This document shows positions 1 through 64,000 of a DNA stretch of 64,000 nt, one piece after another. The stretch is from the NCBI GenBank assembly GCA_029550525.1, contig JAKPHF010000048.1, positions 226,181 through 290,180 of the forward strand, given 5' to 3'. Made by a program: the position numbers and the translations under genes. The stretch comes from Planctomycetota bacterium (lineage in GTDB: Bacteria; Planctomycetota; Phycisphaerae; UBA1845; PWPN01). The notes under the pieces are model-generated. The model did not search any database, was not told where the DNA came from, and saw nothing but the letters and a program-made list of their open reading frames with translations. Each line of letters begins with the position of its first letter. Position 1 is the first letter of the stretch.

Positions 1-1054
1 CCTCGGCCATCTGATGCAGCCGGTCCATCGCTACCCGTCCCAGCCGAGCGGCGTTCTCCAGGTATTCTTCCTGTATCAGCTCCAACGTCGCTAGCGCGGC
101 AGCACACGACACCGGATTGCCCCCGAACGTCGAGCCCTGCGAGCCGGGTGGCCACTGCATGACGTCGGCGCCGGCGATCACCGCACCGAGCGGCATACCG
201 CTGGCGAGCCCCTTGGCCAAACAGATGATGTCCGGCTCGACTCCCCAGTGCTCTACGGCAAACAGCCGGCCCGTGCGGCCCATCCCGCTTTGAATCTCGT
301 CGGCCACCAGCAGGATGCCGTGCTTCGTGCACAGCTCGCGCAGACGCGGGAGAAAATCGTCCGGTGGAACGATGTAACCGCCTTCGCCGAGAATGGGCTC
401 GACGAAGATAGCTGCCACCTCGTCGGGCGGTACCTCGCGCTTGAACAGCGTTTTTTCGATAGAATCCACGTCACCGTAATCGGCGTGGGCCACCATGGGC
501 ACGAGCGGGCCGAAGCGCTCCTTCTGTCGCACCTTGGACGCAGTGAGCGACAGGGCGCCCATGGAGCGGCCGTGAAACGCGCCGTAAAACGCGATGATCC
601 ACTTGCGGTGTGTGGAGTGGCGAGCCAGCTTCATCGACGCTTCGATCGCCTCGGTGCCGCTGTTGGTGAACAGCACGCGTTTGGCGCCGTTGCCGGGCGC
701 CAGCGCAGCCAGCTTCTCAGCCAGCTCGATCATCGGCTCGTAGTAAAAGTCGCTGCCGCACATGTGGATGAGCTGCTGCGACTGTCGTTGAATGGCTTCA
801 ACCACGTGCGGGTGACAATGCCCGGTCGAGCACACCGCAATGCCGGCGGTGAAATCGAGAAACCGGTTGCCGTCGAGATCCTCGATCACGCAGCCCTGGG
901 CCCGCCGGACAGCCAAGGGATAGGGTCGAGTATTTGACGTCGACGTGACGCGATGATCGCGGGCGACTGCCGCTCGTACGTGGGGCCCCGGTGGAGGCAC
1001 CGCGATGAACGGTGCCGGCTCCAGTGTCGTTTTGTCCGCGTATGCAACAGCCAT
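1..1054 (-). CDS. Class III (PLP) aminotransferase, GabT/ArgD-like, 3' end outside window
   Basis: This is a PLP-dependent omega-aminotransferase of the acetylornithine / 4-aminobutyrate / lysine 6-aminotransferase group. I translated it by hand because the frame stays open to the left edge and is therefore not in the ORF track; about 351 residues are visible and the C-terminus is missing. NSGTEA (about 131-136), DEIQSG (about 252-257) and the PLP lysine in CLAKGLASGMPLG (about Lys281) are intact. The ATG at 1054 follows a strong AAAGGAGG ribosome site about 6 nt upstream, so the start is well supported. It lies about 110 nt downstream of the ALDH7-type dehydrogenase on the same strand. By context an amino-group transfer from lysine or a similar omega-amino acid to give the semialdehyde is plausible, but the substrate cannot be read from sequence. 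Confidence 0.9.
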   Translation of the reverse strand, partial: MAVAYADKTTLEPAPFIAVPPPGPHVRAAVARDHRVTSTSNTRPYPLAVRRAQGCVIEDLDGNRFLDFTAGIAVCSTGHCHPHVVEAIQRQSQQLIHMCGSDFYYEPMIELAEKLAALAPGNGAKRVLFTNSGTEAIEASMKLARHSTHRKWIIAFYGAFHGRSMGALSLTASKVRQKERFGPLVPMVAHADYGDVDSIEKTLFKREVPPDEVAAIFVEPILGEGGYIVPPDDFLPRLRELCTKHGILLVADEIQSGMGRTGRLFAVEHWGVEPDIICLAKGLASGMPLGAVIAGADVMQWPPGSQGSTFGGNPVSCAAALATLELIQEEYLENAARLGRVAMDRLHQMAE

Positions 1055-1069
1055 GCCTGCCCTCCTTTG

Positions 1070-1142
1070 TGAGCGTGCGTGAAGATGCGAACGTGGCGAA
1101 GTGCCGGCGCGTGAATACGTGACGCGTTCTCACGTGCTCATG
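1070..1142. repeat. Inverted pair of 8-base TGA-word arrays after the ALDH stop
   Basis: Reading on the minus strand from the ALDH stop, the words TGAGCACG and TGAGAACG sit with TGA every 8 bases. On the plus strand TGAATACG and TGACGCG have TGA at 1112 and 1120. The two halves face each other across CGCGTTC. It belongs to the wider set of period-7/8 TGA arrays in this window; function unknown. Confidence 0.6.
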
Positions 1143-1164
1143 GGCAGCACCTTCGCATATCCGT

Positions 1165-2712
1165 TCATTCGCTGTCGAACCGTATCCCCTGAGCCAGCGG
1201 CAGTTCGGTCGAGTAGTTGATGGTGACCGTCTGCCGCCGCATGTATTGCTTCCAGGCGTCCGAGCCTGATTCGCGTCCGCCGCCGGTGTCCTTCTCGCCG
1301 CCGAAGGCTCCGCCGATTTCCGCCCCGCTCGTGCCGATGTTGACGTTCGCGATGCCGCAGTCACTGCCGGCCGCGGACAGAAATCGCTCGGCAGCCAGCA
1401 AATCGCGGGTGAAGATTGCGGATGACAGGCCTTGCGGAACGTCGTTGTTGATGTGGATGGCCTCGGCGAGATCCTCGTACTCCATGAGGTAGAGGATGGG
1501 AGCAAACGTCTCCTCGCGAACGATTTCGGCCTGCGGGCTGATGGCCACGATGCAGGGCGTCACGTAGCAGCCGCCGGGATACTGGCTTCCGCTGAGTGGC
1601 TCGCCGCCGAAGAGGACACGACCACCCTGAGCGCGGGCCTGTTCGAGGGCGGCCATCATGTCTTTCACGGCGCCCGTATCGACCAGCGGGCCCATCCGTG
1701 TGTCGGGATCCAGCGGGTTGCCGACGCGCACCTGCCGATAGGCAGCCAGCAATCGTTGCGTCAGTGCCTGGCTCACGGACTTGTGCACGACGACCCGACG
1801 GGTGGTCGTGCAGCGCTGGCCGGCGGTGCCGACGGCCCCGAACAGGATGGCTCGCGTGGCCAGGTCGAGGTCGGCTTCGGGTGTCACAATAATGGCGTTA
1901 TTGCCGCCCAGCTCCAGAAGCGTGCGGCCCAGCCGCCGGCCGACGACCTCGGCCACCCGCCGGCCCATGCGGCAACTGCCCGTGGCCGACACCAGCCGGA
2001 TGCGCGGATCGGCAAGCAGGGCCTCACCCACGTCGCTCGACGAGCCGATGGCGAGCGAGAAGATGGCCGAGTCCACGCCCTGAGCTCGGCATACTTCAGC
2101 CGCCAGCCGCGTACAGGCGATCGCCGTGAGCGGCGTCTTGGACGACGGTTTCCAGATCATGGTGTCGCCGCACGCCGCCGCGATGGCGGCGTTCCAGCTC
2201 CACACGGCCGTGGGGAAATTGAAGGCGGTGATGATGCCGATCACGCCGAGCGGATGCCACTGCTCGTACATGCGATGCTCGGGCCGCTCGGACGGCATGG
2301 TCAGACCGTAAAGCTGCCGCGAAAGTCCGACGGCAAAGTCGCAGATGTCGATCATCTCCTGCACTTCGCCGCGGGCCTCGACGATGATCTTTCCCGTTTC
2401 CAGCGTGATCAGTTGGGCCAAGTCCTCCTTGGCGTCCCGCAAGGCGTCGCCCAACGCGCGGATGACCTGACCCCGCCGTGGTGCGGGTATGTCACGCCAG
2501 CGTGCGAAGGCGTCGGCCGCTCGTTCGATGATGACGTTGATTTCGCGACCCGTGATTTGTTCGACAGAGGCGAGGGGCCGACCATCAATGGGGGAGACCG
2601 ACTCGATCCTACTGCGGCCGCCGAGCCACTCGCCGCAATAACCTCCGGGATTGTCTGACCCGATCCCAAAGCGGGTCAGCGCGTTCGCCGCCGAATGGGT
2701 TGTGCTGGTCAC
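1165..2712 (-). CDS. ALDH7-type aldehyde dehydrogenase (aminoadipate-semialdehyde dehydrogenase-like)
   Basis: An NAD(P)-dependent aldehyde dehydrogenase of full family length (515 aa). The general base Glu267 (LLELGGNN) and catalytic Cys301 (GTAGQRCTTTRR) are present. The C-terminal GTSGAEIGGAFGGEKDTGG segment is characteristic of the ALDH7/antiquitin family, whose known members oxidise alpha-aminoadipate semialdehyde in lysine breakdown. The ATG at 2712 is preceded by GGAGGA about 9 nt upstream. The downstream class III aminotransferase would make such a semialdehyde, so a two-gene lysine or omega-amino-acid catabolic unit is a reasonable inference. Substrate choice within ALDH7 is not proven by sequence. 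Confidence 0.92.
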   Translation of the reverse strand: MTSTTHSAANALTRFGIGSDNPGGYCGEWLGGRSRIESVSPIDGRPLASVEQITGREINVIIERAADAFARWRDIPAPRRGQVIRALGDALRDAKEDLAQLITLETGKIIVEARGEVQEMIDICDFAVGLSRQLYGLTMPSERPEHRMYEQWHPLGVIGIITAFNFPTAVWSWNAAIAAACGDTMIWKPSSKTPLTAIACTRLAAEVCRAQGVDSAIFSLAIGSSSDVGEALLADPRIRLVSATGSCRMGRRVAEVVGRRLGRTLLELGGNNAIIVTPEADLDLATRAILFGAVGTAGQRCTTTRRVVVHKSVSQALTQRLLAAYRQVRVGNPLDPDTRMGPLVDTGAVKDMMAALEQARAQGGRVLFGGEPLSGSQYPGGCYVTPCIVAISPQAEIVREETFAPILYLMEYEDLAEAIHINNDVPQGLSSAIFTRDLLAAERFLSAAGSDCGIANVNIGTSGAEIGGAFGGEKDTGGGRESGSDAWKQYMRRQTVTINYSTELPLAQGIRFDSE

Positions 2713-2858
2713 GTGCGGGTCCTCCGGGAGAACCGCGTCTCACGAGACAGGCGAATGCGGAGAGCGGTTTCCCGCTGATGTCCGGATAATTGTAGAGGGG
2801 CCGGCCGTGCTGACCCGTCGGTTTCTGAGGCTTGAGCAAGAATCAGCGAACTCTTGGG

Positions 2859-2877
2859 GGCGGGCATCTTGCCCGCC
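2859..2877. repeat. GC-rich perfect hairpin GGCGGGC-atctt-GCCCGCC
   Basis: A 7-bp perfect stem with a 5-nt loop, without a T-run, in the gap upstream of both flanking genes. A similar stem-5-nt-loop-stem element with a different sequence occurs between neuB and neuC (59849-59871), so this may be a dispersed small palindrome rather than a terminator. Confidence 0.5.
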
Positions 2878-3084
2878 TGAATGCAACCGCTGTCGGCGGA
2901 TTGACGTCGGTTCGCAGATGTTATCGTGCCTCTTTATCGGACGTGTGACCCGTTACCGTCCGCCGGGTACGCCAAGCGCCCGAGCCGCCACCCAGGGGCC
3001 GTCCATCCCAATGGTGGCGACAGCGTGCACCGGCGGTTCAGCAGCCTGCTGCACCCCGTCAGGCGAGCAGATTCTCCCAAAGCA

Positions 3085-3114
3085 GTGACGCACGAGCGAG
3101 CAAGCGGTTATAAT
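3085..3114 (+). promoter_or_regulatory. Sigma70-type promoter candidate for ispA-dxs
   Basis: A consensus -10 TATAAT (3109-3114) is preceded after an 18-nt spacer by GTGACG (4 of 6 matches to TTGACA). It is about 35-45 nt upstream of the ispA start, which fits a short leader. Confidence 0.5.
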
Positions 3115-3146
3115 GCGGGGCTTGCCCGTAGGCCGGAGAGCGGGGA

Positions 3147-4055
3147 TTGGCAGGGACCATGGAAGAACCAACGACTGCAGAAGTGGGCGAGCGTCTGGCG
3201 GCATGGGCCGGCCGGTTCAACGCGCGATTTGAGGCTCTGCTCGTGCCGAGCGAACCGGTTCCGCCCATCATGGTCGAGGCGGTGCGGTATGCTGCGGCCA
3301 GCGGGGGCAAGCGGGTGCGGCCCTACATCGTGACCCGCACGTGCGAGTTGTGCGGGGGAACCGAGGACGATGCACTACCCGCGGCGGCCGCGCTCGAGTG
3401 CGTGCACGCATTCTCGCTGGTCCACGACGATCTGCCGGCCATGGACAACGATGACTTTCGCCGCGGGCGGCCGACGTGTCACAAGGCCTATGGCGAGGCC
3501 GTGGCCATTCTTGCCGGCGACGCACTGGTGACGCTGGCGTTCGAGTTGTTGGCCACGCGGATGAAAGATCCGCAGAAGATCGTCCGGGCGGTCACCGAAC
3601 TGGCTCGGGGAGCAGGCTGGGCCGGCATGATCGGCGGCCAGACCGAAGATATCCTCGGCGAAAAATGTGCCCCGGATCTGGAACGCGTGCGTCAGATTCA
3701 CCGGGGCAAGACGGCTCGTCTGTTCGAAGCCGCCGGCCGATTGGGGGCGATCAGCGCCGGAGCCGACGAGGCTCAAACTTCGGCTGCAGCCGAGTTTGGA
3801 CACTATCTCGGCCTGGCCTTCCAGATCGCCGACGACATTTTGGACGTCACCGGGAGCGCTCAGGAACTGGGCAAAGCGGTGGCCAAGGACGCCCAGGCGG
3901 GAAAACAAACGTATCCGGCGGCCGTAGGATTGGAGGAGAGTCGCAGGATCGCCCGCACGTTCGTGGATAAAGCCATCGGCGCGTTGAGGATTTTCGGACC
4001 GGCGGCCGATGATTTAAGGGCCTTGGTCCGCTTCGTCATCGACCGCAAGAAGTGA
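3147..4055 (+). CDS. ispA: Farnesyl/geranyl-type polyprenyl diphosphate synthase
   Basis: A trans-isoprenyl diphosphate synthase that condenses IPP with allylic diphosphates to make short-chain prenyl diphosphates in the cytoplasm. Counting from the ATG at 3159, the first Asp-rich motif DDLPAMD (about 90-96) has the two-residue insertion typical of bacterial farnesyl diphosphate synthases, GGQTEDI lies near 159, and the second motif FQIADDILD is near 221-229. Length (298-302 aa) is normal. Two starts are possible: TTG at 3147, which has GGAGAG at a good distance, or ATG at 3159, whose ribosome site is poor; I give the TTG. dxs follows after about 31 nt, so the two form an isoprenoid-precursor operon. 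GGPP rather than FPP as product cannot be excluded. Confidence 0.93.
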   Translation: MAGTMEEPTTAEVGERLAAWAGRFNARFEALLVPSEPVPPIMVEAVRYAAASGGKRVRPYIVTRTCELCGGTEDDALPAAAALECVHAFSLVHDDLPAMDNDDFRRGRPTCHKAYGEAVAILAGDALVTLAFELLATRMKDPQKIVRAVTELARGAGWAGMIGGQTEDILGEKCAPDLERVRQIHRGKTARLFEAAGRLGAISAGADEAQTSAAAEFGHYLGLAFQIADDILDVTGSAQELGKAVAKDAQAGKQTYPAAVGLEESRRIARTFVDKAIGALRIFGPAADDLRALVRFVIDRKK

Positions 4056-4086
4056 CTTCGTCTCTCCAGTGGAGAATGCCTTCGAG

Positions 4087-6072
4087 ATGAGTTTACTGTC
4101 CGACATCAATCACCCGTCGCAGCTGCGCCGACTGTCCATCGCACAACTCGAGCAATTGGCCGTCGAGATCCGCCGGCGGATTCTGGACGTGGTGGGCAAG
4201 GCCGGAGGCCACTTGGCCAGCAACCTGGGTGTCACGGAGTTGACCATCGCGCTGCATTACTGCTTCGATTTCGAGCGGGATCGGCTGCTGTGGGACGTCG
4301 GCCACCAGTGCTACCCGCACAAGCTGCTGACCGGCCGCAACTCGCGCTTCGACACGCTGCGGCAGGCGGGCGGGATCAGTGGGTTTCCCAGCACCGCGGA
4401 GAGCCCGTTCGACGTGTTCGATGTCGGACACGCCGGCACGGCGATCGCCAGTGCCATTGGCTTGGCCCGCGGCGAATCGCTACAGGGTCGCGACACCCGC
4501 GTGGTGGCCGTGGTGGGCGACGCGAGCATCGTCAACGGCCTGTCGTTCGAAGGTCTCAACCAGGCGGGCACGCTCGATCGCCAGCTGCTGGTCATTCTGA
4601 ACGACAACAGTTGGGGCATCGCCCCGACGCAAGGCGCTCTGGCCGAGTACCTGGCCAAGTTCCGCACCAGTACGCTGTATGAGGAGGTCAAGCGGCGGGC
4701 CAAGCAGATTCTCCCCCAGGTGCCGGTGATCGGACAGTCCATGGCCGACGCCCTGGGTCACCTGAAGGAAGGCGTCAAGGCCACGCTTTCGCAGCCCCAG
4801 ATCTTCGAGCAGCTGGGTTTCGTGTACTGCGGGCCGGTACCCGGGCACAACATCGCTCAGCTCATCGAGTTCCTCCAGCTGCTGAAGGACGTCAAGCACC
4901 CGGTGCTGCTGCACGTGCACACGAACAAGGGCGAGGGCGCCGATTTCGCCCGCAAGGAACCGGGCCGGTTCCATTCGCCCAAGCCGTTTGTGGTCGAAAA
5001 CGGCGTGGCCACCATTCCGAAGGGTAACGGCAAGAGCTGGACGGCCGCATTTTCCGATGCCCTGGTGGAACTCGCCGCGGAGGACGAAAAGATCGTCGCG
5101 CTCACCGCTGCCATGCCCGATGGCACTGGGCTCGACAAGTTCGCCAAGACGTTCCCGAACCGGTTCTTCGACATCGGCATTGCCGAGAGCTGTACGGTGG
5201 ACGTCGCTGCCGGCATGGCCAAGTCCGGTCTCAAGCCGGTCGTGGCCATCTATTCGACGTTCCTCCAGCGCGGATTCGACCAGATCTTCCAGGAAGTGGT
5301 GCTGCAGGGCTTGCCGGTGGTGTTCTGCATGGATCGGGCAGGCCTGGTCGGCGGCGACGGGGCCGTGCACCACGGGTTCCTGGACATCTGTTACCTTCGC
5401 GGGCTACCGGAAATGACCTTGTTGGCTCCCGCCGACGAGAACGAGTTGAAAGCGGCCTTGCGCTTCGCGCTGGCCCAGCCGCGGGCGTGTGCGATTCGTT
5501 ACCCGCGAGCCAACGTTCCCAAGCCGATGGGCGATGCGCCGCCGTTCGTGCGCGGTCAGGCTCGGCTCATGCGCGAGGGTCGGGATGCAACGATCCTGGC
5601 CTACGGTTCCACCGTGGAGCCCGCGTTGGATGCGGCTGAACTGCTGGCCAGCCAAGATCTGTTCGTCCGCGTGTACAACGCCCGATTCGCCAAGCCCATC
5701 GATGAGGACATGATTCGCACGGCGCTCAGCGCTGGGCCGAACCATCCGGTCATTACTGTGGAGGACCATTCGATCGTGGGAGGTTTCGGCAGCGCGGTGC
5801 TGGAAACCGCGCAAGAACTCGGGCTGTCCGCGCAGCATCTGATTCGGCTGGGTATGCCGGCCGACCGGTTCGTTCGACACGGCTCGCGGTCCGGTCAGTT
5901 GGCCGAGTGCGGCATCGACGCAGCGGGCATCGCAGCAGCAGTGAGCGAGGCACTGAACCTCCGACGTGCCAACACGGAGCCGCGACCCGGGCGGCGAGAC
6001 GTCAGTTTGGCCGGGCCTCCCGTCAAGTTGCCACGCGCTGCCGACGCGAAGACCGGCCCGAGTGCCTGTTGA
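4087..6072 (+). CDS. dxs: 1-Deoxy-D-xylulose-5-phosphate synthase
   Basis: The ThDP-dependent first enzyme of the MEP pathway, joining pyruvate and glyceraldehyde 3-phosphate. The N-terminal ThDP domain shows GGHLASNLGVTEL, GHQCYPHKLLTGR and NDNSWGIAPTQ; the middle domain shows DRAGLVGGDGAVHHG; the C-terminal transketolase domain is complete (661 aa). The ORF track starts at a GTG (4069) without a ribosome site; ATG 4087 gives the usual N-terminus MSLLSDINHP and has GGAG upstream, though at a long 12-nt spacing. The ThDP motif normally written GDGA reads GDAS here, and the usual HQG triplet reads HHG, so this is a divergent but apparently complete DXS. It lies directly downstream of ispA. Confidence 0.92.
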   Translation: MSLLSDINHPSQLRRLSIAQLEQLAVEIRRRILDVVGKAGGHLASNLGVTELTIALHYCFDFERDRLLWDVGHQCYPHKLLTGRNSRFDTLRQAGGISGFPSTAESPFDVFDVGHAGTAIASAIGLARGESLQGRDTRVVAVVGDASIVNGLSFEGLNQAGTLDRQLLVILNDNSWGIAPTQGALAEYLAKFRTSTLYEEVKRRAKQILPQVPVIGQSMADALGHLKEGVKATLSQPQIFEQLGFVYCGPVPGHNIAQLIEFLQLLKDVKHPVLLHVHTNKGEGADFARKEPGRFHSPKPFVVENGVATIPKGNGKSWTAAFSDALVELAAEDEKIVALTAAMPDGTGLDKFAKTFPNRFFDIGIAESCTVDVAAGMAKSGLKPVVAIYSTFLQRGFDQIFQEVVLQGLPVVFCMDRAGLVGGDGAVHHGFLDICYLRGLPEMTLLAPADENELKAALRFALAQPRACAIRYPRANVPKPMGDAPPFVRGQARLMREGRDATILAYGSTVEPALDAAELLASQDLFVRVYNARFAKPIDEDMIRTALSAGPNHPVITVEDHSIVGGFGSAVLETAQELGLSAQHLIRLGMPADRFVRHGSRSGQLAECGIDAAGIAAAVSEALNLRRANTEPRPGRRDVSLAGPPVKLPRAADAKTGPSAC

Positions 6073-6183
6073 TCTTGCTTTCGTTCGCTATCGCCGGCGG
6101 GCTTGCATAGACTCAAAGAGCCTGGCTTGGGTATGGGCGGTAGCGAGCCGGCGGCGTTCTCTCAGTGGAAAGGCTGAGCGTGC

Positions 6184-7503
6184 ATGGCACCTGAGTCGCT
6201 GATCTCGTTGGCCTGCCTGTGGCTGACCGTCAGCATCAAGGTTGCCGTGGTGTACGCAGTTGCACGGCTGGCGAGCGTCACAGTTGCTCGCGATCGGCCG
6301 GCGTGGCGCTCTTTTCTCTGGGTCGCCGTCCTCGCCAGTTTCCCCGGCCTGACGCTGCTCGAGTGGACAGGGACTCGCCCGAATTCGATTCTGCGTGCTT
6401 TCCTCGTCAAATTGCCGGATGACGTTCTTGCTTTTGCCGTCCACGTTTGTGCTGGCGGCAGTGTGATGTTGCTCGGCCTGCTCGCTCATTCAGCCGTGCG
6501 TCTGAGTCTGTTGCGGTCTTACTCATCTCCGCTGGAGGTGGTACTGCCCGCCGAGTGGAAGCACAAGACTCGGGTGGCCGCACACTCCTATCTTCTGCAG
6601 ACCGTGGCACTATTAAGGAACGGCCAGATTTCGGCACCGACGTCGTTCGGACTTCTCCGGCCGGTCATCGTTCTGTCCGATCCGCCCGTCGGTACGGTCT
6701 ACCGGCACTTCGTGCGAGCGGCTCTCGTTCACGAACTGATCAAGACACTGCGCTTCGACGCCTTGTGGGTGCTACTGGCTCGGCTGGTACAATGCGCGTT
6801 CTTTGCTCACCCGCTGGCCTGGCGGGCATTTCGCCACTATTGCCTCGCCCGCGAGCAAGTCTGTGACCGTTGGGCGGTGCGCACGACGGGCGAGATCAGC
6901 GAGTATGAAGACTGCCTGCTGTCCATGGCCCGGCAATCGCCCCGATGGATCGCTATGTCACTGGACATGCCCATGGACGGGACAACGCCTCGCGACATGC
7001 GTCTTCGAATCCGGGATCTTCAAAACCACGAACGGTCCGAATCGCTCGCTCCCTGGGCAAGTCTCGTTGCTGTTGTCGGCTGGATGTTGCTCCTTGCGGT
7101 CGTCGCCGCGGTCAACGTGGCGCCGGCGGAAGGTCATGCAACTGCCGGTCTGGTGTTCCACATGCGGCCCATGCTCGTGGGTCTGACGGCAACGATCCTC
7201 GCCGGAGGTGCGCTCGGCATCGGGATTCTGCTCTCCCGATGTCGCTCGACACAGCTCACGCCGCCTATCGACGGCATCGCCGGCCGGTCTCGGCAGACAT
7301 TGGTCGAATGCGTCCAGCGGATCGAGCGCGAGTGGCAGAGCGTCCGGGCGAGCATTTGGGGAACCGCCCGGCGACTCGAGCTGGTTCTGTTTATGGTGTT
7401 CGTGTTGGCTGCTACGGTAAGCTTGTGGTGGGTCGCCGGCGGTGGCGAAACGAACGCGTGGGAGTTCTCAGAGACGCGGATACATGAACTCTACGGACGC
7501 TGA
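6184..7503 (+). CDS. M56/BlaR1-like membrane protein with degenerate zinc motif
   Basis: A 439-aa polytopic membrane protein resembling the M56 (BlaR1/MecR1) metalloprotease family. Hydrophobic segments lie near residues 8-28, 42-60, 78-100, 290-312 and 322-345, and another near 402-422. The family zinc motif HELxH reads HELIK (about residue 183), with the following RxDxLW retained, so the second histidine ligand is a lysine. The later EQVCD segment resembles the family's third-ligand region. No BlaI-type repressor or sensor domain is adjacent. Proteolysis is therefore doubtful; a signalling or structural role is possible. The 3' end overlaps the downstream J-domain gene by 20 nt, which implies coupled expression. 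Confidence 0.7.
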   Translation: MAPESLISLACLWLTVSIKVAVVYAVARLASVTVARDRPAWRSFLWVAVLASFPGLTLLEWTGTRPNSILRAFLVKLPDDVLAFAVHVCAGGSVMLLGLLAHSAVRLSLLRSYSSPLEVVLPAEWKHKTRVAAHSYLLQTVALLRNGQISAPTSFGLLRPVIVLSDPPVGTVYRHFVRAALVHELIKTLRFDALWVLLARLVQCAFFAHPLAWRAFRHYCLAREQVCDRWAVRTTGEISEYEDCLLSMARQSPRWIAMSLDMPMDGTTPRDMRLRIRDLQNHERSESLAPWASLVAVVGWMLLLAVVAAVNVAPAEGHATAGLVFHMRPMLVGLTATILAGGALGIGILLSRCRSTQLTPPIDGIAGRSRQTLVECVQRIEREWQSVRASIWGTARRLELVLFMVFVLAATVSLWWVAGGGETNAWEFSETRIHELYGR

Positions 7504-8077
7504 ACGTGAACCCAACCAGGGCAAGCGGCGGAGTCAGGCCGGCATGGGGATAGGCGAGGCCTACGCCATACTGGGCCTTGAGTCCGGTGCCAGCCCGCAA
7601 CAGGTTCACGCTGCCTATCGACGGCTCGCTCTGAAGTATCATCCCGACCGCAACCCCGGCCACGAAAACCTCGAGCATTTCAAGCGATTGGCGGCAGCCT
7701 ACCGATTGCTGCGGAACAAATTCCGGCTTGATCGGACTGATTCGCAGCTGGTCCGCGGCGTGTGCGATCGCTGCGGCGAGTACGCCGTAGTGCACCAGAC
7801 GCTGGATGGAAGCCGTTCCTGTGCGACCTGTCTGAGCTTCTTCAACCGGCGCCCGCTCCTGCCTGCTCCGACCATCACCATCGTCACTTGCGCCACAACC
7901 ATCGTTCTGCTCGCGCTGGCTCTGGGCTGCCTCCTGGCAGGATTGATCCTCTCAAGTCCCGGGTACCTGCTCATGACCATCGTGTTGGGGGTCAGCGCGC
8001 TGGTCAGTTTGGCTGTGACCTGCGTGACTGTGGTTTACACGGCCGATCCACATCACCTGTCGAGAAGGCGAACATAG
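7484..8077 (+). CDS. Membrane-anchored DnaJ-domain protein with zinc ribbon
   Basis: A J-domain (about residues 20-80) carries the HPD signature in YHPDRNPG, expected to stimulate an Hsp70 ATPase. It is followed by a CxxC...CxxC zinc-ribbon-like segment (CDRCGEY, then CATC) and two C-terminal transmembrane segments, so the J-domain should sit at the inner membrane facing the cytoplasm. The track starts at a GTG (7442) inside the previous gene; ATG 7484 is preferred and overlaps the M56-like gene by 20 nt. The G/F and peptide-binding regions of true DnaJ are absent, so this is a specialised J-protein. Its client is unknown, but the overlap points to the upstream membrane protein. Confidence 0.8.
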   Translation: MNSTDAEREPNQGKRRSQAGMGIGEAYAILGLESGASPQQVHAAYRRLALKYHPDRNPGHENLEHFKRLAAAYRLLRNKFRLDRTDSQLVRGVCDRCGEYAVVHQTLDGSRSCATCLSFFNRRPLLPAPTITIVTCATTIVLLALALGCLLAGLILSSPGYLLMTIVLGVSALVSLAVTCVTVVYTADPHHLSRRRT

Positions 8078-8168
8078 ATCTGGCTGGCTGGGGGAACCTA
8101 CCGTCTGCGCGCAGAGGTCGCGCGCATGAATGTTGAGCCTTCGATACTTCCGCGAGACAACTGAGGCT

Positions 8169-8363
8169 TTACGAGGCCGCGGTCATGCGCGACGTGATCT
8201 CGCGTCGCATGGATCCGCGATATGGGCTCGGCGAGCCGGACTGCCGTGCGCTGGCAGGGGAAAATGCCTGAGCCAGGAGTTCAGCCACGGAGAGCCGTTG
8301 TGACGATGTCGGCGTGCAACCGTTCTTGCTGCAGCCCGTCAGGCCTTTGCACTGGACACACAT
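8169..8363 (-). CDS. Small protein with Cys-rich N-terminus (64 aa), function unknown
   Basis: The ORF track shows 85 aa, but the internal ATG at 8363 is preceded by AAAGGAGA at a 7-nt spacing, one of the best ribosome sites in the window. The product begins MCVQCKGLTGCSKNGC, a C-x2-C-x5-C-x4-C pattern that could bind metal or a cluster or form cross-links, followed by a Ser/Ala-rich tail with no recognisable domain. A promoter-like pair lies upstream in an AT-rich stretch. It is flanked by the J-domain gene (convergent) and hemL. I do not recognise a family. A RiPP precursor is conceivable, but no modification enzyme is adjacent. Confidence 0.55.
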   Translation of the reverse strand: MCVQCKGLTGCSKNGCTPTSSQRLSVAELLAQAFSPASARQSGSPSPYRGSMRREITSRMTAAS

Positions 8364-8415
8364 GATCGGCTCTCCTTTGGCGTTTGGAAGACAACCGCTA
8401 TATCGGCCGCCACCC

Positions 8416-8445
8416 ATTAGTAGCATTAATGCTGTGATTAGTCAA
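8416..8445 (-). promoter_or_regulatory. Promoter candidate for the small Cys-rich gene
   Basis: On the minus strand TTGACT (8440-8445) and TACTAAT (8416-8422) are separated by 17 nt, in an AT-rich island that contrasts with the GC-rich surroundings. It ends about 50 nt upstream of the ATG at 8363. Confidence 0.4.
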
Positions 8446-8608
8446 TCGAAAACTGGCCTCCGAATAATCCGGACCTACTGAGCATCATTATACAATAACA
8501 TGCTCGTGATTATTTTCACTATTAGTATTTCTCATAAGTGGCGACTCGACAGAACCTCGGCGGGCCAGTCTACGACGTTGGCAAGGACACACGATCGGGA
8601 TGTGAGAC

Positions 8609-9946
8609 TCAAGACTTCAGCGAGCGAAGCGCATCCTCAGCCGCAGCGATGGTCGCATCGATCTGCTCAAACGTGTGAGCCACAGACATGAACATCACTT
8701 CGTACTGGGACGGGGCCAGATAGACGCCCCGTTCCAGCATGGCATGGAAGAACTTGGCGTAGAGTTTGGTGTCGCTCCGGGCAGCCGACGACCAATCCGT
8801 CACTGGGCCGGGCTGGAAGAACACCGTGGCCATGCTGCCCACCCGGTTTTGGGTGATCGGCACACCAGCGTGACGGGCGGCTGCCTCGAGGCCTTCGGCA
8901 AGCCGAGCAGCACGCATCTCGAGTTGCGAGTAGAAGCCTTTCTCGTGGACGGCCTGGAGCGTGGCCAAGCCGGTCGCCATCGCCAGCGGATTGCCTGAGA
9001 GTGTGCCCGCCTGATACACAGGACCGAGCGGGCTGAGCTTGTCCATGATCTCGGCCCGGGCACCGTATGCGCCGACGGGCAGCCCACCGCCGATGACTTT
9101 GCCCAGACAGGTGATGTCCGGGGTCACGCCGTAGAGCTGCTGGGCCCCGCCCAGGCCGACGCGGTAGCCGGTCATGACTTCGTCAAAGATCAGCAGCGAC
9201 CCGTGATCGGTACAGAGCTTACGCAGCTCGGCGAGGAATCCCTCGATGGGAGGAACGCACCCCATATTTCCGGCCACCGGCTCGATCAGGACGCCGGCGA
9301 TCTTCTTGCCGTGCTGGGCGAAGATTTGCCGAATGGCATCCACGTCGTTGTATGGGGCCACGATGGTGCACGACGTGACGGCCTCAGGCACGCCGGCCGA
9401 TGAAGGCGTTGCGAATGTCGCCAAGCCGGACCCGCCCTTGACGAGTAGCGAATCGGCATGGCCGTGGTAACAGCCCTCGAATTTCACGATATAGTCGCGA
9501 CCCGTGAATCCGCGGGCCAGCCGAATCGCGCTCATGGTGGCCTCGGTGCCGGAGTTCACGAAGCGAATCTTTTCCATCGATTCGAAGTCGCCGAGAATGC
9601 ACTCGGCCAGACGGGTCTCGATCTCGGTCGGCGCTCCGTACGACCAACCCTTGTCGAGTGCCTTGCTGGCCGCAGCGGCTACACGCTCGTCGGCATGGCC
9701 CAGGATCATGGGTCCCCACGATCCGACGTAGTCGATGTACTCGTTGCCGTCCATGTCCACCAGGACGGCCCCCTTCGCCCGAGCGATGAACAACGGTGTG
9801 CCGCCTACCGCCCCGAATGCGCGAACGGGGGAATTGACGCCGCCGGCCAGCACCTTCCTGGCGCTCTCGTATGCTGCGGCGGACTTTTCGGTGGAACGGG
9901 TCGGCGTTTGTGGATTGTCTGCGTTTTCGGCCATGTTCCTGATCAT
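8609..9946 (-). CDS. hemL: Glutamate-1-semialdehyde 2,1-aminomutase
   Basis: A PLP enzyme that converts glutamate 1-semialdehyde to 5-aminolevulinate in C5-pathway tetrapyrrole synthesis. The 445-aa protein shows AGGVNSPVRAFGAVGGTP near the N-terminus, NSGTEATMSAIRLARG, YHGHADSLLVKGGSG, FDEVMTGYRVG and the PLP lysine in CLGKVIGGGLPVGAYG, all diagnostic of HemL. Length is typical. Starts at 9946 or 9934 are both possible because neither has a clear ribosome site. It is divergent from dnaA. Its stop codon TGA lies within TCTTGAGTC, a single copy of a word that forms an array behind another gene here; this may be chance. Confidence 0.96.
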   Translation of the reverse strand: MIRNMAENADNPQTPTRSTEKSAAAYESARKVLAGGVNSPVRAFGAVGGTPLFIARAKGAVLVDMDGNEYIDYVGSWGPMILGHADERVAAAASKALDKGWSYGAPTEIETRLAECILGDFESMEKIRFVNSGTEATMSAIRLARGFTGRDYIVKFEGCYHGHADSLLVKGGSGLATFATPSSAGVPEAVTSCTIVAPYNDVDAIRQIFAQHGKKIAGVLIEPVAGNMGCVPPIEGFLAELRKLCTDHGSLLIFDEVMTGYRVGLGGAQQLYGVTPDITCLGKVIGGGLPVGAYGARAEIMDKLSPLGPVYQAGTLSGNPLAMATGLATLQAVHEKGFYSQLEMRAARLAEGLEAAARHAGVPITQNRVGSMATVFFQPGPVTDWSSAARSDTKLYAKFFHAMLERGVYLAPSQYEVMFMSVAHTFEQIDATIAAAEDALRSLKS

Positions 9947-10051
9947 ATCCCAATCGCTGCGGACATGCGACCAGTCTTCCGGAGTCGGCTTGGTTCGACA
10001 AATTGAGCCTACTAGTAGCCCTCACCACGGCCTGATGCCCATATGTAGTGG

Positions 10052-10080
10052 CTGGCATTTTGAGACCACAGTGGTACAAT
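10052..10080 (+). promoter_or_regulatory. Promoter candidate for dnaA
   Basis: CTGGCA (10052-10057, 4 of 6 matches to TTGACA) and TACAAT (10075-10080, 5 of 6 matches to TATAAT) are spaced 17 nt apart, about 115 nt upstream of the dnaA start. The long leader could carry autoregulatory sites, but I see no perfect DnaA box in it. Confidence 0.4.
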
Positions 10081-10194
10081 CTGCCCCGCTCGGAGGCTGA
10101 TGAAACACTCTTGTAACCTCTGATAAATCATGTTTTTAACGCGACTGTTCGAAGGGGTCGCCCTCCGCACAGCAGCGAGGCAGATGCAAACAGC

Positions 10195-11514
10195 ATGGGG
10201 AATTTCAGCGACCGCAGTTGGAGCGACGTCCTGGTTCACGTCCGCAACCACCGCCCGGAATTGTTCCGGTCGTGGTTCAACAACATTGAACCTGTGGACC
10301 TGCAGAACGGTGTCATCCGCGCCCGGCCGTCCACCCGCAGTCACTACGAGTACCTGAGCCGCGAATGCCAATCCGCCTTTACCGAGGCCGCCCAACACGT
10401 GACCGGCCGGCTGGTCACGGTGATGTTCGAGGAACCCGCCGAGGGCCCCGAGCCTGAAGCACCGCTGTCGTTCGAGGAAGACGCCGACCAGATCAAGCTT
10501 AGCCCGGACTACCGGTTCGAGCACTTCGTCACCGGTCCGTGCAACCGGCTGGCTCACGCCGCCTGCATCGCCGTCGCCGAAAATCCGGGGCGAGTCTACA
10601 ACCCGCTGTTCGTGCACGGTAGCGTCGGGTTGGGCAAGACGCACCTGTTGCAGGCCACCTGCCATGCGATCAAGGATCGCCAGAGCGATGCGCGCATCTT
10701 GTACATTTCCTGCGAAACATTCGTGAACCACTTTATCGAGGCGGTGGAGCGCGGCGCCGTTCACCAGTTTCGATACCACTACCGGCACGTGGATGCGCTG
10801 GTGATCGACGACATTCAGTTCCTGGCCGACCGTGAGCGGACGCGTGAGGAGTTCTTTCACACGTTCAACACGCTCTACCAGTCGCAAAAGCAAATCATCA
10901 TCTCGGCGGACGAGTCGCCGGCGAACATTCCGAGTCTCGAAGAGCGGCTGGTCAGCCGGTTTAACTGGGGGCTGGTCGTGCGGATCGATGCGCCGTGTCT
11001 GGAAGTCCGCATGGCCATTCTCCGTAAGAAGGCCCGGTTACGTTGCGTGGAACTGCCGGAAAACGTCGTCCACCACGTTGCCGCCAACGTGACCGGCAAC
11101 ACCCGCGAACTGGAAGGGGCGCTGCTGAAAGTGATCGCGCTCAGCCAGCAGTACGGCGGCGTCATCAACCTCGATGTGGCTCGCCAGGCGATCGGCGATC
11201 ACGTCCCCGACCAGGTCAAGCCGATCACCATCACCGACATTCTCAACGTGGTCACCGCCCATTTCGGCGTGCGAGCCGCCGACCTGCAGGGCAAGCGCCG
11301 CAGCCGGTCGATCGCGTTTCCGCGGCAGGTGTGCATGTATCTCGCTCGCGAGCTGACGTCGCTCAGCCTCGAGGAGATCGGCGGCTACTTCGGCGGCCGC
11401 GACCACACGACCGTTCTACACGCCGCCCGGACCATCAGCGAGCAGAAGAAACGGGACAGCGAACTCAGCGCCACGCTGGCCGGCATGATCCGGACGCTGC
11501 GACCGGTGGATTGA
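10195..11514 (+). CDS. dnaA: Chromosomal replication initiator protein DnaA
   Basis: An AAA+ initiator that binds DnaA boxes and opens oriC. The 439-aa protein has the N-terminal domain I (about 1-80), a short acidic linker, the AAA+ core with Walker A GSVGLGKTH (about 142-150) and Walker B VIDDIQFLADR, and the C-terminal helix-turn-helix with signature GGRDHTTVLHA. The Walker A opens with GS rather than the common GG. The ATG at 10195 follows GAGG at about 13 nt, which is weak, but no better start is visible. It is followed by a gap with DnaA boxes and then dnaN, the usual origin order. Confidence 0.96.
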   Translation: MGNFSDRSWSDVLVHVRNHRPELFRSWFNNIEPVDLQNGVIRARPSTRSHYEYLSRECQSAFTEAAQHVTGRLVTVMFEEPAEGPEPEAPLSFEEDADQIKLSPDYRFEHFVTGPCNRLAHAACIAVAENPGRVYNPLFVHGSVGLGKTHLLQATCHAIKDRQSDARILYISCETFVNHFIEAVERGAVHQFRYHYRHVDALVIDDIQFLADRERTREEFFHTFNTLYQSQKQIIISADESPANIPSLEERLVSRFNWGLVVRIDAPCLEVRMAILRKKARLRCVELPENVVHHVAANVTGNTRELEGALLKVIALSQQYGGVINLDVARQAIGDHVPDQVKPITITDILNVVTAHFGVRAADLQGKRRSRSIAFPRQVCMYLARELTSLSLEEIGGYFGGRDHTTVLHAARTISEQKKRDSELSATLAGMIRTLRPVD

Positions 11515-11570
11515 CCCGACCGCTGCCGGCGGGCAACTCGTCCGCCTGCTCTTGCCGACGGCACGCCCAC

Positions 11571-11591
11571 ACAGGCGATCAGGACGCCTGT
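11571..11591. repeat. Hairpin ACAGGCG-7 nt-CGCCTGT downstream of dnaA
   Basis: A 7-bp perfect inverted repeat 57 nt after the dnaA stop. There is no T-run, so a rho-independent terminator is not clear. Confidence 0.35.
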
Positions 11592-11676
11592 CCGCCGAGG
11601 TTTCCGGTACGGCCGGCGCGGGCTGGATGAGGGGTCTGGCCGGTCCTTCCGACCGGGGTTCCGCCTGTCGGCAAAG

Positions 11677-11685
11677 TGTGGATAA
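11677..11685 (-). promoter_or_regulatory. DnaA box, perfect TTATCCACA
   Basis: The plus strand reads TGTGGATAA, the exact complement of the consensus R1-type box. Confidence 0.7.
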
Positions 11686-11788
11686 GTTGTCGCGTTTACG
11701 GTATCTTAGAACGCATATTACGAGCTCAGACCGATGGTGGGTTTACGCCCGGGCAGGGCCTGGCGCGAAGGCCGGGGTTACCAACACG

Positions 11789-11797
11789 TTATCCACG
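11789..11797 (+). promoter_or_regulatory. DnaA box, TTATCCACG (one mismatch)
   Basis: Eight of nine bases match TTATCCACA; opposite in orientation to the perfect box at 11677. Confidence 0.5.
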
Positions 11798-11801
11798 GCC
11801 A

Positions 11802-11821
11802 GTATCGGAGAATCCCGATAC
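11802..11821. repeat. Inverted repeat GTATCGG-6 nt-CCGATAC in oriC
   Basis: A perfect 7-bp stem that directly abuts an inverted GTTTACG word (11821-11827) and lies 5 nt from a DnaA box. Confidence 0.5.
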
Positions 11822-11863
11822 GTAAACGACTGTTATGGAATGATTTACGCATTTCAGTCGCCA

Positions 11864-11889
11864 GGGTGCTGTCATAATCCACAGCACCC
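11864..11889. repeat. 9-bp perfect hairpin GGGTGCTGT/ACAGCACCC enclosing a DnaA-like box
   Basis: The stem is perfect over 9 bp with an 8-nt loop (cataatcc). The DnaA-like word TAATCCACA (11875-11883) spans loop and right arm, so cruciform formation and DnaA binding would compete. It could also act as a transcript hairpin in the dnaN leader. Confidence 0.5.
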
Positions 11890-11958
11890 AACTTCGCTTC
11901 CAGACCTTTACATGAGAAATCAATTAATACAGAACCCAACAGAAGGAGCGTCGCACTC

Positions 11959-13056
11959 ATGCATGTGATCATCAGCCGAAGTGCTTTGCTCGAAGTTCTG
12001 GGAGCTGCGTCCAGCGTGGCAGCGACGCGGACCACCAAGGAAGTCCTCAAGTGCGTACGCCTGACCACGAAGGACGATACGCTGGTCCTGGGTGCGACGG
12101 ACCTGGAAGTTGCGCTTCGAGTCGAGATTCGGCAGGTGCAGATCAAGAAGAAGGGCGACCTGCTGATACCGGCTGACAAGCTCACGCAGATCGCTCGTGA
12201 ATGTACCGACGACACGCTGACGCTGGAGTCCGACGAGCAGGTCTGCCACATTCGCGGTCAGGACAGTCATTTCGAGATTTACGGGCACGATCCGCGGGAG
12301 TTTCCTCCCGTGCCGGAGCTGGAGGGTCAGCCGGACGCCGAAATCGAGGCGGCCACGCTGCTCGAACTGATCAACAAAACGCTGTTCGCGGTGGCCAAGG
12401 AGAACACGCGTTACGCGATTAACGGGATTCTCTGGCAGAAGGCCGGCAAGAAGCTGGTGCTGGTTTCGACGGACGGGCGTCGGCTGGCCCGGGCGCAGGG
12501 TCCGGCCGAAGGCACCGGCGGCGGTGATACGCAGATGATCGTGCCCGCAAAAACCGTCCAGGTTCTCCAGCGGGTGCTCGGCCACGCCGAAGGCAAGGCT
12601 GCCGTCCGTTTCGCCGGCAACCAGGTGGTGGTGCGAGCGGATTCCTACGTGGTCAGCTCCGCCTTGGTGGAGGGTCACTTCCCGCAGTACGAGGAGGTGA
12701 TTCCCAAGGACAACGACAAGAAGGTCGAGCTCGACACGGAAGAGTTTCTGAGCGCGGTGCGGCGGGCGGCTCTGCTCACCAACGAGCAGTCCAAGGGTGT
12801 GCGGCTCAAGTTCGACGACAACCAACTGATTCTGTCGAGCCGGGCCCCCGAACAAGGCGAGGCCACGATCTCCATGAAGATCGAGTACACGGCGGCTCCC
12901 GTCGAGATCGGTTTCAACCCGCTGTTTCTGACTGAGGCGTTGCGAGTGGCCAACGCGCCGACGATCACGCTGGAAATGAAGGACGGCAACCGCCCGGGCG
13001 TGTTCCGCGCGGGGCCGAGCTTCCTGTACGTGGTCATGCCGGTGAACCTGGCTTAG
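11959..13056 (+). CDS. dnaN: DNA polymerase III beta sliding clamp
   Basis: The processivity clamp that tethers the replicative polymerase to DNA; it works as a dimeric ring in the cytoplasm. The 365-aa protein has the three-fold clamp architecture: domain 1 starts MHVIISRSALLEVLGAA, domain 2 contains YAINGILWQ and VSTDGRRLA, and the C-terminus ends with the canonical YVVMPVNL hydrophobic-pocket motif. Length is typical. AAGGAG lies about 11 nt before the ATG. It follows the putative oriC and precedes the DciA-like gene by 13 nt. Confidence 0.97.
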   Translation: MHVIISRSALLEVLGAASSVAATRTTKEVLKCVRLTTKDDTLVLGATDLEVALRVEIRQVQIKKKGDLLIPADKLTQIARECTDDTLTLESDEQVCHIRGQDSHFEIYGHDPREFPPVPELEGQPDAEIEAATLLELINKTLFAVAKENTRYAINGILWQKAGKKLVLVSTDGRRLARAQGPAEGTGGGDTQMIVPAKTVQVLQRVLGHAEGKAAVRFAGNQVVVRADSYVVSSALVEGHFPQYEEVIPKDNDKKVELDTEEFLSAVRRAALLTNEQSKGVRLKFDDNQLILSSRAPEQGEATISMKIEYTAAPVEIGFNPLFLTEALRVANAPTITLEMKDGNRPGVFRAGPSFLYVVMPVNLA

Positions 13057-13069
13057 ACGAGCGTGACCG

Positions 13070-13438
13070 GTGGAAAAGCTGTCGGACAAACAATTAAAAT
13101 ACATTCAGGGAAACCTCGACGGCCGCGTGGCGCGTCGAGCCCCGGTTGCCGTCGGCCAGATCGCCGCGGACTTGCTGCGATCCGAGCAGATGAGCGGGCC
13201 GGCGTGGCGCCGCCGGCTGGTGGCCGTGCTGAGCGAGCACGGCCAGGACCTCCTGGAGCATGCCTCCATTCTCGGTGTGCGCGACGGCGTGCTGAAGCTG
13301 CACGTCGCCGAGCCGGCCTTGATGTACCGGTTGCGAGTGGCCTGGGAGCAACGCCTGCTCGCCCTGTTGCGGGCGCAACTTCCCGAATCGGGAATTCACT
13401 CGATCCGATTCATCGCCGGCCCCACACCGTCGGGCTGA
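13070..13438 (+). CDS. dciA: DUF721/DciA-like protein, probable helicase loader
   Basis: A 122-aa protein of the DciA (DUF721) family, known to load the DnaB replicative helicase in bacteria without DnaC or DnaI. The family pattern is visible in WRRRLVAVLSEHGQDLLEHA, then ILGVRDGVLKLHVAEPALMYRL and the terminal IRFIAG, with the GVL.L.V core typical of the domain. It starts with GTG 13 nt after dnaN and sits between dnaN and gyrB, the common position of this gene. The upstream Lys-rich segment may contact DNA. Confidence 0.8.
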   Translation: MEKLSDKQLKYIQGNLDGRVARRAPVAVGQIAADLLRSEQMSGPAWRRRLVAVLSEHGQDLLEHASILGVRDGVLKLHVAEPALMYRLRVAWEQRLLALLRAQLPESGIHSIRFIAGPTPSG

Positions 13439-16105
<2,667 letters not shown>

Positions 16106-16240
16106 AATGACGAAGTCCGAATGACGAATGTCGAACGAAAGCTATGAGCTGTGAGCCGGACCGGTGGCCCGCAGCCGCCGGGTCTCATTCGGGCTTCGAC
16201 ATTCATTCGTCACTCGTCATTGCCTCCCGAGGAGGGCTCC
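16106..16240. repeat. Inverted pair of heptad TGA arrays between gyrB and galU
   Basis: Directly after the gyrB TAG come four 7-base words in register (ATGACGA, AGTCCGA, ATGACGA, ATGTCGA), then TGAGCTG and TGAGCC (TGA at 16145 and 16152). On the plus strand TGA falls in all three frames within about 45 nt. The right arm is the same family on the minus strand, with TGA read from 16219, 16212 and 16205 at exact 7-base spacing. The two arms can pair to a long imperfect hairpin. Confidence 0.75.
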
Positions 16241-17194
16241 ATGCAGGTTCGGAAAGCGGTCATCACGGCGGCCGGTCGCGGCTCGGCGGATTTTCCCGCT
16301 TGGACCTCCGCTCATCAGGCCATGCTGCCCATGGTCGACCGAGACGGGCTGGTCAAGCCGGTGGTGCAGATCATTGCCGAAGAGGCCCTCGACAGCGGTA
16401 TCGAAGAGATTTGTCTGGTGACCGCACCGGGCGACGAGGCGGTTTATCGTTCACATTTTCAGACGCTGGCCCGCCGTCTCGCCACCGGCGGCGAAGGCAA
16501 AGCCACCCAGGAGCAGCAGCGACGGTTGGCCGATTTCGAGCGGCGGTTGAGTTTTGCCGTTCAGGACAAGCCCGAGGGTTACGGTCACGCCGTCTGGTGC
16601 GCCCGTGAATTCGTCGGTGGCGAGCCGTTTCTGCTGCTGGTCAGCGATCACCTGTATGTTTCCGGCGAGGCCCGCCGCTGTGCCCGGCAGGTGATCGATC
16701 TGGCCGTCGCGCAGGATTGTGCCGTGGCTGCTGTTCAGGCCACTCGCGAGCATCTCATCCACCAGTACGGGACGGTGGCCGGCAAGCGGGTGAGTGGACT
16801 ATCGAACACGTTCCAGATCGAACATATCCTCGAGAAGCCGACGCCCACGGCAGCCGAGCAATTGCTGCACGTACCCGGCTTGCGTGTCGGCCATTACCTC
16901 TGTTTCTTCGGCATCCACGTGCTCACACCCACCATCTTCAGCATTCTTGACGAGCACGTGGAACGATCGCGGCGACAGGGTGAGGAGATTCAGCTCACGC
17001 CGGCGTTGCAGGAGTTGGCCCGCTCGGAGAAGTACCTCGCGGTTCAGACCAACGGCCGTCGATACAACATCGGTGTGAAATTCGGATCGCTGGAGGCTCA
17101 GATTGCACTCGCCATGGCCGGACGCGATCGCGATGAGCTGCTCATTCGGCTGATGGAACTGCTCCTGCAGGCGGGCGTGCGCAATGACGAGTGA
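16241..17194 (+). CDS. GalU-like UTP-glucose-1-phosphate uridylyltransferase, catalytic motif degenerate
   Basis: A 317-aa protein with the nucleotidyltransferase fold of GalU, the enzyme that makes UDP-glucose. The real start is ATG 16241, five bases after GAGGAGG; the track's start at 16151 runs through repeat DNA. ITAAGRG, IIAEEALDSGIEEICLVTAP, EGYGHAVWCAREFVG and a late YNIGVKFG match GalU. However, the signature GxGTRxLPxTKxxPKEMLP reads GRGSADFPAWTSAHQAMLP, so the usual Arg and both Lys residues are missing. It may be inactive, regulatory, or have different substrate handling. Its last residues (NDE) and its TGA stop are encoded by a heptad repeat array. The next gene is a kinase/pyrophosphorylase fusion. 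Confidence 0.8.
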   Translation: MQVRKAVITAAGRGSADFPAWTSAHQAMLPMVDRDGLVKPVVQIIAEEALDSGIEEICLVTAPGDEAVYRSHFQTLARRLATGGEGKATQEQQRRLADFERRLSFAVQDKPEGYGHAVWCAREFVGGEPFLLLVSDHLYVSGEARRCARQVIDLAVAQDCAVAAVQATREHLIHQYGTVAGKRVSGLSNTFQIEHILEKPTPTAAEQLLHVPGLRVGHYLCFFGIHVLTPTIFSILDEHVERSRRQGEEIQLTPALQELARSEKYLAVQTNGRRYNIGVKFGSLEAQIALAMAGRDRDELLIRLMELLLQAGVRNDE

Positions 17195-17312
17195 CGAGAA
17201 GAAGCTGTGGGCTATGAGCTCTGAGATGTGAGCTGTAAGCCGGAGAATCGGGACGAGATTGGGCCGGCAATTCATTCGTCATTCGGATTTCGTCATTCGT
17301 CAGGCATCGTGG
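17184..17312. repeat. Heptad TGA array overlapping the galU stop, with inverted right arm
   Basis: TGA occurs at 17185, 17192 (the stop codon of the GalU-like gene), 17215, 17222 and 17229, then TAA at 17236, with TGG at the in-register position 17208. The words are ATGACGA, GTGACGA, then TGAGCTN copies. The right arm on the minus strand has TGA read from 17302, 17295, 17281 and 17274, again multiples of 7 apart. Stop codons therefore occur in all frames on both strands. Confidence 0.75.
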
Positions 17313-17325
17313 GTGAGCGACGACC

Positions 17326-20300
17326 ATGTCAATCCTGGTTGATACGATCACGAGCAGCGATCCGCAGATTCGCAATCGGCCGTTAGCGGGGCTGCTGGCT
17401 CGACTGAGTGTGACTGAGATCCTGGGCGAGTGCGAGGAACTCGAACGGTTTCGCCGGGGCTGCGAGAACCTCTACGAGCGCGTGCGGGCATGCCTGTTTC
17501 TGGCGGCGGCATACCGGTTTCACATTCAGGAAGCGCAGGGCATCAACCCGCTGGGCACCGTGCCGTTCGAAGGCTACGTCGATCTGCTGGAGCGGCGCTT
17601 CGAGCAGGCCATCAAGCGATTTCGCGCTGCCATGCATGAGACCGGGCCCAACGGGGCGGTGATCAGCGCGCTGGCGCGGGCGTATAATCAGCTCGGGTTT
17701 CAAACGCTCACCGATCAGGTGCGCCGCAGCGTCCGAGGCTCGCGCGGCAACCAGTGGATGTTCCGCGTCGGGCATCAGGCCGATCATCCGCTGCGGATTC
17801 GCCGTGAGCTTCTGCAACGGAGCGGCTTGACGTACCCGATTCTCTGCGAGCGCACGCCCGTGCGGATGGACCTGTCGCACAGCGGCTGGTCCGACATCTT
17901 CTTCTTGGGCATGGACTATCCCGAAGGGGCGCGGGTGGTCAACGTGTCGGTGGACCTTGGCGTTTATCGCCGCGACGCCGACGTGCGGCCGCCAGTGGAG
18001 ACGTATGTGCGCGTGCTGGAAGAGCCGCTCTTGCGGTTGACCAGCATCGATCTGGAAGACACCCGCGACATCACGCAGCTCGACGATCTGTTCAACTTCG
18101 GCAGCGATTACTTGAGCCTGCTCAAGGCTGGCATCATCGCCTCGGGTCTGATCCCGCCGTCGTTTGAGGGTTCCGGCCAGTCGCTGGCCGAGATTTTGGC
18201 CCGGACGGTCGGGCCGGGGTTGGGTCTGGAACTGGTTACGAAGGTAAACGACATTCCGAAGGGCTCGCGGTTGGCGGTCTCGACCAATTTGCTCGCGTCG
18301 ATCGTGGCGGTCCTCATGCGAGCCACCGGCCAGACCAGGAATCTCGAAGGCGGACTGGAGGAGTCCGAGCGACGCCTTGTTGCGTCGCGAGCCATCCTGG
18401 GCGAATGGCTGGGCGGCTCCGGCGGTGGTTGGCAGGACTCAGGCGGGACATGGCCGGGCATCAAGATCATTCGCGGCGCTGAAGCTCGACCGGGCGATCC
18501 GGAGTACGGCGTGAGCCGTGGTCGATTATTGCCCGAGCATGAGGTGCTGGGGCCCGATCGCGTCAGTCCACAGGTTCGCGAGTTGTTTGCCTCCAGCGTC
18601 GTGCTGGTGCACGGCGGCATGGCCCAGGACGTCGGGCCCATCCTCGAGATGGTGACCGAAAAGTACCTCCTGCGCAGCGGTCCTGAGTGGCAGGCGCGCC
18701 AGGAGATGCGCGGTATCTTCGATGCCATCATCGACGGCTTGCAGGCAGGCGATCTCAAGGCAGTCGGCGCGAATACCACGCGCAACTGGGACGGGCCGCT
18801 CAAGACCATCATTCCCTGGGTGACCAACCGGTTCACGGAAACCATCATTCGCGACGCTCGCGCCCGGCTGAAGGAGGACTTCTGGGGTTTCCTGATGCTC
18901 GGCGGGATGTCCGGCGGCGGCATGGCGTTTTTCGTCAATCCTCGGCGGCAGGCCGCCTTCCGCGACGAAATCCTCGAGATCATGAACCGGGCGAAGAGCG
19001 AGCTGTGCGACGCAATCCCATTCGCCATGGATCCGGTGGTGTACAACTTCCGGATCAACGATTACGGCACGGTGGCCACGCTGCGACAAGGGCATCAGGC
19101 CATCATGCCGCCCCGTTATTATGCCGTGCAGGTGCCGGCTTTGACACGGTTGGAGCGCGACAAGGTGTCCATGCTGCGGCGAGCGGATCTGGACAACTTC
19201 ACCAGCCGCGGCGGCACGCCCGACGAACTGATCCGCGTGCTGCGGGTCATGGTGAATCACCTGTTCCCGTCGCCGGGCAACGCGCCGGCCGAGGGTCGTG
19301 CCGAGTGGGCTGCCGAGCTGGACCGCATCAAGCGCGAGAACGGATTCGATGCCGTACAGCATGAGCGCATCCGCGAGGATCTTCGCCGCGGGCGTATCGG
19401 TTTGGCCCGCAATCGCCTGCCCGCATCGACGGAGATCGTTGATGTGCAGAGTGGTGACTTCATCGACGCCCAATCCGGCGCGCCGGACAAAGCCGTCCAG
19501 GTCGGCAAGGATGCGATTCGCCGCGGTGAGGTGGCGGTGGTCTCGCTGGCCGCCGGCGTCGGTTCGCGCTGGACGCACGGGGCGGGTGTGGTCAAGGCGG
19601 TCAACCCCTTCGTCATGATCGATGGCGCGCACCGCTCGTTCATGGAGCTGCATCTGGCCAAGAGCCGCCGAACGAGTCGAACATACGACACTACAATTCC
19701 ACACGTTTTCACAACCAGCTTTCTGACCCACGGGCCGATCGAAAAGCACCTCGCGCTGGCGAACAATCACGGCTACCCGGGGCCAGTGTATCTGTCGCCC
19801 GGCCGATCCATCGGCCTTCGCATGGTGCCCATGGTTCGCGACCTGCGTTTCCTGTGGGAGGAGCTTCCGCAAGAAACACTCGACGAGCAGAAGCAGAAGG
19901 TTCGTGATGACGTTCGCCAAGCCTTGATCAACTGGGCCCAGTCGCGGGGTGAGGCCAGCGACTATGTGGACAACGTGCCCGGTCAGTGCTTCCACCCGCC
20001 GGGCCACTGGTACGAGCTGCCGAACATGCTGCGTAACGGCGTTCTCGCCCGTATGCTGGCCGACCAGCCGAGTCTAAAGTACCTGATGGTCCACAACATT
20101 GACACGCTGGGAGCCGATGTCGATCCGGGCGTACTGGGGCTGCACATTCTGGGCGAGAATGCGGTAACGTTTGAGGTCATCGGCCGGCGCATCGACGATC
20201 GCGGCGGCGGTCTGGCTCGGGTGAACGGGAAAGTGCGTCTGCTGGAAGGACTTGCCCAGCCCAGCGAGGCCGACGAGTTTCGGCTGAGCTTTTACAACTC

Positions 20301-20658
20301 CAACACCGCATGGGTGGACATTGACCGCTTCCTGGCGCTGTTCGGTATCAACCGGGCGATGCTCTCGGGCCCGCAGGAGTTGTTGGCCGAGCGCGTGCGC
20401 GAGGTGTCCAGCCGCGTGCCCACGTATGTGACCATCAAGGACGTCAAGCGCCGCTGGGGTCACGGCCAGGAAGACGTCTTTCCCGTCTGCCAAACAGAGA
20501 AGCTCTGGACGGACATCACCGCACTGCCCGACGTGCGCTGCGCGTTTGTGGCTGTCTCACGCCGGCGAGGTCAACAACTGAAGGATGTTGCCCAGCTTGA
20601 TCCGTGGGTCAACGACGGCTCGCTCGCGTACGTGCGAAGCCTCTGTGACTTCGGTTGA
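17326..20658 (+). CDS. Fucokinase-like GHMP kinase fused to a UDP-sugar pyrophosphorylase
   Basis: An 1110-aa two-enzyme fusion. After an alpha-helical N-terminal region (about 1-150) comes a GHMP sugar kinase: RMDLSHSGWSD (about 179), an ATP-loop-like IPKGSRLAVSTNL, GGGWQDSGGTWPGIK (about 365, very like fucokinases) and LGGMSGGGMAFFV (about 525). From about 735 a UDPGP-family nucleotidyltransferase follows: LAAGVGSRW (about 741), PPGHWYELPN (about 893), HNIDTLGAD, VNGKVRLLEGLAQ (about 965) and FYNSNTAWVDID (about 988). It should phosphorylate a free sugar at C1 and then attach a nucleotide, probably UMP. The known fucokinase/GDP-fucose pyrophosphorylase has the opposite domain order and an unrelated pyrophosphorylase domain. 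The sugar is unknown. It follows the GalU-like gene and is convergent with a DUF167 gene. Confidence 0.82.
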   Translation: MSILVDTITSSDPQIRNRPLAGLLARLSVTEILGECEELERFRRGCENLYERVRACLFLAAAYRFHIQEAQGINPLGTVPFEGYVDLLERRFEQAIKRFRAAMHETGPNGAVISALARAYNQLGFQTLTDQVRRSVRGSRGNQWMFRVGHQADHPLRIRRELLQRSGLTYPILCERTPVRMDLSHSGWSDIFFLGMDYPEGARVVNVSVDLGVYRRDADVRPPVETYVRVLEEPLLRLTSIDLEDTRDITQLDDLFNFGSDYLSLLKAGIIASGLIPPSFEGSGQSLAEILARTVGPGLGLELVTKVNDIPKGSRLAVSTNLLASIVAVLMRATGQTRNLEGGLEESERRLVASRAILGEWLGGSGGGWQDSGGTWPGIKIIRGAEARPGDPEYGVSRGRLLPEHEVLGPDRVSPQVRELFASSVVLVHGGMAQDVGPILEMVTEKYLLRSGPEWQARQEMRGIFDAIIDGLQAGDLKAVGANTTRNWDGPLKTIIPWVTNRFTETIIRDARARLKEDFWGFLMLGGMSGGGMAFFVNPRRQAAFRDEILEIMNRAKSELCDAIPFAMDPVVYNFRINDYGTVATLRQGHQAIMPPRYYAVQVPALTRLERDKVSMLRRADLDNFTSRGGTPDELIRVLRVMVNHLFPSPGNAPAEGRAEWAAELDRIKRENGFDAVQHERIREDLRRGRIGLARNRLPASTEIVDVQSGDFIDAQSGAPDKAVQVGKDAIRRGEVAVVSLAAGVGSRWTHGAGVVKAVNPFVMIDGAHRSFMELHLAKSRRTSRTYDTTIPHVFTTSFLTHGPIEKHLALANNHGYPGPVYLSPGRSIGLRMVPMVRDLRFLWEELPQETLDEQKQKVRDDVRQALINWAQSRGEASDYVDNVPGQCFHPPGHWYELPNMLRNGVLARMLADQPSLKYLMVHNIDTLGADVDPGVLGLHILGENAVTFEVIGRRIDDRGGGLARVNGKVRLLEGLAQPSEADEFRLSFYNSNTAWVDIDRFLALFGINRAMLSGPQELLAERVREVSSRVPTYVTIKDVKRRWGHGQEDVFPVCQTEKLWTDITALPDVRCAFVAVSRRRGQQLKDVAQLDPWVNDGSLAYVRSLCDFG

Positions 20659-20699
20659 TTGACCACAAACAAGAAATGGAGCTCGACTCCGAACCATCC

Positions 20700-21002
20700 T
20701 TACGAACGCGAGCTGCCTGGGCTGAGCAGGGTCTGGACGGATTCACACGATGTACCAACGATGCGGATGGTCTTGCGAGGATTTGTCAGGCCCGATTCGA
20801 CGGTGACCTGCTGGACGCGGACGCCCAACGATTTGGCAATGAGCTTGCGGACGGCCTCGTTGGCAGCGCCGCGCTCAGGGGCGGCTGACACCGTTACCTT
20901 CAACGCACCGTCGAGCTCACCAACGATCCGGTCACGCGACGACTTGGGTACGACCTTCACATCGAGCAGAACATCTTTGCCTTGTTGCGTGAGCTGTAGC
21001 AT
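20700..21002 (-). CDS. DUF167/YggU family protein
   Basis: A 100-aa protein of the widespread DUF167 (YggU) family of small alpha/beta proteins without an established biochemical role. The family core is visible in VKVVPKSSRDRIVGELDG, LKVTVSAAPERGAANEAV and the RKTIRI strand near the end. Its start has no clear ribosome site. It is convergent with the kinase/pyrophosphorylase fusion (41 nt between stops) and lies downstream of the SpoIIE-type phosphatase gene on the same strand. Confidence 0.85.
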   Translation of the reverse strand: MLQLTQQGKDVLLDVKVVPKSSRDRIVGELDGALKVTVSAAPERGAANEAVRKLIAKSLGVRVQQVTVESGLTNPRKTIRIVGTSCESVQTLLSPGSSRS

Positions 21003-21020
21003 GGACTGATTTGTGCGAAC

Positions 21021-21094
21021 GTGTGAGAGTGATAAAGTGAGAAAGGTGCCGTCTACGTTGCCCTTTCCTACGTTCTCACTTTCTCACATTCTCA
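21021..21094. repeat. Octad TGA array TGAGAANG adjoining a stop codon, with inverted partner
   Basis: On the minus strand the phosphatase gene ends TAG and is followed at once by TGAGAATG, TGAGAAAG and TGAGAACG, then TAG; the first TGA is in frame with the stop (TAGTGA) and the others fall in the other frames. On the plus strand the mirrored words TGAGAG, TGATAAAG and TGAGAAAG start at 21024, so the gap is a large imperfect inverted repeat. Confidence 0.75.
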
Positions 21095-22867
21095 CTACCT
21101 GATTTTCAACACCACCAGCGTGACATCGTCCAACCGGTCCGCCAAACCGCGGAACCGTCGCAGGTCCCAATTGAGATTCTGCACGATGCGTTCGGCCGGC
21201 TGATCGGCATAACGCAGGAGCGACTCGGCCAGGCGCTGACGTCCGTACGACTCGTCGGCGAAGTTGAGAGCTTCCACCACGCCGTCGGTGTATAACAGAA
21301 TGATGTCGCCGCTTTGCAGCTCGACGATGCCGCGTTCGAATGTGGCCGTATAATCCACACCCAGCACCATCCCGCCGGTCTCGAGGTAGGTGATCTTGCC
21401 ATCGCGCAGATGCATGGGCGGGTCATGACCCGCGTTGCAGTAGGTCAGCCGCCGGCCGTCGGGCGTGATCACACCATAGAACGCCGTGGTGAACTCGCCG
21501 ATGGTCGTGTCACGGCACATGTGGCGGTTCACCTCGGCCATGATCACGTCTACGTCATACGTCACATACGCGTACACGCGCAGCGCCGACCGCAGCGAGG
21601 CCATCAGCAGCGAAGCAGGCACGCCTTTGCCCGACACGTCGGCGATGCCCACGCCGAGGTTGTCCTGCGGCAACTGGATCAGGTCGTAGAAGTCGCCGCC
21701 TACGCGATAGGTCGGACGATACAGCGCGCCGATTTCCACTTGCTTGCAGTCCGGCGCCTTGCGCGGAATCATTCGGCGCTGCACGTCGCCGGCGTAAGCG
21801 ATTTGGCGGGCGTAACGTTCGGCCTCGATGGCCTCGGCCAGGAGGCGGGCGTTGACGATCGCCGCCGCGGCCTGTGATGCCACCGCCTGAAGCAGGCTTT
21901 CCTCGTACGGCGTGAACGTATGCGGCTCGCCAGTATACACGCGGATCACGCCCACGGCCTTGCCGCGATAGATCATTCCACAGACCAGCCCACTGACGAT
22001 GCCTTCCTTGCGAGCTTGCTCCGGATAGCGCACCCGCGGGTCGTTGGGCATGTCGGCGATGCGGACCAGTTCGCCGTGGATGGCCGCCTGATCGATCGGG
22101 TTCTCGTCGACGCTGACCGGCCCCTTGTCGAGGTACTCCCACGAGAGGTTGTGCACGGCCTTGATACTGAGCGAGCCGCTGGCCTCGTCGAGCATCCGGA
22201 TACTGCACGCCTTGGTCTTCATAACCTCACAGACCATGCGGGCGGTCTTGTCCAGGATCTCCTTGAGATCGAGCGAGCCGGCGAACAAACCGGCAATGTT
22301 GTAGACGACGCTCAGCTCCTCGATACGTCGCCGCAGGTCCTCGTCCTGGGCGCAGAGGCTCGCGAAGAGCTCGACCAAGACGGCACCGAGATTGCGAATG
22401 GCCTCGGCCTGAGCGGCGGTCCAGCAGGGTAGCTCGCGGGCCGCCTGAAGCAGGGCGTCGCGATCGAGGCCGGTGGCGGCGGCCATCTCGGCGACCACCG
22501 AGTCGGGCAGCGGCTGGCGCGGCCGATCACCGAGCGTCAGCGTACCCACACGAGCGCCGGTGCGGATAACCGGTACGGCGAACCGACCCAGATAACCGCG
22601 ATCCAACAACCGTCTGGCGGGCAGGGCATTCTCCGCCGCGGCGGCCTGCCGGTGAGCATTTTCGACAAACTGTCGGCCCACCGGCGTTTCGATCAGTTGG
22701 CGCATGAAACTGCTGCCGGTGATGGGGCCGACCACGATCTCGTTGTTCTGGTTGAAAAGAATGACCGTGGTGGCCGTCGCTTCGGCGAACACGCCCAGGG
22801 ATCGGTGCAGCGACTGCCCGGACAGGGTGGACAACAGGTGATCGGCACAAAATTCGGCAGCGCACAT
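21095..22867 (-). CDS. SpoIIE-type PP2C phosphatase with GAF sensor
   Basis: A regulatory serine phosphatase of about 590 aa that likely acts on an anti-sigma antagonist or similar phosphoprotein. An N-terminal PocR/GAF-like region (about 1-170) precedes a GAF domain (about 195-350), a short coiled linker, and a SpoIIE domain with the metal motifs VGGDFYD, IADVSGKGVPASLLM, NAGHDPP and YTDGVVEA. The track begins at GTG 22930 without a ribosome site; ATG 22867 has AGGA about 8 nt upstream and is preferred. No transmembrane segment is seen, so it should be cytoplasmic. No partner anti-sigma kinase is adjacent. A TGA-octad array begins directly at its stop. Confidence 0.88.
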   Translation of the reverse strand: MCAAEFCADHLLSTLSGQSLHRSLGVFAEATATTVILFNQNNEIVVGPITGSSFMRQLIETPVGRQFVENAHRQAAAAENALPARRLLDRGYLGRFAVPVIRTGARVGTLTLGDRPRQPLPDSVVAEMAAATGLDRDALLQAARELPCWTAAQAEAIRNLGAVLVELFASLCAQDEDLRRRIEELSVVYNIAGLFAGSLDLKEILDKTARMVCEVMKTKACSIRMLDEASGSLSIKAVHNLSWEYLDKGPVSVDENPIDQAAIHGELVRIADMPNDPRVRYPEQARKEGIVSGLVCGMIYRGKAVGVIRVYTGEPHTFTPYEESLLQAVASQAAAAIVNARLLAEAIEAERYARQIAYAGDVQRRMIPRKAPDCKQVEIGALYRPTYRVGGDFYDLIQLPQDNLGVGIADVSGKGVPASLLMASLRSALRVYAYVTYDVDVIMAEVNRHMCRDTTIGEFTTAFYGVITPDGRRLTYCNAGHDPPMHLRDGKITYLETGGMVLGVDYTATFERGIVELQSGDIILLYTDGVVEALNFADESYGRQRLAESLLRYADQPAERIVQNLNWDLRRFRGLADRLDDVTLVVLKIR

Positions 22868-22998
22868 GTCTTGTCGTCCTGTAGACCCCCGGGCTTGGTT
22901 CGAGGTTGGTGGGATTATACGGGAACTCACAGGCGCGGCAAAGCTACGGCGGGTCAGGGCGGCCCCGAGGCAGGTCCGCCTGTGAAGCCGGCGGCGCT

Positions 22999-23133
22999 GT
23001 TAGGCTATGAAGCTCTGAGCTGTTGGCAAGAGCGAGGAGAGGCCGTCGAGTCAGAGAGTCTCTCTGCGCCCCGGCGTCACGGTAATGCAGTCCTGTAGGT
23101 CTGGCTTACAGCTTATAGCTCATAGCTCTTCCG
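22999..23133. repeat. Heptad array TGAGCTN between AAA ATPase stop and phosphatase start
   Basis: Just past the AAA gene stop (minus strand) come AGAGCTA, TGAGCTA, TAAGCTG and TAAGCC, with stop words read from 23122 (TGA), 23115 (TAA) and 23108 (TAA), exactly 7 apart. The left side carries plus-strand words GCTATGA and CTCTGAGCTG (TGA at 23008 and 23016). Replacement of TGA by TAA keeps the stop meaning. Confidence 0.65.
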
Positions 23134-24552
23134 TCACCGCTTGTAGAACGTGTTTCCGCGGTAAGTGTACTTGCTGAGGCGGTTGTTGACGTAGAGCGAC
23201 TCGAGGATGAACTCGGCGGCACTGGCGAGGGCGGCCGGTTCGTCGGCGGGTAAGCCGGCTTTGGCGCAGACGGCACGGCTCTCGCGAATGAGGCCTCGCA
23301 CCTTCTCGGCCGAAGCGACCAAGTCCTCCGAAGCAATATCGTCGCCGATCTCCACGTTCGTCTTGCCGCCCTGGAACTGCTGCACGATGGCGTCGAGCTC
23401 GTCCACGTCGACGTACTTGGCCGCAACATTCTTCACTGCCTCACCCAGCAAGGCGGTGATGAGCTTGTCCTCGCCCTGCTCATCCTCGGCGAGCATGAGT
23501 TCGATCTTGCCGCGGCAACTGGCGTTGATGTTCGCCAGGTCGCTCACGCGCGGCATGACCTGCGGTTCGCCGAGAACGATGCCGCGACGCTCGGCGTTGG
23601 AGACCAGCGTCTCCATGCAGGTGATCGACGCGCGGACGGACACGCCCGACTGCTGATTCACGTGCGGACTGGTCCGGGCCAGCCGCACGAACTCTTCCAC
23701 CACTTCGGCCATGAACCGAGGAACGACCACCTTGGGCCCCTGCCCATCGCGCTCGATCCAGGCGTTCTCGGCGGTGATGGCCATCGATTCCTCGATAGTG
23801 CGCGGGTAGTGCGTGCGGATGACCGACCCGATGCGGTCCTTGAGCGGCGTGACGATACGGCCGCGGTTGGTGTAGTCCTCCGGGTTGGCGCTGAAGACCA
23901 TGTACACGTCCAGCGGCAGTCGCACGGGAAAGCCGCGGATCTGCACGTCACGCTCCTGCAGGACGTTGAACAAACCCACCTGAATCCGCGGGGCCAGGTC
24001 GGGCAGCTCGTTGATGGCGAAGATGCCGAGATTGCTGCGCGGGATGAGCCCGAAGTGCATGACCGACTCGTCGGCGAGGTACCGGCCTTCGGCGTGTTTC
24101 ACCAAGTCGATCTCGCCGAGCAGGTCGGCGATGGTGACATCGGGCGTGGCCAGCTTCTCCTGGTAGCGATCGTCACGATGAATCCAGCGGATGGGTGTCT
24201 CGTCGCCCTTCTCGGCAATGATGGCCCGCGACTGGCGGAACATGGGGGCGACCGGGTCGTCGGGCAGATCGGCGTCGGCCACCACCGGCCGGTACTCGTC
24301 GAGCAGGCTGGTCAGGGCGCGAAGCATGCGCGTCTTGGCCTGGCCGCGCAGGCCGAGAAAGAGCATGTCGTGGCGGCTCAGGATGGCGTTGACGATCTGC
24401 GGAATGACGGTGTCGTCGTAGCCGATGATGCCGGGAAACAGAGGCTCGCCCGCGCGGAGCTTGCGGATGAGGTTGTCGCGCATTTCATCCCGGATGGAAC
24501 GCGGGCGGTAGCCGTTTGCTTTCAGATCACCCAGTGTCGAAGGTCGATTCAT
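23134..24552 (-). CDS. ChlI/MoxR-like AAA+ ATPase
   Basis: A 472-aa AAA+ protein resembling the I subunit of magnesium chelatases and related MoxR-type ATPases. Walker A is GLRGQAKTR (about 67-75). The Walker B strand reads GIFAINELPDL (about 180), so the usual Asp before the Glu is Asn. Sensor-type motifs follow in MVFSANPEDYTNRGRI. Such ATPases usually act with a von Willebrand factor A domain partner to remodel a protein or insert a metal; no such partner is adjacent here. It is divergent from a radical SAM gene. Chlorophyll-type function is not implied. Confidence 0.82.
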   Translation of the reverse strand: MNRPSTLGDLKANGYRPRSIRDEMRDNLIRKLRAGEPLFPGIIGYDDTVIPQIVNAILSRHDMLFLGLRGQAKTRMLRALTSLLDEYRPVVADADLPDDPVAPMFRQSRAIIAEKGDETPIRWIHRDDRYQEKLATPDVTIADLLGEIDLVKHAEGRYLADESVMHFGLIPRSNLGIFAINELPDLAPRIQVGLFNVLQERDVQIRGFPVRLPLDVYMVFSANPEDYTNRGRIVTPLKDRIGSVIRTHYPRTIEESMAITAENAWIERDGQGPKVVVPRFMAEVVEEFVRLARTSPHVNQQSGVSVRASITCMETLVSNAERRGIVLGEPQVMPRVSDLANINASCRGKIELMLAEDEQGEDKLITALLGEAVKNVAAKYVDVDELDAIVQQFQGGKTNVEIGDDIASEDLVASAEKVRGLIRESRAVCAKAGLPADEPAALASAAEFILESLYVNNRLSKYTYRGNTFYKR

Positions 24553-24703
24553 CGGAGTTCTCGCTTGTCCGCCCCGGTCTGACCACCCGTCCGAGGCACA
24601 CCGGATGGTAAGAGCCGGCGGAACCGAATTCCAACCGCGGATCTGCGGCCGGTCGGGTACAATTCATATGTGCCGACTCGTTCGTGATGTGTGGAGCGGT
24701 CGC

Positions 24704-25729
24704 ATGTACGGTCACTTGCTTCGCAGCGTGCGTCTGGTGGGCGGCCTGGTCGCCGGCCGAGTCCTCGGCAGGCCAATGGTGCTGTCGCACCTGGTCACCG
24801 CCCGCTGCCCCTGCCGATGCGAGACCTGCTTGTGGCGCGGGTTGTCCGGCGAGGAAGAGGAGTTGACCGTCGCCGAGATTGCCCGAGTCTACCGCGACGC
24901 CGCACGCTGCGGCCTGCGGGTCAACTCCATCTGGGGAGGCGAACCGCTGATCCGCCGCGACCTGCCGGCCATTCTCCAGGCCTCGCGGGACGCCGGGCTG
25001 TGGAACGTGTTGATCGCCAGCGGCTACCGCTTTCACGAGCGGTTCGAGGAAGTCGTACCGCAACTGGACGTGGCCATCTTCTCGCTCGATCACTTGGGCG
25101 AGCGGCACGACGCCATGCGCGGCCAGCCCGGCCTGTTCGACGCCGTGTGCACTGCCATTCGCCGCATGCGGTCCGAAGTGCCCGAAAAACGGGTGTTCAT
25201 CAACACGGTCGTGAGCCGTCTGAATGTGGACATCGTGCCGCGGTTGGCTCGGCTGGCCAGGGAATTGGGGACGCCGATCTACTTCAACCCCATGGAGACC
25301 GGGATGCTGGGCGGGCCGGAGAGCGCCACGGCCAAAGAGGACTTGGCCTTGGATGATGCCGGGCTGTCGGAGCTGGCGCGGCGGCTCATCGTGCTCAAGG
25401 GCCGCGGCTACCCTGTGGCGAACAGCTACACGTTGCTGCGTGGCTTTCTTGGCGGCAAGCAGCCGTACCGGTGCCATGCCCGCAAGGTCTTCCTGGAGCT
25501 GCGGCCGAACGGCGACCTAATGGACTGCCTCGACCGGTTTCGCCCGGTAGCCAATGTGCGGGAGACACCGCTGGCGGAGGTGTTGTGCCGGCGGGAGATT
25601 CGGCGATTACGGCTGAAGGATGTCGGTTGTCACTTCTGCAACAACGCCAACGTGATTGAAACGTCCAACGTCTGGGCCCTACGGCCGGAAAGCGTCTGCG
25701 CCCTGATTCGGCGCAGCATCGCCGGTTGA
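24704..25729 (+). CDS. Radical SAM protein with extra C-terminal cysteines
   Basis: A 341-aa radical SAM enzyme. The 4Fe-4S motif CxxxCxxC is Cys35, Cys39 and Cys42 within RCPCRCETCLWRG, followed by GGEPLIRRDLP, the SAM-binding glycine motif. C-terminal cysteines (YRCHAR, MDCLDRF, GCHFCNN) suggest a SPASM-like auxiliary cluster region. ATG 24704 has GGAG at a 7-nt spacing and is chosen over the track start at 24605. It is divergent from the AAA ATPase. The substrate is unknown. It does not resemble the coproporphyrinogen, MoaA or PQQ types closely enough to name. Confidence 0.85.
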   Translation: MYGHLLRSVRLVGGLVAGRVLGRPMVLSHLVTARCPCRCETCLWRGLSGEEEELTVAEIARVYRDAARCGLRVNSIWGGEPLIRRDLPAILQASRDAGLWNVLIASGYRFHERFEEVVPQLDVAIFSLDHLGERHDAMRGQPGLFDAVCTAIRRMRSEVPEKRVFINTVVSRLNVDIVPRLARLARELGTPIYFNPMETGMLGGPESATAKEDLALDDAGLSELARRLIVLKGRGYPVANSYTLLRGFLGGKQPYRCHARKVFLELRPNGDLMDCLDRFRPVANVRETPLAEVLCRREIRRLRLKDVGCHFCNNANVIETSNVWALRPESVCALIRRSIAG

Positions 25730-25928
25730 CAACGACCGTGAGCGCCTCTTTCACCCGCGTGCCGCAGGAAGCTCAGACCCCAACCTCGCTGTCCGCCTCG
25801 CCAGCCCCCGGCACGGGCGGGCATGTACCACGCCAACGGCGCCGGTGGCCGAAACGACGTTGGTCGCATCGAATCACCGCGCCTAGAGTGCGGCGTCAGG
25901 GAATAATCCAAGAGTGGAGGTTGTGGAC

Positions 25929-26333
25929 ATGACGGAACTGACGTTGGAGCAGGCGCAGGCGGTGGTGAAGGCGGCCGTGGAGAAGGCCCAGGCCGACGGG
26001 CTCAAAATGAACGTGGCCGTGGTCGATGCGGGGGCCAATCTGAAAGCTTTTGCCCGGATGGACGGGGCGTGGCTCGGCTCGGTTGACATAGCCATCAAAA
26101 AAGCGCGGACGGCTCGCCTGTTCGACATGCCCACGGGCGAAATCGGGAAGCTCTCGCAGCCGGGCGGCTCGTTGTACAACATCGAGGTTTCCAACGGTGG
26201 GTTGATCACGTTTCCGGGCGGCATGCCCCTCAAGAACGGCAAGGGCGAAATCGTCGGCGCGATCGGTGTTTCCGGCAGTACGGTCGAGAACGACCATGCG
26301 GTCGCGTCGGCCGGTGCCGCGGCGCTCGTCTGA
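25929..26333 (+). CDS. GlcG/HbpS family protein
   Basis: A 134-aa protein of the GlcG/HbpS (DUF336) family, small cofactor- or haem-associated proteins. The family pattern is clear: [54 protein letters not shown] and GAIGVSG. ATG 25929 with GTGGAGG 8 nt upstream is better than the GTG at 25914. No signal peptide is visible, so it is probably cytoplasmic. It sits alone between the radical SAM and membrane-protein genes, and its exact role is unknown. Confidence 0.88.
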
Positions 26334-26410
26334 CACCGTCGCGCGGTTATCTTGCCGGGCTGCGCGCCGAGGGGTATGCTGGAGCCTGATCACGTTCAAG
26401 GACAGGCCGA

Positions 26411-26995
26411 ATGGCATCACCCAGGCCCATGCGAATTCGTTTTCTGACGCTCATCTGTGTGGCGGTCTGCACCGTTGCGACCGCCCTCGGATGGGTCGCC
26501 GGCGCCATGGGCACGTATTTGTACGCACACGATTTGGTCATGACGGTCACGCCTGCCCTGGGCGGATGGATCGGAGCCTGTAGCGCGCTGGCGTCGGCGA
26601 TCGTCTGGGCGCGGTGCATCGTACCGTTGTCGCTGTATCAGGTGAGCGGGTTGCGGTCGATGGCCGGGCTGGTCGGCCTGGGCGCCGGCGTGCTGGGCGC
26701 CGTGTTGCTGCATGCCGGGCTCATGATTGCCGCCAGTGAGGTGCAACTGAAGGCCCTGGCGGTGGGGCTGGGCATGATCGCGCCGGCCGGACTGATCATG
26801 GGCCTGTTCGCCGGCCATCTCTGCCGCCTGGCGGTGACCACCGAGCGCGCCTATCGGTCCCATCGGCCCGAGGGCCGTATGCGCCGTCCCATTCCGTTTG
26901 ACGGGCCCCTGCCCGTGCCCGATCCCATGGAGCAACTCGACGTGCGCACCTGCTTCCACCCGCGCCCCAACTTCCGGGACGAGTACGACGCGTAA
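26411..26995 (+). CDS. Small membrane protein with four predicted TM segments
   Basis: A 194-aa hypothetical protein. Hydrophobic segments are near residues 9-32, 42-66, 80-103 and 112-135, followed by a polar C-terminal tail rich in Arg and Pro. AAGGA lies 8 nt before the ATG, so expression is likely. I recognise no family. It follows the GlcG-like gene by 77 nt on the same strand and may be cotranscribed with it. Confidence 0.7.
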   Translation: MASPRPMRIRFLTLICVAVCTVATALGWVAGAMGTYLYAHDLVMTVTPALGGWIGACSALASAIVWARCIVPLSLYQVSGLRSMAGLVGLGAGVLGAVLLHAGLMIAASEVQLKALAVGLGMIAPAGLIMGLFAGHLCRLAVTTERAYRSHRPEGRMRRPIPFDGPLPVPDPMEQLDVRTCFHPRPNFRDEYDA

Positions 26996-27092
26996 TCGCC
27001 TCCGCCCGCGCTGTCATTTTCTTCCCCCGTCGACCATCGATAGGACACGTAGTGTCTATTATGTGACATCCTGCCAAAGTAAGATGAATGCA

Positions 27093-27120
27093 ACCACAGA
27101 GACGCAGAGGCACAGAGAAG
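27093..27120. repeat. CACAGAG-type octad array
   Basis: Words ACCACAGAG, ACGCAGAGG and CACAGAGAAG repeat with an 8-9 base period. The same family occurs at 56884-56910 and 57608-57634. Confidence 0.6.
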
Positions 27121-27164
27121 CAGAAATAGTTGTCAGCTCTCCGCCATCAGCCGTCGGTCAGACA

Positions 27165-27190
27165 TCCGGCTGATAGCTCACAGCTCACCC
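27165..27190 (-). repeat. Minus-strand TGAGCTN heptads
   Basis: Read on the minus strand: GGTGAGCTG, TGAGCTA, TCAGCCGG, period 7. No minus-strand gene ends here, so this copy breaks the downstream-of-stop rule. Confidence 0.5.
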
Positions 27191-27281
27191 TGTGAGCATC
27201 GCAGGGCCTGAGCTTGTTCCAAACATATCAGCTTCATCGCCGACTGACATTCTCACTGGCCACGATCCATCCGTCTGCTTT

Positions 27282-27315
27282 TTTATCCGTGTTCATCCGC
27301 GTCATCCGTGGTTCA
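27282..27315 (-). repeat. ATCCGTG-type array (minus strand GGATGA words)
   Basis: The plus strand reads ATCCGTG, TTCATCCGCG, TCATCCGTGG, TTC. On the minus strand these are GGATGACGC, GGATGAACAC and GGATAAA, with TGA, TGA and TAA spaced 9-10 bases. Confidence 0.55.
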
Positions 27316-27539
27316 AGAGGAGGGTGGGAAGACAAGCAGAAGCTGGCGGTCGGGGGTTGGGGACATGGTCGGAAAGGTTCGAGGCCAGGACGAAGGTTGC
27401 GACGACTGGTTTGCGAACCCCGAGAGTGGCGGCGACCGAAAACGGTAGCCGTGGGGGGCGGGACCGCCGTGACTGATGGCTCCGGGAGGAGGGAGGATGG
27501 GCCGGGGGGTTTGGAGATTTGGGCGGCGGTGCGTAATGT

Positions 27540-29777
27540 ATGCCCATGGAGCCCAACCGTCCGGTCATCAACAAGATCGAGAATGCGCCGGTGCACGCCG
27601 GGGCCGGCACACCGGCCCACTGGCGCTCGCCGGCGTTCCTGCCCGCCGCCATCCTCGTGCTCGCGGGGCTGGCGGTGGCTCAGGAATCGGTGGTCGCACT
27701 GGCCTACGCGCTGATCGAGGGCGGCGTGGTGCTGGGCCTGCTCGCGGCGGCGGCGTTGGCCGGCGTGTGGTGGACTCACCTGCTGGGGCTGGGCCGCGAG
27801 GAGTGGCGCGAGCGGCTCATGGTCGGAGCGGGCCTGGGAATCGGAACACTTTCGCTCGCAGTGCTCGCCTTGGGTTCGGCGGGGTGTCTGGCTCAGACCG
27901 CATATCCGCTGGTCGGCGTCATCGTTGTTGCCGCCTTGCTGCGAGCGGGCCTCGATGTGCGGAGGGCGTTTACCGCCGCAGGGACGAACAGCGAGCGTGA
28001 GGATCAAGCGGCGACCCCGCCCTCGAAGGCACCGCCATCGGCGCGAGATCCGAATGTGGCCAAGCGAGTTCGCCGCGAGGCGCTGGCACTGGCGGGTTAC
28101 CACTATCTCTGGCTGCTGGCCATCCCGTTTCTGGCCTTCACCGTGCTGGCCGCCACCTTGCCGCCGGGCATTCTCTGGCGCGAGGAAGCCCACGGCTACG
28201 ACGTGCTCGAGTACCATCTGGCCGTCCCCAAAGACTTCTTCGAGGCCGGCCGGATCTTCTTCATGCCCTATAACGTGTACAGCAACTTCCCGCTCAACAG
28301 CGGGATGCTGTCGCTCCTGTTCATGACGTTGCGGGGCGATGCGATCGAGGCCGCCTTCGCTGCTCAACTGACCAACGTGGGATTGGCGGTGCTCTTCGTC
28401 GCGGCCGCATGGTGGGCCGGCCGATTCTACTCGCGAAAGGCGGGGGTCATCGCCGGCGTGCTGGCGGCGACCACGCCGTGGATTTCCTACCTGGCGGGCA
28501 TTGCGTACGTTGAGCCGGGCATGCTGGCCATGGGCATGCTCGCCTTGGGGGCCATCCTCCGCTCCGCACAGCCTGGGCCCAACGCAAGTCGATGGGTTCT
28601 CGCAGCAGGGCTGCTGGCCGGCCTGGCATGCGGCTACAAGTACACCGCGGTTCCGCTGGTCGCCATTCCGCTGGCGGTCGTGCCGCTGCTGGTCGAGCGA
28701 GATTGGGCGACTTGCCTCAAGCACGTGGGCCTGTTCGCTGCCGGGGCGTTGCTCACGTTTTCGCCTTGGATGATTCGCAATCTCGTCAACACGGGCAATC
28801 CGGTCTTCCCGCTGGCCTGGTCGGTATTCGGGGCAAGGGAGGGGGTTTGGGACGAAGAGCTGCAGGCGCGCTGGCAGCGAGGCCACGGCTGGGCCGGCTC
28901 AGGTATCGGTCCGGACCAGCCGCTCCTGCGGGCCGTGCTCGAGCGAACGGTGCTCGACGTGCGACTGGGCCTCATGTTGGTGATCCTGGCCATCGCCGGC
29001 GCGATTCGCAAACGCGATCGCTGGACACTGGCCTTCCTCGTCGTGTTGGGCCTCCAGGCGGTGATCTGGTTTACAGCCACCCACCTGTTTGCACGATTTG
29101 CCGTTGTCTTGATCCTACCCCTGCTGCTGTTAGCATCACGGCTCGCCGATGGCCTCAAGTCGCGTGTGACCAACAGCGTCATCGTAGTGGCTGTCGTGCT
29201 GGGGGCCATGTGGAACCTTTACCATTTTGCCAGGCTTTATTATATTCACACCCACGTGCGGACCGAGTCGGGCGAGATACAGGCCATAGAGGCCCACGGC
29301 CATACCGATTGGTTTACCAGCGGCCAGTATCCGGGTTACGGTTATCTGGAAATCGTTAACGAACTGGAAGGTTCGCGTGTCATGTTTGTGGGGGAGGCGC
29401 GGACCTTTTATGTCAAGCCGGCCCGGGACTACGCCGTCGTGTTCAGCCGACATCCGCTGGCCGAAGCGGTCGAGCGGATTGTGGTTCAGCCGGACGATTC
29501 GCCGGCGGCCACGTCCGCAGCCAGCGAAAGCCCGCCGCGCCGGGCCCCGGACTACCGGGCGGTCGTGCGGTGGTTGTCGCAGCGCGGTGTCACGCACGTG
29601 CTGGTGAACTGGTTCGAGCTGGAACGACTGCATCGGACGTACGGCTTGGACCGGCAATTGACGCGCGGACTGTTTGAGGAACTGGAAGCTGCCGGCCTGC
29701 AACGCGTGGGCGGAGGCGATTTCATGACCGACGAGGGGATTCCCTACGCCACGCTATATGAGGTGCCAGATGAGTGA
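27540..29777 (+). CDS. GT-C type integral membrane glycosyltransferase (PMT/ArnT-like)
   Basis: A 745-aa protein with about twelve hydrophobic segments spanning residues 28-580 and a soluble C-terminal domain of about 150 residues. The segment LEYHLAVPKDFFEAG followed by YNVYSNFPLNSGM resembles GT-C (GT39/GT83-like) proteins, which move sugars from lipid-linked donors on the outer face of the inner membrane; an Asp or Glu near EEAHGYD is a candidate catalytic residue. The start is uncertain (ATG 27540 or 27546, no strong ribosome site). Its stop overlaps the start of a PfkB kinase by 8 nt, implying coupling. Donor and acceptor are unknown. Confidence 0.75.
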   Translation: MPMEPNRPVINKIENAPVHAGAGTPAHWRSPAFLPAAILVLAGLAVAQESVVALAYALIEGGVVLGLLAAAALAGVWWTHLLGLGREEWRERLMVGAGLGIGTLSLAVLALGSAGCLAQTAYPLVGVIVVAALLRAGLDVRRAFTAAGTNSEREDQAATPPSKAPPSARDPNVAKRVRREALALAGYHYLWLLAIPFLAFTVLAATLPPGILWREEAHGYDVLEYHLAVPKDFFEAGRIFFMPYNVYSNFPLNSGMLSLLFMTLRGDAIEAAFAAQLTNVGLAVLFVAAAWWAGRFYSRKAGVIAGVLAATTPWISYLAGIAYVEPGMLAMGMLALGAILRSAQPGPNASRWVLAAGLLAGLACGYKYTAVPLVAIPLAVVPLLVERDWATCLKHVGLFAAGALLTFSPWMIRNLVNTGNPVFPLAWSVFGAREGVWDEELQARWQRGHGWAGSGIGPDQPLLRAVLERTVLDVRLGLMLVILAIAGAIRKRDRWTLAFLVVLGLQAVIWFTATHLFARFAVVLILPLLLLASRLADGLKSRVTNSVIVVAVVLGAMWNLYHFARLYYIHTHVRTESGEIQAIEAHGHTDWFTSGQYPGYGYLEIVNELEGSRVMFVGEARTFYVKPARDYAVVFSRHPLAEAVERIVVQPDDSPAATSAASESPPRRAPDYRAVVRWLSQRGVTHVLVNWFELERLHRTYGLDRQLTRGLFEELEAAGLQRVGGGDFMTDEGIPYATLYEVPDE

Positions 29778-30726
29778 CATTGTGAACGTCGGAATCTGCT
29801 GCGTGGACGCCATCGGCCAGACCATCGATGATTACCCGCCGCCGGGTGGCCTTCGCCTGTTTGACAAGCTGACGCTGACCACTGGCGGCAACGCCGTCAA
29901 TTGCTCCATCGCCCTCGGCAAGATGGGCGTGCAATGCGAGGCCATCGTCAAGGTTGGCGACGATGCCCTGGGCGAGTTCGTGGTAAGCGAACTCCGCAAG
30001 TACAACGTGGGCATCGAAGGCGTCATCCACGGCAAAGGCATTCACACGCCCTACACGTTCGCGTGCATCTTTACCGGCGGTCAGCGCAGTTTCTTCCACA
30101 CGCAAGGCGCCAACGGCACGCTGTCCTACGACGAGATCAATCTGGGCATCATCAAGAAGGCCAAGTTCTGCTTCGTCACCGGCACCATGGTCATGAAGAC
30201 CTTCGACGGTGAGCAGACGGCCCGATTGCTCGCCGACGCCCGGAACGCGGGTGTCAAGACGCTGCTCGACACGGTCTACGTGGACAACGCTCCGCTCGAG
30301 CTGTGGCACGCGAACATCCTGCCGTGCCTGCCGCACCTGGATTACTTCATCCCCTCGCAGCCGGAGGCACGCAAGATCACCGGCCTGCAGGACCCGTCGG
30401 AGATGGCCCGGTTCCTGCAGTCCAAGGGCTGCAAGAACGTGGTGATCAAGATGGACGAGCACGGGGCGTTCTGCCGCGACGCCGCCGGCAACGAGACCAT
30501 GGTCCCGTCGTACAAGGTGGACAAGGTCGTGGACACCACCGGCGCGGGCGACACCTGGTGCGCCGGCTTCCTCGCCGGGCTCCGCGATGGGCTGTCCATG
30601 CCCGAGGCCGCTTTGCTGGGTAATGCCACCGCCGCTCACTGCATTCAGGCCGCCGGTGCGTCGACGGGCATCGTGCCGCTCGAGCAGATCAAGCGGTTCC
30701 AGAAGCAGACCGCCACGCGAGCCTGA
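29770..30726 (+). CDS. PfkB family sugar kinase
   Basis: A 318-aa ribokinase-fold kinase. LTTGGNAVNCSIALGKMG near the N-terminus is the substrate-binding signature and DTTGAGDTWCAGFLAGL (about 255-270) carries the catalytic Asp and anion hole. It phosphorylates a sugar or nucleoside; which one is unknown. The ATG at 29770 overlaps the stop of the GT-C gene (ATGAGTGA), so the pair is translationally coupled, which makes a carbohydrate substrate linked to glycan metabolism likely. The track's earlier start at 29758 is a poorer choice. Confidence 0.9.
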   Translation: MSDIVNVGICCVDAIGQTIDDYPPPGGLRLFDKLTLTTGGNAVNCSIALGKMGVQCEAIVKVGDDALGEFVVSELRKYNVGIEGVIHGKGIHTPYTFACIFTGGQRSFFHTQGANGTLSYDEINLGIIKKAKFCFVTGTMVMKTFDGEQTARLLADARNAGVKTLLDTVYVDNAPLELWHANILPCLPHLDYFIPSQPEARKITGLQDPSEMARFLQSKGCKNVVIKMDEHGAFCRDAAGNETMVPSYKVDKVVDTTGAGDTWCAGFLAGLRDGLSMPEAALLGNATAAHCIQAAGASTGIVPLEQIKRFQKQTATRA

Positions 30727-30782
30727 CGGCGGAAACGATACAAAAGTACACCAGCCGCGGTGACCACCAGGGGAGGGACAGT

Positions 30783-31583
30783 ATGGCTTCGTCGGCGAAA
30801 GCTCGGATCGTGCTCCTGTTTGCGGTCGGCGGGCCGTTGCTCGCGCTGATCATGGGGCAGGGTTGCTTGTCCTTCGGTCCACCGGTCGTGGTGGTTGACC
30901 CGCCGGTCGTGGTCGAGCTCGTGAATGACAGCGGGCTCGTGGTGGATCCGCTGCTGTATGTGGATCCGCGGCTGGTGTACGACCTGAACACCATCATGGT
31001 GCCGCAGAATCTCGTGAACATCGGTCCGCCCATGGCCCCCGGCGAGGTGGTGACCGTGACCTTGGAGTGCGCGTCCGCGGGCAGTCTGCTGACCGACGCC
31101 GACGTGGTCGAATTCGCCGACGGCACCATCGCCCAAGCCGGCCTCCTCCGCGAAGGCGAACATTATTTCTGCGGTGAGACCGTCACGTTCTACTACGACC
31201 CGCCGGTCGTGCCCGCCCCGGTCACCGTCGAGCTCGTCAATGCCACGAGCAACCTGGTCGACGCGTTCTTCTGGTCCGATCCTGGCACGCTGAGCGATCC
31301 GGCGCTGGTGGCTGTCCCGGTCAACTTCGTCGACGTCGGCGAGCCGCTCGCCCCCGGAGAAGTGGTCACGCTCACGTTGGACTGCGCCGACGCCGGCACG
31401 TTCCTGGTCGATGGCGATCTGCTCCTCGTGCCCGCCGGCACGTTACCTAGCGCCAATCTGATCCTGCTCAATGAAGGATTCCACTTTTACTGCGGCGACA
31501 TCGTGAGCTTCTATTACGAGGTCGACGGAGCAGGCGGCTTCTTCATCAGCGCGGACGTGAACGACGTCACCATCGCACCGTAA
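30783..31583 (+). CDS. Secreted or lipid-anchored protein with two copies of an unknown beta-rich domain
   Basis: A 266-aa exported protein. An N-terminal hydrophobic stretch ends in IMGQGC, a lipoprotein-like cysteine without a canonical lipobox. Two copies of a domain of about 100 residues follow (about 43-140 and 147-262), each with a VELVN start, APGEVVT(V/L)TL(E/D)CA, an EG..F(Y/F)CG motif and FYY. The second ends GGFFISADVNDVTIAP. GGGGAGG lies 6 nt before the ATG. The next gene encodes one more copy of the same domain, so the pair arose by duplication. I do not recognise the family. Confidence 0.72.
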   Translation: MASSAKARIVLLFAVGGPLLALIMGQGCLSFGPPVVVVDPPVVVELVNDSGLVVDPLLYVDPRLVYDLNTIMVPQNLVNIGPPMAPGEVVTVTLECASAGSLLTDADVVEFADGTIAQAGLLREGEHYFCGETVTFYYDPPVVPAPVTVELVNATSNLVDAFFWSDPGTLSDPALVAVPVNFVDVGEPLAPGEVVTLTLDCADAGTFLVDGDLLLVPAGTLPSANLILLNEGFHFYCGDIVSFYYEVDGAGGFFISADVNDVTIAP

Positions 31584-31767
31584 GTCTCGTTTCCAGGAAG
31601 CCGTTCCACTTTTTGCCGCCCGGACGCTCGGGCGACCACTTCGGCGGAACCCCGAATTGGCGGGAATACGCCGTGCCCTCATGGCTGGCCGATGATGACG
31701 CGCTATAGTGACTGACAGGAGACGTGCTGCTCTCCCATAACGCCGTATATTTGTCAGGAGGAATCTC

Positions 31768-32241
31768 ATGACCACGCACGGGTGGATGAAGCGCATCGTG
31801 TTCGGCCTGCTCGGCGGGATTGTGCTGGTGGGCGTCATGGGACAGGGGTGTCCGCCTCCCGGTCCCAGCGACGCCCCGGTCACCATCGAACTGATCAACC
31901 TGACCGGCAACCCGGTCGATCCTTTCCTGTGGGCCGATCCGAATCTGCTGTTCACTCCGGAGGAAGTCGCCATTCCGGCGAACTTCGTCGATGTCGGTCC
32001 GCCGCTGGCCGTCGGCGAACTGGTCACGGTGACACTCGACTGCTTCGATGCCGGAACACTACTGGCCGACGGCGACTTGCTCCTGCCAGACGGCGGGGCG
32101 ATCCCGAGTTCCAATCTCATCCTCCTGCGCGAAGGCGAGCACTTTTTCTGCGGCGACATCGTCAGCTTTTACTACGAGATCGACGGTGTGGGCGGATTCT
32201 TCATTAGCGCCGATGTCAATGACGTGAACATTGCCCCGTAA
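31768..32241 (+). CDS. Single-domain paralogue of the upstream secreted protein
   Basis: A 157-aa protein with an N-terminal membrane or lipoprotein-like signal (LVGVMGQGC) and one copy of the unknown domain found twice in the preceding gene. It shares VTIELIN, EVAIPANFVDVGPPLA, GELVTVTLDC, EGEHFFCGDIVSFYYE and the C-terminal GGFFISADVNDV. AGGAGG sits 6 nt before the ATG. The two conserved cysteines (TLDC and FFCG) may form a disulfide in the periplasm. It is convergent with the GT-C gene, the 3' ends overlapping by 26 bp. Confidence 0.72.
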   Translation: MTTHGWMKRIVFGLLGGIVLVGVMGQGCPPPGPSDAPVTIELINLTGNPVDPFLWADPNLLFTPEEVAIPANFVDVGPPLAVGELVTVTLDCFDAGTLLADGDLLLPDGGAIPSSNLILLREGEHFFCGDIVSFYYEIDGVGGFFISADVNDVNIAP

Positions 32242-33802
32242 GATCGGGGACTTCCAGACAGGCTCGGACCTGAGGGGCCGGCTCGATCCGGCACACGCGG
32301 GCGGGGGGCTTGCGTACCGCCCAGCTCCCGCTGCGCAGCGGACGAATCCACTCGCACAACGCGCGGTAGCGGACGTCGGTCTGATATTCCGGCGGGCCCA
32401 GGAACGGTTCGCAGATTCGCGCGAACTTCGGGTTGCGGGCCACGTTGAGCGGATTGATCAGCCATGCATCCACGGTTTCGTGGGCCGGGTCGGATACGAG
32501 CCGGATGCTACCGTCCAGGTAGTGCGTGCGTCCGTAATCCGTCGTGCCGGCCACATTGGGCGGCGTAGCCAGACCGTTGAGCACATAGATCTCGTTGGCG
32601 GTGTGAACGTCAGTCACGAACTGCCGGTCGGGATGCGCCAGCACGTAATCGAGCAATTCGCGCGAGATGGTGACGTTTTGACCCCAACTTCCGCCCAGTG
32701 ACAGCATCAACCCGCAGACACACAGCGTTGCCACCCCTGCCGCCCGAGCCCATTGGCGAAATCGAAACTGGACCAGGCCGGCCGCGAACGCCACCGCCAC
32801 CGGCATGACCAGCGGGTGGAAATAGCGGGCGTTTCGCCAGAACGGGCGATAGTCCCAGGGCACGTATGACCCGAAACTGAGCACCAACCAGAACAAGCCG
32901 GCTCCCAGGGCCATGATTCGCACTGGTGGTGAGAATCGCCGATAGCAGCAGCTCGCCAGGAGCGTCGTGACCATCAGCGCCACGCCGAACGAATGGCCCA
33001 TCGTGAACTGCACGAGCGACCAGATCATCATGGAGCGCGTCAGGCCGTCAGACTCCAGCGTATTATTGATCTCGAGCGCCTTGGGGGAGGACAGCCTTAA
33101 GCCACGCAGCGCGTCGCCGAAAAGGACCTGGAACGCCAGCATTTCGCCGAGCATGGCCAGAACGCCGCCGATTATCACGGCGAGAACGGCTCGCCCATAC
33201 TTGCGACGGTCGACGATGAGTGCGGCCAGGAGCAGGCTTGCGACGTAGTAGCTGCCGTTGTAATGAGCGACCACACCTAGAGGCAGACACACCGCGGCCA
33301 GCCATCGCGCCGGGCGCGAATCAGCCGCGCGGACGAAGGCCAGCGTTCCCGCCGCCATGAAACCTGCCATCACTGCGTGCGCGGATACCGTCGTCGCGTT
33401 AGCGACCTCTACGGGCACGAGTGCGACGAAGAGTCCGGCCCACCACGCCTGACGTATAGTGCCGTATAATCTGCATGCAAATAACGTGCTGATCAGAACC
33501 GTGAGCGACGCCAGCATCGCCGGCAGCACGGCGGCCCACTCGCGAACCCCGAAGATCAGAAGAAACGGCCGCAGGACGGCATTACCCAGGAGGCGGGCTT
33601 CCCAGTGGTTCACCGGTGTGCGATGCCACAACGCCGCGAACCGCAAATAGAACATGTCATCGCTGCCTTCGTAGCCCACGAAGAACAGCCAACGGGCCAA
33701 CGCCCAGACGGCCAGGCAGACTGCGCCGACCATCGCCCAGGCTCGCCAGGTGGGTCGTTCGTCTGTACATGCGGATACGTTGGTCGCTGCCGCCGGCGTC
33801 AT
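32216..33802 (-). CDS. GT-C type integral membrane glycosyltransferase
   Basis: A 528-aa polytopic protein with about ten to twelve hydrophobic segments. YEGSDDMFYLRFAALW after the first segment carries the acidic pair expected of GT-C enzymes, which use polyprenyl-phosphate sugars at the periplasmic face. The track starts 118 residues too early; ATG 33802 overlaps the upstream PaaK-like stop by ATGA and gives a sensible N-terminus. It is the last gene of the long polysaccharide operon and its 3' end overlaps the convergent secreted-protein gene. Confidence 0.78.
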   Translation of the reverse strand: MTPAAATNVSACTDERPTWRAWAMVGAVCLAVWALARWLFFVGYEGSDDMFYLRFAALWHRTPVNHWEARLLGNAVLRPFLLIFGVREWAAVLPAMLASLTVLISTLFACRLYGTIRQAWWAGLFVALVPVEVANATTVSAHAVMAGFMAAGTLAFVRAADSRPARWLAAVCLPLGVVAHYNGSYYVASLLLAALIVDRRKYGRAVLAVIIGGVLAMLGEMLAFQVLFGDALRGLRLSSPKALEINNTLESDGLTRSMMIWSLVQFTMGHSFGVALMVTTLLASCCYRRFSPPVRIMALGAGLFWLVLSFGSYVPWDYRPFWRNARYFHPLVMPVAVAFAAGLVQFRFRQWARAAGVATLCVCGLMLSLGGSWGQNVTISRELLDYVLAHPDRQFVTDVHTANEIYVLNGLATPPNVAGTTDYGRTHYLDGSIRLVSDPAHETVDAWLINPLNVARNPKFARICEPFLGPPEYQTDVRYRALCEWIRPLRSGSWAVRKPPARVCRIEPAPQVRACLEVPDLTGQCSRH

Positions 33803-35199
33803 ACGACTGCACACTCCACGTTGGAGACGACACACGCGTGTTTGCCGGACGCCGTAGGCGCGATCCGTTCGCGACGGTGGATGCGAATCTCGACGTCCGC
33901 GCCCATCCGTTCGCGCAACGCCCGCGTGACCGATTCCTCGATTGCCGGCGTGAACCGCCCATCCGCCACCAGCTCGACGTCGATGGCTTGAAGCGAGTTC
34001 TGTACGATCCGGAATTGCCGTACGCCTGGTGCTTCGCGCAATACGTAGATCAACGACAGGGCATGCATCCGCCGCACTTCGCCGGCGTCGTAGCGGACGA
34101 TCTGGTCGGTGATGCGGCCACGAATCTCCGTCAACTGCCGCGAGGCTCGCCCGCATGGGCAGCGGCCATCGTGCGAAGCCTCGTCCCGCCGCGGCACGAG
34201 CGCGAGATCGCCCACGCGATAGCGAATGAGCGGCGTGGCGAACGACTCCAGGCAGGTGACCACGACCTCGCCGACTTCACCCGGCGCGGTCGGTCGGCCG
34301 TGTTCGTCGAGCACTTCGACGATCACGTTCTCGTCAGCCACATGCAGTCGGCCTGCCTCGCAACCGCCGGCCATGAAACCGCAATCGCGCGAGCCATACT
34401 CCACCACCACCGGCGCTCCGAACGCGGCCTGAATGTCGTGGACGTCACGGGGCGTCACCGTTTCACCGGTGACGAACACGGCTCGCGGTGATTTCTCCGG
34501 CGTCAGCACCCGGTCCGCGTTCAGCATCTGACGAGCGAGCAGGGCCAGACTGCTGGAATAGCCGTACAGCAGTCGCGGACGACTGGTCGCGATCTGCCGG
34601 GCATATTCGTCCATGGTCCGATCGGTCATGTTGAAGGCGTCGAGGATGAACTGGTTCAACCACCGATCGCGCAGAGTCCGCAGACGATCGGGGGTCGAAA
34701 CCGCAACGCGACCCGCGCCTGCCCACAACATGATCTCGCGAGAGCCCGGTGGGAGTCCCCACCAACTTCGTGCTCGCCAGCGCGCCGCCCAGTCAGCCGA
34801 CTGGCGGCAGCGGTCGATGTAGAATTGCAGCGGTTGGCCGGTCGAGCCGCCGGTCGTATAAGGCCGCGCCGGTCCGCCCGGGCAATCGCACCAAGTCATC
34901 TCGTCGAGATGCTCCTGCACATCGTCGCGCTCGAGCAGCGGCAGGGCGGACAGAACGTCGAGTCCGAGCTGCGGATCGCGCGGATCGATACCGGCCTGGC
35001 GGAACCGATCGCGGTAGAACGGGCAATGCTCGCCGGCAAGCCGCAGGAGCCGTGCGAGTTTGCGCTGTTGAATGTCCGCCAGGTCCCGGGCACTGTAGCG
35101 GTCGGAAACGAGGAGCGTTTGGAACCGGCGCATGGTGTCGCGGCCGACCAGCCGTTCGCTCAACGGCCACACCACGTTGCCGGCCAGCCAGCGGTTCAT
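33799..35199 (-). CDS. PaaK/CapK-like adenylate-forming ligase
   Basis: A 466-aa member of the phenylacetate-CoA ligase (PaaK/CapK) branch of AMP-forming enzymes. The P-loop-like YTTGGSTGQPLQFY (about 113), YGSRDCGFMAGGC and TPLIRYRVGDL are visible. CapK-type relatives occur in capsule loci of other bacteria, where they may activate an acid for attachment to a sugar. The track start is 171 residues too early; ATG 35199 overlaps the previous stop by ATGA. Its position between a glycosyltransferase and a GT-C gene suggests acyl or amino-acid decoration of the glycan. The substrate is unknown. Confidence 0.82.
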   Translation of the reverse strand: MNRWLAGNVVWPLSERLVGRDTMRRFQTLLVSDRYSARDLADIQQRKLARLLRLAGEHCPFYRDRFRQAGIDPRDPQLGLDVLSALPLLERDDVQEHLDEMTWCDCPGGPARPYTTGGSTGQPLQFYIDRCRQSADWAARWRARSWWGLPPGSREIMLWAGAGRVAVSTPDRLRTLRDRWLNQFILDAFNMTDRTMDEYARQIATSRPRLLYGYSSSLALLARQMLNADRVLTPEKSPRAVFVTGETVTPRDVHDIQAAFGAPVVVEYGSRDCGFMAGGCEAGRLHVADENVIVEVLDEHGRPTAPGEVGEVVVTCLESFATPLIRYRVGDLALVPRRDEASHDGRCPCGRASRQLTEIRGRITDQIVRYDAGEVRRMHALSLIYVLREAPGVRQFRIVQNSLQAIDVELVADGRFTPAIEESVTRALRERMGADVEIRIHRRERIAPTASGKHACVVSNVECAVV

Positions 35200-36467
35200 C
35201 GCCGCACCTCCCACGCGAGCCCGCGCGATGGAGTCAGGATCTCCGCGGACGACAGCGACAGGCCGAATAATCGCTCGGGGGCTGCGGTTCGTGCGGAGGC
35301 TCGCTCCTTCAACACGCGATCGAATACCCGCCGCACTTCGCGACCGACCTGGTCCCAGCTTCGCGCTCCGCCATGGGCGGCGATCAGCACTCGATTCCAT
35401 TCGCACGTCAGCGCTTCGCAGACCGCGTCCGCGAACGCGTACAGGTCGCCGTCGGGGACAATGCGTCCCAGTTTTCTCGAGCAGATCTGCTCGGCGTTTC
35501 CGCCCACGTCGAACGCAACCACGGGCGTACCCGCCGCCAGCGATTCGGCGATGGCGTTGTTCCAGCCTTCTGAGCGCGATCCGTTCACGAACAGGTCGGC
35601 GGCGTTGTAGAGCAGATTCAACCGCTCGGGATCGACCGCTCCGACAAATGTCACTGCGGGCGCACCGCCGCAGGTTGCTATCAGTCGGCCCAGCCGCCGG
35701 CGAAAGCTCCATTCACCACGGCTGCTTCCGGCCAGGACGAGCCGCACGTCGCCCATGCGGGCCCGAATCTCCGGGAGGATCGACACAAGCCGGTCGAAAC
35801 CTTTCACGCGCTGCAGATGTCCGACGGCCAACAGATAGCGGGCATTGGGGCTCCAGCCCAGTTCTCGGCGAGCCTCCGCGCGATCGACGGGCTGAAACGT
35901 GGCGGTCTCGACGCCGTTCGGTATCACGTCCACTTGCAGGTCGCTGCCGCCTACGCGATGCACCCAATCGGCCAGGCTGCGACTGACCGCGATTCGAGCA
36001 TCGACGCCGCGCAGCATACGAGCGATCTGCGCTCGCCGCAGCGCCTTGCGCGAGAGCGAAACGATCTTGCCCCGCGCGGTGACCGCGACGGGGATGCCCA
36101 GCTTTCGGCCGGCCAGCCATGCTCCTACACCATCGGGATACTCGAAATGAGCGTCGATCAGATCGAACGCTGCAGGGCCGCCGTGCTCGAGGATCGAACG
36201 CTCGAGGGTGCGTCCGAAGGACACGCCGTCCGTTGCCCAGCCCAGCACCGGCACGCTCGGCATTCTCGGATAGGTCACCGGCACCGGCCACCGCTCGTCG
36301 ACCAAGCGAGGAGCACGGCGCAGCAACGGGCACCATAGCTGCGGCGCCACCACTTGAACGTCCATGCCACCGCGCTCGGCCATGGCGGCGGCACGGCGCT
36401 GGACGAACACACCCTGCTCAGGCTTGTCGGCAGTCGGATAACAGATCGTGGTGGTCAAGACTCTCAT
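35196..36467 (-). CDS. Group 1 (GT4) glycosyltransferase
   Basis: A 423-aa GT-B fold glycosyltransferase. The C-terminal domain shows LLAVGHLQRVKGFDRLV and VNGSRSEGWNNAIAESLAAGTPVVA, the nucleotide-sugar binding block with the E-x7-E motif. ATG 36467 (MRVLTTTICYPTADKPEQG) overlaps the AsnB stop by ATGA and is chosen over the track start. It is expected to add one sugar to the growing repeat unit at the cytoplasmic face. Sugar and linkage cannot be predicted. Confidence 0.88.
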   Translation of the reverse strand: MRVLTTTICYPTADKPEQGVFVQRRAAAMAERGGMDVQVVAPQLWCPLLRRAPRLVDERWPVPVTYPRMPSVPVLGWATDGVSFGRTLERSILEHGGPAAFDLIDAHFEYPDGVGAWLAGRKLGIPVAVTARGKIVSLSRKALRRAQIARMLRGVDARIAVSRSLADWVHRVGGSDLQVDVIPNGVETATFQPVDRAEARRELGWSPNARYLLAVGHLQRVKGFDRLVSILPEIRARMGDVRLVLAGSSRGEWSFRRRLGRLIATCGGAPAVTFVGAVDPERLNLLYNAADLFVNGSRSEGWNNAIAESLAAGTPVVAFDVGGNAEQICSRKLGRIVPDGDLYAFADAVCEALTCEWNRVLIAAHGGARSWDQVGREVRRVFDRVLKERASARTAAPERLFGLSLSSAEILTPSRGLAWEVRR

Positions 36468-38416
36468 GCCAGTGTCACACATTCATGCCGCTCAACGTGG
36501 TCCGGCCGTTCCGCTGGATCGGGCGCGGCACAATGTTGAGCCCATTGCTCCAGCATGAACACGGTCCACAACGTCTGGCCGTGGTTGCCGGAGCCGGATA
36601 CATGATCGCGAATCAGGTTTTCGACCGCGGCCGACTCGAGCCATTGCCGCAGCCGTGCGGCGGGCGAAAGCAGCTCGTCGTACAACACGCTTCGCAACGG
36701 ACCGCGGAACCATTCGTCCGTCGGCACATCGAAGCCATGTTTCGCAACCGTGGCCGACTCGGGGCCGACCCATCGCTCGACCGTCTGACGCAGCACGCGC
36801 TTGCCCACGCCGTTGCTCAGCTTCAGAGCCGTCGGCATGCGCGCGGACAGCTCGACCAGGCGGTAATCCAGAAGGGGAACACGCACTTCCAGACCTACCG
36901 CCATGCTCGTGCGATCCACCTTGGTCAGGATCTCGTCGGCGAGTAGTGTCTTCATGTCGAGGTAGCACAATCGATTCAACAGCTCGGGCGATTCGCATCG
37001 GGCGAAGTGCTCACGGCCGCGGGCGAACGGATCATAATCGGCAAGCTGTGTCGCCAGGTCGCTGGACAAGAGCATGCCGGGCAATTCGCCGGCCGCCAGC
37101 GACACGCTGCGCAGGTGGGCGGTCGCATCATCGGTTGCCAGGTTCTGCAGCGTGCGCTTGGCTCGCAGAGGACGAGGCAGCCAGTCCGCCTTGGGGTACA
37201 CGCGGCCGGCCAGCCCGAACGTGCCTCGCCGCAGCCACTCCGGCATGCGCGCGCGAGTCGCCGCTTCCGCCAGGTCGAATCGATAACGGCGATAGCCGGC
37301 CAACATCTCGTCGGCCCCGTCGCCGCCCAGCACCACCGTCACACGTTCCCGTGCAGCGCGGGCCAGGTGATACGCGGGCACGGCACAAGGATCGGCGAAC
37401 GGTTCATCGAAATGGCTCGCCAGTCGTCGTGCCGTCTCCACCGCATCGGGACGAACCAGGATCTCCCGGTGATCCGTGCCGAGTTGCGCGGCGATCCGCC
37501 GAGCCTTGTCCCGCTCGTCGTGAGGGGTTTCGTTGAAACCGACAGTGTGTGTGAGCACGGGTCCGCTCGCGTGGCGGCACATCGCGGCCACGATGGCCGT
37601 TGAGTCCACGCCGCCGCTGAGAAACGCGCCCAACGGCACGTCCGCCTCGAGCCGCATGGCCACGGCGTCGTCCAGCAGCGCGGCGAACTCGTCGATCCAC
37701 GCTTGCGCCGGACGCTCGCGACCGTCATCCGCGTCGTCGTCGCACGGGATGTCCCAATAGGCACGCACCTGCGTGTGCGCTGGCGTGCATACGACCATGT
37801 GGCCCGGTTCGATCTTGCGAATGTCGCGATAGATCGTCCCCGGCGCGGGTACGTGGCCGAACGTGAGGTAGTCTTTCAAGGCTTGTTCATCGAGTTCGCG
37901 CCGTCCGATGCCCGCCGCAAGTATCGCCTTGAGCTCCGAGCCGAAAGCGACACAATGCCTGTCGCCGGCCCAGTACAACGGCTTGACGCCCAATCGGTCG
38001 CGCACCAGCACGAGCCTGCGCCGGCGGGAATCCCACAGCGCGATGGCGAACATGCCGTTCAGATCGTGGACGAACTCATCACCGCGTTCCTCGTACAGGT
38101 GGGCGATGACTTCCGTGTCGCAGCGCGTGGTCAGGCGGTGTCCTCGCGACCGAAGCCAGGCTGCCAGCTCGCGATGGTTGTAGATCTCGCCGTTGAACAC
38201 CACCTGGATCGTGCCGTCTTCGTTGGACATGGGCTGATGGCCGGCCTGCGGATCGATCACGCTCAGGCGCGCGTGGCCGAGGCTCGCGACGGCATCGCTG
38301 AAGCAACCGACCTCATCGGGTCCGCGGTGGCGAAGCCGGGCCGCCATCCGCGCGCCGCATCGCCGCTCGTCGGGTCGCAGCCCTTCGAACCGAACCAGGC
38401 CGGCTATTCCGCACAT
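36464..38416 (-). CDS. asnB: Glutamine-hydrolysing asparagine synthase-type amidotransferase
   Basis: A 650-aa two-domain enzyme. The N-terminal class II glutaminase is intact: Cys2 in MCGIAGLV, RHRGPDE, RLSVIDP, FNGEIYNH and CDTEV. The ATP-pyrophosphatase domain carries FLSGGVDSTAIVA (about 265) and GGDGADEMLAGYRRY. It could make asparagine, but its place in the middle of a tightly packed polysaccharide operon matches the AsnB homologues of other exopolysaccharide loci, where amidation of a sugar acid is suspected. GGGGGAGG lies about 7 nt before the ATG. It overlaps the upstream gene by 13 nt and the downstream gene by 4. Confidence 0.92.
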   Translation of the reverse strand: MCGIAGLVRFEGLRPDERRCGARMAARLRHRGPDEVGCFSDAVASLGHARLSVIDPQAGHQPMSNEDGTIQVVFNGEIYNHRELAAWLRSRGHRLTTRCDTEVIAHLYEERGDEFVHDLNGMFAIALWDSRRRRLVLVRDRLGVKPLYWAGDRHCVAFGSELKAILAAGIGRRELDEQALKDYLTFGHVPAPGTIYRDIRKIEPGHMVVCTPAHTQVRAYWDIPCDDDADDGRERPAQAWIDEFAALLDDAVAMRLEADVPLGAFLSGGVDSTAIVAAMCRHASGPVLTHTVGFNETPHDERDKARRIAAQLGTDHREILVRPDAVETARRLASHFDEPFADPCAVPAYHLARAARERVTVVLGGDGADEMLAGYRRYRFDLAEAATRARMPEWLRRGTFGLAGRVYPKADWLPRPLRAKRTLQNLATDDATAHLRSVSLAAGELPGMLLSSDLATQLADYDPFARGREHFARCESPELLNRLCYLDMKTLLADEILTKVDRTSMAVGLEVRVPLLDYRLVELSARMPTALKLSNGVGKRVLRQTVERWVGPESATVAKHGFDVPTDEWFRGPLRSVLYDELLSPAARLRQWLESAAVENLIRDHVSGSGNHGQTLWTVFMLEQWAQHCAAPDPAERPDHVERHECVTLA

Positions 38417-39669
38417 CGCGCATCCTCCCCCCGACCGTGGCGGACCGGCTTCAATCCGGCCAGACGGCGATACAACGCGGCATGCCGAGCTACCCAGGTA
38501 TCCACGCCGAACCGCTTGACCGCCACGTCGCGCCCGGCCGTCCCCACGCGGTGGCGGACACAGCGATCGAGCAAAGCGCCCAACAGGGTGTGGACGAACG
38601 CTTCGTGGTCACCGGGCCGAATCAGCCAACCCGTGTGGTTGTGCGTGACGATCTCTCGCATGCCGCCGACATCGCACGCCAGCACGGGCAGGCCGCTGGC
38701 CATCGCTTCCAGCGTCGCGTTGCTGCAACCTTCGTACAAACTCGGCAGTACGAACAGATCGGCCGCCCGCAACAAGGTTGGCACGTCCTCGCGCAAACCG
38801 AGAAAACGGACGAACTTCTCGCACCGCGACACGCGAACCAGTTCCTCCAGCTCGCCGCGCAGCGGCCCCTCGCCCACCAGGAGCAACCTCGCCAGCGGGT
38901 CGGCCATCTGCACTTGGCGCCAGCTCCGGATCAGCAGGTCCAGCCCTTTGATGGGCAGCAGGTTGGCCACGCAGATCACCACGTTGGCATGCCGTTCCAC
39001 CTGCAGGCAGTGCCTGATACTCGCCACTTCGGCTTCGTCTTCGGCCGGAGCGAACAGGCTGGTGTCCACGCCGTTGTGGATGGTGGTAAGCTTGTCGCTG
39101 GGAATGGCGAGGCTTTCGCGGAGCAGACTCGCCGCCTCATGCGAGACGGTCAGCACGGAATCGGCCCGACGAGTGGTCCAACGGTCGATCATTCGCCGCC
39201 GCAAGTTCGGCGTTTCCAGCGTGGTGCGGCCGTGAAAGCTCAGCAGCAGTCGCACTCGCTTGAGGCCGGCCAGCGAAGCCGCCGCATCAAACCACGCGCC
39301 CGTGCTGCGGGCGTGCACGACGTCGGGTTCGAACGCCGTGATGATGTTGCGAAGCTGGCGCCAGCCCGCGTAACGCGTCCAGCGGCGCTGAGCCCGCAGG
39401 ATCCAGGTGGGAATGTCCCGCGGGCAGTGCTCGCGCAGATCGTCTTTCACGTCGTTGAGCACGCAGATACCGTGCGTGATGCCGCTGCCCCCCGGGCTCT
39501 GGCGATCGTGCAGAAGCGAGCGGTGGATGAGGCGAAGCATGGCCCGCTCCATGCCGCCGCTGGAAAGTTCGGGCACGACGTGCAGCACGCGAACCGGCCG
39601 CTCCATCGCATCGGGCGGTAGAGCCGGCCGAACGGAGGTCTTGGGTTGAACATATGCCGTGGATGTCAT
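38404..39669 (-). CDS. Group 1 (GT4) glycosyltransferase
   Basis: A 421-aa GT-B enzyme. VLHVVPELSSGGMERAMLRL in the N-terminal half is the acceptor-side signature of many exopolysaccharide glycosyltransferases; the donor block is CVANLLPIKGLDLLI and LPSLYEGCSNATLEAMASG. The ATG at 39669 overlaps the methyltransferase stop by ATGA; the track start is nine codons earlier. It resembles sugar transferases found near exosortase and PEP-CTERM exopolysaccharide loci, but no exosortase is in the window. Confidence 0.88.
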   Translation of the reverse strand: MTSTAYVQPKTSVRPALPPDAMERPVRVLHVVPELSSGGMERAMLRLIHRSLLHDRQSPGGSGITHGICVLNDVKDDLREHCPRDIPTWILRAQRRWTRYAGWRQLRNIITAFEPDVVHARSTGAWFDAAASLAGLKRVRLLLSFHGRTTLETPNLRRRMIDRWTTRRADSVLTVSHEAASLLRESLAIPSDKLTTIHNGVDTSLFAPAEDEAEVASIRHCLQVERHANVVICVANLLPIKGLDLLIRSWRQVQMADPLARLLLVGEGPLRGELEELVRVSRCEKFVRFLGLREDVPTLLRAADLFVLPSLYEGCSNATLEAMASGLPVLACDVGGMREIVTHNHTGWLIRPGDHEAFVHTLLGALLDRCVRHRVGTAGRDVAVKRFGVDTWVARHAALYRRLAGLKPVRHGRGEDARCAE

Positions 39670-40721
39670 GGTGCCTGTTCCTCTCCCCGTACACACTTGC
39701 GCACGACCATGCTGAACAACGAACCGTGCGCGGGAAGCATCATGCGAAGAACCGCGTCCAAGGCGCTGCGTACCGGCCGGAACCGCCGGGGCGCCTCGCC
39801 CAGGTAGTCCGATGACACCAATCGGATCAGCTCATATTTCGGGAACAACGCTTCGATGAGTGCGACGGCGTCGAAGCCGGCATGCTCGGCAGCACCCCGA
39901 GCGTGAGCATCCACCATGTCGAGGATGGCCGCCGGGTTCAAGGGCTCGTCGATCAAACCTTCGCTTTGCAAGCATTCGCTGATCATCCGGCAAACCGCCC
40001 GATCGCTTTCGCACGAGGCGTCCTGCCCGCCGAGACCCAGGTAAGCCCGAAATCTCCGCACGTTCTGGCGCGGATTGGCGTACCAGGCCAGCCGATCCAC
40101 GCCGTGCGCCACGCGGGCCATCGGCGAACGGAAGTGATGCAAATTGGGCTCGAAACCCAGTGCGAACAGGCCGGCCGGCTTGAGCACGCGATCGACCTCT
40201 TGCAGCACACCGATGGGATCAGGCATATGGTGTAACGCGGCGTTGATCGCAAACAAATCGACTGATTCATCGGCCAGCGGCAGGCGCGCGCCGTCGGCGA
40301 CTGCTTGCTGGAGCCGGTGTGGCCGGCATTTGCGGGCGGCACTGTCCAGAGCGGCCGGGCTGATGTCGATGGCGATCAGCCGGTCTTGGGGGTGCATCGC
40401 TTCGGCGAGAATCTGTGTGACGAATCCCGTCCCGCAGGCCAGATCCACCACGGTTCGGCCCGCTACGACACCGTCGTTGTCGCCGAGCATTCGGCTCACG
40501 TCGTGCCAGAAACTCCGCTCTACTCGGTGACGATACCGATGCTCGACATCGAACACGTCCTGCGTGAGGTCGTGATAGAGTTGATTCACGCGTCGCACGA
40601 GCCGGGCCCGCGCGGAGTCATCCCTTGCCGCGCCGGCCGGCGCGTCCGGCTGGTTGCATCGTTCCGCCACGGATACCGTGCGGCACCGATCCCGGATTTC
40701 GGCCTCTACACACTCGATCAC
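39666..40721 (-). CDS. Class I SAM-dependent methyltransferase
   Basis: A 351-aa methyltransferase with motif I VVDLACGTGFVTQIL, a following acidic AIDISPAALD and INAALHHMPDPIGVLQEVDRVLKPAG (motifs IV-VI). The start is GTG 40721: GGAGA lies 7 nt upstream and the ATG used by the track would run deep into the previous gene. The GTG is 1 nt past the upstream TGA. Within the operon it may methylate a sugar or a lipid-linked intermediate; a Cys/Arg-rich N-terminal extension of about 55 residues has no known fold. Confidence 0.86.
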   Translation of the reverse strand: MIECVEAEIRDRCRTVSVAERCNQPDAPAGAARDDSARARLVRRVNQLYHDLTQDVFDVEHRYRHRVERSFWHDVSRMLGDNDGVVAGRTVVDLACGTGFVTQILAEAMHPQDRLIAIDISPAALDSAARKCRPHRLQQAVADGARLPLADESVDLFAINAALHHMPDPIGVLQEVDRVLKPAGLFALGFEPNLHHFRSPMARVAHGVDRLAWYANPRQNVRRFRAYLGLGGQDASCESDRAVCRMISECLQSEGLIDEPLNPAAILDMVDAHARGAAEHAGFDAVALIEALFPKYELIRLVSSDYLGEAPRRFRPVRSALDAVLRMMLPAHGSLFSMVVRKCVRGEEQAP

Positions 40722-40722
40722 G

Positions 40723-42084
40723 TCACGCTCTCCCCAGCCCGGCCAGCGCCCATTCGGGTTCTCGCTCGGAGACTTCCAGCAAGCTGGCCAGTTCCAACTC
40801 GGCCTGAACTCCCTCACGAATCTCGTTCTCGACCGCACGCGACAAACAGACTGGCAGCATGATGAGCCACCACATGCCCTCGGTGTAGAACCGGCTCACG
40901 AACAGGCCCGCCACGACATAGACCACCAGGGCGAGCCGATTCGCGAAGATCAGCCACTCGTACAGTTCGGAATCCTCCAGCAGGCGCACCCGCCGGGCCA
41001 CCTGCCCCAGCGTCACCCACGAAAGGCCCAGCGTGGCCAGGTAGGCGAGCAATCCCGGCACGCCGCATTCTCCCGCACAAAGGATGAAGCTGTTGTGAGC
41101 GTCGCGGGTGTTCACCAGGTGGTCCGAATACTTTTTGACCTGGAACTGGAACTGCCCCACACCCACACCCATGGGGTTGCTCTTGAGCATTTCCCACGCG
41201 GCGGCCCAAATCTGAAGGCGAATGGCCGACGAGGCGTCGCGCTGCTGCTCGTCCGTGACGACGATGGTGTCCATGCGCTTCCAGAACCACGCATCGCTCA
41301 AGAAGAATCCGCCCAGGCTGCCTAGCAGGAGGAACACGACGACCGCGGTTCGGAACCGCCGGGGGGCGTACACCACGGCACAGACACCGGCCACGATGCA
41401 GGCCAGGAAGGCCGAGCGGGCTCGGCACAGCAGAATCGCGTTGACCCCGTACCCGGCCGCCAGAAACGCCATGATCCGCAGCGGCCAGCGCTTCTGCCAC
41501 AGGACCATCGCCACAAAGGGCAACAATGCGCACAGGTGAATGGCCAGGCCGGCCGACTCGCGGAAGTCCGGACCGCCGATGCCGTCCAGACGATTCTTGA
41601 GGAACGCTCCCGGGGGCGCATTCTTCGCCTCGTGCCCCAGGTAGAGCGTCATGAGCGTGAGAATCAGCACGAAGATCCACAGACGCCGGCGGGTAACCAG
41701 GATGTGCGACATCACCAGCAGAAACAGGACGATCTTGCCCAGCTTGTCCAGCAGAAGCAGGCTCTGGGCGTTGGTGCCCACGCCGGTCGCGATGGTCAGC
41801 AGGGCGGTCAGATACACAACGATCGCCCCCACTTCGACCGGATGCAAGAACGCGCGGCCGAACCGCATGCGGGGGGCGCTGAGGGCCGTGCCGATTAAAA
41901 GGCATGCACCGCAAATGAAGGAGTACCGGAGCCCCAGAGGTTCCAGCGGCTTGCCCCACCAGGTGGTCTGGGGATACACGTGGTACAAGATTACGTAGCA
42001 GATCAGCCCGACCATGGGGTAGATAAGGGCGCCGGTCGAACTGCCCAGGAAATACAGGAGGAAGGCGATGCTACGCAGAGGCAT
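40723..42084 (-). CDS. O-antigen ligase / Wzy-like polymerase
   Basis: A 453-aa integral membrane protein with about twelve TM segments and a large periplasmic loop. RLQIWAAAWEMLKSNPMGVGVGQF and the later RDAHNSFI are the O-antigen-ligase (PF04932-type) signatures. Members either ligate glycan to a lipid or polymerise repeat units in the periplasm. Its presence with a Wzm/Wzt exporter upstream is unusual, as Wzy polymerases normally pair with a Wzx flippase, which I do not see. GGGAGG lies 6 nt before the ATG. It overlaps the upstream glycosyltransferase by 14 nt. Confidence 0.85.
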   Translation of the reverse strand: MPLRSIAFLLYFLGSSTGALIYPMVGLICYVILYHVYPQTTWWGKPLEPLGLRYSFICGACLLIGTALSAPRMRFGRAFLHPVEVGAIVVYLTALLTIATGVGTNAQSLLLLDKLGKIVLFLLVMSHILVTRRRLWIFVLILTLMTLYLGHEAKNAPPGAFLKNRLDGIGGPDFRESAGLAIHLCALLPFVAMVLWQKRWPLRIMAFLAAGYGVNAILLCRARSAFLACIVAGVCAVVYAPRRFRTAVVVFLLLGSLGGFFLSDAWFWKRMDTIVVTDEQQRDASSAIRLQIWAAAWEMLKSNPMGVGVGQFQFQVKKYSDHLVNTRDAHNSFILCAGECGVPGLLAYLATLGLSWVTLGQVARRVRLLEDSELYEWLIFANRLALVVYVVAGLFVSRFYTEGMWWLIMLPVCLSRAVENEIREGVQAELELASLLEVSEREPEWALAGLGRA

Positions 42085-43318
42085 AAACCACCTCCCGACA
42101 GCGTCGCCGCAGCGCGGGCGAAGCCGCGCCGGTCGTTTGGGTCGCCTCGCGCCGACAACCTTCCAGTACGCTCCACATGGCCCGGGCGGCGCCCGACCAA
42201 CTGAACCGGTCTCTCACCATGGAGGCCCCGGCTCGTCCCAACTGCTCCGCATACGCCGGGTCGGTGAGCAAATGGACCAGGTGGCCGGCGAATATCTTGG
42301 GATGATCCGCAACGAGAATGCCATGATCCTCGCCGGTGGGAATGCCACCCGCGCCCAGACGAGTGGCGACCACCGGACAGGCATGGCCGCAGGCTTCGAG
42401 GATTTTGTTCTTGAGGCCCGTGCCGCTGAGCATGGGCGCGGTGGCCGCTCGGGCTCGCCGCAACCAGGCGCCCAGGTCGTCCACGCGCCCGGTCACCGTC
42501 ACGTTGAACGCGTCCGCCAGTTCTCGCACGCGCGCCGTCGGGTCCGCACCGACCAGAGCCAGGCGGGCCGTCGGCACCATGCGTCGTACCCTCGGCCAGA
42601 TGACGCGAACCAGGTAGCGAGCCGCTTGCTCGTTGGGTGGGAAGTTCATCGCTCCCGTCAGCACGACTAACGATTCGCGTTGACCGGGTTCGATATCGTC
42701 CGGACAAGTCACACCGTTGGGCACCACGTGAACGTCTCGCCCCGTCGTGCGTGACAACATCTCGGCGTCGCGCGGGGCGACTGCTGTCAGCACGTCAATC
42801 TGCGGGAGCAGCCACCGGCGCAGCGCTCGAACCGCGATGGCCGTCTTCATCCCCACGATGGAGAATTGCTCGTCCCAGCGGCCGCTACGGAATGTCAGCC
42901 AAGGATCGTCGATGAGATCACAAACCGTGGGTACGCTGCGTTCGGCGTGCCGGCCCAACTGCGTCAGGTACAACGCGGAAACCAGATCGAAGCCCAGCAC
43001 GAGGTCAGCGTCGACGCTCAGCTCGTCGATCCAGGCATGCATGGCGGGATCGTAGCCGAAGAACCGGGCTGCCCGCCGCAGCCACCAGGGGTCTCGGAGC
43101 GTGGCCGATCGTGCGTGGTGGCAACGAGGCACATCGGGCGCGGTTAACACTCGGATTCCGGGCAGAACGGCGGCCGCTCCCGCGGCCACTCGTGCATCGC
43201 ACGCCGCCAGCGTGATGTCGCAGCGGCGGTCCAGTTGCCCCAGCAGGTTCACCACGCGCAGATTGCGGCCATGAACCTGGCACGAGATATCGAACGGTAG
43301 CGGCACCAGGACTCTCAT
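42071..43318 (-). CDS. Group 1 (GT4) glycosyltransferase
   Basis: A 415-aa GT-B enzyme. VHVVPNGVTCPDDI, LVVLTGAMNFPPNEQAARYLV and the C-terminal LSGTGLKNKILEACGHACPVVAT mark the donor domain of the subgroup seen in exopolysaccharide loci (stp1-like). The ATG at 43318 overlaps the previous stop by ATGA. It lies between another GT4 enzyme and the Wzy/WaaL-like gene in the operon. Substrate unknown. Confidence 0.87.
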   Translation of the reverse strand: MRVLVPLPFDISCQVHGRNLRVVNLLGQLDRRCDITLAACDARVAAGAAAVLPGIRVLTAPDVPRCHHARSATLRDPWWLRRAARFFGYDPAMHAWIDELSVDADLVLGFDLVSALYLTQLGRHAERSVPTVCDLIDDPWLTFRSGRWDEQFSIVGMKTAIAVRALRRWLLPQIDVLTAVAPRDAEMLSRTTGRDVHVVPNGVTCPDDIEPGQRESLVVLTGAMNFPPNEQAARYLVRVIWPRVRRMVPTARLALVGADPTARVRELADAFNVTVTGRVDDLGAWLRRARAATAPMLSGTGLKNKILEACGHACPVVATRLGAGGIPTGEDHGILVADHPKIFAGHLVHLLTDPAYAEQLGRAGASMVRDRFSWSGAARAMWSVLEGCRREATQTTGAASPALRRRCREVVYASA

Positions 43319-44586
43319 GCCGCCTCCTCCAGTCTCCGTGAGACGGGCAGCGCGAGCGGCTGGTGGCAGTTAGCAGCGGTCTGCGGCCGGCGAAGCAGCG
43401 AGAGCGTGCGGTCCAGCGCCGTCTCGATGCTGAGCTCTCGCATCACGCGCCGGCGGGCGTTACACCCCAGTTGCTCGCGCAACAGGGACTGGCTCGCGAG
43501 TGCGGATAACTTGTCGGCAAGTTCTTCGGTGGAGAACGATTCGAGCAACAGGCCGGTCAAACCGTCGTCGATCTGCATTCGCGCCCCGGCCGTCGGCGTG
43601 GCCACCACGGCCCGCTCGCAACTCATGGCTTCGCCAAGCACGAGCCCGAACGATTCCGTACTGCTGCACAACGCAAACGCGTCGATGGCGCTGTAGAACG
43701 CCGGCATATCCGCGACCTGGCCCAGAAGGGCGAAATAGTCGGCCACGCCCAGCTTGCCGGCGATGGAGATCAGCTTCTGACGATCCGGCCCGTCGCCAGC
43801 CACCACCGCTTGTACGTCCATGCCGCGGCCGCGCAGGACGGCGATCGCCTGGGCGAGCAGTTCAAATCCTTTCCCGTGCACCAGCCGGCCCGCGCTGCCT
43901 ACGATGAACGGTTCTGTTGGCAAGTCGTGGAGAATGCCCGCTTCGCGCCAGACCGCACGCACGCAGGTTCGAGCGTGCGAATCAAACCGGTACCGGCTCG
44001 TGTCGATGCCGTTTCGCACGACATGAACGTGATGAGGCCGAATGCAGTGCTCGCGAGCCACCTGCGCGCGGTCTTCTTCGTTCAAAGTCACCACCGCAGT
44101 GCTGGCCGTGGCAGCCAACCGGTGCCGCAGCGCTTGCGGCCAGCGCCAGGCGTTCAAGCCTTCGATGCGTCCGCCCAGCCGAGCGGGCATCAGTCGCCGA
44201 TAATCCAGGTGATCCACCATGTGATGCACCCACAGCGACGGCACGCCTTCGAGCCGGCATACCCACGGCACCGCCCAAAACCGCGGGCGCCCGCAGGCAT
44301 TCACGATCATGGCATCCGGCCGTTCTTGCCGTACGCATCGGCGAAGCTCGCGACACAACGCGTGCAGGTGTCGCGTTCGCGCGGGCGGCACGACCCACAC
44401 GTCCGCGCCCTGACGCCGGGCCTCGGCAAACACATCCTCCGTCCCCGTGCACGGACGGGCCCACCACACGACCGAACTGATGCCGCGGATGCGAGCTGCC
44501 GCGACCATGTTGGCGACGTATTGCTCGGCACCGCCGAAGTGGGGGGCGTCGCTGACGAAAAGCAGTTTGCTGATGTCTCGTCTCAT
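43315..44586 (-). CDS. Group 1 (GT4) glycosyltransferase
   Basis: A 423-aa GT-B enzyme. LLFVSDAPHFGGAEQYVANM is the N-terminal acceptor motif and GSAGRLVHGKGFELLAQAI with STESFGLVLGEAMSCERAVVA the donor motif. ATG 44586 (track residue 27) overlaps the upstream stop by ATGA and is the correct start. It is the second gene of the main operon. Confidence 0.88.
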   Translation of the reverse strand: MRRDISKLLFVSDAPHFGGAEQYVANMVAAARIRGISSVVWWARPCTGTEDVFAEARRQGADVWVVPPARTRHLHALCRELRRCVRQERPDAMIVNACGRPRFWAVPWVCRLEGVPSLWVHHMVDHLDYRRLMPARLGGRIEGLNAWRWPQALRHRLAATASTAVVTLNEEDRAQVAREHCIRPHHVHVVRNGIDTSRYRFDSHARTCVRAVWREAGILHDLPTEPFIVGSAGRLVHGKGFELLAQAIAVLRGRGMDVQAVVAGDGPDRQKLISIAGKLGVADYFALLGQVADMPAFYSAIDAFALCSSTESFGLVLGEAMSCERAVVATPTAGARMQIDDGLTGLLLESFSTEELADKLSALASQSLLREQLGCNARRRVMRELSIETALDRTLSLLRRPQTAANCHQPLALPVSRRLEEAA

Positions 44587-46088
44587 GCGACCTCCACCGC
44601 TTCTCGATTGTGGCTCGCGATCCCGCGACGGCCCGTCTTTTCGCAACACGCGGCTTCGAGGCAATCGGCAAACCGTCGGGCGATAATCTGTCGATCGAAC
44701 GCATCCACGCGCGTCCAGTCACGATCGGCCTGCAATTCGCCCGAAAAGTGTGATTCGATAATTCCCCGCAGCGCGGAGAAGACGGCATGCTCGCGCTCGA
44801 ACGGCGCCACCGTGCAGCCACCCGTTCGCCGGACGATGTGCTCGGTGTCGCTGCCTGACGGCACGAGGGCCAGCACGTGCGTGGGCACGGCGAGCAGCTC
44901 GAAGGTCTTGCCCGGGATGCTCAGATGACCATGCTCACACGCCGGCACGACGACAATGCTGCAGGCCGCCCGCGCCGTCAGAGCAATGGCTTCGGCGTGA
45001 TCGACATAGCCGGCAAGCGAGACAAACTCCGGCGTGTTCTGCTGTACCGCCCGGCGTTGTTCGGCGTCGATGGTCCCCGCGATGACGAGCTTGACGCGGC
45101 CGGCATATGGCGGATGGAGTTGCATCAGCCGCTGCAACGGGCGGATGATCCGCGACAGTTCTCGACGGCCGTAGAACGCACCCGCAGCTACCAGCGTGCA
45201 TTCATCACGAGTGTCGCCGGCGAGCTCGGCCGGACGAACGGCTCGACGAATGTCGTCGCGATCGAAGCCGTTCGTGATCGCACGAATCCGCCGGGTCCGC
45301 TCGGGATAACGTTGCTGCAAATCCCACGCGAATGACGGACAGGTGGTAACGATGAGGTCGGCCCGCTCCACGATGTCCGCTTCATACTCGCGCATGCGCC
45401 GAGCCTGCCGGGGCGAGCAGCCCGTCCGATCGAAGTCGCTGACCAGCGGGTCACGCAGATCGGCCAGCCAGGGCAACCCGGTCAGCCGGGCCACCTGCAT
45501 AGCCACGCGATGCACGAAATGCGGCGGGCCGGTGGAAATTACGGCATCGAAGGGGGTCTCGCGATGGCGGCGGATGGCCGCTCGCGTCGCCGGCCCGATC
45601 CAGAGCGACTCACCGTTCTGCAGTCCGAGCCGGTCGGCCCAACCCGTCAAACGCCAGTGCAGAGCGTCATCCACGCGACGGCCGTAACGCTCGCCGCCCA
45701 GGCGGGCGCACTGCGCGCCGAGCCAGCGGGCCACGCAGGCCGGTTCGTGACCGGCGATACGATGCGTGATCAGATCGTCGGGCAAATCGGCCAGAAGCGA
45801 GGTGTCCGTCCAGGGGAACCGATCGTGTGCCGCGGTCAACACTTCGACCTGCCAGCCGCAACGCGGGAGATACTTGGCGAGTTTGGCGGGGCGTTGCACG
45901 CCGCTCCCGCCCGTCGGTGGAAACTGATAGCTGATCAGCAGCACGCGTCCGCCGACGCCGTCTGCCGGCGGCGTGATCACCGGCCGATGCAGCCACCGCC
46001 ACCAACGCTGCACGTGCTCGGGAACGTCGGCGGACGTCCTGCTCGTCGCACGCGGGAGCGTATAGCTGGTTGTGCTGGCGGTGGTCAT
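44583..46088 (-). CDS. Glycosyltransferase (GT-B, group 1-like), first gene of the operon
   Basis: A 501-aa GT-B-like enzyme. LLISYQFPPTGGSGVQRPAKLAKYL is a common N-terminal motif of exopolysaccharide sugar transferases, and a donor-site block IVVVPACEHGHLSIPGKTFELLA is present near residue 395. ATG 46088 has GGGAG at a 7-nt spacing. A gap of more than 300 nt upstream and the 4-nt overlap downstream mark it as the head of the operon that runs to 32216. The N-terminal 40 residues are not part of the domain. Confidence 0.83.
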   Translation of the reverse strand: MTTASTTSYTLPRATSRTSADVPEHVQRWWRWLHRPVITPPADGVGGRVLLISYQFPPTGGSGVQRPAKLAKYLPRCGWQVEVLTAAHDRFPWTDTSLLADLPDDLITHRIAGHEPACVARWLGAQCARLGGERYGRRVDDALHWRLTGWADRLGLQNGESLWIGPATRAAIRRHRETPFDAVISTGPPHFVHRVAMQVARLTGLPWLADLRDPLVSDFDRTGCSPRQARRMREYEADIVERADLIVTTCPSFAWDLQQRYPERTRRIRAITNGFDRDDIRRAVRPAELAGDTRDECTLVAAGAFYGRRELSRIIRPLQRLMQLHPPYAGRVKLVIAGTIDAEQRRAVQQNTPEFVSLAGYVDHAEAIALTARAACSIVVVPACEHGHLSIPGKTFELLAVPTHVLALVPSGSDTEHIVRRTGGCTVAPFEREHAVFSALRGIIESHFSGELQADRDWTRVDAFDRQIIARRFADCLEAACCEKTGRRGIASHNREAVEVA

Positions 46089-46409
46089 CTGATCACTCCC
46101 GGCCGGCGGACCCATACTCGTGCGCTGGCCGATAATCGAGCCTGTGTGCCGTAGATATCGGTCTTTTGTAAAGTCAGTTGAGGACTGCCGGAGGGAATCC
46201 GGCCCGCCGCAGGAACGGGCCTCAAATCACGGCTGGTGTGACGAAAACGGGGTTCTTATCGGGCCTTGACAAGCTTGTGCGATCGGCAATTTACGCGCGA
46301 CCGATAACCACGCATTTCCGGACGACGAATGACATGATCCAACAGGAATTGCGACGAAGAGACTTGCCTTTGCCTCAGGCCTCAAGACTCAAGGTCTCAA
46401 GTCTCAAGC
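46089..46409. other. Intergenic region ahead of the polysaccharide operon
   Basis: No gene is supported. It must hold the operon promoter (minus strand) but I see no clear -35/-10 pair. It contains the inverted word CCGGA-gggaa-TCCGG, an isolated ATTTACG, and the TTGAGNC array (46375-46409). Confidence 0.5.
46375..46409 (-). repeat. Heptad array TTGAGNC immediately after a stop codon
   Basis: On the minus strand the GT9-like gene ends with TAG and is followed two bases later by TTGAGAC, TTGAGAC, CTTGAGT, CTTGAGG and CTGAGG. TGA is read from 46406, 46399, 46391, 46384 and 46377 (spacings 7, 8, 7, 7). Confidence 0.7.
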
Positions 46410-47384
46410 CTAGGCCAGCTCGTATCGCACGAACTTCTGCACCGGCCAGGGCCAGCGACGATAGCGGCGTGGCTCGATGATCGATCGGCGCAGCGTGCTG
46501 CGCAGCGTCCATTTGCCGCGAAACAACGCTCGCTGCACGCTGGATCCCGTGCGCCGGCCGATGGCCTGTAACGCGCCCATGATCTGGTCGGCCGCTGCTT
46601 CAGGTGTGGGCAGCGATGCGGCTTCGTGAAACACTACGGGCGAGCCGAGCGGGTTCCACCACGTCTCATACCGCTGGCGATTGGTGATCTCCCATTGCCA
46701 CATGAGATAGTCCTGCACCGACCACACCAGCGTGGGGCATCCGCACAGCGCGGCCAGATGCAGCCCGCCCGTCGATTGGCCCACCGCCAGGTCGCAGCCT
46801 GACAACATGGTGATGGCTGCCTCGGCTTCGCACGGGTAGATCGTCGTGTGCACGCCGCGATCGGCGAGCAGACGCGCGAGCCGAACCCAGCTTTCGGCCG
46901 GCCAGTTGCGCTCGGCTCCGTGAGCCCGCGTGCGCTGCACGAGCACAACCCACGGTTCGGACGGCAACTCGGAGATCTTGCGCTCGTAGCGGATGAAGGC
47001 CTGATGTTCCGGGTCGCACGAACAGGGCTTGCCGGCATACTCGGGCCAGAGGACATCGACTGTGTCGCCATCCGCGCGAGACTCCGCGACGACGTTTCGA
47101 ACCAGCGGCTCGAGCAGCCGCTTCAGTTCGTCAGCTGCCACGATTTCCTTCGAGTGGCCGATGTATCGCCGATCCTCGTACGCTTCGCCCGGCAGATGCG
47201 AAAGATCGATCGCTCGATAATCCAGCGGCATGCCGTCGTAAAACGCCGCCTTGCCCGGCCCGCCCAGGACCACCACGCGGTCGTAGCCGCCTCGCCGGTA
47301 CATTCGGCGCACTCGGCCCTGCCAGGACATGAGTTCCCAGCCGATCTCACCCACGTGCGGAGCGGCAAGCAGAATGCGGCTCAT
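46410..47384 (-). CDS. GT9-like (heptosyltransferase-fold) protein
   Basis: A 324-aa protein. LLAAPHVGEIGWELMSWQG opens the N-terminal half, and NWPAESWVRLARLLADRGV with CDLAVGQSTGGLHLAALCGCPTLVW resembles the C-terminal donor domain of ADP-heptose transferases (GT9). It may transfer a sugar to a surface glycan. ATG 47384 overlaps the upstream AsnB-like stop by ATGA, so both come from one message; the track's start lies in the wrong place. A TTGAGNC array begins two bases after its stop. Confidence 0.72.
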   Translation of the reverse strand: MSRILLAAPHVGEIGWELMSWQGRVRRMYRRGGYDRVVVLGGPGKAAFYDGMPLDYRAIDLSHLPGEAYEDRRYIGHSKEIVAADELKRLLEPLVRNVVAESRADGDTVDVLWPEYAGKPCSCDPEHQAFIRYERKISELPSEPWVVLVQRTRAHGAERNWPAESWVRLARLLADRGVHTTIYPCEAEAAITMLSGCDLAVGQSTGGLHLAALCGCPTLVWSVQDYLMWQWEITNRQRYETWWNPLGSPVVFHEAASLPTPEAAADQIMGALQAIGRRTGSSVQRALFRGKWTLRSTLRRSIIEPRRYRRWPWPVQKFVRYELA

Positions 47385-49315
47385 GAAACCCCCGCACAGA
47401 TCGAGACGCGAGCCGCGCCCACATCCAATCGCCGGAACTGCAGTCCGGCGGCCGAACATGATGGCACGGGCATGCGCTCGAGTTCCCGGATCATCGTCTC
47501 GGCCGTCATCAGCGTGAGCAGCGGGATGGAACCTCGCGGATCGCGCATCGCAGTATCCCAGGCTTCGCGCAGCGACTCCGCCCGCACCCACTCGCGCACG
47601 CGGGCGTCCGGAGCCAGCAGCTCATCGAACGCGCCCGCCTCTCGGCATGTCTGCAGTGCCCACGCCCGAGCGGCCATCGAATCCCGTCCCCAGCGGCGGA
47701 CGTCCGGGTAGCGCAGCCGGGCCCACCAGGAATACAGTTTCTCCACCTGCCAGTGGTACTCGCGCCGCCAGCCTTCGCCGCTCAGCGGCATGCCGCTGCA
47801 TCCATCGGCGCGGGGAACGCGGGCGAATCGCGGGTAGCGCGTGCGCAGCACGTCGATATATGCCCGGCGGGCTCGACGCATCACCGCTGGTGTGGTCGCA
47901 TACCATTCGATCATGCGACGATCGCAAGCCGGATGCCGGGCCGCCACGTAACGCCGGTATATCGCGGGCACGAGCACATCATTGCGTCCGCTGCGGCCGG
48001 TGATGATGGCATACTCCGCGCGGCACAACCGATCGTCCGTGCCGGCAGCGGCAAACGCATCATCCACGTGAGCCTGCCAGCGGGCAAGGCTCTCTCGCGC
48101 GAGGTTCGCTTCGAGTAAACGGCCAATCCTTTCCGGCTCTCCACCGCTATGCAGAAAGTCGATCGCCCATGCATGCTGGTGAGCGGGGCGGTCGGTCGGA
48201 ACATCCGCGTCGGCCGGCAGGTCCGAGCCGCCGAGCACGCCGTGCAGATATCCCTCCACGAGCACGGCCCCTTCGTGTCGCGCCAGGTAGGACGTGATGG
48301 GCGCGCTCAAAGCCAGGTGTGCCGCGCCGTGCAACCCGTCGGTCTCGATAATGGACGCACGAAGTTGTGCAACAATCGCCCGCTCGTCCAGTAGGAGCAA
48401 GTCATGCCGGGCACCGGCCGCTCGGGCGAGCTTGCGAGCAAAGCGTACGTCCTCGCCATAGGGGAATCCCGACGTGTAGCAACCAGGTCGGCGATTCAAT
48501 TCGTGGCTGACGGCCAGGAAGATTCGCGAATCCAGTCCGCCGCTCAGACCCATCAGAACCGGTGCGGCGCCGCGGGTCATCCGATCCATGGTCGCTCGCG
48601 ATGCTTCGACGAATTCGGCCAACACGTCTTCATACGGACGACCCTCGCACGGCCGATGCTGATAATCCCAATAGCGCCGGCGAACCATGCGTTGGCCGTC
48701 CCATCGTAGCTCGCTGGCCGGTTCGAGCCAGTGGACGCCCGCGATCAACGTGTGATCATCGAGCATGTTCTGCGTGCGCAACAGATCAGCCAGGCCGTCG
48801 GGGTTGATGCGCAGAGAAGAGTCCGATGTTCGCCAGGTGAGCCGAGCCTTGGGCGAGGCGATCAGTGTGGAATCGTCCGCTCGCCAGAACAGCGGGATCA
48901 GGCCCCAGCGATCGTTGAACAGCGTCCACGTATTGGTTGCTGCATCGAACCACGCGCCGCAGAAGCTGCCGTCGATGTCGGCGAGAATCTCGGAGCCGTC
49001 GTTCACGAGCCGGTCGAACAGCGTGGCGGCCATGCTCTGTGATGTGCGGTCGCTGCCGGTCCACGCTTGCGGCGGGAACATCTCACCCGCCCAGATGAGC
49101 AGACCGCGAGCGTCGGCGTGGACCTCCGGTCCGCTGCCCGCGTGATGACCCGGCGGCGAAACGGCTACTACGGCATAACCGTCCCCTTCGATCGCCAGCA
49201 TGCTTTCGTCGAGACGGCCGGCCAGGCTCAGCATGCCTGCAACCGTCGCGCGGGCTCGCGACCCGTCCGGGTCAACCGCCAGATAGATGCCGGGATACGC
49301 TCGTGGTGTGATCAA
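47381..49315 (-). CDS. Asparagine synthase homologue lacking the glutaminase cysteine
   Basis: A 644-aa AsnB-like protein. The N-terminal domain starts MITPRAYPGIYLAVDPDG rather than MCGI, so the catalytic Cys2 is absent, and the NGEIYNH and CDTEV glutamine-binding motifs are not recognisable. The synthetase domain is kept: VLMGLSGGLDSRIFLAV is the PP-loop. It likely adenylates a carboxylate and uses ammonia or an amine instead of glutamine, as in beta-lactam synthetases and lasso-peptide cyclases, which are AsnB relatives with dead glutaminases. The start is TTG 49315 with GGAGG 5 nt upstream. It is coupled to the GT9-like gene, so glycan modification is the likeliest role. Confidence 0.82.
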   Translation of the reverse strand: MITPRAYPGIYLAVDPDGSRARATVAGMLSLAGRLDESMLAIEGDGYAVVAVSPPGHHAGSGPEVHADARGLLIWAGEMFPPQAWTGSDRTSQSMAATLFDRLVNDGSEILADIDGSFCGAWFDAATNTWTLFNDRWGLIPLFWRADDSTLIASPKARLTWRTSDSSLRINPDGLADLLRTQNMLDDHTLIAGVHWLEPASELRWDGQRMVRRRYWDYQHRPCEGRPYEDVLAEFVEASRATMDRMTRGAAPVLMGLSGGLDSRIFLAVSHELNRRPGCYTSGFPYGEDVRFARKLARAAGARHDLLLLDERAIVAQLRASIIETDGLHGAAHLALSAPITSYLARHEGAVLVEGYLHGVLGGSDLPADADVPTDRPAHQHAWAIDFLHSGGEPERIGRLLEANLARESLARWQAHVDDAFAAAGTDDRLCRAEYAIITGRSGRNDVLVPAIYRRYVAARHPACDRRMIEWYATTPAVMRRARRAYIDVLRTRYPRFARVPRADGCSGMPLSGEGWRREYHWQVEKLYSWWARLRYPDVRRWGRDSMAARAWALQTCREAGAFDELLAPDARVREWVRAESLREAWDTAMRDPRGSIPLLTLMTAETMIRELERMPVPSCSAAGLQFRRLDVGAARVSICAGVS

Positions 49316-49400
49316 CCGTGCCTCCGTGCACGTGCGCGCTAACCCAGAGAAGAGGGGAGAGTCGAGACACGGCTTTCCGTACCCGCGTCTTCCCCGACGT

Positions 49401-50657
49401 TCATGTCATCAGGCCACCCGGCGCCGTCGGAGACACGCCGTAGACTTCCGGGCAAGCGATGTCTCGCACCGACGACGGCCGGCCCGCGACGCTGTTCAGC
49501 AGCGCCATCCATTGCTCCGCCACGCAGCGCGGGTCGTGCTCGCGCAGTGCCTTAACCCGGGCGTTTTGGCCCAGCCGGCGCCGTAAATCCGCGTCAGCCG
49601 CGAGCTTGTCGAGCGCGGCCGCCAGCGCCGAAACGTCCAGTGGCGGCACGCACAATCCGCCCACGCCCGGCTCGATGAGTTCGGGCATGCCGCCGGCGTC
49701 CGTGGCGACCACCGCCTTGCCTGCCGCCATCGCCTCCAACACCATGTTGCTCGACGACTCGCGCGGCGAACAGAGCACGACAATATCCATATCGGCATAT
49801 GCGGACGCTGAATCCTGCGTGACGCCACGCCATGCCACACGATCGGCGATACCCAGCCGCGACGCCAAGTCGGCCAGCAGTGGCTGTTCCGCCCCCTCGC
49901 CGTAAATCTGTACGCGCACGTTCCGCGACTGCATGGCCGCGACCGCTCGCAGGAGGATGTCCAACCGCTTGTCCGCCCCGATCCGGCCCGCGTAGCCGAT
50001 GGTGACGGGTCGATCACTCGCGCGCGAGGCGGAGAGGGCAGGCGAGAATCTCACGGCATTGGGAATCACCACGCGGCGATGGCGAGGATAGTGGTACAAC
50101 GTTTCGTAGCCGCGGGCGACTACGGTGCTGTTGTACACCACGCGAGCGGCCAGAAAGGCCGTCAGCCACGTCTTGAAAATGACTTTGCGCCGATGTAGCC
50201 CCAGGCCGGGTACCAAACCGAAGAAATGCCGTCGCGACGGAACGTATTCCACCGGCCAGGCCATCGTGCGATGCGTGCTGATCACCGGCACGCCCGCAAG
50301 CCTCGCTCCGACAATGGCTGCGCGGAACGGCGTATTGGAGGATTGCACGCACAGCGCCACGTCGGGCTGTACGCGGGCAAACCAGCACCGTCGCTCGAGA
50401 ATCCGCGTCCGCTCGTATTCACGGTCGCCCGCGCAGGTGGCGTCCAGCCATTCGACGGGGACCACGCGAATCGCGTCGCCGTACCATGTCTGCAACGAGT
50501 CGTAGATGTTCTCGCCCGACAGCGCCACCGTGACTTGCCAACCTGCCTCCAGCACCGTTTCCGTGAGAAACTTGCAGAACGTCTCCATCCCGCCGGTCCG
50601 CGCCGGATGGCAGACCACCAGGGCAAGATGACCGGAATGGCGTGATCGAGTCGGCAT
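49401..50657 (-). CDS. Group 1 (GT4) glycosyltransferase
   Basis: A 418-aa GT-B enzyme. LVVCHPARTGGMETFCKFL and the donor region GYAGRIGADKRLDILLRAV, LCSPRESSSNMVLEAMAAGKAVVATDAGG are typical. The ATG at 50657 has no clear ribosome site. It lies 85 nt upstream of the AsnB-like gene and downstream of a repeat-rich gap, so it may begin a separate transcript. Confidence 0.87.
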   Translation of the reverse strand: MPTRSRHSGHLALVVCHPARTGGMETFCKFLTETVLEAGWQVTVALSGENIYDSLQTWYGDAIRVVPVEWLDATCAGDREYERTRILERRCWFARVQPDVALCVQSSNTPFRAAIVGARLAGVPVISTHRTMAWPVEYVPSRRHFFGLVPGLGLHRRKVIFKTWLTAFLAARVVYNSTVVARGYETLYHYPRHRRVVIPNAVRFSPALSASRASDRPVTIGYAGRIGADKRLDILLRAVAAMQSRNVRVQIYGEGAEQPLLADLASRLGIADRVAWRGVTQDSASAYADMDIVVLCSPRESSSNMVLEAMAAGKAVVATDAGGMPELIEPGVGGLCVPPLDVSALAAALDKLAADADLRRRLGQNARVKALREHDPRCVAEQWMALLNSVAGRPSSVRDIACPEVYGVSPTAPGGLMT

Positions 50658-50659
50658 GC

Positions 50660-50807
50660 TACCAGGAGTAAATGACGAAACCCGACTGACGAATGACGAA
50701 AAGAAGCTATGAGCTCTGAGCTATAAGCTGTGAGCCAAACCGTCGGGTCGCGAGTGCGACCTCGTGCTTCGTCATTCGTCATTTGTCGCCGCGTCGCCGT
50801 GTCGTCC
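50660..50807. repeat. Inverted pair of heptad TGA arrays with octad extension
   Basis: Plus strand: TGA at 50673, 50687 and 50694 (7-base register) in ATGACGA words, then TGA 50710, TGA 50717, TAA 50724 and TGA 50731 in TGAGCTN words. Minus strand after the GT2 stop (TAA, 50808-50810): GACGACACGG, CGACGCGG, CGACAA, then ATGACGA twice (TGA read from 50781 and 50774). Two word families and one octad family (GACGCGGC) share one gap. Confidence 0.72.
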
Positions 50808-51761
50808 TTACGCCTCCGCCCCCACCGGTTGCGCGACCGCACTCATCCGATCCCACGCCCGCAGGACACGCATGGGAATCCACCGCTTGTGCCACATGCG
50901 GCGAATCTCAGGATCCTCCGGGGCGAGTTGGCGCGCAAGCTTGAGCAGCCGTGCATAGTCGTTCGTATCCCGCCGCCAGTGGGCGTCCTTCACCGCCTGC
51001 AACACGGGTTCGATCATGTACTGTCGCACGCTCTCGGCCGGCAATTGCGCGAACGCTTCCGGCCGACGCTGGCGGAACCGCTCCTGGGCCAGCCAGTGCA
51101 TGTAGGCCATGTGGCAAGGCCGGCTCGACAGGTTGCTGCCGTGGCGGCGAATGCGGTACAGCGGCTCGGGGAGGTAAACGAACTCGCAGCACGACGCAGC
51201 CATGAGCGACATGCCGAAGTCTTCCGTCCCGAACAGGTCCGGGTCGTAGTTGCCTAGTTCGAGAATGACCGAGCGCCGCAGCATGGTCGAGGCCCCGCAC
51301 ACCGGGTTACGCTCGAACACCGTTCGCAGACAGCGGCCGGTGGCCTCGGCCGCACTGGGTCGTTCAGTCGGCGGATGGCGGCCGTCCGACCAGAAGATGC
51401 TCGCGCCCGTGTGCACCAGCGTATGCGAGTCACTGCGGGTCAGGATGGCCAGTTGCTTTTCGTGCTTGGTGGGATCGACCGTGTCGTCGGCATCAACGAA
51501 CGCGATGTACTCGCCGCGGGCTTCGCGCACGCCGATCCGCCGCGCTGCGCCCGGCCCGCCGATGTCGTTGTACAGCACGCGAACCTTGGCTCCGAACGAC
51601 GCAGCCACCGCTACGCTGCGATCCACGCTGCCATCGTCGATCACCAGCACTTCCAGCGGTGGGATCGTCTGTGACAGAACACTGTGGATGGCCTCGGCCA
51701 GCGTATCCTCGGCGTCCAGACACGGAATGATGACGCTGACCGTCGGGTTCGGCGTGCTCAC
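50808..51761 (-). CDS. Family 2 glycosyltransferase
   Basis: A 317-aa GT-A fold enzyme. VSVIIPCLDAEDTLAEAI, EVLVIDDGSVDRSVAV and FVDADDTVDP (DXD) are the GT2 signatures; KHEKQLAIL and SNLSSRP follow. The start is GTG 51761, with GGAG 7 nt upstream; the track's M at 51821 lies inside the ABC ATPase gene. It follows Wzt by 16 nt on the same strand and may add or initiate a sugar in the exported glycan. A repeat array starts at its stop. Confidence 0.88.
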   Translation of the reverse strand: MSTPNPTVSVIIPCLDAEDTLAEAIHSVLSQTIPPLEVLVIDDGSVDRSVAVAASFGAKVRVLYNDIGGPGAARRIGVREARGEYIAFVDADDTVDPTKHEKQLAILTRSDSHTLVHTGASIFWSDGRHPPTERPSAAEATGRCLRTVFERNPVCGASTMLRRSVILELGNYDPDLFGTEDFGMSLMAASCCEFVYLPEPLYRIRRHGSNLSSRPCHMAYMHWLAQERFRQRRPEAFAQLPAESVRQYMIEPVLQAVKDAHWRRDTNDYARLLKLARQLAPEDPEIRRMWHKRWIPMRVLRAWDRMSAVAQPVGAEA

Positions 51762-51777
51762 GATTCCACTCCATTCG

Positions 51778-53082
51778 TCAAACGTGCAGCGAAGCGGCGA
51801 GGACCTGCCCTTCCCCGTCAACCGCCTCTTGATGGTCCGAGCCTTCGAGAAGCTCCCACGACCTCGGCTGGTGCACCGGCCCGTCCGTCACGCCGTCGGG
51901 AACCACCGTGATGCGGTAGGCCCGGTCGTGCCAATCGTGTTCGGGCAGACCTTTCTCGTCGGCGAGGGCTACGCTCACTTGATAGACACCTTCGCCGAGC
52001 GAAAGTTTGGGGAAATCCACCGCCACCGTGCCTTTCCCTACGCACCGGCCCGGCCGCAATCCGTCGCGCCGCGATTCGAACTGGTAAAACAGCCCGGCGC
52101 CGAACATATGAACGGCAATCGCGAAGTTGGGATCGACCAGCCCGCCGCTCGCCGGATCGATGTCGTAGTCGATCTCCAGCCGTACGGGTTCGCCCGACAC
52201 GAACGTGCGCGATGGCTGCCCCTCACCATTGAGAATCCGCACCGCCGTGATGCGTGCCGGCCCCTTGCTTCGCGCCCGGCCGCCCACGTGCGACTGCTCG
52301 ATGCCCTGCGGATTGGCGTCCTCTAGATCGCTCACCAGCCGGCTGTACTCGGCAATCGCCGCATCCGGCGTGCCCTCGAGCCGCACCCGACCGTGGTCCA
52401 GCAGCACCACACGGTCGCAAAACCGCTTGATCTGTGCCAGATTATGCGACACGAACAGCACCGACGTGCCACGCCGCAGGAAGTTCCGCATGGCGTCCAT
52501 GCACTTGGCTTTGAACGACACGTCACCGACCGACAGCACTTCGTCTACCAGAAGCACTTCCGGTTCCATGTGGGCGGCAATCGAAAAGCCGAGCCGAACG
52601 TACATGCCCGATGAATAGCGCTTCACCGGCATGTCGAGGAACTCGCCGATGCCTGCGAACTCCACGATGCGATCGAACTTGCGGCGGATCTCCGCCCGGC
52701 TCATGCCGAGGATGGCCCCGTTGACGTAAATGTTCTCGCGGCCCGACAGATCGCCGTGAAATCCAGCACCCACCTCGATCAGCCCGCTGAGCCGACCGTT
52801 CACCTGGATGCGGCCGCGATCCGGCCGCAGCACCCGCGACAGGATCTTGAGCATCGTGCTCTTGCCTGCCCCGTTGGGCCCGATGATCCCCACTGCTTCG
52901 CCCCGTCGCACCCGCAGGTTCACATCCTGCAGCGCCCAGAACGAATCGCTGGCCGACCGCCCGGAGAGCAATTGCCGTACGCCGCGAACGGCCACTTCCC
53001 ACAGCAGCCCGTCCGTGCCGCCCTTGCGGAACCGCTTCCACAGCCCGTCGATCTCAATCGCTGTCGGCGAAGAACCAGTCAT
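51778..53082 (-). CDS. wzt: Polysaccharide ABC transporter ATP-binding protein with C-terminal glycan-binding domain
   Basis: A 434-aa ATPase that powers export of lipid-linked polysaccharide. Walker A GPNGAGKST (about 69-77), signature YSSGMYVRLGFS and Walker B VLLVDEVLSVGD are intact, followed by VSHNL. The C-terminal 160 residues form a Wzt_C-type beta domain that in known Wzt proteins recognises the finished chain end. The ATG at 53082 lacks a good ribosome site; a 58-codon ORF that ends 29 nt inside it could supply coupling. The permease gene is two genes upstream. Confidence 0.92.
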   Translation of the reverse strand: MTGSSPTAIEIDGLWKRFRKGGTDGLLWEVAVRGVRQLLSGRSASDSFWALQDVNLRVRRGEAVGIIGPNGAGKSTMLKILSRVLRPDRGRIQVNGRLSGLIEVGAGFHGDLSGRENIYVNGAILGMSRAEIRRKFDRIVEFAGIGEFLDMPVKRYSSGMYVRLGFSIAAHMEPEVLLVDEVLSVGDVSFKAKCMDAMRNFLRRGTSVLFVSHNLAQIKRFCDRVVLLDHGRVRLEGTPDAAIAEYSRLVSDLEDANPQGIEQSHVGGRARSKGPARITAVRILNGEGQPSRTFVSGEPVRLEIDYDIDPASGGLVDPNFAIAVHMFGAGLFYQFESRRDGLRPGRCVGKGTVAVDFPKLSLGEGVYQVSVALADEKGLPEHDWHDRAYRITVVPDGVTDGPVHQPRSWELLEGSDHQEAVDGEGQVLAASLHV

Positions 53083-53230
53083 GTTTCTTGTTTTCCAGCG
53101 TCCAGTACAGCCGAATGCACAACTGCTCGACCAGAATCACTCGCCGGCCGGTCCTGGCCGACCGCTCGCGCGTGGCCGTGTGCGGACTCAGATGCTCGTC
53201 AATCCCGAAACCGTGTCTCCATTCCCGCAA
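53054..53230 (-). CDS. Possible 58-aa small protein overlapping the wzt start
   Basis: An open frame too short for the ORF track. TTG 53230 is preceded by AGGATGAGG about 9 nt upstream; the product begins MREWRHGFGIDEHLSPHTAT and ends LENKKHDWFFADSD. It overlaps wzt by 29 nt in another frame, which would explain wzt's own poor ribosome site. The composition is not low-complexity, but no family is recognised; a decayed gene remnant is equally possible. Confidence 0.3.
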   Translation of the reverse strand: MREWRHGFGIDEHLSPHTATRERSARTGRRVILVEQLCIRLYWTLENKKHDWFFADSD

Positions 53231-53315
53231 TTCTGTTCACCTCATCCTTGGCATCGAACAGACTGCAACAACCGTCTCTCTCTCGCTTTCTCTTATCCTC
53301 GTTCGCCCTCCCTCG

Positions 53316-53385
53316 CCGCGTCGTCGCCGCGTCGATTCTTTCTCCCCCCTTCCGGCTCACAGCTCACAGCCCAGAGCTCATAGCT
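53316..53385 (-). repeat. Heptad TGAGCTN array then GACGCGGC octads after methyltransferase stop
   Basis: Directly after the stop (TGA, 53386-53388) the minus strand reads AGCTATGAGCTC, TGGGCTG, TGAGCTG, TGAGCC: TGA/TGG read from 53380, 53373 (TGG), 53366 and 53359, each 7 apart. It continues GGAGAAAGAATCGACGCGGCGAC. The same module in almost the same order follows the permease gene (54367-54466). Confidence 0.72.
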
Positions 53386-54351
53386 TCAGCGCGGCGTCGT
53401 GGCCACGCCGAACACGTTTCGGCAGGCGATCGACTTGTCGCCGAACAGCCGGCGAAGCCACGGGCGCTTGAGGCACCCTTCATCCTTGAATCCCGGGTGC
53501 GCGTGGATGGCGAACGTGTACACATGCTCGAATCCCGCCCGCTCCAGCAGTTGTCGCAGATGCACCTTGTCCATGCAGTTGATATGACCGTACTCGTGCC
53601 GGTAGAACCGGACGTGCTCGCGCCGCAGCCTTCGCAGCGGCCAGCGGTCGAGCCATCGCACGTATGCGGTGAACGCCGCGTCGGGCAGCCAGGCCATGGG
53701 CACCAAGAGCGTGAGCAGCTTCCAGCGGCCCGGCTCGAACCAGTAGTAGTAGCGTCCCGGCGAAGTCTGCACGACGATCCGCCCGCCCGGCCGAAGCACG
53801 TGCTTGACGCCCTCCAGCGTCTGCATGATGGCGTCGTCTTCGAGGTGTTCGAACGTGTCGCACGAAACCACCACGTCGAACGAGCCTCGTCCGAAGTACC
53901 GCTGCAGATGCCGCACGTCACCCGCCACCAGCCGGCAGCGATCGGCCAGCCCCAGCGAGTCGATCAGGTCGCGGCCGCGGTCGATCATCTGCGGCAGGAT
54001 GTCGATCCCGAACGTCTGGTGTCCTTTGCGGGCGAACTCGATCGCGTGACAGCCCACCGCACAGCCCAAATCAAGCACCCGTTGCGGCCGGGTGCTGTTC
54101 ACGAACCGGTCGATCCACTCGTGCGTGAGCGTCCAGTGATTCTCCTTGCCCGCCAGCGCCTCGGCGTACGGCCGGAGCTGGTTGTCCACGAAGGGCATGT
54201 TCTGATCGAGGATCTCATACGCCTCGCGGTAATGTCCTTCCCGCAACAGCGCGATCATCTGCCGCGACCAACTCTGCGGATGCTCCGGATCCACGAACGC
54301 GGAGACGTCCACCGCCGGCATATTCTCGACCTTAGCTTCCGCACCACTCAT
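53386..54351 (-). CDS. Class I SAM-dependent methyltransferase
   Basis: A 321-aa methyltransferase. VLDLGCAVGCHAIEFARKG is motif I, FGIDILPQMIDRG the acidic loop, and SFDVVVSCDTFEHLEDDAI with VLRPGGRIVVQTSP the later motifs. It lies between wzt and wzm; such methyltransferases can cap or modify ABC-exported glycans, a state sensed by Wzt_C in well-studied O-antigens. That link is inference. A heptad array begins at its stop codon. Confidence 0.85.
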   Translation of the reverse strand: MSGAEAKVENMPAVDVSAFVDPEHPQSWSRQMIALLREGHYREAYEILDQNMPFVDNQLRPYAEALAGKENHWTLTHEWIDRFVNSTRPQRVLDLGCAVGCHAIEFARKGHQTFGIDILPQMIDRGRDLIDSLGLADRCRLVAGDVRHLQRYFGRGSFDVVVSCDTFEHLEDDAIMQTLEGVKHVLRPGGRIVVQTSPGRYYYWFEPGRWKLLTLLVPMAWLPDAAFTAYVRWLDRWPLRRLRREHVRFYRHEYGHINCMDKVHLRQLLERAGFEHVYTFAIHAHPGFKDEGCLKRPWLRRLFGDKSIACRNVFGVATTPR

Positions 54352-54366
54352 CCACTCACCCCTGTC

Positions 54367-54466
54367 GCTTCTCTCTCTCGCCGCGTCACCGCGTCCCGTG
54401 TCGCCGCGTCAATTCTTTCTCCCCGCTCCGGCTCACAGCTCAAAGCTCATAGCTCACAGCTTCCCT
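54367..54466 (-). repeat. Heptad TGAGCTN array then GACGCGG octads after wzm stop
   Basis: Four exact heptads on the minus strand, TGA read from 54456, 54449, 54442 and 54435, begin 6 nt after the permease TGA. Then GGAGAAAGAATTGACGCGGCGAC and GACGCGGTGACGCGG follow with an 8-base period. It is a near-copy of the module at 53316-53385. Confidence 0.75.
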
Positions 54467-55267
54467 TCACACTCTCTCCGCGAACCGTCCCTCGAGCCGC
54501 TGGTACGCCGCCCATCCGGTCGCCGCCAGTCCCATGGCCGCGAAACTGGCGACCGCAAAGGGCACCGGTTCGGGCAAACCGCCCTCGATCACGATCCTTC
54601 GATAGGCCGAGATGATCGGCACCATCGGGTTGGCCGTGGTGAGAAACCGCATGAGCGCTGAGCCGTCGTTGGGCAGCGGGTACAGCACGTTGGTGAGGAA
54701 CATCCACATTTGGATGCCCACGCCGAACAGGTACTTCACGTCGCGAAACCACAGGTTGGCCAGGGCCAGCCACAACCCCAACCCCGCCATCAAGAGCAAT
54801 TGCACGAGCACCACACCCGGCAGCAGTAACAGGGCCGGGCCAAGCGTCATTTGCCAAGCGGTGGTTACCTGGTAGTAGACCACCAGTCCCACCAGCACCG
54901 CGCCGGCCACGCAGAAGTCGAAGAATGCGCTGGCGATGGCCGACAGCGGCAGAATCTGCTGCGGGAAGTACACTTTGGTCACCAGATCGCGATGGCTGGC
55001 CAGGCTCTGCACGGCGCCCGTCAGGCCCATGGCGAACAGCGTCCACGGCAGGATTCCCAGGTAGGCCCACAGCGGGTAGGGCACGCCCAACTCGCGAATC
55101 GCCCCCAGCGACACCGCCCGCGTGAACACGAACGTGAACAGCAGCATCATGCCCAGCGGCTGCAGCAGGGCCCAGGCCACCCCCAGGACGGAGTGCCGAT
55201 AACGTACCACCACCTCTCGCCGTACAAGCTGGTACAGCAGATCCCGGTATTGCCAGAACTCACCCAT
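54467..55267 (-). CDS. wzm: Polysaccharide ABC transporter permease
   Basis: A 266-aa ABC-2 type permease with six TM segments. REVVVRYRHSVLGVAWALLQPL and the later PNDGSALMRFLTTANPMVPIISAYR are typical of Wzm/KpsM/TagG proteins that form the channel for lipid-linked polysaccharide. Length is typical. GGAG lies about 12 nt from the ATG. It is the most upstream minus-strand gene of the export set (wzm, methyltransferase, wzt, GT2). Confidence 0.92.
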   Translation of the reverse strand: MGEFWQYRDLLYQLVRREVVVRYRHSVLGVAWALLQPLGMMLLFTFVFTRAVSLGAIRELGVPYPLWAYLGILPWTLFAMGLTGAVQSLASHRDLVTKVYFPQQILPLSAIASAFFDFCVAGAVLVGLVVYYQVTTAWQMTLGPALLLLPGVVLVQLLLMAGLGLWLALANLWFRDVKYLFGVGIQMWMFLTNVLYPLPNDGSALMRFLTTANPMVPIISAYRRIVIEGGLPEPVPFAVASFAAMGLAATGWAAYQRLEGRFAERV

Positions 55268-55446
55268 GAACAGTCTGTCTCCGTACCGCAGTTAACGGAC
55301 GATTGGGGACGTTGGATAAGTTCGCCCCATAAACAAATTGCGTGCGGATCCTCGCCAGCCGCTACGGTGCCCCAGATTCAAGTACAGCCGTAATCGGGCC
55401 GATACCATCTGGGCTTTGCAAATCTTGGATTCGAGGGCCGAAGAAA

Positions 55447-55710
55447 GTGGACGCGTTGAAAGCTGCCGTCGCAGAACTGTGTCAGGGCACGCCTCGACGG
55501 CATTGGCAGATGGCCGAAGGGGCTTCCATGCTCTTGATCTATGGATTTGAATCCGAAAGCGAGGCTCGCAAGCTCAGCGCGGGGCTGACCAGCCGCGGCT
55601 TCCTCAGCTCGGTCGTGCGCGGCGACAAGCAGGGCAGCACCTGGACGGTCTCAGCCCGCCATCGCGTTCGCCCGCGCCGGCAATCCGCATCGGCGACCCA
55701 CGTCCGATAA
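55447..55710 (+). CDS. Small hypothetical protein, 87 aa
   Basis: A small ORF whose best start is GTG 55447 (GAGG about 10 nt upstream); the track start at 55342 is a GTG without support. The central part, LLIYGFESESEARKLSAGL then GFLSSVVRGDKQGSTWTVS, looks like a small alpha/beta domain and faintly recalls RraB-type regulators of RNase E, but I would not assign it. Divergent from wzm. Confidence 0.45.
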   Translation: MDALKAAVAELCQGTPRRHWQMAEGASMLLIYGFESESEARKLSAGLTSRGFLSSVVRGDKQGSTWTVSARHRVRPRRQSASATHVR

Positions 55711-55814
55711 TGCTCCCAACTGACTCTCGTTGGCGATTGCTCCGAGCGATCGTCTCCTGATCGCCGGTCGCTTCGCCCCTGGCGCGCGTCTCTGCACTCG
55801 CCCACCCCGCGCGG

Positions 55815-55820
55815 TATACT
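55815..55820 (+). promoter_or_regulatory. -10-like TATACT upstream of the TIM-barrel gene
   Basis: TATACT lies 37 nt before the ATG at 55857. The -35 position 17 nt upstream is CTGCAC, a poor match, so this is weak. Confidence 0.25.
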
Positions 55821-55856
55821 CGCCGCCGCTAACACATCCACTTGTGGAGATCCGCC

Positions 55857-56849
55857 ATGCGCTCCGGATGTTTCCTCGGCGTCGTGTTTTCGCTGCTACT
55901 GCCCTGCACGCTGGTCGCCGAGTCGGCCGCCACCCGGCCAGACTCGCGCAAGTGGGAGGTCACCATCCGCGATCCCTACCTGCGCGACATCGGCGAGGAC
56001 ACCGTCTGGGCGGCCGCCAAGTCGGTGGGAATCACCCGCCTCGAGTGCGTGTTGGACGAGAATCTCGCCTGCCCGTACCTCCTGGAGAAGGGGGCTGCGC
56101 CGTATCGCATCGACACGGAAGAGAACCGCAAGATCCTCGCCCGCAAGCTCGAAAGCGAGGGCATGTCCATCGGCTGCTTCGCCATGGTCGTCCGTCTCGC
56201 GACGCCTGTGGATGAGCAGCGAGCGGCCGAGTGGATCGTTCGGGCGGCCAAGGCAGCGCCCGGCGTGGGTTGCCGCCACATCATGCTGCCCGTGGCCATC
56301 GTGGACGAAAAGGGTGAAAAGGTCTCCGACGAGCGGTTTGTCACTGTCGGCCGTCGATTCGTTCGCGCGCTGGATCGAATCGCCGCCGAAACCGGCGTCC
56401 AGCTCATGCTCGAAAACCTCGGCCACTATTGGAACCGGCCGGAAATCCTCCTGCCCGTGCTTCGCGAAAGCGAACCCGATCGCGTCGGCCTCCTGCACGA
56501 CGTGTGCAACATGTACTGGTTCGGCCACCCGCTCGACAAACTCTACTCGTTGACGCAGGAGGTCGCACCTTTCGTACGCTGCGTGCACGTCAAAAGTGTC
56601 AAATATCCGACAGACCGGCGCAACCAACAGCGCTCGCCGGGCTGGGAGTACATCAAGTACGCCGAGCCCGTGCCCACGGGCGACATCGACTTTGGCCGCA
56701 TCCTGGCTATTTACGCCCGGGCTGGCTACGTGGGGGACCTGTGCATCGAGGACGACAGCCTCGGCAAGTTCGACGCCGCGGGCAAGAAGAAGGCCATCGC
56801 CGACGACGTCGCCTTCCTGCAGGAATTGATCGCAAGACTCCCGAAGTGA
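55857..56849 (+). CDS. Exported sugar phosphate isomerase/epimerase-like TIM barrel protein
   Basis: A 330-aa AP-endonuclease-2/xylose-isomerase-like TIM barrel. An N-terminal signal peptide (MRSGCFLGVVFSLLLPCTLVAESAA) implies export, common for such proteins in planctomycetes. Metal-ligand candidates are Glu in LMLENLGHYW, HDVCNMYW, CVHVKSVK and LCIEDDSLG. ATG 55857 with GGAGA 6 nt upstream is preferred over the TTG used in the track. Substrate unknown. It stands apart from the polysaccharide operon but could act on sugars or cyclitols in the periplasm. Confidence 0.82.
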   Translation: MRSGCFLGVVFSLLLPCTLVAESAATRPDSRKWEVTIRDPYLRDIGEDTVWAAAKSVGITRLECVLDENLACPYLLEKGAAPYRIDTEENRKILARKLESEGMSIGCFAMVVRLATPVDEQRAAEWIVRAAKAAPGVGCRHIMLPVAIVDEKGEKVSDERFVTVGRRFVRALDRIAAETGVQLMLENLGHYWNRPEILLPVLRESEPDRVGLLHDVCNMYWFGHPLDKLYSLTQEVAPFVRCVHVKSVKYPTDRRNQQRSPGWEYIKYAEPVPTGDIDFGRILAIYARAGYVGDLCIEDDSLGKFDAAGKKKAIADDVAFLQELIARLPK

Positions 56850-56883
56850 TCACGTCGCAGCCGTTGGTGCAACTACAGGAATT

Positions 56884-57009
56884 CACCACAGAGGCAGCGA
56901 GGCACAGGGAAAGCTCTCAGCTCTCAGCTGTCAGCGAGATGTCATGTATTTACGTTAAACGCCTGCAGCAGACGTCCGACTCATAGCCCACAGCCCATAG
57001 CTCACGGCA
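56884..57009. repeat. CACAGAG octads plus minus-strand heptads after the DUF5335 stop
   Basis: On the minus strand, 5 nt after the DUF5335 TAG: TGAGCTA, TGGGCTG, TGGGCTA, TGAGTC (stop or Trp words read from 57004, 56997, 56990 and 56983). Further on, TGACAGC, TGAGAGC, TGAGAGC are read from 56933, 56926 and 56919. The plus strand carries ACCACAGAGGCAGCGAGGCACAG. Two families meet in one convergent gap. Confidence 0.68.
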
Positions 57010-57396
57010 CTATATCCCGTCGAGCAGCCCGGGCAACACCGGTACGGGCAGATGCAGGAACAGCACCTGTCCATCGACGGTATCCACGCGCAGGCGGCCC
57101 GGCTCGTTCGTGTCGGGCTGTTCGAGCCGAATCTGTCGCGGCGCCACCACAAACTGCGGCCCGCCTTGAGGCGAGTGTCGATCGAGAAAGATCAGCAGAT
57201 CCTCACCACCGCTGTGTTCGAGTCGCAGCGAGTGCATGGGACATTCGCGGGCGATCACCGTGCTTTCCGCCGCCGGATCCTCCACCTGACTGCTCGATAG
57301 CACTTCGATGGTTACCGGCTCACCTGCGTGCTTGTTGGAGAACTCCTGACAAAACGCTGCCCAGTCCTCGACCGGTACGTTGAAAATCGACACCAT
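57010..57396 (-). CDS. DUF5335-like small protein
   Basis: A 128-aa protein resembling the DUF5335 family (start VSIFNVPVEDWAAFCQEFS, middle LRLEHSGGEDLLIFLD, later FVVAPRQIRLEQ). Such proteins have no assigned function. The ATG has GGAGA about 3-4 nt upstream in AGAGGAGACGG. No signal peptide or TM segment is seen, so it is cytoplasmic. It is convergent with the TIM-barrel gene and the next gene on its strand is an HDOD protein. Confidence 0.65.
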   Translation of the reverse strand: MVSIFNVPVEDWAAFCQEFSNKHAGEPVTIEVLSSSQVEDPAAESTVIARECPMHSLRLEHSGGEDLLIFLDRHSPQGGPQFVVAPRQIRLEQPDTNEPGRLRVDTVDGQVLFLHLPVPVLPGLLDGI

Positions 57397-57607
57397 CCGT
57401 CTCCTCTGGCTCGAGCGATTCTGATTCCCGACCGGCAGATTAAAGACAGCGCCATGCCGTTCGGGCTATGGGCGCAGCAGCGAATCGAGCGTGGGCGGAC
57501 CCGGCGGATATCAGATCAGGCGATGCCCCAGTCGGAACTTGGGACTGGTCTCTTGATAGTCCGATCTGGCTGACAGTCGAACGCTGTCTTGCAGAAGCGA
57601 ATTGAAC

Positions 57608-57634
57608 CGCAGAGGACGCAGAGGAGCACAGAGG
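57608..57634. repeat. CGCAGAGG/CACAGAGG array after the HDOD stop
   Basis: Words CCGCAGAGGA, CGCAGAGGAG and CACAGAGG repeat every 9-10 bases, ending about 17 nt from the HDOD stop on the minus strand, where they read CCTCTGTGCTCCTCTGCG. Same family as 27093 and 56884. Confidence 0.6.
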
Positions 57635-57650
57635 TGAGCGTGTGAGGCAT

Positions 57651-58532
57651 TCACGGGCGGAAGATTGCTTCGGCTTCCTCGACCAGGTTGGGCAGTTCCT
57701 CGCGAACCGTGTTGAAGTCCGACTCGCTCAGGCCAACCGACTCGAGCACCACGTCGTCCAGTGTCTGCTGACCGGCCGTGAGGAAGAAGCCGATCCGCTC
57801 GTGGCACACGAGCATGTCAGCGATGTAAACCAGCACCGCGGGCAGCCGGTTCTCTTCGGTGAGATTGTCGATGCGATGGTGATAACCGAGCACGGTCTGC
57901 AAGCCGCGAGGGAACTTCCACTTGGCGGCCAGCGCGGCGCCGAGCATCTGGTGGTCGGCCCCGATGAGCTCCATCTCGAGCTCGCAGAACGGCCGGTTCG
58001 TTTCACTCGCGATGCGGATCACTTCCTTCAGTTGATCCGGGAAAGCCTGTCGCTCGATGAGCAGCCCGAGGTCGTGAATCAGTCCGGCCAGGAAAGCCTC
58101 TTCGGCGAACGCCCGCTTGCCGATCATCGAGCAGAACTGGCGGGTCGCCACCGCCACGGCCACGCAGTGCTTCCAAATATCGCGAGCGCTGAAGCGGTCG
58201 GACACGCGTTCCGACGTGAACAGCCGGCTGATGGAGGTCGAGATCGCAATGTTCTTGACCGCACTCAGCCCGAGCAGCACGATCGCCCGATCAATTTCCG
58301 AGACCTGTCCGGGCAAACCGTAGAACGCCGAGTTCACCACCTTGAGAATCTTCGTGGCCAGGGCCGGGTCGTTCTTGATGATGTTGTGCAGATCGCGAGC
58401 CGTGCTCTTGGGATCGTCCACCACCGAGATGATGCGGGCGGTCACCTCAGGCAACGTGGCAATGTCGCCAATCCTGGACAGGGCCAGCTTCACTGCCTGG
58501 GCCGGATCAGTCGCGACCGGTGTGATGGACAT
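57651..58532 (-). CDS. HDOD-domain signalling protein
   Basis: A 293-aa protein made almost wholly of one HDOD domain (a non-catalytic HD relative). ATLPEVTARIISVVDDP, IIKNDPALATKILKVVNSAFYGLPG and AFLAGLIHDLGLL are characteristic. HDOD proteins act as scaffolds in signalling and regulatory pathways, and no partner domain is fused here. Length is typical for a stand-alone HDOD. It lies upstream of the DUF5335 gene on the same strand. Confidence 0.9.
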   Translation of the reverse strand: MSITPVATDPAQAVKLALSRIGDIATLPEVTARIISVVDDPKSTARDLHNIIKNDPALATKILKVVNSAFYGLPGQVSEIDRAIVLLGLSAVKNIAISTSISRLFTSERVSDRFSARDIWKHCVAVAVATRQFCSMIGKRAFAEEAFLAGLIHDLGLLIERQAFPDQLKEVIRIASETNRPFCELEMELIGADHQMLGAALAAKWKFPRGLQTVLGYHHRIDNLTEENRLPAVLVYIADMLVCHERIGFFLTAGQQTLDDVVLESVGLSESDFNTVREELPNLVEEAEAIFRP

Positions 58533-58651
58533 TCAGGAACACCCTCGAGCACTCGTAATGGATTGAGGCGCAACAACGTGCCCCAATCTGTCATCGACCC
58601 TCCCGCAGTGGCGGTTTAGGTCTATCCGGGCCGATTCCGAGGCGAGCCCAT

Positions 58652-59830
58652 CTAATAGGTAAGATATTTCTGGTGCGCATGCGAAGCGGCGGTTACGCGT
58701 TCGAGGATGCGGGCGATGCGTTCACCGGCCCGCCCGTCCCCGTATACTGAGCGGTCGGGATTGGGACGTGGCCGTACTAAAACCGATTTAATCGCCCGCA
58801 GGATGGCCGCGTGCGATTCGGACGCGTCGATAACGTTCTCGCCGCAGCGCAAGCGGCCCTCCTGGCGGCGTCCGATATTGACTGCTCCGACGCCCAGGCT
58901 GGCCGATTCGATGATGCCGCTCGACGAGTTGCCCACCAATACGGCAGCGCGGCTCACCACGCGCAGGTAATCCTCGCGCGGCAGCGATTTGAACACGCGC
59001 CAACCGGGGCGTCGGTCCAGTTGCGCGAGAACCTCGACGATCCCGTCGTGGCCGGGATCACTGTTGGGCCACACGGCCACGCCGCCCAGGCCGCAGCGTT
59101 CGATCGCCCGCACCGCCGCTCGCATCACCGCCGCCTCGACGGTGGCCGGTCGTCCGTAGGCGTGTTGGATCAGCACGGCGTACGGCGCGTCGACCAGCGG
59201 CCCGATCAGCGCTGTCAAACGCTCCCGCGTGGCGCGCGAATGCTTGTCGCTCCGACGAAATTCGCGGATGGCGTCCAGGCCCGGAGCTCCGACGCGGTAG
59301 ATGCGCGATGGAGGCTCGCCCATGCGAGCCAGTCGGTCGGTGGCATCCTGCGAGGCGGCAAAGTGCACGTGAGCCAGCCGCGTGATCGCGTTGCGCAGCG
59401 ATTCATCCAGATCCCCCGGAGCGCGGTCGCCGCCGTGTATATGGGCCACCAGTCGCCGAGCCAGCGCGCCGGCGGCTGCTCCCGCGAAGGCTTCGATCCG
59501 GTCACCCAAGACCACTACCGTGTCGCATTCCAGCCGTTCGAGCGCTCGGGCGATGCCTGCGATCCCGCGGCTCACCGCGGCCGCCTGGCCCACCGCGTCA
59601 TCCCGACCGGTCTGCATCTTTACGGTTGCATCGACTCGGTAGCCTTTAGCCCGAATCTCGTCGATGGTGTGGCCGAACTTGTGAAGCAGGTGCATGCCCG
59701 TGACGATGAGCCGATCATCGAGCCGGCCGCGACGGCGAATCCCCTGGATCACTGGCTCCAGCAAGCCAAACTCGGCCCGCGTACCCGTGATGATCGCAAC
59801 TCGCGGCTTTCGTTTACTCATCGCTCGCAC
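58652..59830 (-). CDS. neuC: Hydrolysing UDP-GlcNAc 2-epimerase (NeuC-like)
   Basis: A 392-aa enzyme that releases ManNAc (or a related 2-epimer) from the UDP-sugar, the first step of bacterial sialic acid synthesis. IITGTRAEFGLLEPVI, GDRIEAFAGAAAGALARR, HIHGGDRAPGDLDESLRNAITRLAH and NSSSGIIESASLGVGAVNIG are diagnostic. A GTG at 59830 or ATG at 59821 are possible starts. It follows neuB after about 100 nt, with a strong hairpin in the gap. LegG-type enzymes are close relatives, so legionaminic acid cannot be excluded. Confidence 0.9.
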   Translation of the reverse strand: MRAMSKRKPRVAIITGTRAEFGLLEPVIQGIRRRGRLDDRLIVTGMHLLHKFGHTIDEIRAKGYRVDATVKMQTGRDDAVGQAAAVSRGIAGIARALERLECDTVVVLGDRIEAFAGAAAGALARRLVAHIHGGDRAPGDLDESLRNAITRLAHVHFAASQDATDRLARMGEPPSRIYRVGAPGLDAIREFRRSDKHSRATRERLTALIGPLVDAPYAVLIQHAYGRPATVEAAVMRAAVRAIERCGLGGVAVWPNSDPGHDGIVEVLAQLDRRPGWRVFKSLPREDYLRVVSRAAVLVGNSSSGIIESASLGVGAVNIGRRQEGRLRCGENVIDASESHAAILRAIKSVLVRPRPNPDRSVYGDGRAGERIARILERVTAASHAHQKYLTY

Positions 59831-59848
59831 ACTCGACCCACAAAGCGA

Positions 59849-59871
59849 TCGGCGGGGCTGGACCCCGCCGA
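59849..59871. repeat. 9-bp perfect hairpin between neuB and neuC
   Basis: TCGGCGGGG-ctgga-CCCCGCCGA, a 9-bp stem and 5-nt loop with no T-run, 19-28 nt before the neuC start. It could attenuate neuC or protect message ends. Confidence 0.55.
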
Positions 59872-59926
59872 CTGATTACTACACTCACTTGCGCTTCTCC
59901 CGCGGATGTCGCTGGCAACTCCGACT

Positions 59927-61021
59927 TCAAACCAGCGCTTCCCAGCGCACAGGCGTATCGGCGGGGATTCGCTCCCGCGCTTGGCGGCCAACCAACTGGT
60001 GCAGCGCCATGGGACTGATGCCGTCGCCCGGCCGCTTCACCGTCAGCATCTCGGGCGTCAGGACGTCGCCGGGCTCGATGTGACGCGAGGCCACGACGCT
60101 GGCCCGGGCGAGCCGGCGCACTTCGCGCTCCAGCGGACTGACGGCCACACAGCCGCTACCCAGCAGGAGTTCCGTGCGGCGAATCTGGCGGATGTACTCG
60201 GCCATCTGGGCGGGTTCGAGCGAGAACGCATGATCCGGCCCGCGCCGCAAGCGGCTGAGCGTCAGATGCTTCTCCACGATCCGTGCCCCGGCGGCCGCGG
60301 CGTACCCGCCGATGGTCAGCGATTCGGTGTGATCGCTGAAGCCGACCACGCAATCGAATGCCTCAGCCAGCGTCTGAATCACCGCCAGATTGGCCTCGTG
60401 CTCCGGGGCCGGATAGCTGCTCACGCAGTGCAGGAGGGCCAGCGATGTTCCGCCGCCGGACCGGAACCGGTCGACGGCTGCGGCGATCTCGTCGTACTCC
60501 GACGCGCCGCGAGAGAGAATCAACGGCAGCCCCGATCGCGCGGCCGCATCGAGCAAGGGGCCGTTTACGATGTCGGTGGAGGCCAGCTTGATAGCTCGCA
60601 CGCCCAACGAGACCAGGAATTCCAGGTCGGCAACGGAAAACGGCGTGGCCAGGAACTCCACGCCGCATTCGCCGGCGTACGCGGCCAGCTCGGCGAACGC
60701 CTCATGAGGCAGCGCCAGACGGGCCAGCATCTCATGCTGCGAGTCCGATTCGCAGGCCTGCCGCTGGTAGGTGGCGGCAGGGGCGTCGGCCCGTACCAGC
60801 CGGTCAGGCGAAAAGACCTGGAATTTGACCGCATCGGCCTCGGCGTCGACGGCGGCGTGAATCAGCTCGCGGGCCACGCCGACGTCGCCGTCGTGGTTCA
60901 CGCCGATCTCGGCCACGACGTACACCGGCTGTCCGGGTCCAATGATCGCCGGACCGATCTGCACCGACCGGCTCGCGACGACTTTCGACCGCTCGTCGAT
61001 CGTGCGGGTTGCCGTATCCAT
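59927..61021 (-). CDS. neuB: N-acetylneuraminate synthase (NeuB family)
   Basis: A 364-aa enzyme that condenses phosphoenolpyruvate with an N-acetylhexosamine to make a nonulosonic acid. The catalytic barrel shows VVAEIGVNHDGDVGVARELI, VKFQVFSPDRL, LATPFSVADLEFL, KLASTDIVN and FSDHTESL..GGYAAAAGA; the C-terminal SAF (antifreeze-like) domain starts near ARASVVASRHIEPGD. It starts one base past the neuA stop. Product could be sialic acid or legionaminic/pseudaminic acid. Confidence 0.92.
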   Translation of the reverse strand: MDTATRTIDERSKVVASRSVQIGPAIIGPGQPVYVVAEIGVNHDGDVGVARELIHAAVDAEADAVKFQVFSPDRLVRADAPAATYQRQACESDSQHEMLARLALPHEAFAELAAYAGECGVEFLATPFSVADLEFLVSLGVRAIKLASTDIVNGPLLDAAARSGLPLILSRGASEYDEIAAAVDRFRSGGGTSLALLHCVSSYPAPEHEANLAVIQTLAEAFDCVVGFSDHTESLTIGGYAAAAGARIVEKHLTLSRLRRGPDHAFSLEPAQMAEYIRQIRRTELLLGSGCVAVSPLEREVRRLARASVVASRHIEPGDVLTPEMLTVKRPGDGISPMALHQLVGRQARERIPADTPVRWEALV

Positions 61022-61022
61022 G

Positions 61023-61784
61023 CTATTTCACTCCCGCCGCAACCGCTGTGGTCGCCGTAGATTGTCGTTGGCTGGCGCGGATTTCGCGCTGATAGCGCAG
61101 GATGGCCTCGGCCTGGAACAGGTCGATCATGGTGTCGATGTCCACGGTGTCGCCGGGCTCCTGAATGACCGCACGGCGGTCGGGGCCGAAGAAGGCGTGC
61201 GGATCGTTGCTGTCCGCCGCGGCGAAAAGCGAGGCCCGGGTCACCGCCACGACGGCCCCATCGTGATAGTACAGCGGTTCGAGATCCTGGCGGCGATGAA
61301 TGCTGTTGGGCCGAAACTGGACCATGCGATCGCCATCCAGCCGGTGAATCCAGTCCGGGTGCTGCTTGCTCACCGGGGCCACCGTTCGCACCGAGCTGCA
61401 GCCGGTTCGCTCGAGATGCTCGATGCAGCGATCGATGATGCCTTCCGCTCGCACGGGGATGTTTCCGTACAGTATGACCACGGCGTCGGCCGGTTCGCCC
61501 GTTCGCGCCTCATACCAACTGACGGCATGGCGAACGGCCGCATCGACGCGAGCCGAGTCCGTCGCCAGTTCCGCCGGCCGCGGCACCACGAGGATGCCCG
61601 CTTCGACGCCCAAAGCGGCGGCTGGCTGGGAGTCGGTGGTCAGAACGACGTCGCCCAGTCGCCGGCTGGCCAGCGCATGGCCGATGGTGTAGCTGATCAC
61701 CGGCCGGCCCAGCAGGGGCAGCACGCACTTGTCCGGCAGGCCCTTGCTGCCCGCCCGGGCGAGGATGACGCCGATCGTTTTCAT
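61023..61784 (-). CDS. neuA: CMP-nonulosonate cytidylyltransferase (NeuA-like)
   Basis: A 253-aa enzyme that activates the sugar acid with CTP for glycosyl transfer. The N-terminal motif ILARAGSKGLPDKCVLPLLGRP matches CMP-sugar synthetases (AR.GSK.l..KN), with one difference: the usual Asn after Lys is Cys. VVLTTDSQPAA and DIDTMIDLFQAEAIL follow. It heads the neuA-neuB-neuC operon. No sialyltransferase or GDP-sugar legionaminate genes are in the window, so the final product is unknown. Confidence 0.9.
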   Translation of the reverse strand: MKTIGVILARAGSKGLPDKCVLPLLGRPVISYTIGHALASRRLGDVVLTTDSQPAAALGVEAGILVVPRPAELATDSARVDAAVRHAVSWYEARTGEPADAVVILYGNIPVRAEGIIDRCIEHLERTGCSSVRTVAPVSKQHPDWIHRLDGDRMVQFRPNSIHRRQDLEPLYYHDGAVVAVTRASLFAAADSNDPHAFFGPDRRAVIQEPGDTVDIDTMIDLFQAEAILRYQREIRASQRQSTATTAVAAGVK

Positions 61785-61813
61785 ACCAGCTTGATCGGCT
61801 GACCCGATAACCT

Positions 61814-61856
61814 TGCTTGAGGAACCCCACTTGAGGAGCTCGCCCGAGGAACTGCC
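61814..61856 (+). repeat. 14-base repeat CTTGAGGA in the neuA-transporter gap
   Basis: CTTGAGGAACCCCA and CTTGAGGAGCTCGC are followed by CCGAGGAAC. TGA occurs at 61818 and 61832, 14 (two heptads) apart. It resembles the TGA arrays, but orientation and location (upstream of two divergent genes) differ. Confidence 0.4.
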
Positions 61857-61877
61857 TCAGAAAAGCCTCACCGAACG

Positions 61878-61891
61878 CTGAAATCTTTCAG
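61878..61891. promoter_or_regulatory. Palindrome CTGAAATCTTTCAG in the divergent neuA/transporter promoter region
   Basis: A perfect 6-bp inverted repeat (CTGAAA/TTTCAG) with a 2-nt centre, lying in an AT-richer stretch between divergent genes. It could be an operator; no adjacent regulator gene is seen. Confidence 0.35.
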
Positions 61892-61959
61892 TCGGCGCCG
61901 CTTTGATGACTTGCAAAAGCCCGCTACCCCCCCGATCATGGTTTACTTTCGTGCAACTC

Positions 61960-61980
61960 GGGCTCGACGTCGCCGAGCCC
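61960..61980 (+). promoter_or_regulatory. 7-bp hairpin in the transporter leader
   Basis: GGGCTCG-acgtcgc-CGAGCCC, 19 nt before the GTG start of the symporter and just ahead of its GGGAG ribosome site, so it could affect translation. Confidence 0.35.
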
Positions 61981-61999
61981 AGCAGTCGGGAGATAACTC

Positions 62000-63700
62000 G
62001 TGGCGAGAAATGATCTAACGCCGGTTCTGGCCAGACCCCGCGAGCAGTGGGCGAGCAAAATCGGCGTGATCCTGGCGGTGGCCGGCTCGGCCGTTGGGCT
62101 GGGCAACTTTCTGCGTTTCCCGGGCGTGGCGGCCACCAACGGCGGCGGGGTCTTCATGATCCCCTACTTCATCTCGCTGCTCATCCTCGGAATCCCCATC
62201 TGTTGGGTGGAGTGGAGCATCGGCCGCTACGGCGGCGCCCGGGGCTTCAACAGCGCGCCGGGCATCCTGCTCGCCCTGTGGCCCAACCGGGTTAGCAAAT
62301 ACTTGGGCTCGCTGGCCCTGATCATCCCCGTCGGCATCTTCATGTACTACGTGTACATCGAGGCGTGGTGCCTGGCCTACGCGTACGACTATCTCAGCGG
62401 GGCCATGGCCGCCTACGCGCGCGAGGCCGCCACTGAACAGGAGGCGGTCGCCGCATACCAGCGGCACTTCGCCGATTTCGTCGGCATGGGCGAGAACGGC
62501 TTTCTCGTCCGCGGCTCGCTCCAGAAGAGCGTGGTCTTCCTGGTCATCGTGTTCATCATCAACTTCGTGCTGATCTATCGGGGTCTGACCAAGGGCATCG
62601 AGATGTTCTCCAAGGTGGCCATGCCCCTGCTGATCTTGTTTGCCGTCATGGTCCTCGTCCGCGTGCTCACGCTGGGCACGCCCAACCCCGAGCAGCCGGA
62701 CAAGAACATCTTGAACGCCCTGGGATTCATGTGGAACCCCAAGACCGGCGATCAGACCATCTGGCAGGCCCTGGCCAACCCCGAGATGTGGCTTTACGCG
62801 GCCAGCCAAATCTTCTTCTCGCTCTCAGTGGGCTTCGGCATCGTGCTGAACTACGCCAGCTACCTGCGGTCCGACGATGACGTGGTGCTTTCGGGCTTGA
62901 CCGCCAGCTCCACCAACGAATTCTGCGAGGTGTGCCTGGGTGGGCTGATCACCATTCCCGTCGCCTTCCTCTTTCTCGGGCCGGAGAGTCTGAACAAGGA
63001 CGTGTTGGGCTCGAGTTTCAGCCTCGGGTTCATCGCTCTGCCCACGGTGTTTGCTCGCATGCCCGTCGGGGCGTTGTTCGGGGCCATCTGGTTCTTCATG
63101 CTCTTCCTGGCCGCCATCACCAGTTCGCTGAGCATGCTCCAGCCCGCCATCGCCTTCTTTGAGGAGGCCTTCGGCATGGGCCGGCGGCTTTCGGTCACCT
63201 GCCTGGGCATGCTGGGAGCGTTCGGATCGCTGCTGGTCGTGTTCTTCTCGAAGAACCTGCTGGCTCTGGACACCATGGACTTCTGGGTCGGCGGGGTCTG
63301 CATCTTCATCCTGGCCACGATAGAAGTCACCCTGGCCAGCTGGGTGTTCGGCGTCCGCAACTTGCGGATCGAGGTCAGTCGCGGGGCGGCCATGCGAATC
63401 CCCGGCTTCTTCTGGTTCATCATCAAATACGTTTCGCCGACCTACCTCCTGGTCATCTTCGGTCTGTGGGTCTATTACAACCTGCCGACGCGAATCCAGG
63501 ATATCCGGTCGATGAGCAGTGAGGATCGCGGCACGGTGTTGCTCATCCTGTCGTTCCTGACCGTGCTGTTGATCTTCTTCGGGTTGCTCATCAACCTGGC
63601 CGGCAAGCGCTGGCGGGCCGAGGGCCGATTGGACGGGCTCACCGGCCGGGCCACGCCCGAGCCGCGTCCGACCGTCAGAGAACGGAGCGTGATCCCATGA
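62000..63700 (+). CDS. Sodium:neurotransmitter symporter family transporter (NSS/SNF)
   Basis: A 566-aa Na+-coupled transporter with about twelve TM segments and the LeuT fold. WASKIGVILAVAGSAVGLGN and FLRFPGVAATNGGGVFMIPY form the TM1 sodium and substrate-binding region. It should import an amino acid or similar amine across the inner membrane. The start is GTG 62000, with GGGAG 7 nt upstream. Its stop overlaps the start of a 50-codon partner by ATGA. It is divergent from neuA. Confidence 0.93.
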   Translation: MARNDLTPVLARPREQWASKIGVILAVAGSAVGLGNFLRFPGVAATNGGGVFMIPYFISLLILGIPICWVEWSIGRYGGARGFNSAPGILLALWPNRVSKYLGSLALIIPVGIFMYYVYIEAWCLAYAYDYLSGAMAAYAREAATEQEAVAAYQRHFADFVGMGENGFLVRGSLQKSVVFLVIVFIINFVLIYRGLTKGIEMFSKVAMPLLILFAVMVLVRVLTLGTPNPEQPDKNILNALGFMWNPKTGDQTIWQALANPEMWLYAASQIFFSLSVGFGIVLNYASYLRSDDDVVLSGLTASSTNEFCEVCLGGLITIPVAFLFLGPESLNKDVLGSSFSLGFIALPTVFARMPVGALFGAIWFFMLFLAAITSSLSMLQPAIAFFEEAFGMGRRLSVTCLGMLGAFGSLLVVFFSKNLLALDTMDFWVGGVCIFILATIEVTLASWVFGVRNLRIEVSRGAAMRIPGFFWFIIKYVSPTYLLVIFGLWVYYNLPTRIQDIRSMSSEDRGTVLLILSFLTVLLIFFGLLINLAGKRWRAEGRLDGLTGRATPEPRPTVRERSVIP

Positions 63701-63849
63701 CCCCTGCCGGATGGGTGGTAATGCTGATTTCCTGTGGAACGGTCGTCACCCTCGCGCTGTACTGCTATTACCGCGTGCTGGCCACGCCCAGCAGCAGCGA
63801 CCACCTCCATGCCCCTCTGGAAATCGATACCCACGACCAGGACACATAG
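63697..63849 (+). CDS. Small single-TM partner subunit of the NSS transporter, 50 aa
   Basis: Not in the ORF track because it is too short. ATG 63697 overlaps the transporter stop (ATGA), and GGAG lies about 9 nt upstream. The product MTPAGWVVMLISCGTVVTLA starts with one TM segment (about 5-27), followed by a Tyr-rich patch and an acidic tail. MetS-like small subunits encoded right after NSS transporters are known (MetPS in Corynebacterium), and this matches that pattern. Confidence 0.75.
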   Translation: MTPAGWVVMLISCGTVVTLALYCYYRVLATPSSSDHLHAPLEIDTHDQDT

Positions 63850-63907
63850 CGACGGTCCCCGGGGAGCATCGTGTCCAGTGATGCCACGGTGTCGGGTCTC
63901 GGCCCGT

Positions 63908-63946
63908 CTGGCTCATAGCCCACAGCCCATAGCCCACGGCTCATGT
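63908..63946 (-). repeat. Minus-strand TGAGCC/TGGGCTN heptads near the right edge
   Basis: Minus strand: CATGAGCCG, TGGGCTA, TGGGCTG, TGGGCTA, TGAGCCAGACGGG. The heptad register is kept but the central TGA words have become TGG. A gene on the minus strand may end just right of it, beyond what can be read. Confidence 0.5.
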
Positions 63947-64000
63947 GAGTTGCAGCCGGCGACAAATGCGATATCCTGCAGGCCGCACGTACATACCTCA

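Follow-up and report, generated by a model that had tools for sequence, protein, structure and literature searches.

The stop codon and the last three amino acids of a GalU-like nucleotidyltransferase gene are written by a repeat element. The gene lies in the window, i.e. the whole stretch of 64,000 nucleotides of Planctomycetota DNA that was analysed. It is called GalU-like because its top NCBIfam match, TIGR01099 (galU), scores 149 bits, below the cut-off of 326.8. With a probability of roughly 0.8, a palindromic element of about 120 bp was copied to the 3' end of this gene, where it displaced the old stop together with an unconserved tail.

A palindromic heptamer element at the gene end

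The 3' end of the open reading frame reads CGC AAT GAC GAG TGA, and the protein tail is ...LLLQAGVRNDE. The last four codons are covered in frame by heptamers ATGACGA (17184-17190) and GTGACGA (17191-17197), which stand back to back and in register, as the first-pass annotation had described them. Its start at 17184 marks the right site but falls one base inside the AAT codon; the repeat begins at 17183. These 12 bases stand outermost in the left arm of a larger palindromic element, termed element 2 (Table 1).

Table 1. Genes and repeat elements of the window
Feature	Position	Strand	Remarks
gyrB, DNA gyrase subunit B	13550..16105	+	NCBIfam TIGR01059 gyrB above cut-off
Element 1	16106..16221	.	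A arm AATGACGAAGTCCGAATGACGAATG, B core GCTATGAGCTGTGAGC, reverse A arm CATTCATTCGTCACTCGTCATT
GalU-like nucleotidyltransferase gene	16241..17194	+	317 aa; Pfam NTP_transferase above cut-off
Element-supplied last codons	17183..17194	+	AAT GAC GAG TGA = N D E stop
Element 2	17183..17302	.	left A arm 17183-17197, B core about 17203-17241, right A arm 17270-17302
UDPGP-family gene, downstream	17326..20658	+	1110 aa; Pfam UDPGP
Third A-B-A' element	50670..50784	.	like elements 1 and 2

In element 2, arms made of AATGACG words (A) flank a core made of GCTRTGA words (B). The left arm reads AATGACGAGTGACGA, the core heptamers GCTGTGGGCTATGAGCTCTGAGATGTGAGCTGTAAGC and the closing end at 17302 ATTCATTCGTCATTCGGATTTCGTCATTCGTCA. 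A 13-mer of the arm, TGACGAGTGACGA, is 92% complementary to 17290-17302, and the fold of 17184-17305 has a z-score of -3.6, with none of 200 shuffled sequences folding as well. The gap between the galU-like and UDPGP genes, 131 nt, consists of 108 nt of element 2 and 23 nt that include the UDPGP leader; the other 12 of the 120 nt of the element are the last codons of the galU-like gene. An Rfam search of the region gave no match. Tandem Repeats Finder did not report the array at the galU-like end, whose shortness, degeneracy and palindromic form are the probable cause. In the window the bare heptamer ATGACGA shows no enrichment (13 copies, 10.7 expected); it is the arrangement of the words that carries the signal.

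Element 1 is located just upstream. Its first base directly follows the TAG of gyrB and its end lies 19 nt before the galU-like start, so that within 16103-16240 the entire gap between the two genes is element plus ribosome binding site. Its fold has a z-score of -2.8. The native TAG of gyrB (16103-16105) follows ...VKNLDI, a C-terminus conserved among family orthologues. In contrast to the galU-like gene, gyrB, conserved at its C-terminal end, keeps its own stop.

The elements belong to a large family in the source genome (G000; 5.8 Mb, of which the element surveys covered 1.48 Mb). Exact 14-mer ATGACGAATGACGA occurs in 40 copies genome-wide, its reversed control in none; a second word, GCTATGAGCTNTGAGC, has 928 matches with up to two mismatches, against 7 for the control. 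In the surveyed 1.48 Mb, words CTCATAGCT, TTCGTCATT and their relatives are 10-20 times more frequent than Markov expectation. The 182 elements detected there comprise 123 with B only, 47 mixed and 12 with A only, and the copy number of heptamer units differs between elements. B arrays often stand alone without A arms, commonly about 15 nt or less after a stop codon (e.g. L071:8351-8416 and L071:13575-13646).

Related genomes of the class carry the A arm word patchily (43 of 200; controls were near zero in most). They display the same outer-arm layout with differing cores. For example, in genome G192 a plus arm is followed by a minus arm in 23 of 27 clusters. The B core word was absent from all 60 relatives searched, and B module AGCTATGAGCTGTGAGC is present in 55 exact copies in G000. 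The core would therefore seem to have expanded recently, or in this genome alone, between A arms that are widespread.

Orthologous gene ends and recurrence at other genes

The proposal that the array supplies the galU-like stop and last residues was compared with the ends of 32 orthologues. Two of them, with 69% and 57% identity, are from the same family; in both, the galU and UDPGP genes are paired and the array is lacking, and their tails are ...LLVQFEQDRSGDAKTGPGGPAQASA and ...LLATRQQVRS, respectively. In 30 further relatives from named genomes, unrelated tails follow the conserved "ELL" region and no array is found at the stop, with two of these genes having a single chance word nearby. 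The tails are thus variable and none of the 32 ends with NDE. The conserved alignment with the nearest relative stops at residue 310 of 317, before array-coded residues 315-317. Since no array-free orthologue ends at the same residue with the same codons, the claim stands.

Adjacency of galU and UDPGP genes is kept in most orthologous loci. Their gap ranges from -4 to 231 nt, is short in most cases (12 nt in L002, the nearest relative) and holds no array. Relative G007 has A arrays elsewhere (20 matches) and none at its galU-like gene. An empty site was not found in a close relative: in the one genome of the same genus that was compared (77% complete), neither galU nor gyrB gave a match. Among named relatives, the closest galU sequences belong to Singulisphaera (Planctomycetota; 62-63% identity).

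Repeat-supplied gene ends recur in the same genome. With genes called by a simple in-house caller, 17 of the 59 elements of the surveyed 1.48 Mb that include A hold the stop of a neighbouring gene. Under a strict exact-word definition, 7 of 39 facing 3' ends in G000 have their stop inside an element, as do 4 of 26 and 1 of 9 in G192 and G155, respectively, genomes from two other families. A sulfatase of G000 has the end ...QNRGQNDE* and a SCO1/SenC-like protein (L076:17731-18699, minus strand) the end ...RQMTNDEIRMTNDE*, with NDE* array-coded in both. The array-coded tail of the latter comprises 12 residues, MTNDEIRMTNDE. In orthologues of both proteins the alignment ends before the array-coded residues and no array is present at the stop; two sulfatase relatives have an extra domain in place of the tail. 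The sulfatase at L076:9085-10821 has very many paralogues, both in G000, with 34 matches, and in related genomes. The element at L076:8983-9096 stops both of its convergent neighbours, an alpha/beta hydrolase gene and a sulfatase gene.

Further, the positions of elements were compared with 2000 simulations in which they were placed at random within their own gaps. B elements within 15 nt of a stop number 47, against 22.1 expected (reached in none of the simulations), and A or AB elements within 3 nt number 21, against 15.5 (p 0.0025). The same simulation revealed no enrichment at 5' flanks or starts. In G192 there is no excess within 3 nt of stops (6 observed, 7.2 expected), and the bias is confined to a proximity of up to 30 nt and to elements keeping away from starts; G155 has too few elements for a comparison. 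A paired test on tandem gene pairs of G000 was not significant (p 0.52, n 19). The signal of [AG]TGACGA at TGA stops is weak (11 observed, 5.4 expected), because supplied stops also use other array words or the B module.

Origin of the repeat-coded end

Translated forward, the AATGACG repeat gives NDE*, MTNDE* and * in its three frames, and its reverse frames are open: seven is not a multiple of three, hence a stop occurs in every forward frame and in none of the reverse ones. A copy placed at the 3' end of a gene would displace the former stop and unconserved tail; at the galU-like gene, the reading frame would then enter the array for three codons and meet its TGA. As each heptamer shifts the frame by one, an entering ribosome would stop at once, after NDE or MTNDE, and owing to the palindrome the same forward arm would face genes from either side. 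With all-frame stops and a palindrome, a copy laid across a gene end would replace the gene's own stop, and only a few unconserved residues would be lost. Such copies would be tolerated since only these last residues are lost, and copies would be found at gene ends because those further in are lost. While the sequence, its recurrence, the positional bias and the orthologue ends are observations, it is inferred that the element came in whole and that purifying selection let copies survive at gene ends. In mRNA, the cistrons would be separated by a 3' hairpin.

It might be argued instead that the module is kept by selection, as a fail-safe stop in all frames combined with an mRNA 3' hairpin that blocks decay or terminates transcription. 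The elements are concentrated right after stops, most strongly the B module, they close all three forward frames to traffic from either side, and elements 1 and 2 fold stably. We nevertheless consider this explanation unlikely. Purifying selection against other sites predicts an equal bias, and the two arms of one element match each other no better than they match arms of different elements, so there is no sign of compensatory change and the palindrome reflects a generic consensus and not a coevolved stem. No U-tract or terminator-like site accompanies the elements, nor was an intrinsic terminator (GC-rich stem followed by U run) found at elements 1 and 2; the hairpin may still have a role in mRNA. 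The first-pass annotation saw here an array acting as a translation stop. This is trivially correct, since the TGA in use is that of the array. A selected stop function is not needed, because period 7 puts TGA in all forward frames and upstream insertions would cripple proteins; stops facing either side explain the finding without it. Also unlikely is the broader idea that palindromic heptamer elements form one family throughout the class, which by some mechanism targets its copies to the 3' ends of genes and serves there as a two-sided, all-frame translation stop with an mRNA 3' hairpin. If true, a mobile module would determine both where proteins end and which 3' UTRs they have in these genomes.

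Growth in place, as the array was originally interpreted, supposes that TGACGA stood by chance at the native stop and was multiplied through replication slippage until the heptamers invaded the gene. Heptamer slippage has already been proposed for bacterial arrays (PMC4692102) and would suit units whose copy number varies among elements. Yet the same arms, core and reverse arm are present at many sites, with both arms here, and slippage yields neither an inverted arm 75-90 nt away nor a common core. We regard this origin as improbable: a complete two-armed palindrome nearly fills the gap to the next gene, and it is better read as a unit that was inserted or copied. Slippage may have adjusted copy number after arrival. 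Ordinary conservation, in which NDE-stop would have been inherited with the protein and would resemble the repeat only fortuitously, is hardly credible. Nothing was found in its favour; the 32 orthologues have unrelated tails and lack the array, and the unrelated sulfatase and SCO1/SenC protein of the same genome carry the identical three-residue tail.

As for copying of the element, it had been hoped that the locus might show how such modules spread; it gives no answer. No match to Y1 transposase (PF01797) was obtained in G000, with control genomes positive, and mobilisation by a RAYT is rejected on this ground. Target-site duplications were not found, words shared between flanks being no different from those of shuffled pairs (3.34 against 3.31), with element boundaries so fuzzy that short duplications could be missed. 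In this respect the elements depart from MITEs, with which they share terminal inverted repeats, a length within 70-300 bp, noncoding location and multiple copies.

Comparison with known repeats

Tandem 7-nt units at many, mainly intergenic loci place the elements among interspersed heptamer arrays of the STRR or TAACTGA kind. TAACTGA direct repeats of marine Beggiatoaceae, Cyanobacteria and Bacteroidetes likewise stop all three frames; 13 repeat sets overlap stop codons, and survival at the protein periphery was described (PMC4679880). Both groups are intergenic heptamer arrays with stops in all forward frames, a patchy distribution and no known mechanism of spread (PMC4679880). TAACTGA repeats differ in their word, are direct and almost never inverted, whereas those described here are palindromic; they mostly lie just upstream of start codons, and the present elements just after stop codons (PMC4679880). 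GGGNATC heptamers of Xanthomonas and Nostoc are enriched within 50 bp of stop codons, with some overlapping them (PMC4692102). They share with our elements heptamer arrays near or over stops and some inverted pairs, but they are G-rich and quadruplex-forming, and AATGACG and GCTRTGA are neither (PMC4692102).

GTAG REPs often provide with their ends the TAG stop of flanking ORFs, and CGTC REPs have no known transposase (PMC3733652). Like these REPs and BIMEs, our elements are palindromic, of high copy number and mostly downstream of genes (PMC3733652). REPs are single stem-loops of 20-40 bp with unpaired GTAG or CGTC tag and short tail, in contrast to about 120 bp of heptamers and core here (PMC3733652). 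The elements cannot be assigned to REPs or BIMEs, as there is no tagged stem-loop of 20-40 bp and CGTC occurs only inside TTCGTCATT in a paired arm; the RAYT expected of GTAG REPs is lacking in G000. Rickettsia palindromic elements, mentioned in PMC3733652, are also palindromes that add residues to proteins; they are read through in frame inside proteins, and the present elements end them.

The heptamers AATGACG and GCTRTGA differ from the published TAACTGA and GGGNATC, and no publication on the arm string or the element family was found in a search that covered few subscription journals. The array cannot be read beyond a few codons in any forward frame, and the galU-like gene is an orthologue-checked case of an interspersed repeat rewriting a protein C-terminus for a reason readable in the sequence. 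For annotation, tails such as NDE* or ...MTNDEIRMTNDE*, when borne by unrelated proteins of a single genome, are encoded by the repeat and should be kept out of homology comparisons. As the arms recur widely, if patchily, through the class and the core seemingly belongs to one genome, spread and core exchange could be studied. Stop-supplying behaviour is already known from other bacteria; what sets this family apart are its words and its two-module palindrome.
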